From Opitutaceae bacterium (lineage in GTDB: Bacteria; Verrucomicrobiota; Verrucomicrobiia; Opitutales; Opitutaceae): a stretch of 35,017 nt of DNA. The translations under genes and the position numbers were made by a program. Location: positions 1 through 35,017 of the forward strand of contig JACMRG010000148.1 of the NCBI GenBank assembly GCA_014376585.1, written 5' to 3'. Positions 1 to 35,017 of this stretch are shown one piece after another. The notes under the pieces are model-generated. The model searched no databases and was not told where the DNA came from. It saw nothing but the letters and a program-made list of their open reading frames with translations. Numbering within the stretch: position 1 is the stretch's first letter; every line of letters starts with the position of its first letter.

Positions 1-598
1 CGTGGTGCAGTCGAGCACGATCGATCCTAAGAGCAGCGAGGAATTTTTTACGGCGGTGACGGGGCGCGGCGCGCGTTACCTCGAAGCGCCGTTCACGGGC
101 AGCAAGGCGGCGGCGGAGCTGCGGCAGGTGGTTTATTATCTCGGGGGTAACCCGGCGCTGGCGGCGGAGCTGGATGAGTTGCTGGCGCTGGTGGCCGTAA
201 CGCGGTTGTTGATCGGCGACCATCGGCAGGCCTGCACGCTCAAGCTGGCGATGAATCTCAATATCGCGGCGCAGATGGAAGCGCTTTCCGAGGCGATCAC
301 GCTGGCGCGGCGCGCGGGAATTTCGGACGACGTGTTCTTCGGTGCGCTGGCGCGGAATGCGAGCCAATCGGGATTGGCGAAACTCAAGGAACCGAAGCTG
401 CGCAGCGGAGATTTTTCGCCGCAATTTTCGGTGAAGCACATGCTCAAGGATATGCGGCTGGCTTCGGGGATCGAGGGCGTCGCGGGGTTCCCGGTGCTCG
501 ACACGATCCGCGAGCGCTATGTGGCGGCGGAAAAGGCGGGACTGGCTGACGAGGATTTTTCGGCTCTGATCAAGTTGCTCGAGACGAAGCAGGGGTGA
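1..598 (+). CDS. NAD(P)-dependent beta-hydroxyacid dehydrogenase, 3' part (3-hydroxyisobutyrate dehydrogenase family)
   Basis: This is the C-terminal two thirds of a 3-hydroxyisobutyrate / glyoxylate-succinic semialdehyde reductase family enzyme, which uses NAD(P)H to interconvert a small beta-hydroxyacid and its aldehyde or ketoacid. The Rossmann half lies outside the window. Numbered from the GTG at base 2, EAPFTGSK (about residues 28-35) is the family's substrate-binding loop. G72...K81...N85 fits the G-x-x-x-x-x-x-x-x-K-x-x-x-N catalytic pattern, with K81 as the expected catalytic lysine. The rest is the all-helical C-terminal domain. The GTG at base 2 is probably internal, because family members carry about 90 more residues upstream. 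The exact substrate cannot be told. The gene ends 208 bp before moxR, separated from it by a hairpin element. Confidence 0.85.
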   Translation, partial: VVQSSTIDPKSSEEFFTAVTGRGARYLEAPFTGSKAAAELRQVVYYLGGNPALAAELDELLALVAVTRLLIGDHRQACTLKLAMNLNIAAQMEALSEAITLARRAGISDDVFFGALARNASQSGLAKLKEPKLRSGDFSPQFSVKHMLKDMRLASGIEGVAGFPVLDTIRERYVAAEKAGLADEDFSALIKLLETKQG

Positions 599-642
599 GG
601 AGCGGTGGAAAAATCATAAAGAATTTGAGCGCAGATCAAACT

Positions 643-735
643 AACGGACGGGACGCCCGTTCCACTGCCCGAGCCGGAGCATCGGTAGGATGCCGATGCC
701 ACTTTTCGGAGGCGACGAACGCGGGCGTGGAACGG
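643..735. repeat. Nested inverted-repeat element between the dehydrogenase and moxR
   Basis: Outer arms are CCGTTCCACTGCCCG at 657-671 and CGGGCGTGGAACGG at 722-735. They are complementary over 14 bp with a single bulged T. Inside sits a second hairpin, GCATCGG (679-685) and CCGATGC (693-699), with a 7-nt loop. A weaker AACGG/CCGTT pair lies at the left edge (about 643-661). The order predicts a branched stem in RNA or cruciform DNA. It could be a dispersed intergenic repeat or part of the moxR leader. No gene is visible in 599-805. Confidence 0.6.
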
Positions 736-805
736 AAAATTAATTTGCTACATCTGGGAATGCTGCGGTTTGACGCAGGCGGAGCCGGGAGCTAGCTTCG
801 GCGGT

Positions 806-1777
806 ATGAGTGACTTCGTCTCCCCTCCGGCGCTGGCCGAATCGCGGCAGGCCATTGACCGACTGCGCGCCGCGATGCGGCGGACGATCAAGGGCAAGGA
901 CGAGGTGATTGAACAGGTGCTCGTGTGCCTCGTGGCGGGGGGGCATTTGTTGATCGAGGATTTGCCCGGGCTCGGGAAAACGACGCTCGCCTACGCGCTG
1001 GCGCGTTCGACGGAGTGTTTGTTTTCGCGCGTGCAATTCACGAGCGATCTGCTGCCGAGCGACGTGACGGGCGTGGCGATCTACGACGACCGCGAGCGTT
1101 CGTTTGTGTTCAAGCCGGGCCCGGTGTTTGCGAACGTGGTGTTGGCGGACGAGATCAACCGCGCGACGCCGAAGACGCAGTCGGCGCTGCTTGAAGTGAT
1201 GGACCGCGCGCGGGTGACGGTGGATGGGGTGGCGCATGCGGTGGGGTCGCCGTTTATGGTTTTTGCGACGCAGAATCCCGTGGACTACGAGGGGACGTTT
1301 CCGCTCCCGGAGAGCCAGATGGACCGGTTTCTGATGCGGCTGCACATGGGCTATCCGCTGCCGGCCGATGAGCTGGAAATTTTGCGCACGGCGCGGACGG
1401 GCTACGACGCGATCAAAGTGGATGCAGTCGTGACAAAGGAGGAAGTGCTGCGGCTGCAGGCGTTGGTGGCGCAGGTATTCGTGGAGGACTCGGTGTTGGA
1501 TTATATCTTACGGATCGTGACAGCCACGCGCACGGAGGCGGAGTTTAAGGCGGGCGTGAGCGTGCGCGGCGGGCTGGCGCTGCGCACGGCGGCGCAGGCA
1601 CGGGCGCTGGTGCTGGGTCGGGATTTTGTGCTGCCGGACGATGTGAGCGCGCTCGCGGCGGCGACGCTGACGCATCGGCTCGCGCCGGCGCGGCAGACGA
1701 GCGACGCATTGGAGGAACGTCGCGTGGTGGGGGCGACGTTGAAGCGGATTTTGGCGAATGTGGCGCAGCCGAGCTGA
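806..1777 (+). CDS. MoxR-family AAA+ ATPase
   Basis: A 323-residue AAA+ chaperone-like ATPase of the MoxR family, a cytoplasmic partner that usually acts on products of adjacent DUF58 or VWA genes. A Walker A motif (PGLGKTT, about residues 54-60) is followed by Walker B VVLADEINRA (D115, E116), the MoxR-typical run TPKTQSALLEVM, and the sensor-1 segment FATQNPVDYEGTFPLPESQ. The C-terminal lid domain carries a GVSVRGGLAL motif. I chose ATG 806 over an in-frame TTG at 770 because the extra 12 residues are not family-like. It is followed after 48 bp by DUF58 and then a transglutaminase, a common three-gene cluster. No strong ribosome binding site is seen. Confidence 0.93.
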   Translation: MSDFVSPPALAESRQAIDRLRAAMRRTIKGKDEVIEQVLVCLVAGGHLLIEDLPGLGKTTLAYALARSTECLFSRVQFTSDLLPSDVTGVAIYDDRERSFVFKPGPVFANVVLADEINRATPKTQSALLEVMDRARVTVDGVAHAVGSPFMVFATQNPVDYEGTFPLPESQMDRFLMRLHMGYPLPADELEILRTARTGYDAIKVDAVVTKEEVLRLQALVAQVFVEDSVLDYILRIVTATRTEAEFKAGVSVRGGLALRTAAQARALVLGRDFVLPDDVSALAAATLTHRLAPARQTSDALEERRVVGATLKRILANVAQPS

Positions 1778-1792
1778 GGGTGCCGGAATTTC

Positions 1793-1895
1793 GGACGCTG
1801 AACATCGAACTTCGAACGCTGAACTTTGAAGGCTGAAGTGAAGACTCCGGAACGTTCGACGTTGGAAGTTCGACGTTCGGAGTTCGATGTTCGCC
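1793..1895. repeat. Inverted pair of 7-bp tandem-repeat arrays over the DUF58 gene start
   Basis: The left array (1793-1841) is six to seven heptads built on GAAC plus three variable bases, with unit starts at 1793, 1800, 1807, 1814, 1821 and 1828. The right array (1854-1895) is six heptads built on GTTC plus three variable bases, with unit starts at 1854, 1861, 1868, 1875, 1882 and 1889. The right array is close to the reverse complement of the left, with a 12-bp centre, so the whole can fold into a long imperfect hairpin. It begins 15 bp after the moxR stop and runs into the apparent N-terminal coding region of the DUF58 gene. Confidence 0.85.
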
Positions 1896-3130
1896 CGGGC
1901 CCGGCGGCGGGCTGGTCGGGGCCGGGTGCAAAGAGGCGGCGGCGGAAATTTCGTTGGAGCGAGCTGGTGTGGGCGCTGGTGTGGCCGCGGGGCGGGGAGC
2001 GGATCGTGCCGACGGTGTCGGGGGTCATCCTGATCGCGCTGTGCTTTGGCCTCGGCACGGCGGCGTATAATTCTTCGAGCAATATTTTGTTTATCACGCT
2101 TTCGCTGCTGCTGGCGTGTCTGATTTTGAGCGGCGTGCTCTCGTGGTTGAACTTGCGAGGCGTGGCGTGGCGGCTCGAGGTGAAGCCGCCGTTGCGCACG
2201 GGCCAAGTGGCTAGTGCGGGGCTGGCGCTGCGCAACGGGAAGAAATTTTTGCCGACCTATGGATTGTGGTTCGAGTGGGTGGCGCGGCCGATGGCGGACC
2301 CGATGGCGGGGGCTAAAGCGGAATCCACGGTGACGGGGAAGGGCATCGATGTGCGGGCGATTTTAAAGAAAGCCGAGGCGGAGGCGGTGCGGGGCAATGT
2401 GACGTTGCGCGAGCGGTTGGAAGCGCAGGGCGAGGTGCAACTGGACTGGAGTTTCGCGCCGGCGCGGCGCGGGCGGTTGCGCGTGGAGCTGGCGGGCGTG
2501 GGCTCGCTGTTTCCGTTTGGATTTTTGAGGAAATACGTGGGCACGGAGCTGCGGGCGGATGTGATCGTGTGGCCGGCGGCGGTGGAGTATCGGCGGTTGG
2601 CGGTAAACGGGGCGCGGCGGATTGGCGGCAGTGAGCAGCGGACGCGCGTGGGGAGCGGGGGCGATTTGCTGGCGCTGCGGCGGTATGCGGACGGCGACTC
2701 GCACCGGCTGATTCATTGGAAGGCGAGCGCGCGGACGCAGCAGTTGCTCGTGCGGCAATTCATGGCGGAGAGCAGCCAGGGTTATGCGGTGTGGTTGCGC
2801 ACCGACGCTGAGCTGTGGCCGCGGGCGGAGCAGTTTGAAATGCTGGTGAGTTTCGCGGCGACACTCGTGGAGGATTTGTTTCGGGCGGGGCAGTTGCACT
2901 CGCTGGCGCTGGATGGGGAGCCGGCGGTGGCGGTGCGGCACGGGCGCGACTTGGAAACGTGGCTGGATCGGCTGGCGGTGGTGGAGTTCAAGGCGGCGAC
3001 GGCGGATGGGGAGCGGGGCGGGGGCACCGCGCCGACCGGTGGGGGCGGGAGAAACATGCTCGTCTTCGCGCCAGATGGGACGCACGGGGCGGCGGCTTAC
3101 ATCGACGGGCAACGGGCGGCGGTGACGTGA
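1826..3130 (+). CDS. DUF58 domain membrane-associated protein
   Basis: A DUF58 protein of about 434 residues if read from TTG 1826. It has a basic N-terminal stretch, two adjacent transmembrane segments (IVPTVSGVILIALCFGLG and ILFITLSLLLACLILSGVL, roughly residues 61-105), then a soluble part containing the DUF58 signature RRYADGDSHRLIHWKASAR around residues 285-303. The C-terminal half resembles the VWA-like fold of the family. The start is uncertain. TTG 1826 lies inside a heptad repeat, so the first roughly 25 residues would be translated repeat. GTG 1838 and GTG 1967 are in-frame alternatives, and I see no convincing ribosome binding site. DUF58 proteins are usually encoded beside MoxR ATPases; the cellular role is poorly defined. 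The last codons abut the next gene: the stop at 3128-3130 is 5 bp from ATG 3136. Confidence 0.88.
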   Translation: MKAEVKTPERSTLEVRRSEFDVRPGPAAGWSGPGAKRRRRKFRWSELVWALVWPRGGERIVPTVSGVILIALCFGLGTAAYNSSSNILFITLSLLLACLILSGVLSWLNLRGVAWRLEVKPPLRTGQVASAGLALRNGKKFLPTYGLWFEWVARPMADPMAGAKAESTVTGKGIDVRAILKKAEAEAVRGNVTLRERLEAQGEVQLDWSFAPARRGRLRVELAGVGSLFPFGFLRKYVGTELRADVIVWPAAVEYRRLAVNGARRIGGSEQRTRVGSGGDLLALRRYADGDSHRLIHWKASARTQQLLVRQFMAESSQGYAVWLRTDAELWPRAEQFEMLVSFAATLVEDLFRAGQLHSLALDGEPAVAVRHGRDLETWLDRLAVVEFKAATADGERGGGTAPTGGGGRNMLVFAPDGTHGAAAYIDGQRAAVT

Positions 3131-3135
3131 GCGCG

Positions 3136-5454
3136 ATGAAGACGGACTTGGGAAATTACCAAACTGCGGCATCCCGCCGCAGCCACTTCAGGCGGCCGCA
3201 GTTGGCGCTGGATGAGATGCGGCAGCTCAAGTGGCTGCTCGGCGGGATGCTGATTTTGCTCTCGGTGTGGACGGTGTTCTACCTCGACGTCGACGCGTGG
3301 ACGTTGATGGGGCTGACGACGCTCTCGGTGTTGGCGGGGCTGGTGTGGCCGGCTTGGCCGGCGCGGCTGCCGAGGATTTTTCACACGCTGGCGTTTCCGT
3401 TCATCGTGATGTTTTTCATCGGGGACCTGTGGCTGAAGGGCGAGATGCTGCCGGCGATGGTGCGGCTGGATATTCTGCTGCTTTTGTATCGCGGCATCAG
3501 TTACCGGCAGCGGCGCGACGACCTGCAGGTGATCGTGCTGGGGCTTTTTCTGATCGTGGTGGCGGGCGTGCTGACGGTGTCGCTCACGTTTGCGGTGCAG
3601 ATCCTGGCGTTCACGGGGTGCGCGCTGGCGTTCCTACTCGTGATCACGCTAACGGACAGCGTGGAGGTTAAGGCGACTGCGGAGGCGAAGAAAGGGCTGC
3701 GAGGGCTGATCACTTGGAACGCCCCCGAGACGGGCCTGCCGGCCTGGGCGGAGCGAGTGGATTGGCGGCGGTTGGGGCGGCGACTGCGGGCGGTGGCGGA
3801 CTGGCGGGTGCTGGTGCTCGGCGGGATTTTATTTGCGGGCGTGGTCGGAGTGTCGGCGCTGCTATTTTTGGCGATTCCGCGGTTTCAGATGGATAACAGC
3901 CTTTTTCTTGAGCGCTTTATTTCCAAGAAAGCGCGGTCGGGTTTTAACGATACGATCAAGTTTGGGGACGTTTCGGAGATCCAACAGGACACGAGCGTGG
4001 CGTTGAGCGTGGATGTATCGGACCCGAAGCAGGTGCCGGCGGCGCCGTATTGGCGGATGCTGGTGCTCGATGACTATCGCGATGGCGGGTTCCGGCTGTC
4101 GCCGCGGATGAGCAAAGAGGTGTTTGCGCGGGAGCGGACGGGAACGGCGCTGCGCGGGGAAGCGCGGCCGAAGCTCGGCCTGCAGGCGCAGTGGACGTTT
4201 TACATGGAGTCGGGTGTGAGCCGGTATCTGCCGCTGCCGGGGCGGTTCGAGCAATTGCGGTTTCGTGAAGTGCAGAACTTCCGGCCGAGCGCGGAGCTGG
4301 GGGTGGTGGCGCTACGGGCCGAGCCGGCGACGATGACGGCGTATCGGGTGGAGGGGATGGATTTCGCGGAGGCGCTGCCGGACCCGATTTTCGCAGAGCG
4401 GTGGAAGAGCTGGTCGGAGTCCGCGGCGGGTGGCCGCGCGGAGGGGCTGATGCAGCGGAGGCTGGAGTTAAACGCGGCGGACCGGGGGGCGTTGGCGCGG
4501 GTGTTGGCGCAGATCGGCGTTGGGAAGCGCCCGGAGGAATTTAGCCGCGCCGCGAGCGCCTGGCTGACGAGCAATCACGGCTATTCGTTGTCGCCGAAAA
4601 TTCCCGGCGGCGCAGGGGATGCGCTCGTGCGTTGGACGGCTTCGAGGGAAGCGGGGCACTGTGAGCTGTTTTCCGGGGCGATGGTGGTGCTGGCGCGCGA
4701 GGCGGGATTTGCGGCGCGCGTGGTGATCGGTTTCCGCGGGGGTTCGTGGAACGGTTACTCCAATAATTTTACGGTGCGGAATTCCGACGCGCATGCGTGG
4801 GCGGAGATTTGGGACGCCGGGCGCGGGGCGTGGCTGCGGGCCGATGCGCTGGCGCCGGCGGCAACAGCGGCGGACGCGGCGGCGGCGGGCGACGGGGCGA
4901 TCGCGCGGCGGTTGGATCGGAGTTGGACGGCACGCTTCGACAGTCTGCGGGTATTTTGGTATCGAAGGATCGTGAGTTTCGACGCGCGGTCGCAGGTGGA
5001 GACTTTGCAGGCGGTCAAGGCGGCGACGGAAACGACCGGGAAGCGGCTGCGGGAGTCGCTGGAGCGGGCCGTGGCGGCGTTGAAAGCGTGGCTCGCGGGG
5101 CCTTGGGATGCGCGTCGCGTCGCGGGATTGTCGGGAGTGATCGCGGGGCTCGTGGGCGCGGGTTGGGCGATGCGGAATTTTCGATTTTGGATGCGCGATT
5201 TTCGTTGGGGGCGGGGCGGGCGAAAGGTCGATCCCGTGCGGCGGGAAGCGGGGCGGCTGCTGGCGCGGCTGCGCGAGCCGCTGAGTGACGGCGCGCGCGC
5301 GGCGGCGGGTGCGGCGGAGGAAGAGAGTGTGCGACTCGAATTGGAGCGGCTGCGGTTTGGGCCGCAGGCAACATGGACGCAGCCGGAGGCGGTGCTGCGG
5401 CGGGCGCGGGGCGCGTTGAAAACCCGGCGGCGTGAGCGCGTCAGTCGGTCTTGA
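3136..5454 (+). CDS. TgpA-like membrane transglutaminase
   Basis: A polytopic protein of 772 residues. The N-terminal third is a DUF3488-type membrane domain with five or six hydrophobic segments, and another hydrophobic segment lies near the C-terminus after the enzyme domain. The periplasmic transglutaminase/protease-like core carries the triad C509 (in GHCELFSGAM), H553 (in SDAHAWAEIW) and D570 (in LRADALAP). It is the third member of the moxR-DUF58-transglutaminase cluster, and in other bacteria such proteins are thought to act on envelope proteins or peptides. I chose ATG 3136 because it starts 5 bp after the DUF58 stop. An in-frame extension upstream (to 2959) overlaps DUF58 and is not family-like. 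The 3' end overlaps the convergent mrdA gene by 14 bp. Confidence 0.9.
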   Translation: MKTDLGNYQTAASRRSHFRRPQLALDEMRQLKWLLGGMLILLSVWTVFYLDVDAWTLMGLTTLSVLAGLVWPAWPARLPRIFHTLAFPFIVMFFIGDLWLKGEMLPAMVRLDILLLLYRGISYRQRRDDLQVIVLGLFLIVVAGVLTVSLTFAVQILAFTGCALAFLLVITLTDSVEVKATAEAKKGLRGLITWNAPETGLPAWAERVDWRRLGRRLRAVADWRVLVLGGILFAGVVGVSALLFLAIPRFQMDNSLFLERFISKKARSGFNDTIKFGDVSEIQQDTSVALSVDVSDPKQVPAAPYWRMLVLDDYRDGGFRLSPRMSKEVFARERTGTALRGEARPKLGLQAQWTFYMESGVSRYLPLPGRFEQLRFREVQNFRPSAELGVVALRAEPATMTAYRVEGMDFAEALPDPIFAERWKSWSESAAGGRAEGLMQRRLELNAADRGALARVLAQIGVGKRPEEFSRAASAWLTSNHGYSLSPKIPGGAGDALVRWTASREAGHCELFSGAMVVLAREAGFAARVVIGFRGGSWNGYSNNFTVRNSDAHAWAEIWDAGRGAWLRADALAPAATAADAAAAGDGAIARRLDRSWTARFDSLRVFWYRRIVSFDARSQVETLQAVKAATETTGKRLRESLERAVAALKAWLAGPWDARRVAGLSGVIAGLVGAGWAMRNFRFWMRDFRWGRGGRKVDPVRREAGRLLARLREPLSDGARAAAGAAEEESVRLELERLRFGPQATWTQPEAVLRRARGALKTRRRERVSRS

Positions 5455-7432
5455 ACGGCGTGGTAATCTTCTGATCGGCGGGCCGGTTTTTCTTTTCGAA
5501 ATATTTCTTCAGGACGGTGGCGGCGATGGGGCCGGAGTTACGACCGCCGCCGAAGGTTTCGCCGATGGTGTCGCCTTCCAGCATCACGACCACGGCAATC
5601 TCCGGATTGTCGGCGGGGGCGAAGCAGAGGAACCAGGCGAAATTGATGTTACCGGTTTTGCCGTCTTTGGTGATTTCTTTCTGGGCGGTGCCGGTTTTGC
5701 CGGCGATGCGGACGCCGGGGATTTTGAACATGGGGATGTTCAGGGCGCTGCCGGTGCCGTGGTCGATGGTGCCGACCATGCCTTCGATGAGGGCGGCGCG
5801 TTGAGAGGGGGTGAGGCCGATGGACTCCGTGCGTTGAACCGGGGCGTTGTCGTGATGGATCAGAGTGGGTTTGGTGAAGACTTCGTTGCGGGCGACGGAG
5901 GCGGCGAAGCAGGCCATCTCGAGCGGGGTGACGAGGACGTAGCCCTGGCCGATGGACATGTTGGCGGTGTCGCCGGGGAACCATTTTTCCCCGATCACTC
6001 TCTCTTTGTAGGCGGGATCGGGCATGATCATGCGGCCGGTTTCGTTGGGCAGCTCGATGCCGGTGCGCTGGTGCAGGTGGAAGCGGCGGCCTTCCTCGGC
6101 GAGCAGTTGGGGCGTGATGAGGCGGCCGGCGGCAAAGTAATAGATGTCGCAGCTGTGGGCGATGGCTTCGGCCATGAGGACTTCGCCATGGCGACCGCGA
6201 CCGTTGTCGCAGACGAAGGTTTTGTTGCCGATGCGGACGTAGCCCTGGCAGTCGGCGATGGGCTGGGTGGGATCGAGGAGGCCGCGACGAAGGCCGGCGA
6301 TGGAGGTGAGGATTTTAAACGTCGAGCCCGGCGGGAAGGCACCGCCGATGGCGATATTCGTCCAGGCGCCCCGGGCGCTGATATCGGCGGCGTCCTCGTG
6401 GCTGAGGCGGGGGGTGAATTTGGAGAGGTCGTAGTCGGGCTTGCTGGCGAGGACGAGGACCTCGCCGGTCTTGATGTCGATGGCGACGGCGGCGCCGGTC
6501 TGGTCACCGATGGCTTGCTCGGCGGCGAGCTGGAGGTCGATATCGAGGGAGGTGACGATATTTTTTCCCTGCACGGGGAGACGGGATTCGATGGGTTTGG
6601 TCTCGCGGAGTCGGTAACCGGCGGGATCGACGCGGAAGATGGAGCCGCCGGCTTCGCCCTGTAACGTGTTGTCGAATTTTAATTCAAGGCCGTCGCGACC
6701 GATGGAGCCCCGCATCTTAAAAGTTTTCAACTTTGCACCGGCGAAATTCTCGGATTCCACGTTTTCGTTGATACCGACGTAACCCAGGGTTTGGGAAGCG
6801 GCCGAGCCGAAGGGATATTCGCGGGTGTTGGTGGTGTAGAGCTGGAGCGGGGAGACGACGGGGAGGCGCTCGATAAGTTTGGCATAGTCGGCGGGGGGGA
6901 GGTCTTCGATCAGCGGGTAGGGGAGGAGGAGTTCGCGGGCGAAGTGGTTGCCGAGGCGCTTGGGGTCCACCTTGAGGTCGCGGCCGAGGATGGCGTTAAC
7001 CTGCTCGAGGTAGGCTTGGACGACGCTGACGCGGGCGAGGCTCCAGAGCTGGTCGGCAGTAGGGATGTCTTTGTCACCGGTTTCGCGATAATTTCCATGG
7101 ATCCGAATGAACTCGGTGCGGAATTTGGCGCGCAGTTCGTCGAGATTCAGGACTACGGCAAAGCGCGGGCGGTTGCCGACGAGGAGCTGGCCGTGGCGAT
7201 CGTAGATGTTCCCGCGTGGGGCGGGGACGATGATGAGGCGCTGGTTCTGGGTGCGCTCTTTCTCGTTGTGGATTTCGCTCTTAAAAAGCTGTTCGTAAGC
7301 GAGACCGCCCGCGAGGAGGAGGAGCAGGCCGGCGGTGACAAAATAGAAGAAAACGATGCGCGGGTCGTAGCCCTTGTGGGACTCGAAGAGTTTGCCGGAG
7401 TGGTCGGCGAGGCTGTTTTCGTTGGCGGCCAC
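5441..7432 (-). CDS. mrdA: Penicillin-binding protein 2, peptidoglycan DD-transpeptidase
   Basis: A 663-residue class B penicillin-binding protein of the elongation machinery. It cross-links peptidoglycan stem peptides in the periplasm together with RodA and MreBCD. It has a single N-terminal membrane anchor (about residues 25-45), a pedestal beginning APRGNIYDRHG (71-81), and a transpeptidase domain with the active-site motif S370-T-F-K373. The second motif is S427-C-D429, an accepted variant of SxN, and the third is K579-T-G581. The start is GTG 7432, 15 bp after the mreD stop, so translational coupling is likely; no Shine-Dalgarno is visible. No rodA follows: the gene ends tail to tail over the transglutaminase gene, so RodA must be encoded elsewhere. 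Confidence 0.95.
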   Translation of the reverse strand: MAANENSLADHSGKLFESHKGYDPRIVFFYFVTAGLLLLLAGGLAYEQLFKSEIHNEKERTQNQRLIIVPAPRGNIYDRHGQLLVGNRPRFAVVLNLDELRAKFRTEFIRIHGNYRETGDKDIPTADQLWSLARVSVVQAYLEQVNAILGRDLKVDPKRLGNHFARELLLPYPLIEDLPPADYAKLIERLPVVSPLQLYTTNTREYPFGSAASQTLGYVGINENVESENFAGAKLKTFKMRGSIGRDGLELKFDNTLQGEAGGSIFRVDPAGYRLRETKPIESRLPVQGKNIVTSLDIDLQLAAEQAIGDQTGAAVAIDIKTGEVLVLASKPDYDLSKFTPRLSHEDAADISARGAWTNIAIGGAFPPGSTFKILTSIAGLRRGLLDPTQPIADCQGYVRIGNKTFVCDNGRGRHGEVLMAEAIAHSCDIYYFAAGRLITPQLLAEEGRRFHLHQRTGIELPNETGRMIMPDPAYKERVIGEKWFPGDTANMSIGQGYVLVTPLEMACFAASVARNEVFTKPTLIHHDNAPVQRTESIGLTPSQRAALIEGMVGTIDHGTGSALNIPMFKIPGVRIAGKTGTAQKEITKDGKTGNINFAWFLCFAPADNPEIAVVVMLEGDTIGETFGGGRNSGPIAATVLKKYFEKKNRPADQKITTPFKTD

Positions 7433-7447
7433 GGAGTGGGAAGCGCG

Positions 7448-7963
7448 TCACGCGTAGCGGCTGGGATTGGTCTCTTCGGTGACGAGGGCGAGGGCGCGGG
7501 TCTGGAGCGCGAAGAACCATGGGGCGATCAAAGCGAGGACCAATTGTGAGCAGGCGAGGTCCGCGAAGAGCCGGGGCCAGAGGCTCGCGGGGGCGGGTGA
7601 GCGGGCGACTTGCGTGAAGGAGAATACGAGGAAGAGGCCGAGGTTGGCGAAGAGGGCGATGACGACGCGACTGAGGGTATCGTCGCGTGGAACGCGGTCG
7701 CGGAGGTTGAAAACGACGACGTGGGTGAGGGCGAAAAGCAGCGCGTGAGTGCCGAAGGGGATGGGAGCTTCCGCGTCGAAGACCAGCCCGCCGAGAAAAC
7801 TGGCCAGGAGGCCGGGGCGGAGTGAGAAGGTGAGCGCAGGCAACGTGATCGCGAGCGAGCCGAGGAACACGTAAACCCGCCAAGGAGCGAGCGCGTGGTT
7901 AAGCTGGGCAGCGAGGGCCCAGAGGAGAAGGGTCGAAAGGAAGATGAGGATCGGGCGGAGCAA
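7448..7963 (-). CDS. mreD: Rod shape-determining protein MreD
   Basis: A 171-residue, very hydrophobic integral membrane protein with about five predicted membrane segments and a family-like SLRPGLLASFLGGLVFDAEAP region in the middle. MreD is an inner-membrane part of the elongasome that bridges cytoplasmic MreB with MreC and PBP2. MreD sequences are poorly conserved, so the assignment leans on size, hydrophobicity and position between mreC and mrdA. The apparent start is TTG 7963, 59 bp after the mreC stop. No in-frame ATG keeps the first membrane segment intact, and the ribosome binding site is not obvious. Confidence 0.85.
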   Translation of the reverse strand: MLRPILIFLSTLLLWALAAQLNHALAPWRVYVFLGSLAITLPALTFSLRPGLLASFLGGLVFDAEAPIPFGTHALLFALTHVVVFNLRDRVPRDDTLSRVVIALFANLGLFLVFSFTQVARSPAPASLWPRLFADLACSQLVLALIAPWFFALQTRALALVTEETNPSRYA

Positions 7964-8022
7964 GGGGCGGAAAATGGTTGGGAGCCGGGAGTCTGAAGCT
8001 GCGAGACTTGAGTGTTTGGGGA

Positions 8023-8850
8023 TTACTGGGAGCTGATCGGGATAAGGACGGTGACTTCGGTGAGGGCGGCAAGACGGTCATCGATTTTAACCTCACCGGA
8101 TTTGAAAAGGCCGTCGGTGCTGGGTTCCACTTTTATCACGGCGCCGATGGTGAGGCCGGGCGGGAAAACGCCGCCGAGGCCGGAAGTGACGAGGCGTTTG
8201 GTGGAGTTGGCGCTCGCGAAAATATCGAGCGGGACGAATTCGAGGACGCCGCCGGCGGAGCCGAAGGTGGGGTTGAGGCCGCCCTGGTAGCTGATCGGGC
8301 GAGTGTCGCCCTCGACGACGGCGGCGAGGCGGACGGTCTGGCTGCTGATGAGATCGACGGTGGCGGTGTAGGCAAAAACCTCGCTGATGCGACCGACGAC
8401 GCCGCCGCTGAAGACGACGGGCGCGCCGACGACGAGGTTGTAATTTTTACCTTTGCGGATGGTGAGGCGTTGCCACCAGCCGGAGAAATCGCGGCGGACG
8501 ACACGGGCGTGCTCCGAGCGGAAACCGGTGTAGGAGGGGAGACGCAGAATGCCTTCAAGGCGGGCAATCTCGCCTTGCATCTCGGTGTTTTGCTGGACGG
8601 CGAGATCGTATGAGGCGTTGAGCCGGGCGAGGTCGCGGCCGGCCTCGATCAGCTCGCTGTTGGAGTGAAGTCGGAGGGTCCAGAACTCTTGGAGATCTCG
8701 AGCGTAGGAAGCGGCGACGCCGATGGGCGCGGTGAGTTCGAAGAAGGATGCCCGGGTGAAGACCTTGAAGACCGTGGGGATGATCAGCCAAGCGGCGACG
8801 AGCAACCCGAGCGTGAGAAACGGACGGGCTTGGTCGAAACGTTTGGGCAT
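8023..8850 (-). CDS. mreC: Rod shape-determining protein MreC
   Basis: A 275-residue bitopic protein with a short cytoplasmic tail, one membrane span (about residues 10-30, FLTLGLLVAAWLIIPTVFKVF), a coiled-coil stretch, and the periplasmic MreC beta-barrel domain (GFRSEHARVVRRDFSGWWQ onwards). MreC scaffolds PBP2 and MreD to the MreB filament. ATG 8850 was preferred over the 23-residue longer reading to 8919 because the family begins just before the membrane span. Its start lies only 15 bp from a REP-like hairpin and 25 bp from the RAYT stop, so it is now 557 bp away from mreB, with the transposase-derived gene between them. Confidence 0.94.
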   Translation of the reverse strand: MPKRFDQARPFLTLGLLVAAWLIIPTVFKVFTRASFFELTAPIGVAASYARDLQEFWTLRLHSNSELIEAGRDLARLNASYDLAVQQNTEMQGEIARLEGILRLPSYTGFRSEHARVVRRDFSGWWQRLTIRKGKNYNLVVGAPVVFSGGVVGRISEVFAYTATVDLISSQTVRLAAVVEGDTRPISYQGGLNPTFGSAGGVLEFVPLDIFASANSTKRLVTSGLGGVFPPGLTIGAVIKVEPSTDGLFKSGEVKIDDRLAALTEVTVLIPISSQ

Positions 8851-8865
8851 GGGGCGCGGGTGTGG

Positions 8866-8891
8866 GTAGGGCGCATTATCCCGAACGCGCC
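8866..8891 (+). repeat. REP-like element 1 with GTAG head, holding the RAYT stop codon
   Basis: GTAG (8866-8869) is followed directly by an imperfect 9-bp stem, GGCGCATTA and GAACGCGCC, with the loop TCCC. The GTAG-plus-hairpin order matches the REP sequences recognised by RAYT proteins. The minus-strand TAA stop of the RAYT gene (8876-8878) lies inside the left stem arm. Confidence 0.7.
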
Positions 8892-9298
8892 GAAGCGGCG
8901 TTGCAATCCGGCCAAACAAAATTCCATTGGAAAGGCTCCGAAGCTAACCCTGCCCGCACGGGATTTAGTCGGATATAGGCGGCTTTTTCCTCGCGGCTTT
9001 TGTTGCTGCGAAGGCGGTGATCGAAAAAGCCATCCTGCCAGACAATCCCAGTTTGTTTTGCAACGTAGCGTTTCCAATCGCGGAGGACTGCTTCTATCCG
9101 GACGTCGCAAGGGAAAGAAAGTAGAGCGTGCAGATGATCGGGCATCGCGAGGAAAATAGAGGTCCACATCTTCTCCGTGGAGGGATAGTGCTCGATGGCG
9201 GTGGTCATCACGAGAAAAGGCTCCGGTAGGGCGAGCTGATTGGTTCTTCGCTCGGCGCAACAGATCGTGATGAAAACGTATCGCCTGACGGAACCCAA
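8876..9298 (-). CDS. REP-associated tyrosine transposase (RAYT, TnpA_REP / Y1 family)
   Basis: A 140-residue Y1/HUH single-strand endonuclease of the IS200-related RAYT type. These are domesticated transposases that cut and join REP sequences. YVFITICCAERR near the N-terminus is the first beta strand. AMPDHLHALL carries the HUH metal-binding pair (HLH). WKRY, then WQDGFFDHRLRS and YIRLNPVRAGL, are the family's C-terminal signature, and the catalytic tyrosine lies among these. The start is TTG 9298: the frame is open upstream only as far as a stop inside the second REP hairpin and has no ATG or GTG there. The gene sits in the same direction between mreB and mreC and is bracketed by two inverted REP-like hairpins. 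It looks intact rather than decayed. Confidence 0.88.
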   Translation of the reverse strand: MGSVRRYVFITICCAERRTNQLALPEPFLVMTTAIEHYPSTEKMWTSIFLAMPDHLHALLSFPCDVRIEAVLRDWKRYVAKQTGIVWQDGFFDHRLRSNKSREEKAAYIRLNPVRAGLASEPFQWNFVWPDCNAASARSG

Positions 9299-9351
9299 TC
9301 GGGCGGGGTGTGGAACAGGTGTTGGCGCTGCGGAAATGAAGCCGGAGTAGG

Positions 9352-9390
9352 CTTGAGATAAAGCGGCGCGTTAGGGATAACGCGCTCAAG
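9352..9390 (-). repeat. REP-like element 2, perfect hairpin upstream of the RAYT gene
   Basis: GCGCGTTAGGGATAACGCGC (9366-9385) is a perfect 8-bp stem with a GGGA loop. Its sequence matches element 1 in inverted orientation (common core GCGCGTT-GGGATAA-GCGC with changes). Outer arms CTTGAG (9352-9357) and CTCAAG (9385-9390) extend it with an asymmetric bulge. It lies 18 bp beyond the mreB stop, so in RNA it could attenuate or protect the mreB transcript. There is no T-tract, so it is not a standard terminator. Confidence 0.75.
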
Positions 9391-9407
9391 CTCGGAGCCG
9401 ACCCCGC

Positions 9408-10421
9408 TCACACGTTCTGCATCAGCCACGAGAGGTCGTTGAGGACGGCGCCGGTGCCGTTGGCGACGGCGGAAAGGGGGTCGTCGGCGATCGTGACGGG
9501 AAGGCCGGTTTTTTCGCTGAGGAGTTTGTCGATGCCGCGGATGAGCGCGCCGCCGCCCGCCATCACGAAGCCGCGGTCCACAAGATCGGCGGAGAGTTCG
9601 GGCGGGCAGCGTTCGAGGGTTACGCGGACGGCGTCCACGATGGAGGAAATGGTGTCGGCGAGGGCTTCGCGGATTTCCTGCGACGTGATGTGAATCGTCT
9701 TGGGGAGACCGGCGACGGAATCGCGGCCTTTGACTTCCATGGTGAGTTCTTCGTCGAGCGGATACGCGGAGCCGACGCGGATTTTGATTTCTTCCGCGGT
9801 GCGCTCGCCGATGAGGAGGTTGTAGGCTCGCTTCATGTAGTTCACCATGGCGGCGTCGAGTTCGTCGCCGGCGACGCGGATGGATTTTGAAAAGACGATG
9901 CCGTTGAGCGAAATGATCGCGATCTCGGTGGTGCCGCCGCCGATGTCCACGATCATGTTGGCGGCGGGTTCATCGATGGGAAGGCCGACGCCGATGGCGG
10001 CGGCCATGGGCTCGGGAATGGTGATGACGTCGCGGGCGCCGGCGTGGAGGGCGGAGTCTTTGACGGCGCGTTTCTCGACCTCGGTGATACCGGAGGGGAT
10101 GGCGATGACGACGCGGGGCGGGGCGCGGAACGAACCGCTGGAGACCTTGCGGATGAAGTAGCGAAGCATCGCCTCGGTGACATCGAAGTCGGCGATGACG
10201 CCGTCCTTCATCGGGCGGATGGCGGTGATGTTGCCGGGGGTGCGGCCGAGCATGCGCTTGGCTTCGTCGCCGACGGCGCGGACTTTACGGGTGACGGTGT
10301 CGAGGGCGACCACGGAGGGCTCGCGAAGGACGATGCCTTTGTCTTTGACGTAAACGAGCGTGTTGGCGGTGCCAAGGTCGATGCCGATGTCGTTGGAGAA
10401 ATAACCGAGGAGGTTGGCCAT
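9408..10421 (-). CDS. mreB: Rod shape-determining actin homologue MreB
   Basis: A 337-residue actin-fold ATPase that polymerises under the inner membrane and directs sidewall peptidoglycan synthesis. The phosphate-1 loop is DIGIDLGTANTLVYV (about residues 10-24). Later hallmarks are VVIAIPSGITEVEKRAV, the phosphate-2 motif MIVDIGGGTTEIAIIS, and the adenosine motif GFVMAGGGALIRGIDKLL near the C-terminus. ATG 10421 was chosen because the 25 extra codons to 10496 are not MreB-like. It is the first gene of the mre cluster on this strand. A TTGACA box and palindrome lie upstream. Confidence 0.97.
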   Translation of the reverse strand: MANLLGYFSNDIGIDLGTANTLVYVKDKGIVLREPSVVALDTVTRKVRAVGDEAKRMLGRTPGNITAIRPMKDGVIADFDVTEAMLRYFIRKVSSGSFRAPPRVVIAIPSGITEVEKRAVKDSALHAGARDVITIPEPMAAAIGVGLPIDEPAANMIVDIGGGTTEIAIISLNGIVFSKSIRVAGDELDAAMVNYMKRAYNLLIGERTAEEIKIRVGSAYPLDEELTMEVKGRDSVAGLPKTIHITSQEIREALADTISSIVDAVRVTLERCPPELSADLVDRGFVMAGGGALIRGIDKLLSEKTGLPVTIADDPLSAVANGTGAVLNDLSWLMQNV

Positions 10422-10464
10422 GATTGGGATGGTCGGGCGAAAGTGTGGCGGCGTCGCCGCCGAC

Positions 10465-10496
10465 GAAAACGAATGGGCGGCCATTCGGAGTGTCAA
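10465..10496 (-). promoter_or_regulatory. Possible mreB promoter with palindrome
   Basis: On the minus strand a perfect TTGACA (10491-10496) lies 69 bp before the mreB ATG. It is followed after 4 bp by the palindrome GAATGG-CCGC-CCATTC (10471-10486), which would sit in the promoter spacer. No good TATAAT-like box is found at 16-18 bp spacing, so this is tentative. The palindrome could be an operator. Confidence 0.3.
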
Positions 10497-10892
10497 CGAG
10501 GGAAACGGGCGAATCAGAGGAGGAAATTGAAAAATGGGCCGTGTGCGGCCGGTCGTGAAGCGGCAGTGTGGGGCGGCGAAGCGGGCTTTGGGCGATGGGT
10601 GGAACAGCGGGATTTCCGCGGGCCGCGGCGCGGCGTAGCACCGAAGTCTGATCAGTTAAAAGTCACTTCACCGGCAGCGGAGCGGAAGGTGGCGAAAGGG
10701 AGACTCCGGGTGAAGTGCTGGCGCGCTACTCTGCGAGTGCGCGATGGTCAGCGACAGATTGGTCGATCAATGAGCGCCCGCCGCCTGAATTCAACGCAGC
10801 GCCGCCGGAACGACCGTTGTCCGATTCGCCCAGTGAGCTTGGGAACGCGGCTGATTGAAGGGCGGCGAAACCGGGGAAAGCGGCGGGCCACG
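10497..10892. other. Gene-free stretch with one long-arm inverted repeat
   Basis: No convincing coding sequence was seen on either strand between the mreB leader and the next gene. The only structure noted is the inverted repeat CACTTCACCGG (10664-10674) and CCGGGTGAAGTG (10706-10717), 11 bp complementary with one bulged G and a 31-nt loop. An adjacent A-rich patch is AGTTAAAAGT (10654-10663). The arms have no T-tract, so they do not form a terminator. Confidence 0.5.
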
Positions 10893-11465
10893 CTACTTTT
10901 TTGCGGCTTTTTCCTGGTCGGCTTTTTTCTGGGCTTCTTCGTAAGCCTTGCGTTGCTGGATACCGATTTCGAGGAGATCGCTGACTAGCATACGGGCTTC
11001 GGTTTCCTGTTGGGCGACGGAGCCTGGGGCGGGCGGAGGTTGTGGGGTGCCTTGAGTGGGGGTAATGGCGGCCGGAATGGCGAACCCGGCGGCCGCCGCG
11101 CCGGCGTTACCTGCGGCAGCGACGACAGATTTGCGCATGCGCAGGGTTTTTTGCAGACCCCCAACGGTGATCGTGGCTTGGTCTTGAGCGGCGTCGAATG
11201 AAAGAACCTTAATGCCTTCAGCGGTGGAGCCGACCGGAATCCAATGGCTGCGCTTGGTAGTGATGTCGGTGATGCAGATGACGGTCTTCTGACCGGTGCC
11301 ACTGAACCCGCCCAGTTCGAGGGTCTCGTTGGCGGCGGGGGCGGCGACGGCGCTGCCGGGTGCGGGCATGAAAGGAGATTCTTTCGGCAGGGTGGTCTGG
11401 CCCTGCGCGTGGGCACCTGCAAAGAGGGCGAGCAGAAAGGCGGGGCGGAGAAGACGGCTACACAT
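10893..11465 (-). CDS. Secreted hypothetical protein, possibly PilP/GspC-like
   Basis: A 190-residue protein with a signal peptide (about residues 1-21, ending AGAHAQG). A proline/alanine-rich stretch follows, then a small beta-rich domain (LELGGFSGTGQKTVICITDI ... WIPVGSTAEGIKVLSFDAAQDQATITVGG, about residues 49-108). After that come an Ala/Gly/Pro-rich linker and a highly charged helical tail rich in Lys, Glu and Gln. The beta domain reads like the small periplasmic domains of PilP or GspC, in which a residue-level activity of a linked sequence is recorded (IKVLSFD...ITVGG), but I cannot prove this by eye. It is divergent from nuoA. The start is ATG 11465. Confidence 0.6.
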   Translation of the reverse strand: MCSRLLRPAFLLALFAGAHAQGQTTLPKESPFMPAPGSAVAAPAANETLELGGFSGTGQKTVICITDITTKRSHWIPVGSTAEGIKVLSFDAAQDQATITVGGLQKTLRMRKSVVAAAGNAGAAAAGFAIPAAITPTQGTPQPPPAPGSVAQQETEARMLVSDLLEIGIQQRKAYEEAQKKADQEKAAKK

Positions 11466-11591
11466 AAGACTTTAGACGCTGATTGCTGGTGTGGGTTGCG
11501 TCAAATCTGGAGAGCGGAAGCAAAGTCGTGGGTGCATTTGAAAATTCCCTCTTGTCTCAACGCGCGGGCTCAGCCCATTTCTTGGTCAGTC

Positions 11592-11966
11592 ATGATCTCA
11601 GCGGATTATCTTCCCTTTCTGATTCAGGCCCTACTTGCGGGCGGCATTACCGCTTTCATTATCGGCGCGAGCCATTTTTTTGGGCAGCGGGCCAAACTCA
11701 ACAAGATCAAGGATACCGCCTACGAGTGCGGCGTGCCTTCCGAGGGTTTGATGCACACGCGGTTCTCGGTGAAATTTTTCCTGACGGCGCTACTTTTCAT
11801 GCTGTTCGACCTTGAGATCGTGATTCTGGTGCCGTGGACGCTTATCTACCGCGAGTTTTTGGCCAACCACATCTCGATCATCGGTCCGGTGTTTTTCTTT
11901 ATCGGTGTGCTCGTTCTCGGCCTTTTCTACGAAGTCAAAAAAGGTGCCCTCAACTGGGAGAAGTGA
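11592..11966 (+). CDS. nuoA: NADH-quinone oxidoreductase subunit A
   Basis: A 124-residue membrane subunit of respiratory complex I, which couples NADH oxidation to quinone reduction and proton pumping. There are three hydrophobic segments (about residues 9-29, 63-83 and 92-112). The family motif AYECGVPSEG (about residues 42-51) with its quinone-channel cysteine is present, and FSVKFFLTALLFMLFDLEIVILVPW is the conserved second helix. The start is ATG 11592. Earlier in-frame codons belong to the intergenic region. NuoA is normally followed by nuoB, but here the next gene is a signalling enzyme, so this copy stands alone in the window. Confidence 0.93.
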   Translation: MISADYLPFLIQALLAGGITAFIIGASHFFGQRAKLNKIKDTAYECGVPSEGLMHTRFSVKFFLTALLFMLFDLEIVILVPWTLIYREFLANHISIIGPVFFFIGVLVLGLFYEVKKGALNWEK

Positions 11967-11991
11967 GTCGATTGGCTGATTCCTGATTTTC

Positions 11992-13335
11992 ATGCGGCTC
12001 GAAAAAATCATCGCCCGGAGCCGCATCATCGATCTGCGGAGCGGCGATCTGGCGGGCGCATTGCAAGAGTTGCTGGCGGTGAGCGTCGCGAGTTTCCCCG
12101 ACCTTAAACCGGAGTCGCTCTTGAAGAGCCTGCTGGCCCGCGAGAGCACGATGACGACCTATCTTGGTCTCGGCGTAGCCTTGCCGCATGTGCGCGTGAA
12201 GATGCCGCGACGCTATATCCTGGCGATCGGTCGCAGTCGGGCGGGGATCAGGCACGATGGTGCGCTCGCGGACGAACGCGTGCACCTCATCGTGATGTTA
12301 ATCGCAGGGGAGAGAGCGCGCGATTACCTGCAGGTGCTGGCCTCGATCGCGCGGCAGGTGAAGGAGCAACCGATGGTCGATGGCCTAGTGCAGGCGCCCG
12401 ATCTGGATCAGCTTTACGAGCGACTCGTCGGTGGTTTTGGCGGCATCAGGCCGGTGCAAACCCAGCAGAATCGCGTCAACCGGCTCATGCTGCGCGAGGC
12501 GCAACGGGTCGCGCGGGGCGCCGCGTGTGACGCGCTGCTGGTGTTTGGCGATACGTTTGTCGGCGGCGTGGACCGAGGTGCGTTCGACTCGAAGCTCAAG
12601 ACGATCCTCGTGACGCGCAATCCCATCGAGCCCGGCGATGATGAGCGCGCGTTTGCCGAGACGATTCAGGTGCGTTCGTTTTCCAATCAGCGCATGGCGC
12701 AACTGCGCAGCGCGATCCTCGTCGCGCTCACCCGCGGGCTTTTGAAATTCACGGACCGTATCTGCTGCCTCGATGGCATGACGGGCAGCAACCAGTTCGA
12801 CACGCTCGTGGTCGTGGACATCGAGCGTGAGTTCCAGACGCTGCTCACGGGGCAGACGGCGGACTTGCTGCCCGATGACGTGAAACCCGAAGTCTTGGAA
12901 CGCGTGCTGGCGGTCGCGACCGAACTAGCCGTGGAGGGACGGGAAGGCCGGCCGGTGGGCTGTCTTTTTGTGGTGGGCGACTCTGAAAAAGTCGCTGCGC
13001 TGAGCAAGCCACTCGTGCTAAACCCGTTTTTTGGTTATAAGGAAGAAGACCGGAATATTCTCAATCCCTTCATGGACGAGACGGTGAAGGAGTTTTCCTC
13101 GATTGATGGCGCCTTTACGATCCGGGGTGACGGCGTGGTCGAATCGGCGGGCACGCTAATCCAAGCGACCGACAGCAACCACGCACTCCCCAGCGGCCTG
13201 GGCAGCCGGCATGCGGCGGCGGCGGCGGTGAGCGTGGCGACGAATTGCATCGCAATCGTGGTGTCGTCGAGCACGAGCCAAGTTACTCTTTTCCGGCGCG
13301 GCGTAATGCTGCCTCTGACCGAAAAACGTCGTTAG
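11992..13335 (+). CDS. PTS EIIA-like / pyruvate-kinase-C-like / diadenylate cyclase fusion
   Basis: A 447-residue protein with three parts. Residues 1-150 resemble a PTS EIIA type-2 domain: ESTMTTYLGLGVALPHVRV keeps the phosphorylatable-type histidine H66. Residues about 160-285 resemble the pyruvate kinase C-terminal domain (REAQRVARGAACDALLVFGD, then GLLKFTDRICCLDGMTGSNQFDTLVVVDIE). Residues about 295-435 are a DisA_N diadenylate cyclase domain, which in active members makes c-di-AMP from two ATP. It has D372-G-A374 and then G-S-R406-H407-A408. The second motif is normally RHR; here the last arginine is replaced by alanine, at the start of a run of five GCG codons. The gene follows nuoA by 25 bp on the same strand. 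The fusion suggests that phosphorylation state or a metabolite tunes c-di-AMP levels, which is inference. Confidence 0.8.
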   Translation: MRLEKIIARSRIIDLRSGDLAGALQELLAVSVASFPDLKPESLLKSLLARESTMTTYLGLGVALPHVRVKMPRRYILAIGRSRAGIRHDGALADERVHLIVMLIAGERARDYLQVLASIARQVKEQPMVDGLVQAPDLDQLYERLVGGFGGIRPVQTQQNRVNRLMLREAQRVARGAACDALLVFGDTFVGGVDRGAFDSKLKTILVTRNPIEPGDDERAFAETIQVRSFSNQRMAQLRSAILVALTRGLLKFTDRICCLDGMTGSNQFDTLVVVDIEREFQTLLTGQTADLLPDDVKPEVLERVLAVATELAVEGREGRPVGCLFVVGDSEKVAALSKPLVLNPFFGYKEEDRNILNPFMDETVKEFSSIDGAFTIRGDGVVESAGTLIQATDSNHALPSGLGSRHAAAAAVSVATNCIAIVVSSSTSQVTLFRRGVMLPLTEKRR

Positions 13336-13428
13336 GAGGCTTACGGGGTCCGTTTGGCCCAGTTGGAAGATTGGAGTTGCAGCGGGACGGGTGCGGGCTT
13401 TGCTCTGACCTCTCACCTATTTAAAACC

Positions 13429-13593
13429 ATGCAAGAAGTCGTCACACTAGAATGCACCGAGGCCAAGAAAGAGGGTAAGCCCGCTTCTCGCTACCTCACC
13501 TTCCGTAACAAGAAGACCGTCACCGAGCGCATCGAAAAAAAGAAGTATAATCCCTTCTTGAAGCGCCACACGCTCCACAAGGAGATCAAATAA
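13429..13593 (+). CDS. rpmG: 50S ribosomal protein L33
   Basis: A 54-residue ribosomal protein of the large subunit: [16 protein letters not shown], then [11 protein letters not shown] and a C-terminal [15 protein letters not shown]. The length and the YNPF-(L)-(K)-(R)-HT end are diagnostic. It is the zinc-free (C-minus) type, since only one cysteine is present and the CxxC pairs are absent. ATG 13429 gives the correct L33 N-terminus; the upstream in-frame codons do not belong. It stands alone and is closed by a strong terminator. Confidence 0.95.
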
Positions 13594-13625
13594 ATAGGAG
13601 GGCTTACGCTTCTTGCAATCTCGAG

Positions 13626-13651
13626 GCCGGGCTTTTTGGCCCGGCTTTTTT
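13626..13651 (+). terminator. Intrinsic terminator of rpmG
   Basis: GCCGGGC (13626-13632), a TTTTTG loop, GCCCGGC (13639-13645), then six T. A perfect 7-bp GC stem with a T-tract, 33 bp after the L33 stop. Confidence 0.93.
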
Positions 13652-13742
13652 ATTTCCCGGTTCCAAGGCAGGCCTTCGGGGAACGGCCTGACTGACGCCG
13701 ACCCCGGCTCAGCGGTGGCCAAGGCGTGGGGGTTCAAAAACC

Positions 13743-14027
13743 TTATTTGCGATCCGCGCCCAAAGATGCAAATGGAGCCGCCGAAGTGCCGGCGAGTGGG
13801 CGCTGGTTTACCTGCTGGCGACGGGCGGCGCGCCAGCTTTCGCGATGCTTGCGAATCCAGTCCAAAAGCGCACGCTCGAACCCGATGTCGTAACCGAGGC
13901 GCTCGGACTCCAGCCATTTGTGCTTAAGGATCTCTTCCCGCTCGGCGAGGAACTCCTGATAGAGGCTCGATTGCTTTACGAATTCACGGGACGAAGATGG
14001 ATCGGACTCTTTGGAGGGAGAAGTCAT
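13743..14027 (-). CDS. Small conserved hypothetical protein
   Basis: A 94-residue soluble, charged protein without signal peptide or membrane segment. The central helical stretch, with EEILKHKWLESERLGYDIG and then FERALLDWIRKHRESWR (about residues 32-67), looks strongly conserved-protein-like. The pattern HKW-x-ESE-x-x-G-x-D-IGFE-x-A-x-x-DWI-x-KHR recurs in small bacterial proteins of unknown function. The last 25 residues are low complexity. The start is ATG 14027. The gene lies upstream of mrp on the same strand, 74 bp from the mrp stop, but probably as its own unit. I do not know its function. Confidence 0.7.
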   Translation of the reverse strand: MTSPSKESDPSSSREFVKQSSLYQEFLAEREEILKHKWLESERLGYDIGFERALLDWIRKHRESWRAARRQQVNQRPLAGTSAAPFASLGADRK

Positions 14028-14101
14028 GCAGCAGGTCGTAAACGAACCCTGTTCAGAGCGACGGCAAGAGTGCTGTCAATGCCCGCGATGTCGCCGAATT
14101 G

Positions 14102-15202
14102 TTACATCCGTGCCGGCATGGGCTTGACCAAGCGGGCGAGGAGCGTTTCCGCGATTTGGTGAAAGGTGCGGCCCGCGAGACTGTCCGGCGCGGTGACGAC
14201 GATGGGCTCGCCCGAGTCACCGCCGGCGCGAATTTCGGGGATGAGCGGGACTTGGCCTAGCAGGGAGGTCCCGAGTTTCTCCGCGGTGATGATGCCGCCA
14301 CCTTCGCCGAAGAGGAGGTGTTTTTGGCCGGAGGGATCGATGAAGTAGCTCATGTTCTCGGCCACGCCCAGGAGCGGGACGTTGACCTTTTGAAACATGA
14401 GGCCGCCCTTGCGTGCGACGTTGGTCGCGGCGGGTTGTGGCGTGGTCACGATCACGGCGCCGTCGAGTGGGAGCGTTTGCACAAGGGAGAGTTGGGCGTC
14501 GCCGGTGCCGGGCGGAAGATCAACGAGGAGCACGTCAAGGTCGCCCCATTTCACGTTTTGGACGAACTGCTGGATCGTCTTCATGATCATCGGGCCGCGC
14601 CAAACGACGGGCGTGTTGTCGTCCACGAGGAAGCCCATGCTCATGACTTTTACGCCGTGGCGTTCCATGGGGACGAGCATCGATGACGCGCCATCACCCT
14701 CGACTTCAGGGCGGCCCTGTAAACCCATCATCAGCGGAACGCTGGGGCCGTAGATGTCGCAATCCATCAGGCCCACGCGACCGGGACGGCCTTGGGCGGT
14801 GAGGACTTGGGCGAGGGCGCAGGCGAGGTTGACGGCGAAGGTGCTCTTGCCGACGCCGCCTTTGCCGGAGGCGATGGCGACGGCGTATTTCGCGGTCTTG
14901 GGCGTTCCGCCCATGCCGGGAAGATTGCCGGGGCCGTTGGCGGGCGGGGTGGCGGCGCGGGCGGGTTGCACGGAGATGTCGATGATTACGTCGCGCACAC
15001 CGGGAAGGGCGCGCAGGCACTTATCGACTTCGGATTTCAGGTGCAGAGGAATCTTCGGGTCGCTGGTAGTGAGGGCGAGGGCGACCTTGACTATGCCGTC
15101 GATAAAACCCGCCGAGCGCACCAGACCGAACGAGACGATGTCGCGGCTAAAGCCGGGATATTTTACCTGTTGTAGCTGGGCTTTGATTTCGGCGTCGGTC
15201 AC
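14102..15202 (-). CDS. mrp: Mrp/ApbC-family P-loop ATPase (Fe-S cluster carrier family)
   Basis: A 366-residue cytoplasmic protein. Residues 1-80 are a MIP18/DUF59 domain. A Pro/Gly linker is followed by the MinD-like ParA ATPase domain with deviant Walker A SGKGGVGKST (112-121), switch LMDCDIYGPSVPLMMG, and VLLVDLPPGTGDAQLSL. Family members carry and deliver iron-sulfur clusters. The usual C-x-x-C cluster-binding pair after ENMSYF is absent; the segment here reads ENMSYFIDPSGQKHLLFG. Cysteine-free versions are known in some lineages, so this may bind clusters differently or not at all. The start is GTG 15202, divergent from tolB by 93 bp. Confidence 0.9.
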   Translation of the reverse strand: MTDAEIKAQLQQVKYPGFSRDIVSFGLVRSAGFIDGIVKVALALTTSDPKIPLHLKSEVDKCLRALPGVRDVIIDISVQPARAATPPANGPGNLPGMGGTPKTAKYAVAIASGKGGVGKSTFAVNLACALAQVLTAQGRPGRVGLMDCDIYGPSVPLMMGLQGRPEVEGDGASSMLVPMERHGVKVMSMGFLVDDNTPVVWRGPMIMKTIQQFVQNVKWGDLDVLLVDLPPGTGDAQLSLVQTLPLDGAVIVTTPQPAATNVARKGGLMFQKVNVPLLGVAENMSYFIDPSGQKHLLFGEGGGIITAEKLGTSLLGQVPLIPEIRAGGDSGEPIVVTAPDSLAGRTFHQIAETLLARLVKPMPARM

Positions 15203-15295
15203 GGCAGTGAGAATGTTAGCAAATAAGAGTTGTTATGCCGGCGCGGCGCGCAAATAGAAATCCCCTTCACCACCCATCCATTTCTTTTCTCGTTC

Positions 15296-16486
15296 ATGAA
15301 AAAAATCCTGCGTCTCGCCATGCTCCTGCTTACGCTTACCGAGGTTCCGCTGCAAGCGCAGCGCGATATCGGATCAGTCGAGGTGTTGGCCGAAAATAAA
15401 ACCGTGCCGGTGCGGGTCTCGGCCAATACGCCGGAACTCAATGCGCTCGCGCTGCAAGCCTTCGGTTCGCATGGCCGTTATCGGCTCGTCGCGACCGGAT
15501 TTGCTTTCGATATCAAGTTCTCCGCGGTGACGCCCACGCAGGTCCGCGTCGATATTACGAAGTCGCCCAGCGGCACAGCAGTCGCGACCGAGGTCGTCAC
15601 AGGCGCGACGGCACGCAACGCACTGCTGCGCGCGGCCGATGTCGCGGTTGTGAAGACCAACGGACTTGGTCTGCGGGGTTTCTTCGCGTCGAAACTCGCG
15701 TTCATCAATGAGCGCACGGGCAAAAAGGAAATTTACACGGGCGATCTGCTGTTCGGCGAGGTGAAGCAGATCACGCGCGACAATTCCATCATACTCAGTC
15801 CGCGCTGGGCGCCGGACGGCTCCCGCCTGCTCTACACGAGTTTCTACAAATCGGGCTTCCCTGACATTTTCACCATCGATCTCGGTAGCTACCAGCGTTC
15901 GACGTTTGTGAGTTTCAAGGGCACGAATAGCGGCGCGCGTTTCAGTCCCAACGGTTCGCAGGTGGCGATGATTTTGAGCGGCGAGGGCACGCCGGAAATC
16001 TACGTCAGCAACGCGCAGGGCCGCGGGGTGGCGCGCAAGACCCGCTCGGACACGGTGAAATCTTCGCCCTGTTTCTCGCCCGATGGCACGCGGCTTGTTT
16101 ATGCCGGGGAGCCCGGCCCTCAGCTCTACACGATGCCTGTCAATGGCGGCTCGCCCACGCGGCTGACGTCCGGGATCAGCAGCTACTGTGCTGAGCCGGA
16201 TTGGAGCAAAACGAATCCCAACAAGATCGCCTTCACGATTCGGGTGGGGCGCAACTTCCAGATCGCGGTTTACGATTTCACGAAGCGCGCGAGCGAGCAG
16301 GTTTCCAAGGCGAAATTTGACGGGGTCGAGCCCAATTGGTTGCCCGACGGACGCCACGTGGTCTACACTGCGCGTGATTCGGCCACGAGCCGGGTTTGCA
16401 TTCTTGATACCGAAACTGGTAAAAGCACACCGATCAGCCCGGCGAGCTTCGGCTCGACGTTGCAGGCGAATGTCTGGGCGCCGTAA
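15296..16486 (+). CDS. tolB: TolB-like periplasmic beta-propeller protein
   Basis: A 396-residue exported protein with signal peptide MKKILRLAMLLLTLTEVPLQ. An N-terminal alpha/beta domain (about residues 25-150) is followed by a WD40-like propeller with repeated PDGSRLLYTS-type blades: SPRWAPDGSRLLYTSFY, ARFSPNGSQVAMIL, SPCFSPDGTRLVYAG, EPNWLPDGRHVVYTA. TolB belongs to the Tol-Pal system that links inner membrane, peptidoglycan and outer membrane during division. No tolQRA or pal is adjacent here. ATG 15296 directly precedes the signal peptide; the 22 codons upstream are not protein-like. It ends at a bidirectional terminator shared with sod. Confidence 0.88.
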   Translation: MKKILRLAMLLLTLTEVPLQAQRDIGSVEVLAENKTVPVRVSANTPELNALALQAFGSHGRYRLVATGFAFDIKFSAVTPTQVRVDITKSPSGTAVATEVVTGATARNALLRAADVAVVKTNGLGLRGFFASKLAFINERTGKKEIYTGDLLFGEVKQITRDNSIILSPRWAPDGSRLLYTSFYKSGFPDIFTIDLGSYQRSTFVSFKGTNSGARFSPNGSQVAMILSGEGTPEIYVSNAQGRGVARKTRSDTVKSSPCFSPDGTRLVYAGEPGPQLYTMPVNGGSPTRLTSGISSYCAEPDWSKTNPNKIAFTIRVGRNFQIAVYDFTKRASEQVSKAKFDGVEPNWLPDGRHVVYTARDSATSRVCILDTETGKSTPISPASFGSTLQANVWAP

Positions 16487-16508
16487 CCTGATTTTCAGAT
16501 CAGAGCAC

Positions 16509-16543
16509 AAAAAAAGCCGCGCCATAAAGCGCGGCCTTTTTTT
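16509..16543. terminator. Bidirectional intrinsic terminator between tolB and sod
   Basis: GCCGCGC (16516-16522), a CATAAA loop, GCGCGGC (16529-16535). An A-tract on the left and CTTTTTTT on the right let it serve both converging genes. Confidence 0.93.
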
Positions 16544-16558
16544 GAAATGGTCGGGCGC

Positions 16559-17191
<633 letters not shown>

Positions 17192-17273
17192 GATGGATGA
17201 TGTTTTGGATTTCTAGAGCGGGAACGCGGAACAAGTGACGGACCGCAAAGTGATGCACCGGTGCCGAATCGCG

Positions 17274-17813
17274 TCAACTTTCGCCTGTGTCTTGCTTGGC
17301 GCGCTTCAGACGGAAAAAGGTTTGGATCAATTCGCGGCATTCGGGCTCGAGCACGCCGCCGCCGGTGAGTTCGACGTGGTGGTTGACGCGCGGAAGGGCG
17401 TTGAGGTCGGTCGCGCCGCCGAGGCAACCCATCTTGGGATCGGGGACGGCGTAGCAGACGCGTTTCAAGCGCGACATGAGCGTGGCGCCCGAGCACATGG
17501 GGCAGGGCTCCTTGGTCACGTAGAGCGTCGCACCTTCGAGCCGCCAGTTGCCCAACTTCGTGGCGGCTTGGGTGATCGCGAGCATCTCGGCGTGGGCGGT
17601 GGGATCCCCGGCGCTTTCGACGGTGTTGTGCGCGGCCCCGATGATCTCGCCGCCAAACTCGATCACGGCTCCGATGGGGACCTCGTCCTGCCGCCAGGCG
17701 TCGATGGCCTGGTTGTAGGCCAGACTCATGAAGAACACGTCGTCGCGAATCAGCCGCGAGGGGAAACGCTTATCAAGAGGACAGGGCGGCGAAGTGTTTT
17801 TAGGGGAGACCAT
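17274..17813 (-). CDS. tadA: tRNA adenosine(34) deaminase TadA
   Basis: A 179-residue cytidine/deoxycytidylate-deaminase-fold zinc enzyme that converts the wobble adenosine of tRNA-Arg to inosine. Zinc ligands and catalytic glutamate are H74-A-E76, and C104-P-M-C107 in KEPCPMCSGA. The sequence ENTVESAGDPTAH-like stretch (here HNTVESAGDPTAH) and the C-terminal Phe/Arg-rich FFRLKR end fit TadA. The N-terminus is about 20 residues longer than usual; M29 (MSLAYNQAIDAW) is an alternative start. The TadA-typical ending and HAE/PCxxC spacing favour TadA over guanine deaminase. Confidence 0.88.
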   Translation of the reverse strand: MVSPKNTSPPCPLDKRFPSRLIRDDVFFMSLAYNQAIDAWRQDEVPIGAVIEFGGEIIGAAHNTVESAGDPTAHAEMLAITQAATKLGNWRLEGATLYVTKEPCPMCSGATLMSRLKRVCYAVPDPKMGCLGGATDLNALPRVNHHVELTGGGVLEPECRELIQTFFRLKRAKQDTGES

Positions 17814-17937
17814 GAGGGGCGTTTCGGAGGAAAACCTTGACTTACGCGGGGGCGATCCGGCTTACAAGTGTGCTTTACGCCGACCACTGCACACCGATCC
17901 ATGATGCTCCACTGCTCCATTCAACCCCGCGTTAACC

Positions 17938-18198
17938 ATGGCTGACAACGACGCGATCGAAGTTGAGGGCAAAGTGATGGTCGTGCTGCCCGGCACGATG
18001 TTCAAGGTGCAGCTGGCCAACGGCCATGTCGTGCTCGCCCATATCTCGGGCAAGCTGCGGAAGAACTTCATCAAGATCGCCGCGGGCGACAACGTGAAGA
18101 TGGAGATGAGCCCCTACGATTTGGAGAAGGCGCGCATCACCTTCCGCATGAAAGAGGCGAATCCATTGCCGCGCCCACCGATGCGCCGCCGCTACTGA
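17938..18198 (+). CDS. infA: Translation initiation factor IF-1
   Basis: An 86-residue OB-fold factor that binds the ribosomal A site during initiation. The diagnostic stretches are [22 protein letters not shown], then [28 protein letters not shown] and ARITFR. It is about 14 residues longer than the usual 72 because of a Pro/Arg-rich tail ([12 protein letters not shown]). The start is ATG 17938. It is divergent from tadA by 124 bp and closed by a terminator 41 bp downstream. Confidence 0.96.
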
Positions 18199-18239
18199 GC
18201 GGCAGACCCGCAGGCGAAACGGGTCCGCTTGAATTTTCC

Positions 18240-18269
18240 AGCCAAGGCCCAGTCGGCTTTGGCTTTTTT
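18240..18269 (+). terminator. Intrinsic terminator of infA
   Basis: AGCCAAGGCC (18240-18249) pairs with GGCTTTGGCT (18255-18264), a 10-bp stem with one G-T wobble and a 5-nt loop, followed by T6. Confidence 0.9.
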
Positions 18270-18344
18270 GTGCCCAGGTGTGGTGTCGTCGAATCTCGGC
18301 TTTGACTTGCCGAACCCGGTCCGCGCTCGCGCACTCTTCCGCGC

Positions 18345-19316
18345 ATGGCCCGCCGCTCGATTTCTTCCCGCAAGCTCGCAGACAGTCGCGCACCGGCGGC
18401 GTTTGCGGGCGACATTACCGGGTTCATTGGGTTTCTCGATCTGGAGCGTGGGCTCTCGGAACATACGCTCGAAAACTACCAGCGCGATCTCGACCAGGCC
18501 GCTACGTGGCTCGCGAAGCAGGGCGTCGCCGATTGGCGCACGGTCACGGCGGCGCAGGCGGGGGAGTGGCTGCATTCGCTCACGCGCGCGGACTTCGCGG
18601 TGGCGAGCCTCGCGCGCAAGCTCACGGCGCTGCGCGTCTTCGCCCGGTATCTCGTGCGCGAGAAAACCCGCCCCGATGATTTCACCGCGCTGCTGGCCGG
18701 GCCGAAGCTCGGGCGACGCTTACCCGAGACACTTTCTGGAGACGATATCACGCGCCTCCTCGCAGCGCCCAACGGCGGAGACCCGGCGTCGCTGCGCGAC
18801 CGGGCGCTGTTGGAGTTGTTTTATTCGAGTGGTCTGCGCGTGTCGGAGTTGGGCGGGCTCATGCTGCAACAGATCGATCTTGAGCAGGGATTTCTGCGCG
18901 TGTTCGGCAAGGGCTCGAAGGAGCGCGTGGTGCCCATCGGCGGACGGGCGAGCGCGGCGCTCACGACTTACCTCGTCGCGGGTCGGCCGCATTTCGTGAA
19001 GACACGCACGGGCAGCCAGCTCTTCCTGAGCAACCGCGGCGGGGCGCTCTCGCGGATCACGCTTTGGTTTATCGTCAAAAAACACGCGCGTCGCGCCGGG
19101 ATCGCGCAGAACGTGAAGCCCCATTTGCTGCGGCATTCGTTTGCGACGCATCTGCTCAGCGGCGGCGCGGACCTGCGCGCGATTCAGGAGATGCTCGGTC
19201 ACGCCAGCATCGCGACGACGCAGATCTATACGGCGGTCGAACCGCAGCGGTTGTTGGATCAGCACAAGAAATTCCATCCGCGCAATCGGGACTGGACGGC
19301 TCCGGGCTTGCTCTGA
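18345..19316 (+). CDS. xerD: Site-specific tyrosine recombinase XerC/XerD
   Basis: A 323-residue integrase-family recombinase, of the type that resolves chromosome dimers at dif during division. The N-terminal SAM-like DNA-binding domain (about 22-110) includes FLDLERGLSEHTLENYQRDL. The catalytic domain contains the full set R165 (SGLRVSEL), K192 (GKGSKERVVP), H260 and R263 (HLLRHSFATHLL), H286 (LGHASIATTQIYT) and nucleophile Y295. Length and absence of phage-integrase arms favour Xer over a mobile integrase. XerC and XerD cannot be separated confidently by eye. The stop (TGA at 19314-19316) overlaps the next gene's ATG by one base. Confidence 0.92.
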   Translation: MARRSISSRKLADSRAPAAFAGDITGFIGFLDLERGLSEHTLENYQRDLDQAATWLAKQGVADWRTVTAAQAGEWLHSLTRADFAVASLARKLTALRVFARYLVREKTRPDDFTALLAGPKLGRRLPETLSGDDITRLLAAPNGGDPASLRDRALLELFYSSGLRVSELGGLMLQQIDLEQGFLRVFGKGSKERVVPIGGRASAALTTYLVAGRPHFVKTRTGSQLFLSNRGGALSRITLWFIVKKHARRAGIAQNVKPHLLRHSFATHLLSGGADLRAIQEMLGHASIATTQIYTAVEPQRLLDQHKKFHPRNRDWTAPGLL

Positions 19317-20106
19317 TGGGAAGCGATGGGTTGCTTGGCGCCCGCATGTTTTTCGGAGGTTATTCCATCCCGGCTCTGATCGAACTCGCAGCCAAGGTCG
19401 CGTGCATCGTGCATGTGATCCGCCAAGGCCGGAGCTTGGCGTGGATTTGGCTCATTTTGCTTTTCCCGGTCGGTGGTCCGTTGATTTATTTCTTCGTTGA
19501 GATCTGGCCCGACCTTGGTCGTGGCAGGTCTGGTCCGGAATTCAGTTTTCGGCTGCCGCAGAATCCGACGCGAAACATCGCGCGACTGACGGAGGAACTG
19601 GAGTATTCGAGCACGGTGGAAAAACGCGTCCAGCTCGCCCGCGCCTACGCCGCCGCGGAACGTCACGCCGAGGCCGTCGAGACGATCCGCGCGTGTCTGA
19701 CCGGTGTCTTCAAAGACGATCCGCCGCTCACGTTCGAACTCGCGGAGATTTGTTTCGGCGCCGGTCTCCATCGGGAATCGCTGGACGCACTGTCGGTGTT
19801 GGACTGGCTTGAGTTCAGGGGGGCCGCCACGAGCGCTTCATTCTGGCGGCGCGTTGCCACGAAAAACTCGGCGACGTCGCGGCGGCGAGGGCGGCCTACG
19901 AGGAGTCATTTCCCACGGCGGTAGGCGAGGAGGCGCGCTGTCGCCACGCACAATTGTGCGCGGCAGCAGGTGAATCGGCGGCGGCCCGCGCGCTGTTTGA
20001 AGAGATCGTTCGCAACGCGAAACATGGCGGCGGCAACTATCGCCGGTTGAATCGACCGTGGATCAAGCAGGCCAAGACCGGACTTGAGGCTTTGGCGGAC
20101 AAGTGA
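19316..20106 (+). pseudogene. Membrane protein with PLD-nuclease-N-like head and TPR-like tail, frameshifted
   Basis: The gene begins with ATG 19316 one base inside the xer stop. Two membrane segments (about residues 13-33 and 41-61, ending GGPLIYFFVEIWPDLGRG) resemble the PLDc_N two-helix domain. The rest is a soluble TPR-like helical region (YAAAERHAEAVETIRACLTG, then LTFELAEICFGAGLHRESLDALSVL). At a run of six G (19818-19823) the frame changes by -1. The continuation, from QGGRHERFILAARCHEKLG to QAKTGLEALADK, is clearly coding up to the TGA at 20104-20106. Read in the original frame the protein ends within 35 codons as nonsense sequence. A one-base loss, a sequencing error or a programmed -1 slip at the G run would each explain it. 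Confidence 0.75.
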
Positions 20107-20133
20107 GCCGGCCCGTGGGACCTGCGTGGCGCG

Positions 20134-20484
20134 TTACGGCCGTGACAGCGCCGCGAGTTCTTTTTCAAAGCGCGTTTGTGAGGCTTTGCGCTTTTGGGCG
20201 CTGGCCTGTTGAAGAGCTCGCTGCTGTTCGCCGGCGTCATCGGAGTTGGATGCGATGTCGCGTTCCCCGATTTTGCGGGCTTCGATGATCGTTGCGTATT
20301 TGCCGGTGCCGTAAAGCGAGCTGGCCCGGTCATTCACTTGGTGCAGGCGTAATTCTTGCATGAATACAGATGACGGCGAGATCGCCAAAACATTCGTATA
20401 GTGTGGCTTAGTGTGCTTTATTTCTGCGTGAGCCGTGCAGCCGGATCCCGCGATAATCCCGGCGACCAAGGTGAGGGGTAGCAT
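20134..20484 (-). CDS. Small exported hypothetical protein
   Basis: A 116-residue protein with a short hydrophobic signal (MLPLTLVAGIIAGSGC, then TAHAE). The C at residue 16 is only a weak lipobox, so cleavage by signal peptidase I after AHA is equally possible. The mature part is hydrophilic with a glutamine/lysine-rich helical tail ending EKELAALSRP. Codon use matches the neighbours. The start is ATG 20484, and no other in-frame start precedes the signal. It is convergent with the TPR gene and divergent from the membrane protein at 20624. I do not recognise a family. Confidence 0.6.
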   Translation of the reverse strand: MLPLTLVAGIIAGSGCTAHAEIKHTKPHYTNVLAISPSSVFMQELRLHQVNDRASSLYGTGKYATIIEARKIGERDIASNSDDAGEQQRALQQASAQKRKASQTRFEKELAALSRP

Positions 20485-20623
20485 CCGGTTTATGCGAACA
20501 ACTGAAAGGTGGAACCGCTCCGGGTCACTGTCCGGGTCTGATGTGAAATCAGCACACTGAACCGCCTGTGCCCGCAGTATTTACTTCCAATTAAGCCGGG
20601 CCGGGAAATGTTCTTTGCGAACC

Positions 20624-21478
20624 ATGCGGCAGGATACTGTCATCTATCTGACGAACACCATTATCGGTGTCATTCTGGCCTGCTTGTTGACCTATCACTG
20701 GTTGCGCCAGAACCGCTCGATCACTATGCGCGCCTGGATGTTTGCGGCATGGATCATGACGGCGGCGGACATTCTCTTCGCGCTACGGCCGGAGCTGCCG
20801 TTGTGGATGGGGCGGGTGGTGGCGACGGTGATGGTCACGGCCGGACATGGCGTGCTCTACATCGGCGCGCAGAGAACGGCGGAGCTGCCGCAAAGGCGGA
20901 AGCTAATCGCAGTGGTGCTGCTTTTTCATATCACGGGGCTGACGCTTTTCCTGATCGCGGGTCGGTCCACGAACTGGCGCATGGTGATGAACGGGCTGAT
21001 TTGGGCCGGTCTCTCGCTCGCTTCGTTCCGTTGCCTGCGTCAGGCACGGCCGGTCTTCTGGCAACCGCTACTGGCGCCGGCGAGCGCGTTCCTCCTGCAC
21101 GGCGTGTTTCACTGCCTGCGCGTGGGCGCGGCGATTATTTTTCAGGTGCGTGGTTTGACGGAGGCTTCGGCGGCGCTGCAGACCATCGGTGATCTTGAGG
21201 TGAGCTTCTTCATGGTCGCGCTTTTTGTGAGCGTGCTGATCGCCCACCTCCAACTGCGCAACGAGGAGCTCTCCAGCGCGCTGGTCGAGGTGCAGACACT
21301 GACCGGACTCCTGCCCATCTGCGCGTGGTGCCGGAAGGTGCGGGCGGACGACGGTTACTGGCAGAAGTTGGAGGAATATTTCGTTTCGCACAGCCGGGTG
21401 AAATTCACTCACGGCATCTGTGTGGATTGCACCAAGGAACAGTTTCCCGAGAGTCGGGCGGTGAGGTTGCCCGATTGA
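20624..21478 (+). CDS. Seven-helix membrane protein with C-terminal cysteine-rich sensor-like domain
   Basis: A 284-residue protein. About seven hydrophobic segments fill residues 5-215 and are followed by a short coiled coil (LQLRNEELSSALVEVQTLTG). A C-terminal domain reads LLPICAWCRKVRADDGYWQKLEEYF ... FTHGICVDC. That ending (ICxxCxxxR...GYW...L..Y......SHGICxxC) is usually found at the end of PAS, GAF or histidine-kinase-like signalling proteins and probably binds a metal through its two CxxC pairs. Here it is attached to a plain membrane domain with no kinase. ATG 20624 was preferred to the TTG at 20615. Confidence 0.75.
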   Translation: MRQDTVIYLTNTIIGVILACLLTYHWLRQNRSITMRAWMFAAWIMTAADILFALRPELPLWMGRVVATVMVTAGHGVLYIGAQRTAELPQRRKLIAVVLLFHITGLTLFLIAGRSTNWRMVMNGLIWAGLSLASFRCLRQARPVFWQPLLAPASAFLLHGVFHCLRVGAAIIFQVRGLTEASAALQTIGDLEVSFFMVALFVSVLIAHLQLRNEELSSALVEVQTLTGLLPICAWCRKVRADDGYWQKLEEYFVSHSRVKFTHGICVDCTKEQFPESRAVRLPD

Positions 21479-21519
21479 GATCGAAGTCAGGGCGGTTGCG
21501 GAGCCGAAAGCCTGTGGGG

Positions 21520-22077
21520 TCAGGCCGGCGACACGGGGTAGAGCGCGGCGAGTTTGCGCATCGTGGTGAGATTGCGCATCGAGGAGGAGGGGAGCTTGAG
21601 CGCCTTCAATTCCGGTGAGGTCCAGATCTTGGATTCGTGAGATTTGATGCGCCGGCAGAGCCAATAAAATTCGCGCCCGTCGACGGCGAAGGCATCAACT
21701 TCCGAATGACACGCGGTGAGCCCGCGACGCTGTTCCGGGCTGAGTGGGCGCGCGAGAAAGCCCACGTGAATGGTGTTGGCGGGATCTAATCCGTCGGCCG
21801 GGCCGAACGGCGGGAACGCGGCCACGGCGGCGACCTCGGTGCGGGTGCGGACGAACGTGTCCACGGAGTAGCCGAGGGTTTTCGCCAAGTGGTTCTGAAT
21901 GCCGGCCTCGAGTTTGGCGGCGTCGCCGAGCCTGCTGGAGAAGATGACATTGCCGCTCGCGATGAAGGTTTCAACATGGGCAAATTTCAGCGCCTCGAAG
22001 TGCTCGCGCAGCGCGTCCATCTTGATCCGCCGCTTGCCGAGATTCATGCCGCGAAGGAAGGCGATGTAGTGGTGCAT
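21520..22077 (-). CDS. DUF1697 family protein
   Basis: A 185-residue soluble protein whose N-terminus YIAFLRGMNLGKRRIKMDAL, followed by VETFIASGNVIFSS, is the DUF1697 signature. The C-terminal third includes RIKSHESKIWTS and SSSMRNLTTMRKLAAL, where family members read TTRNWNT. No enzymatic function is established for the family. The start is ATG 22077. It shares no obvious operon and is convergent with the membrane protein at 20624. Confidence 0.88.
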   Translation of the reverse strand: MHHYIAFLRGMNLGKRRIKMDALREHFEALKFAHVETFIASGNVIFSSRLGDAAKLEAGIQNHLAKTLGYSVDTFVRTRTEVAAVAAFPPFGPADGLDPANTIHVGFLARPLSPEQRRGLTACHSEVDAFAVDGREFYWLCRRIKSHESKIWTSPELKALKLPSSSMRNLTTMRKLAALYPVSPA

Positions 22078-22186
22078 GCTTCGGCGAGGCGATGCGGTCC
22101 GCAGACGGGGGGCGATATCAAAATGGGGACACGCGGGTCAGCACTGGAATCTTGACGCGACCCCGGATTCGGGCGCCCTTTGGCGC

Positions 22187-22432
22187 ATGGCCACGCCGAC
22201 GGACGAAAACTTCAACGACTACAAACGCGCGGAGCGGAAGGCGCTCGAGATTCTCGCAGAGATGAAGGCGACGAGTCCTAAGCAGGTGGACATCGAGCTG
22301 GCGCTGCTGGTGGCGATTTTCGAACTGCACAAGGGCGCGGTGCCGGCCGACAAGATCGCGGCCATCGTGCAGGGGCATCTCAAGCAGCTGGTGCCTTACT
22401 ACGCGGGGAAAGCTTCGCCGACTATCAACTGA
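22187..22432 (+). CDS. Short hypothetical protein
   Basis: An 81-residue soluble, mostly helical protein beginning MATPTDENFNDYKRAERKAL. It carries ELALLVAIFELHKGAVPADKIAAIVQGHLKQLVPYYAG. No signal peptide, membrane segment or recognised motif is present. The start is ATG 22187. It is divergent from the DUF1697 gene by 109 bp, and its last 8 bp overlap the 3' end of the histidine kinase gene on the other strand. Codon use fits the neighbours. Function unknown. Confidence 0.65.
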   Translation: MATPTDENFNDYKRAERKALEILAEMKATSPKQVDIELALLVAIFELHKGAVPADKIAAIVQGHLKQLVPYYAGKASPTIN

Positions 22433-23611
22433 GGGGCGCCGGTCCGGGGGCGGATGCAGGCGTGAGCGGGGGTGTATCCGGCAGGGACGCCGGGAATTGG
22501 CATTGGACGGTGGTGCCCTGGCCGGGCAGCGAGTTGACGGTGAGGGCGCCGCCGTGGCGCTCGATGACCGTGTAGCAAATGGTCAGGCCCGGCCCCATGC
22601 CTTTTTGACTGCCGCGGCGTTTGGTGGAGAAATAGGGGTCGAAGATTTTCGGCAGCAGGTCGGGCGCGATGCCCGCGCCGGCGTCCGCCATGCTGATGCA
22701 GACGTAGTGGCCGGCGGGAATTTCGAGTTGGTTGGGCGCCGTTAGCACTACGTTTTCGGCGCGGAGCTGCACGCGGCCGCCGCGAGGTATGGCTTCGCAG
22801 GCATTCAGCGCCAGATTGCGAATCAGCCGGGCGATCTGGTCCGCATCGATCTCAGCCGGCCACAAGTCCACCGCCACGTCGCATTCGCCGCGCACGTGAG
22901 AACCGCGGAGGGCGAGCTCCAGTGACTGGCGCAGCAGGGGCGTGAGTTCGGTGGGCTTGCGCACGGAGCCGCCGACATTGGCAAAAGCGATCAGCCGTTC
23001 CGTGAGGGTGTGGGCGGCGTGGGCGGAGGTCATGGCTTCATGGCGATAGGTTTCCTGCTCCGCATTCAACGGGCCGTCCAACTTGATCATTTCCAAACTG
23101 AGCATCAGCCCGAAGAGGAGATTGTTGAAATGGTGGGCAATGCCGCCGGCCAGAATTCCGGTGGACTCCAGTTTGCTTAAAATCAGGTTTTCTTCGTCGA
23201 GCCTGCGGCGTTCGGTGACGTCGCGCGCCACGGCAAAAACGGTGGTCGCACCGGGCTCGATGGCGGTTTGCCACGCCAGCCAGCGATAGGAGCCGTCTTT
23301 GCAACGGTAGCGGTTTTCGAGGCCGCGGACGGGCACCCCCTCGGCGAGATTGGCGCGGGCCTCGAGGGTGCGCTCACGATCCTCGGGGTGCATAAAATCC
23401 GCCACGAGCCACTAGCCACGAGCCGCGAGAGGAGTTCTTCTTCGGACCAACCCAGGACGCGGGTCCACGGGGGGTTTACCTGTTTGAAACGTCCGTCCAA
23501 GCCGGCGATGCAGAGCAAATCGAGCGAGAGTTTGAAAAGGCGATCACGGTCGGTGTCCGCGGTGATGGCGGACGCAGGGACGGCTGGGGAAGTGACTGAA
23601 GGAAATTCCAT
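22425..23611 (-). pseudogene. PAS-domain sensor histidine kinase, frameshifted in the PAS domain
   Basis: The first 59 codons from ATG 23611 (LFKLSLDLLCIAGLDGRF, then NPPWTRVLGWSEEELLSR) are the first half of a PAS domain. The second half (DFMHPEDRERTL, ENRYRCKDGSYRWLAW) and the kinase core lie in another frame, starting at GTG 23405. The core has H-box GGIAHHFNNLL, N-box NLALNACEAI, and ATP-lid motifs DAGAGIAP, IFDPYFSTKRRG and GMGPGLTICYTVIERHGG. The break lies in a 7-bp tandem repeat: removing exactly two units joins the halves as SEEELLSRLVADFMHPEDRE. Two or five copies would be in frame; four are present. The second half could still be made from GTG 23405 as a kinase lacking half of its sensor. 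There is no adjacent response regulator. Confidence 0.85.
23401..23428. repeat. Four-copy 7-bp tandem repeat inside the histidine kinase gene
   Basis: Units on the plus strand: GCCACGA (23401), GCCACTA (23408), GCCACGA (23415), GCCGCGA (23422). In the coding direction these read TCGCGGC, TCGTGGC, TAGTGGC, TCGTGGC. The unit length is not a multiple of three, so each gain or loss changes the frame of the kinase. Confidence 0.9.
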
Positions 23612-23795
23612 GAAGACTCTTACTTGTTCGGACCTTGGGCCGATTTTCTTCAGACCCGAAAATCGTCGGTGGATGGAGGCAACGGTTATGTGGGCTCCGG
23701 CCGACCGATAGCGTTTAGATGTTGGTGCGTGAGCGAGTTGAGGGAAATATTATGAAGCGCTTGAAATACCGTGTGTCTCGGGCCTCATCGGAGGG

Positions 23796-26657
23796 ATGCC
23801 TATTACTGTCGTTGGACAACGTTGCATGAGTGAGCGCGAGCCCGAGTTGGGTCTCGGCGTGGTGGCGAGCGTGGATGCCGCCGCGCGACGGGTCGGAATC
23901 AATTTTCCTGCGACGGGCGAAAACCGGCTCTACGCGCTGGGCACGCCGGTGTTGAAGCGCGTGCAGTTTGGCGTAGGCGAGACCGTCGCGACCCGCGAAG
24001 GCGCGCCGCTGGTCGTCGAGGCCGTGGAAGAGACGGCGGGGGTGATTGTTTACGTGGGCGCAGGCGGGCGGCGCGTGCGTGAGGATGCGATTTCCGATGT
24101 GACGAGTGTGAGTCTGCCGCAGGAGCGGCTGATGGCGGGGCAGGTCGATCCGGGGGAAGTTTTCGACCTGCGGTATCGGGCGTTGCAGGCGCAGGTAAAA
24201 TTCCGGCAGTCGGATGTGCGCGGGTTTCTCGGCGGGCGGCTGGAGTTGATCCCGCACCAGTTTTTTATCCTGCAGGAGGTGTCGTCGCGCCAAGTCCCGC
24301 GCGTGCTGCTCGCCGACGAAGTGGGTCTGGGGAAAACCATCGAGGCGTGTCTGATATTGCAACGCCTGCTGGCGGTCGGGAAGGCGAAGCGCGTGCTGAT
24401 CCTCGTGCCGGAGTCGCTCACGCACCAGTGGTTCGTCGAACTGCTGCGGCGGTTCAACCTGTGGTTCAGCATCTACGACGAAGCGCGCTGCGTCGCGTGT
24501 GAAGGCAGCGAGCCCACGCAAAACCCGTTCCTCGCGGCCCAACTCGTGTTGGCCAGCGTGTCTTTCCTTGCGGGCAGCGAGAGCCGGCGCGATCAGGCGT
24601 TGGCGGCGGGCTGGGATATCGTCGTCGTGGACGAAGCCCATCATCTCGCTTGGACGACGGCGGCCGTGAGCCCCGAGTATGCGCTGGTGGAGCAACTGGC
24701 GCGGCGGTGCCCGGGGCTGCTGCTGCTCACGGCCACGCCGACCCAACTGGGCCTCGAAGGACATTTTGCGCGGCTGCGGCTGCTCGATCCGCACCGCTAT
24801 GATGACTTCGACCGCTATCTCGAGGAAGCGGAGAACTTCGGCGCGGTGGCGGGCATTGCCGAGAAGATCATCGACCAGAAACCGCTGAAACCGAAAGATC
24901 AGACGACGCTGCGAAAAATCTTTAACCGCGATCCGCAGCGACTGGGCGAGCACCTCGATGCGCTGGAGCAGGGCAGGGCGGGGGCGCGCGAGGCGTTGCT
25001 CAAGACGCTCCTCGACCAGCATGGCACGGGACGCGTGGTGTTGCGCAATACGCGCGCGGCGATGACCGGGTTTCCGAAGCGGAAATTTTGCCCGGTGGCG
25101 CTCACGGTGGAGAGCAACCTCACGCAACTCGCCCGGATTGCGCGTGAGTTGCAGGCCGAGGACACGGGCGCGGACGCATCGATCCGCTACGCTTTTAAAG
25201 AGGATCCGCGGATCGAGTGGCTGGCGGACTTCCTGAAGGAACAGCGCTCGGCCAAGGTCCTCCTCATCTGCAAATCCCAGCGCAAGGTCGCGGCCATCGA
25301 GGCGGCGTTACAGGAGAGGATCAACGTGAAGGTCGGCCTGTTCCACGAGGGGTTGCCGCTGGTGCAGCGCGACCGCAACGCCGCTTGGTTCGGTGAGCCC
25401 GACGGCGCGCAGTTGCTGATCTGTTCCGAGATCGGCAGCGAAGGGCGCAATTTTCAGTTCGCGCATCACCTCGTGCTGTTCGACCTGCCGTTGAATCCCG
25501 GTCTGCTGGAGCAGCGCATCGGGCGTCTGGATCGCATCGGGCAGACGCAGACCATCCGCATCCACGTGCCTTACGTGGTGGGCAGCGGCGAAGAGTGTGT
25601 CGTGGAGTGGTATCACCGCGGGCTGGACGCTTTCGAAACCTCGCTGCACGGCGGCAACGACTACCAGGACGCTTTCAAGGCCCGCCTGCTCGAGCGGGCG
25701 CGCACTTATGGCGAAGGCGGTAAGGCGGGGCGCGCCCAGCTCGACGCGTTGATCGCGGAAACTATCGCGTTCCGAAAGGTGCTGGCGCTCAAGATGCAGA
25801 AGGGGCGGGACCGGTTGTTAGAGCTCAACTCCTTTGATCCGAAGGTGGCCGAGCGCGTGATCGCCCGCGTGCGCGCGGTGGATGCGGATCCCTTCCTGCG
25901 GGATTTCCTCGTCGAGCTGCTCGATCATTTTGGCGTGCGGATCAAGGAGCACGAGGAAGGCGACGTGTTCCTCGATCCGAGTCACGCGTATATCGAGGGC
26001 TTTCCGTCCATCCCGCGCGACGGGATGCTCGCGACGTTCAGCCGCCAGCGCGCGATTGTGCGCGAGGACATCCGCTTCATCTCGCCCGATCACGCGCTCG
26101 TGCAGGATGCCATCGACCTCCTCATTGATTCGAAGGCGGGCACTTCGGCCTTCGGTTTCGTGAAATCGCGCACGCCCAATCTGCTGCTGGAGGCGGTTTT
26201 CGTGCTCGAGACCGTCGCCGATACGCGTTGGCACGTGGACCAGTTTCTGGCGCCCACTCCGGTGCGCGTGGTGATCGATCTCAAGGGCAACGACCTCACG
26301 GCGGCGCGGGAGACGACGGCGTTGGCGGATGATTTTGTGGACGGGACACTCCAGCGCTTTCTGTCGCGCCCAGGGTTCAATCCCGGATTATTGAAGACGT
26401 TGTTGGAGGCGGCGACGGCGGGGGCGGATGAGCGCGCGGCGGTTTTGAAAACTGCGGCGGCCGAGAAGGCGAACAGCGCGCTACGGGCGGATTTACAGCG
26501 CCTCATCGATCTCGGAAAAATCAACGACCACGTGCGGCCCGAGGAGATCGAGCTCGCGCGGGAGCAACTTGAGCGCACGCGCACCGCGATCACCGAGGCG
26601 CGACTGCGGCTCGATTCGATCCGGCTCATCGTCGAGGGACCGGGCACGGCGGATTGA
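23796..26657 (+). CDS. rapA: RNA polymerase-associated protein RapA (SWI2/SNF2 ATPase)
   Basis: A 953-residue Swi2/Snf2 ATPase that recycles RNA polymerase after transcription. The N-terminal Tudor-like region aligns with the E. coli protein (GQR...S...ELGLG.V..VD, FPATGENRLYA). The helicase core has PHQ (153-155), Walker A ADEVGLGKT (173-181), DEAH (279-282) with HHLAW, and motif III LLTATPTQLG. Helicase C contains SEIGSEGRNFQFAHHLVLFD, then LEQRIGRLDRIGQ. The rest is the RapA-specific C-terminal domain. ATG 23796 keeps the family's start (MPITVVGQR). The purine run GGAGGG touches that ATG, too close for a normal ribosome binding site. Confidence 0.95.
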   Translation: MPITVVGQRCMSEREPELGLGVVASVDAAARRVGINFPATGENRLYALGTPVLKRVQFGVGETVATREGAPLVVEAVEETAGVIVYVGAGGRRVREDAISDVTSVSLPQERLMAGQVDPGEVFDLRYRALQAQVKFRQSDVRGFLGGRLELIPHQFFILQEVSSRQVPRVLLADEVGLGKTIEACLILQRLLAVGKAKRVLILVPESLTHQWFVELLRRFNLWFSIYDEARCVACEGSEPTQNPFLAAQLVLASVSFLAGSESRRDQALAAGWDIVVVDEAHHLAWTTAAVSPEYALVEQLARRCPGLLLLTATPTQLGLEGHFARLRLLDPHRYDDFDRYLEEAENFGAVAGIAEKIIDQKPLKPKDQTTLRKIFNRDPQRLGEHLDALEQGRAGAREALLKTLLDQHGTGRVVLRNTRAAMTGFPKRKFCPVALTVESNLTQLARIARELQAEDTGADASIRYAFKEDPRIEWLADFLKEQRSAKVLLICKSQRKVAAIEAALQERINVKVGLFHEGLPLVQRDRNAAWFGEPDGAQLLICSEIGSEGRNFQFAHHLVLFDLPLNPGLLEQRIGRLDRIGQTQTIRIHVPYVVGSGEECVVEWYHRGLDAFETSLHGGNDYQDAFKARLLERARTYGEGGKAGRAQLDALIAETIAFRKVLALKMQKGRDRLLELNSFDPKVAERVIARVRAVDADPFLRDFLVELLDHFGVRIKEHEEGDVFLDPSHAYIEGFPSIPRDGMLATFSRQRAIVREDIRFISPDHALVQDAIDLLIDSKAGTSAFGFVKSRTPNLLLEAVFVLETVADTRWHVDQFLAPTPVRVVIDLKGNDLTAARETTALADDFVDGTLQRFLSRPGFNPGLLKTLLEAATAGADERAAVLKTAAAEKANSALRADLQRLIDLGKINDHVRPEEIELAREQLERTRTAITEARLRLDSIRLIVEGPGTAD

Positions 26658-26722
26658 GCAACGCGGAGTTCAGCTGACCAGAAACGGCCTGACTTCGGCG
26701 CGCGCGGAGTTTTCGTGGAGCG

Positions 26723-27646
26723 ATGAACTACGCGTGCCTGTTTCTCACTCTGATCGCGGTGGTGCCGCCCGCCGCGGCGGTAATCCCGGCGTCGTCCGCG
26801 CTGCAGGCGATCGTGGACCGTGCGGCGCAGACGGCGCTGACCGAGTTTGTTGAACGGAAACTCCAACCCCACCAACTCGCGATCACGCTGGTCGATTTGC
26901 GCGACCCGAATCAGCCGCAGCGGGCGAGTTTTCGCGGGGATCAGCCGATTTATCCGGCGAGTGTGATCAAGCTCTTTTATCTCGCCGCAACGCACCGCTG
27001 GCTGGAAGACGCAAAACTCACGGATACGCCGGAGCTGCGCCGGGCGTTGCGCGATATGATCGTAGATTCATCCGATGACGCCACGCACTACGTCATCGAC
27101 CTGCTCACGGGCACAACGAGCGGGCCGGAGTTGTCGGGGGCTGAACTCGCGGTCTGGTTTGAGAAACGATCGGTGGTGACGCGCTACTTCGCGCAGCTGG
27201 GCTACACCGGCGTCAATGCCAGCAAGAAACCGTGGGGCGACGGGCCGTATGGGCGCGAGTCGCAGGCCATCAAGCTGCTTGAGCCGAAGCGCAATATGCT
27301 CACCACCGATGCTACCGCGCGGTTGTGGGTGGAGATAGCGACCGGACGCTGCGTGACGGCGGCGCGCAGTGCGGAGATGTTGCAACTCCTCGCCCGTGAT
27401 CCGGCGTCCACGGATGCCGATCCCGACAATCAGGCGAAATTTACGGGCCCCGCATTGCCCGCCGGCGCGAAGCTATGGTCGAAAGCGGGCTGGACCAGCC
27501 AGACGCGGCACGACGCGGCGCTGATCGAGCTGCCCGGTGGCGCGCGGTTTGTGCTCGTGGTGTTTACGACGGATCACGCCAGTGAGCGCACGCTCATCCA
27601 GTCTGTGGCGCGCGTCGTGGTGAGCGGCATGATGGGCGCGCGCTAG
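26723..27646 (+). CDS. Class A beta-lactamase-fold serine hydrolase
   Basis: A 307-residue exported protein with a signal peptide (MNYACLFLTLIAVVPPAAA). The serine hydrolase motifs are S80-V-I-K83 (YPASVIKLFYL), S117-D-D119 in place of SDN, and SKAGW near residue 252 in place of KTG. Such divergent members (beta-lactamase2 family) are often of unknown substrate and not true resistance enzymes. The class A omega-loop glutamate is not evident, and the long EKR...YTGVNASKKPWGDGPYGRES insert is unusual, so I would not call it a beta-lactamase. Shine-Dalgarno-like GTGGAG lies 3 bp before ATG 26723. It follows rapA by 65 bp. Confidence 0.85.
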   Translation: MNYACLFLTLIAVVPPAAAVIPASSALQAIVDRAAQTALTEFVERKLQPHQLAITLVDLRDPNQPQRASFRGDQPIYPASVIKLFYLAATHRWLEDAKLTDTPELRRALRDMIVDSSDDATHYVIDLLTGTTSGPELSGAELAVWFEKRSVVTRYFAQLGYTGVNASKKPWGDGPYGRESQAIKLLEPKRNMLTTDATARLWVEIATGRCVTAARSAEMLQLLARDPASTDADPDNQAKFTGPALPAGAKLWSKAGWTSQTRHDAALIELPGGARFVLVVFTTDHASERTLIQSVARVVVSGMMGAR

Positions 27647-27732
27647 AAATCTACGGGCCGGTGAGAAGGTGATTGGGGCGGGGATTGCCCTTGCGGATGC
27701 GCACGGGGGTTTCCAGAACCACCGCCCCTCTC

Positions 27733-28602
27733 ATGCAGACCCAAGAAATTTCCCTCGAACAGATCGACATCTATGGCGGGACCCAAGCCCGTGCCCAGAC
27801 CAACGAGGATGCGATCGACGGCTATGGCGAAGAGATGAACCGCGGAACGGTGTTTCCGCCCATCGCGCTCTATTTCGATGGCACGACCTATTGGCTTGCG
27901 GACGGGTTTCACCGCTACCTCGCGGCCAAGCGGATCGGTCGGACCGCGATCACAGCCGAGGTGCAACCCGGAGGGCGGGTCGATGCTTTGAAGCATGCGC
28001 TCGGCGCCAACGCGGCCAACGGTGTGCACCGCAACAACGCGGATAAACGCAATGCCGTTGAGATCGCGCTGGAGGAATGGCCGGATCGGGCGAATCCGGT
28101 GATCGCGGAGATCTGCCGGGTGTCGGTGGAGTTTGTCCGCACCACGCGCGCGCAGCTCACGAAGTCGGGCCACCTTGCGCGGGCAGAGACCGTCGTCGGT
28201 CGCGACGGCAAGGAATACCCGGCGCAGATCGAGCGCGAGGCGCGGGGCAAGGCGGAAGGATCGTCCAGCGATAACAAGGGTGGCGGCGGTGGTGGCGGCC
28301 GGCCCGGCTCAAAGGGCGGGGGTGGATCGCTCGGCGGCGGCAACATGGAGATCGAGCGCGAGGCGCGGGCGATGATCCGGCGCGGCGAAATCAATCCCTT
28401 CGAGTTACCGACGATTTTCTCGGCCAACGCCGACGACTATGCGGCCACGGTTATTACCCTCCTCGGCAAGATGAAACGTGAAGACCCGAAGCGCAAAGCG
28501 GGTCTGTTGCGGATCAAACAGTGGGTCGAGAAGGCACTGGCCGGCGAAGTCGAGGTGCCGCCCGCCGAAGCCGAGGCCAGCCTCGCGGCCGAGCCGTCGT
28601 GA
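27733..28602 (+). CDS. ParB-like nuclease-domain protein with glycine-rich linker
   Basis: A 289-residue soluble protein. Residues 1-110 are a ParB/Srx-like domain (ISLEQIDIYGGTQARAQTNE, then FPPIALYFDGTTYWLADGFHRYLAA, with GFHRYLAA in place of the GExRxxA box). A helix-turn-helix-like stretch (EICRVSVEFVRTTRAQL) and VGRDGKEYPAQIEREA follow. A low-complexity glycine linker (about residues 180-205) separates this from a C-terminal helical domain (ARAMIRRGEINPFELPTIF). It is not a chromosome-partition ParB: there is no parA neighbour and no Box II helix-turn-helix of that family. The start is ATG 27733. Its role is probably DNA binding or regulation. Confidence 0.75.
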   Translation: MQTQEISLEQIDIYGGTQARAQTNEDAIDGYGEEMNRGTVFPPIALYFDGTTYWLADGFHRYLAAKRIGRTAITAEVQPGGRVDALKHALGANAANGVHRNNADKRNAVEIALEEWPDRANPVIAEICRVSVEFVRTTRAQLTKSGHLARAETVVGRDGKEYPAQIEREARGKAEGSSSDNKGGGGGGGRPGSKGGGGSLGGGNMEIEREARAMIRRGEINPFELPTIFSANADDYAATVITLLGKMKREDPKRKAGLLRIKQWVEKALAGEVEVPPAEAEASLAAEPS

Positions 28603-28624
28603 GTCGGGCGGTCTGGGTGTGCGA

Positions 28625-29016
28625 TTAATTCTTCGGCGGGATCAAGGCTCGGATGCGTGGGTCGCGCAGAAAGAGACCGCCCCAGATCGCCACACCCAAC
28701 ACGATGTGGGTATAAACCGGATCGCCGACGCGCAGGTGCGTCTGGATCGCGCCACCGAGGTATCCCGTGAGTAGGATCGCGCCCAGCACGGAGGTGCGCG
28801 GAATCGAATAGATCAACGTGCAGGAGAGTTCGAGAATGCCGAGGCCGACGGTGTGGCGGAGCGGGACGCCGAGGTGCTCAAAGCCCTTGGCGAGTTCGGG
28901 TGAGCTGCTAACTTCATCGCGGCACTAAAGAGCAACATTAACGCGGGCGCGGTCGTCATGACACGGACAGTCCAGAGGGCGGCTTTGGAAACGGGAGCAG
29001 TGGGGGTGATTTCCAT
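28625..29016 (-). pseudogene. DoxX-like small membrane protein, frameshifted
   Basis: The N-terminal part (start ATG 29016, LWTVRVMTTAPALMLLFSAAMKLA) and the C-terminal part (SSPELAKGFEHLGVPLRHTV, IPRTSVLGAILLTGYLGGA, HLRVGDPVYTHIV, WGGLFLRDPRIRALIP) together match the four-helix DoxX_2 family. They lie in frames that differ by one base, and the break is at about 28903-28911. Without the shift the protein would be about 130 residues. It is the last gene of the ArsR operon. Confidence 0.85.
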
Positions 29017-29106
29017 AGGGAGTGAGTTGTGGGACGAAGCGGCGTGGAGGATGAATGCGGGTGCGGAACCGGCAATCTCGCGATGAGCAACGGAGCGGGG
29101 TGACGT

Positions 29107-29570
29107 TTAGGCCAGCAACGGCCGGTTGAATTGGGCGCGCCAATTTTTACGGTCCGGGCTGGATTCGGGGCCGGCGAGGTAGCATTCCCACCAATCTTCC
29201 GCCGGGCGGTGGCCTTGGGTTTCGATCCAGTCGTTGAATTGGCCCCCCGCCGCGCCGAGGCCTTCGAAACTGCCGTTACAGACCGTGCGGGCGACTTTCA
29301 TCGCCGGCCATTGACTGAGCTTGACGCGGCCGGCGGCGGTGACGGATTTTGCGACGGCACGCTGATTTCAAAGTCCCACGCATCGGGAGACATTTTGCGA
29401 TGATGCGTGAACCACGGGCCTGCCGGCTTGATGTCCTGCGCCGCGAGAGTCGCCATCAGCTCCTGCAAGCCGGGCCCAATGACGTTTTGAATTTCGTCCT
29501 CGGGGATCTGGAGGTGGCTGATGGCCGTGGGTTGCGCCGCGGTCTGGATGATTTGAGGGGCGTCGATCAT
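29107..29570 (-). pseudogene. GyrI-like small-molecule-binding domain protein, frameshifted
   Basis: From ATG 29570 the frame codes for a GyrI-like effector domain (AAQPTAISHLQIPEDEIQNV, then GPWFTHHRKMSPDAWDFEISVP). At about 29351-29357 one base is missing. Restoring a G gives VPVAKSVTAAGRVK and joins the second half (QWPAMKVARTVCNGSFEGLG, FNDWIETQGH, WWECYLAGPESSPD). The unrepaired frame stops at about 29299. Confidence 0.87.
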
Positions 29571-29600
29571 GGTGGGGGTTGGTGATGAGGCGCACTCATT

Positions 29601-30165
29601 CTACGAACGATGGGGACGCTCCCGGACACGGCCCTCGCGAAATTCGTCATCACACGGTCTTTTAGGTTTCCCCAAATGAGTCTCAAGCTGATCCCAGGTG
29701 CCGCCCCAGCCTTGGCGCATGCTTTCGTGGTTGTCGTCGAAGCTCCGCTGCTGGGCGGCCGGGGCGTTGAACGCGGTCGAATGAATAGAGACGGTGGTCT
29801 TGCCGGCGTGCTCGGTGAACGTGACCATAATGAGTATCTCCGACAGCCAGGGATCGGGAAAGGGCGGGGGAACGACTTCGCCCGCGGGATTTGAAAACGA
29901 GTTATTCTACACGAGGCGATCAGGCGCGTTGATCTCAATAAATTTCCAGCAGACCCACATCTCGTGGCCGTCGGGAGTTTTTATGCAGACGCGGAAAATG
30001 CCCGTCGGGTCGGAAATCTAGTGGGGCTGTCGGACTGGTAAAACCTTTGGGGCCGAACCATTGCTTCAGCTCCTCCACCTCGGTCCACGCACGCCGGACG
30101 ACGGCGCGCGGCGCGGCGAATTCGCGTGAGATGAGGAAGGGCAGTGATGCGCCCGGTGGCAGCGC
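29601..30165 (-). pseudogene. SRPBCC/AHSA1-family domain protein 1, frameshift plus nonsense codon
   Basis: The sequence SLPFLISREFAAPRAVVRRA and ELKQWFGPKGFT begins an AHSA1-like lipid/ligand-binding fold. At 30001-30003 an extra G changes the frame; without it the text runs LDFRPDGIFRVCIKTPDG. A TAG at 29907-29909 then replaces what family members have as Tyr (DRLV-stop-NNSFSNPAGE). Downstream, MVTFTEHAGKTTVSIHS and HESMRQGWGGTWDQLETHL are typical of the family's C-terminus. No initiation codon is found; the sequence joins the end of the preceding gene directly, so a stop/start pair seems to be lost too. Confidence 0.85.
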
Positions 30166-30169
30166 GGGA

Positions 30170-30638
30170 TGCTCGGAGAGACGGGCGGCGTCGGCTTGCC
30201 GCCCGCGAACGCGCCGAATTCCCTGATGACGAAATCGCGATTTTCAGCGGAGGGAAAAACCATGCGGAGCGTGACCTTGGTCTGGGCCGCGCTGAGCGCG
30301 GCGAAACTCCAAGTGGCAACGAAGCTCATGCCCGGGCCGCCCTCGCGATGACCGCCGTGCATGTAAACGATGCGCTCAGGCTTCACGACTTCGCGGAAGA
30401 CACTGTGGTTGGGGTAATTTGTCCCGTCGGGGCCGCGCATCGTGTGCTTCCAGGCGCCGCCGGGACGAACGTCCATTTCCTCGATGGTCGTGGTGAAGCC
30501 GCGCGGGCCCCACCCGTGCACCACGTGCTTCGGATCGGTGATGGCCGACCACACGAGTTCGCGCGGCGCGCCGAGGGTGCGGGTGAGGAAAATATCCCGG
30601 TCCGCGGTGTCGGAGGCAGAGGAATTTTTGGAAGACAC
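30170..30638 (-). pseudogene. SRPBCC/AHSA1-family domain protein 2, C-terminal frameshift
   Basis: From GTG 30638 most of the domain is intact: TRTLGAPRELVWSAITDPKH, HGWGPRGFTTTIEEMDVRPG, MRGPDGTNYPNHSVFREVV, and MVFPSAENRDFVIREFGAFA. The last helix is shifted. Adding one G near 30195 restores GGKPTPARLSEHPA, the usual ending; as it stands the frame runs on without a family-like end to 30066. The main fold might still form, so this may be partly functional. Confidence 0.8.
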
Positions 30639-30660
30639 GGCGGATAAATTGAGGGGCGAG

Positions 30661-31115
30661 AGGGTAGGTGAGACGCGACGCGGTCGAAGTTCTGTTCGTT
30701 GGCGGGTAGGACGAAGGCTCTCACGCGGTTCGCGTCGTCGGATGAATCGAAGACCATGCGCCAGCTGCGCGTGGCCCGATCTGCGGTCGCAGCGAACGTC
30801 GGGGTCATTTCCAAGGCGTGGACCTGCTCCCGACGGCGGAAGACACTCCGCGCGGCGGGTATCACCGCGGTGAACACCGATGCATTGGGATAGGCCGCAC
30901 CGTCGGGGCTGTGCATCGTGAGGCGCCAGCGACCGCCCGGAGCGAAATCAAATTCGTGGATAATGTTTGGTTAAACCGCTCGGTCCCGACCATCGCGCGA
31001 GGCGGATGGGATCGGCGAAGGCGGCGAAGACCGCGGCGGGTAGAGCGGTGAAGACGCGGTTGGAGATGATTTCGAAGTCAGACCGATAATCGAGGCGGTT
31101 GGCCGGCGGGTTCAT
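30661..31115 (-). pseudogene. SRPBCC/AHSA1-family domain protein 3, frameshifted
   Basis: The ATG at 31115 overlaps the natural arsR stop as ATGA, a sign of translational coupling. The N-terminal half reads DFEIISNRVFTALPAAVFAA, and the frame then breaks at a run of three T (30966-30968; AAA in the coding strand). Removing one A gives FTNIIHEFDFAPGGRWRLTM, joining the second half (MHSPDGAAYPNASVFTAVIP, WRMVFDSSDDANRVRAFVLP, NEQNFDRVASHL). The repaired frame has no stop before the next gene. The end coordinate is approximate. Confidence 0.83.
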
Positions 31116-31519
31116 GGATTATCTTTTTGTTTACGGGTGCGGGCCGGGCGGGCGGCGGCGGCGGGCTTTTTGGCGTCGGCCTGTAATTTTTCCAGGTAGC
31201 CGTCGAGGCGGTCGAAGCTCTGCTCTCAGTGCCGGCGATTGGACCCCAGCCAATCGACGGCCTGTTTCAACGGCTCGGCCTTGAGGTGGCTCGGGCGCGA
31301 TTGGGCGTCGCGGCTGCGCTCGATGAGGCCGCTGCGTTCCGGCACGCGGAGGTGCTTAGAGATGGCCGGCAGATTCATGTCATGCGGCTCGGCGAGCGCG
31401 GTGACGGTGGTGTGGCCGGCGATCAAACGGGCGAGGATCGCGCGGCGCGTGGGATCGGCGAGGGCGGCGAAGGTGAGGTTGAGCTGGTCCGACGAAAGCA
31501 GGAGCACGCTGTCGCGCAT
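31112..31519 (-). pseudogene. ArsR-family transcriptional regulator with in-frame TGA
   Basis: A winged-helix repressor of the ArsR type usually encoded with SRPBCC genes: FAALADPTRRAILARLIAGH, then MNLPAISKHLRVPERSGLIE and HLKAEPLKQAVDWL. It ends early at a TGA (31226-31228) where relatives have Trp. The same frame then continues with EQSFDRLDGYLEKLQADAKK to a TGA at 31112-31114 overlapping the next ATG. Two further substitutions hit conserved positions (Leu to Pro in the HLxVxERAGL helix, Trp to Ser in the AQWRP motif). The start is ATG 31519. The DNA-binding part could still be made. Confidence 0.87.
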
Positions 31520-31521
31520 AC

Positions 31522-31537
31522 TTAACCAATCGGTTAA
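31522..31537 (-). promoter_or_regulatory. Likely ArsR-type operator
   Basis: TTAACC (31522-31527), AATC, GGTTAA (31532-31537): a perfect 6-bp inverted repeat two bases upstream of the arsR ATG. Such AT-rich palindromes close to the start are typical autoregulatory sites of SRPBCC-linked ArsR proteins. The site is intact although the operon is not. Confidence 0.65.
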
Positions 31538-31639
31538 TTGCGAATGCGGGCGGGTCAACGCGCTTGTCGGTTTTCTGGCCAACGCGGGGGCAAACACAGG
31601 AGACGTGCGGAGCGCCCTCTGTTTCCGCTACGGCTACTT

Positions 31640-32035
31640 TTAAGCTGATGTGGCGGGCTTGAGCGGTCTCAGCGTGGTCGCGTTCTGGACGGCGGCGAGC
31701 AACGTCGCCTCAGAAATGGGCTTCATCAGAATCGAGGAGACGCCGAGCGCACGGATCTTCGGCAACACGGCATGGTCGGCCGGAGAGGCGAGCATGATGA
31801 CGGGGATCGCGGTGAGATCGGGCTTCGACTTGAGCATCTCGAGCAGTTCCACGCCATTCATGATGGGCATATTCACATCGAGGAGGATCAGATCGGGCAG
31901 GGACCGATCCATGGCGAAGAGCGCGTTGTAGCCGTTGGTGGACTCGGTAATATCGCAGGCGTAGCCGGCGAGAACGCGTTGAACGAACTGACGCATGGCT
32001 TTGGCATCATCAACGGCGAGAATCTTGGTAAGCAT
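31640..32035 (-). CDS. Single-domain response regulator (CheY-like)
   Basis: A 131-residue receiver domain without an output domain. Acidic pocket residues D9 and D10 (ILAVDDAKAMR), phospho-acceptor D53 (LILLDVNMPIMNG) and K105 (LMKPIS) are present. A serine (in MLASPADH) stands at the usual Thr/Ser position. It could act in chemotaxis, in a phosphorelay or as a stand-alone regulator. No kinase is adjacent; the broken kinase at 22425-23611 is 8 kb away. The start is ATG 32035. Confidence 0.92.
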   Translation of the reverse strand: MLTKILAVDDAKAMRQFVQRVLAGYACDITESTNGYNALFAMDRSLPDLILLDVNMPIMNGVELLEMLKSKPDLTAIPVIMLASPADHAVLPKIRALGVSSILMKPISEATLLAAVQNATTLRPLKPATSA

Positions 32036-32125
32036 AAAAGGGGGACGCGGAACGAACCGCGTGGGCGCGAGCAGAAGGTGCGCGGTCGGAAACGCAACGG
32101 CGCCGGTGTCGGCCGGCGAGACGAT

Positions 32126-33244
32126 TCAGGGACGCGCTTTCGCGAGCAACGTTTCCAGGCGCGCGGCGAGGGCGGGGCCGCGGAGGTCTTTGCCGACGAT
32201 CTTGCCGGAGGGATCGAGCAGGAAACTGGCGGGCAGAGCGGTGACGTTGTAGGCGCCGGCCAGCGGGGATTTCCAGCCGGTCAGGTCCGAGATGTGGCGC
32301 CACGCTGCACCGTCTTTGGCGATGGCGGCTTTCCAGGCCGGACCGTTCTGATCGACGGAGACGGCGAGGATTTCGAAGCCGGCGGCGTGGTGTTTTTGGT
32401 AGAGCCCGGCGTAATTGCGATTCTCGACGCGGCAGGGCCCGCACCACGAGGCCCAGAAATCGACGAGCACGAATTTGCCGCGGATGTCGGCGAGCGCGAA
32501 GGGCGCGCCATCGGAAGTCTGGCCGGCGAGGGCGGGTGCGGTCGCGCCCAAGGCGGTGGCGCGGAAGCGGGCGATCCGGGCGGTCATGAGCCGGGCGATC
32601 TCGGCGTCGGGGTGGAGGCGCGCGTAGTCGCTTACGACGGCGGCGAGTTCTTCGAGGCGATAGTCGCCGTCCCAGCGGAGCGAGGCGGCGTAGAGGGCGG
32701 CGGACGCGGGGAGTTGGGCGAGCGTGAAGTCGTTCAACTCGCGGCGGTGTTCGGTGTAGCCGACGACCTCCTGTTCGGTGAGGCGGGTGATTTCGGCTTC
32801 GTCGTCGCGGCCGCGTGCGGCGGCGACAGACTGGCGGGCGGGGGTGACTTTGCGGGCGAGGGAATCGGCGCGGAAGGCTTCGTAGGCGAGGTAGAGTTTT
32901 TGGTCGGGTGCGTCGGCGATGCGGAGGGTTTCGCCCTCGGCGGTGACGGAGAGAGACTGGCTGTCGGCGGCGACGAACGAGGCGCGCGCGTCGCCAATCT
33001 CGACGTTAAAAAGGCCGGGGCCCGAATCGACGCGGAGGCGGAAGCGCCCGTTGGAGATTTCCGCATTCGCGACCGGAATAAAGCTGCGGGCTTCCAAGGA
33101 TTCGCGGAGGACGACAACCGAGTTTGCCGCGAAGCCCGCGGGCAGTTCACCGGAAATTTCAAACGCGGCCCGGAGTGGCGCGAGGGCGGCAAAGAGCAGG
33201 GCGAGGCCGACCGGGCGGGAGGCGAAGGTGGCGGCGTGGGACAT
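32126..33244 (-). CDS. TlpA-like thioredoxin-fold protein with signal peptide and N-terminal DUF4369-like domain
   Basis: A 372-residue exported protein. The signal peptide (MSHAATFASRPVGLALLFAALAP region) precedes an N-terminal beta domain (FEISGELPAGFAANSVVVLR, DQKLYLAYEAFRADSLARK), like that of AhpC/TSA-TlpA fusion proteins. A charged helical middle follows. The C-terminal thioredoxin domain carries DFWASWCGPCRVENR and a cis-proline segment VTALPASFLLDPSGKIVGKD. It probably reduces or isomerises periplasmic disulfides. ATG 33244 was chosen because it places the signal at the N-terminus. It is divergent from the amidase by 71 bp. Confidence 0.86.
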   Translation of the reverse strand: MSHAATFASRPVGLALLFAALAPLRAAFEISGELPAGFAANSVVVLRESLEARSFIPVANAEISNGRFRLRVDSGPGLFNVEIGDARASFVAADSQSLSVTAEGETLRIADAPDQKLYLAYEAFRADSLARKVTPARQSVAAARGRDDEAEITRLTEQEVVGYTEHRRELNDFTLAQLPASAALYAASLRWDGDYRLEELAAVVSDYARLHPDAEIARLMTARIARFRATALGATAPALAGQTSDGAPFALADIRGKFVLVDFWASWCGPCRVENRNYAGLYQKHHAAGFEILAVSVDQNGPAWKAAIAKDGAAWRHISDLTGWKSPLAGAYNVTALPASFLLDPSGKIVGKDLRGPALAARLETLLAKARP

Positions 33245-33315
33245 GCACGCAGGGAACCGCGACGCGGGCGTTTGACAAGGGCGGGGTGGCATATCGACGC
33301 TCGCAACCACCCCTC

Positions 33316-35017
33316 ATGCCCACCGTGCCCTTCCTTCGTCTCCGCTCAATTTGGCTGTGCTCGCTCATGGCCTTGGCGCCAGCGGGGGTGATCGCCACGA
33401 CCGGGGAATTGCGCGAGCGCGCCGCCGGGGCGGTGCGGAAGGCGCTCGGGCAGGCGACGCCAGGTTCCACGGAGAGCGGGATAAGTCTGCTCGACGCGGC
33501 GCTGAAAGGGAATCGACTCACGCTTAATTTTAGCCGCGAGGTGCATGAGCTGGGTCTGGGCAGCCGTGGGTTCGAGGCGTTCGCGCACGGGGTGGACGAA
33601 GCCGCGAGCGAGGTGCTGCGGGACCAGCTCACGACCATCGAGTTTGATCTGCGGATCGATGGGGTGCCGCTGCCGCAATTGTTCGAAAAGCTGGAGCACG
33701 GCGACGCGCCGACGGTGGCGCGCGCCGCACGTCCGCTGATGGAGGCGGGGCCGACAACTCAGGGGATCGTCGGCCGACGGATCGCGGTCAGTCCGGGACA
33801 CGGTTACTATTTAAATGGGACGAACTGGGGACTGCAGCGGCCGGTTTTGCAGGGGATCGTCGAGGATTTCGTGAACCACGATATCGTGACGCATTTGAAC
33901 TCACTGCTGATGGCCGCGGGAGCGGACGTGCGGTCGACGCGGAATCTTGATCGCGGTGCCGGCGACGGCGAGTCGGGTTTTGCGAAGTGGCAGGAAGCGG
34001 CGCGCTACCACGTGAAGGCGCTCGGCGCCGACGCCTCGGTATGGAACGAGGCGGGCTTCACGCACCTGGAGCAGGACATCCGCTGCCGGCCGCGCTACGC
34101 CAACGCGGTCGAGGCCGAATTGCTGGTGAGCATCCACAACAACGGCGGTGGCGGCACGGGCACCGAGACGCTCTACGACACCGGCAACGCCGCGGCGGCC
34201 GAGAGCAAGCGGCTCGCGGACATCCTTCATGCGAAGATCATGGCGGCAATCCGCCGCGACTATAATCCCAACTGGCGCGACCGGCTCGTGAAGGGTTTTA
34301 ACGGCAGCTACGGAGAGAACAGGCTAGCGACGCGACCGGCGGTCATCATCGAGATCGCGTTCATGGGCACGCCGACGCCGGACAACGCGGCTTTGCAGGA
34401 CGACCGCTTCAAGCAACTCGTCGCGGCGGCGGTGCGCGATGGGATTGCGGAGTATCTCGGCGGACCCTTGCCGTTCGCGGCCGCAGGTTTGCTGGCGGCG
34501 GGCGAGACCGCGGCGGTGGCGCTCGCGTGGACGGACGCCGCTTCGAACGAGACCGGATTCCGGATCGAGCGCAAAGTGGGCTCGACGGGCGCGTGGACCC
34601 TGTTGGCAACGGTGGGCGCGAATGTCGTGAGCTACCGCGATACGACGGCGACGGCGGGGACAAGTCATGTTTACCGCGTGCAGGCGTTCAACGCGACGGG
34701 CGCGGCCGAGCTGTATTCGAACGAAGCGACGGCGACGACGACCGCGGCGCCGCCGGCGCTCATCCTTGCGAGCGTCACGCCGTCTTCGACGCTGGTGCGC
34801 GATTGGGACGAGGCGGTGGAGTTTGCCCTGACGGTGACTGACGTGGCGGGGCGGCCGGTGGGTGGAGCGGCGGTGACGGTGCGCGACGCGCTCAGAAATA
34901 CGAATGCGACGGTGGAGACGGATGCGGCAGGGCAACTCACGTTTCGCAGCACCGTGCCGAGCGGGCAGGCGAATGGCAGCTACGCGTATAATTTTCAGGC
35001 GGCGCTGGCGGGCTACA
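33316..35017 (+). CDS. N-acetylmuramoyl-L-alanine amidase with Ig-like repeats, 3' truncated by window edge
   Basis: At least 567 codons are open from ATG 33316 to the window end. The signal peptide is RLRSIWLCSLMALAPAGVIA. An N-terminal domain of no clear family precedes the Amidase_3 domain, which hydrolyses the bond between MurNAc and L-Ala in peptidoglycan. Zinc ligands and catalytic residues can be placed: H162 (VSPGHGYY), E183 (QGIVEDFVNHD), H274 (LLVSIHNNGG) and E346 (VIIEIAFMG). From about residue 400 a fibronectin-type-III-like repeat (TDAASNETGFRIERKVGSTG, VYRVQAFNATGAAE) is followed by the start of a second Ig-like domain (LTVTDVAGRPVGGAAVTVRD). Such proteins cleave the septal or sidewall wall. 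The C-terminal part is unseen. Confidence 0.88.
   Translation, partial: MPTVPFLRLRSIWLCSLMALAPAGVIATTGELRERAAGAVRKALGQATPGSTESGISLLDAALKGNRLTLNFSREVHELGLGSRGFEAFAHGVDEAASEVLRDQLTTIEFDLRIDGVPLPQLFEKLEHGDAPTVARAARPLMEAGPTTQGIVGRRIAVSPGHGYYLNGTNWGLQRPVLQGIVEDFVNHDIVTHLNSLLMAAGADVRSTRNLDRGAGDGESGFAKWQEAARYHVKALGADASVWNEAGFTHLEQDIRCRPRYANAVEAELLVSIHNNGGGGTGTETLYDTGNAAAAESKRLADILHAKIMAAIRRDYNPNWRDRLVKGFNGSYGENRLATRPAVIIEIAFMGTPTPDNAALQDDRFKQLVAAAVRDGIAEYLGGPLPFAAAGLLAAGETAAVALAWTDAASNETGFRIERKVGSTGAWTLLATVGANVVSYRDTTATAGTSHVYRVQAFNATGAAELYSNEATATTTAAPPALILASVTPSSTLVRDWDEAVEFALTVTDVAGRPVGGAAVTVRDALRNTNATVETDAAGQLTFRSTVPSGQANGSYAYNFQAALAGY

Follow-up and report, generated by a model that had tools for sequence, protein, structure and literature searches.

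Probable recent decay of an arsR-SRPBCC-GyrI-DoxX operon in an uncultured member of the Opitutaceae

Two described systems come closest to the locus reported here. In Shigella (PMC3218036), gene decay is clustered in particular operons, different lineages show convergent losses, and it is proposed that selection on the rest of an operon relaxes once one of its genes has gone. In Salmonella, the survey by Kuo and Ochman (2010, PMC2916853) describes pseudogenes that are mostly lineage-specific, are caused by small indels or stops and show little acceleration of divergence, with 346 of 378 carrying a single inactivating mutation. The locus studied here, an operon on the minus strand of an Opitutaceae genome, is similar to the Shigella case in its operon-concentrated decay and convergent loss, but the Shigella strains are host-adapting pathogens with extensive decay, whereas this is an uncultured genome in which the tested neighbouring genes are almost all intact. 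It shares with the Salmonella pseudogenes lineage-specific loss via small indels and stops with little acceleration of divergence, but differs in having three lesions in one fused gene and seven in the operon; on this count, the relic has probably persisted longer than the typical Salmonella pseudogene of that survey. The process itself is well known, being ordinary operon decay. The comparisons below indicate that this is very probably a real and fairly recent gene loss of the ordinary kind rather than a sequencing mistake, and we consider it highly likely that a once working operon is no longer useful in its lineage and is decaying by small mutations.

Organization of the operon and its lesions

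The window, which is the whole stretch of DNA that was analysed (35,017 nucleotides), is one contig of genome G000, an assembly of 435 contigs and 5.24 Mb with a completeness of 91.5%. The raw frames of the window were set against intact sequences from other genera within the family as well as from outside it, and the locus was compared with that of the sister species G004, the nearest relative found, whose assembly comprises about 750 contigs. The following features are located on the minus strand, listed in the direction of transcription:

31640..32035, minus strand, response-regulator gene, intact; the upstream neighbour, which served as the anchor for comparing the locus across the genus
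31522..31537, minus strand, operator-like perfect inverted repeat TTAACC-N4-GGTTAA, intact, just upstream of the arsR start
31112..31519, minus strand, arsR pseudogene with a recognisable HTH region and an in-frame TGA at 31226-31228
30640..31115, minus strand, SRPBCC (AHSA1-like) pseudogene 3 with a frameshift at about 30958-30967; the low end is approximate
29601..30638, minus strand, two-domain SRPBCC pseudogene (SRPBCC 2 + SRPBCC 1) with frameshifts near 30195 and 30001 and a TAG at 29907-29909
29107..29570, minus strand, GyrI-like pseudogene with a frameshift near 29352
28625..29016, minus strand, DoxX-like pseudogene with a frameshift near 28905

The initial annotation, made from the window alone, had proposed seven lesions in this region. 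All seven are present, at the proposed positions or a few bases away, and each is supported by homologues; when aligned to intact homologues, every gene of the operon carries a disabling lesion. The arsR frame, starting from 31519, meets the proposed TGA at a position occupied by Trp in 17 of 17 aligned homologues (19 arsR loci), and after this stop recognisable family sequence continues up to the stop at 31112-31114, which overlaps the next ATG. Homology of SRPBCC 3 switches frame between approximately 30967 and 30958, where a lesion at 30966-30968 had been predicted. Its downstream frame is open to 30383, about 90 codons beyond the end of the separate relatives, and this lack of an own stop may represent an eighth lesion. 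From SRPBCC 2 to SRPBCC 1, homology switches frame near 30195 and again near 30001, followed by the TAG at 29907-29909, as had been predicted for all three sites. The GyrI-like gene is split over two frames with the switch inside the predicted interval (about 29351-29357); its halves are 53% and 42% identical to the GyrI-like protein of G382 (locus L221), a single intact frame of 154 aa to which both halves align. Similarly, the DoxX-like gene is found in two frames with the switch within the predicted 28903-28911, while its orthologue in G004 is one intact frame of 131 aa.

The number of genes requires a correction. Six consecutive broken genes had been annotated, and every gene is indeed hit, but a count of six does not agree with the organization in relatives. 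The relative of SRPBCC 2 lies in an ORF of at least 300 aa with at least two SRPBCC domains at 13 of 16 loci (among L076-L095), and the SRPBCC genes are separate at four more loci from other lineages (L021-L024). In the window, the two domains are separated by a linker of about the same short length as that of the fused proteins, and the frameshift near 30195 is inside this linker. Since SRPBCC 2 and SRPBCC 1 are usually fused in relatives and this lesion is located in the linker, the sequence is most simply read as five genes that carry seven lesions between them, with three affecting the fused SRPBCC gene. A frameshifted two-domain SRPBCC protein can thus pass for two genes, and if the genes were annotated one at a time, the fragments would be entered as short hypothetical proteins. 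In the arsR operons of the family (L076-L095), SRPBCC (AHSA1) domains occur fused with two to three per protein, in proteins of up to about 500 aa.

Pfam profiles matched by the window pieces were PF01022/PF12840 (ArsR HTH), PF08327 (AHSA1) and PF13564 (DoxX_2); in the same profile search the SRPBCC 3 and SRPBCC 1 pieces had no match. The ArsR HTH, AHSA1 and DoxX_2 domains lie on one strand and in the same order as at loci L076-L081. Intact operons from other genera (G139, G137 and G081; L076-L078) likewise have arsR first, SRPBCC next and DoxX last on one strand, and share the operator motif with the window. Unlike the window, some intact operons of other genera contain additional SRPBCC genes or show an unassigned gap ahead of DoxX, and their ORFs include none matched by the GyrI piece. 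Neither Rfam families (at the gathering threshold) nor tRNAs were found in the window.

The locus in the sister species and across the genus

The G004 genome is colinear with the window from 21.2 to 35.0 kb, and the sequence flanking the operon on either side is 81-85% identical at the nucleotide level. Between GyrI and the response regulator, a 198-bp SRPBCC scrap (86% identity) is the sole remnant in this species. Its GyrI gene is interrupted at a different place from that of the window, and its DoxX gene is whole, although arsR-SRPBCC is lost and GyrI is broken. For four of the seven window lesions (arsR, SRPBCC 3 and the two in SRPBCC 1), G004 retains no corresponding sequence, and among the three that can be compared (linker, GyrI and DoxX) none is common to both genomes.

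A DoxX match was obtained in eight of the 13 genus genomes searched, including the broken copy of the window, the only broken one seen; the gene is thus open in seven of 13. In six genomes (G003, G007, G009, G010, G011 and G012) DoxX and the response regulator are immediate neighbours. No DoxX was found in G001, G002 and G008, where the response regulator is present, nor in G005, which has a regulator match, and G006 had neither a DoxX nor a response-regulator match at the limits used. The loci of G008, G002 and G001 (L114-L116) lack both DoxX and the gene at 27673-28602 of the window, and their response regulator adjoins the gene corresponding to 26723-27646, so this site differs between members of the genus. 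No genome of the genus other than G000 and G004 was seen to carry the GyrI gene.

In the genus, the arsR-SRPBCC-GyrI block has usually been lost and DoxX retained. The claim that the operon recently lost selection as a unit therefore needs to be divided: a recent loss of selection fits most of our tests, but the words "as a unit" hold for the G000 genome and fail at the level of the genus, where DoxX is open in most of the genomes with a match. In a tree of DoxX proteins (29 rows), G000, G004, G007, G009, G011 and G012 group together with modest support (81/96); outside the genus support is too weak to separate a gain of arsR-SRPBCC in the ancestor of G000 and G004 from its loss elsewhere. As a tentative and rather doubtful extension, the block may have been lost repeatedly in the genus from a shared ecological cause, with DoxX usually left behind and the window representing the one case in which DoxX is dying too. 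If so, these genomes would provide stages of operon loss, for instance after disappearance of the molecule that the operon answered. The states observed form a graded series: the operon is complete in other genera, represented only by DoxX in six congeners, part-deleted in G004, and made up entirely of pseudogenes in the window.

A close intact second copy was sought in the own assembly and not found: the nearest other SRPBCC is 41% identical, the nearest other ArsR 30%, and no other DoxX was matched. A second copy could be missing from this fragmented assembly, which is 91.5% complete. At the other end of the window, positions 590-5443 had no match to ORFs of G009 or G011, though the ORFs on either side did match; this segment may be an insertion in the G000 lineage.

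Lesion density, assembly error and the timing of the decay

The operon contains seven lesions in 2,895 bases (2.4 per kb). Among the window controls, which comprised 22 genes compared with a relative, one frameshift was found in 19,928 coding bases; relative ORFs on the opposite strand or out of frame with the window gene were excluded from this comparison, and 590-5443 and the last 1.7 kb, having no compared relative, were left out. Three control genes showed four stops in the longer 5' reading of the relative, upstream of their own starts, which were scored as start differences (scored as lesions, the window control would be five). Ten of 68 match rows had no coding pattern, one of them being window 20131-20442, a stretch without a known gene. 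For controls on other contigs, 40 stretches of G000 were compared with 60 stretches of G001; six of 23 rows were out of frame (five with stops) and were dropped, and in the 17 rows kept, representing 14 distinct genes (15,207 bases), no lesion was found. The lesion rate of the operon is therefore not matched in the controls, with a P value for the density difference of approximately 4e-6, which is a guide only since the region was picked by eye. The initial annotation had counted two lesions elsewhere in the window, for which it gave no positions; the contrast stands, but only one of them was confirmed. This frameshift, at about 19816-19825 on the plus strand, is located in a run of six G, and G004 has the stretch in one ORF; it could be an error or a slippery run. 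The affected gene lies downstream of a recombinase-like gene (18345-19316).

A noisy or low-coverage contig stretch, behind which the frames would be intact in the cell, has to be considered for a metagenome-type assembly, as false pseudogenes produced by errors have been documented in bacterial genomes (PMC11017572) and the sole other confirmed lesion of the window sits in the six-G run. Such an origin is nevertheless very unlikely, as had been argued from the outset: there are seven events in 2.9 kb versus one across the 35 kb of coding sequence that was tested, two of the seven lesions are substitutions creating stops, the other five are frameshifts, none of them in a run of more than four identical bases, and, most importantly, the separately assembled G004 genome lacks most of the operon and is broken at a different place in what is left. 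An assembly error of this kind would hardly be expected in both of two genomes assembled independently, and the synteny with G004 on both flanks speaks against a chimeric join. That the pieces stay recognisable would also suit programmed frameshifting or stop readthrough, by which the frames would be joined and the proteins made; with seven sites of differing kinds, two different stop codons, no common motif visible by eye in the short stretches around the sites, and relatives that are read in plain single frames, this appears extremely improbable. Gene decay is the preferred explanation of the lesions.

The time at which this decay began can be approached from the surviving pieces, which are small samples of 34 to 92 codons each. 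Between G000 and G004, the dN/dS values, compared as the initial annotation had suggested, were 0.16, 0.17, 0.31, 0.18 and 0.18 for pieces of 57, 73, 66, 34 and 92 codons, against 0.27, 0.24, 0.17 and 0.05 in four intact neighbours (range 0.05-0.27), and third codon positions hold the most differences in every operon piece, so that a coding-like pattern is retained. In absolute terms, dN of the operon pieces (0.07-0.29) lies above that of most neighbours (0.03-0.10), and dS was 0.46-1.08 versus 0.20-0.49 (window 28625-29578 and 30163-30359 versus L014). The excess of dN allows for some earlier relaxation, most in the C-terminal piece of GyrI (dN/dS 0.31, 59% identity). Residue changes in DoxX peculiar to G000 versus G004 numbered 5 v 6 and 3 v 5, roughly the same amount of change in either species since they split, and the relative-rate controls gave 23 v 22, 2 v 1 and 8 v 3. 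Most divergence of the pieces therefore seems to have arisen under constraint. Of the columns that are invariant in the family, the SRPBCC pieces deviate at 16 of 67, 15 of 51 and 17 of 53, which exceeds the deviation of most relatives; a longer decay of SRPBCC than of arsR and DoxX is not claimed, since distant intact proteins depart similarly or more in several cases.

These values bear on whether the operon died once, before G000 and G004 diverged, leaving both with a neutral remnant in which each species then accumulated lesions of its own. Damage in both species, with GyrI broken in both, would fit such an old loss, as would the raised absolute dN and the ratio of the GyrI C-terminal piece. 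We regard it as unlikely, given that no lesion is common among the three comparable ones, DoxX is whole in G004, and dN/dS is far from 1 in spite of a dS of 0.46-1.08, with third positions differing most. The coding-like evolution of the surviving pieces favours late, separate losses instead, and the three comparable lesions not being common to both species makes separate losses likelier. We infer that the operon was lost late and separately in the G000 and G004 lineages after their split, and that once one gene was dead the remaining genes of the operon would have lost constraint. The loss is best called fairly recent, a dating derived from small pieces with absolute divergence above most neighbours.

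Operator, predicted function and GyrI relatives

The intact state of the ArsR-type operator, which had been pointed out beforehand, was confirmed: the perfect repeat at 31522-31537 has no second copy, either in the window or elsewhere in the 5.24-Mb assembly. The motif is located upstream of intact arsR at 11 of 19 loci and is absent at eight, and the G137 copy has one difference from the window in the 21 bases shown. Since its twelve bases are a small target, the intactness of the operator next to a truncated arsR probably says little on present use.

The ArsR proteins examined pass the general ArsR/SmtB model and do not reach the cut-off set for the SdpR autorepressor model; the best structure match of ArsR is 3f6o, a probable regulator. 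Seven solved structures were matched by SRPBCC 2, all named hypothetical, uncharacterised or conserved hypothetical. Based on its domains, the intact operon would encode an ArsR repressor, one single-domain and one two-domain SRPBCC/AHSA1 protein, a GyrI-like binder and a DoxX-like membrane protein, and would probably be autoregulated by ArsR. A small, perhaps hydrophobic, molecule may relieve ArsR at TTAACC-N4-GGTTAA, and the SRPBCC and GyrI-like proteins may bind that same molecule.

Relatives of GyrI were not found in plasmids. They were present in one of 200 family genomes, which is the window's own (G004 was not listed among those drawn), and in five of 387 genomes of the phylum at E 0.01, one of which (G382, outside the genus) is close and intact. 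The GyrI-like profile PF06445 was not matched by the window pieces, and the C-terminal piece of G004 reached 25.3 bits (E 2e-5) against a curated cut-off of 26. The intact GyrI-like gene of G382 (L221:1288-1752, minus strand) is located near SRPBCC domains and a gene that resembles VOC/glyoxalase proteins.
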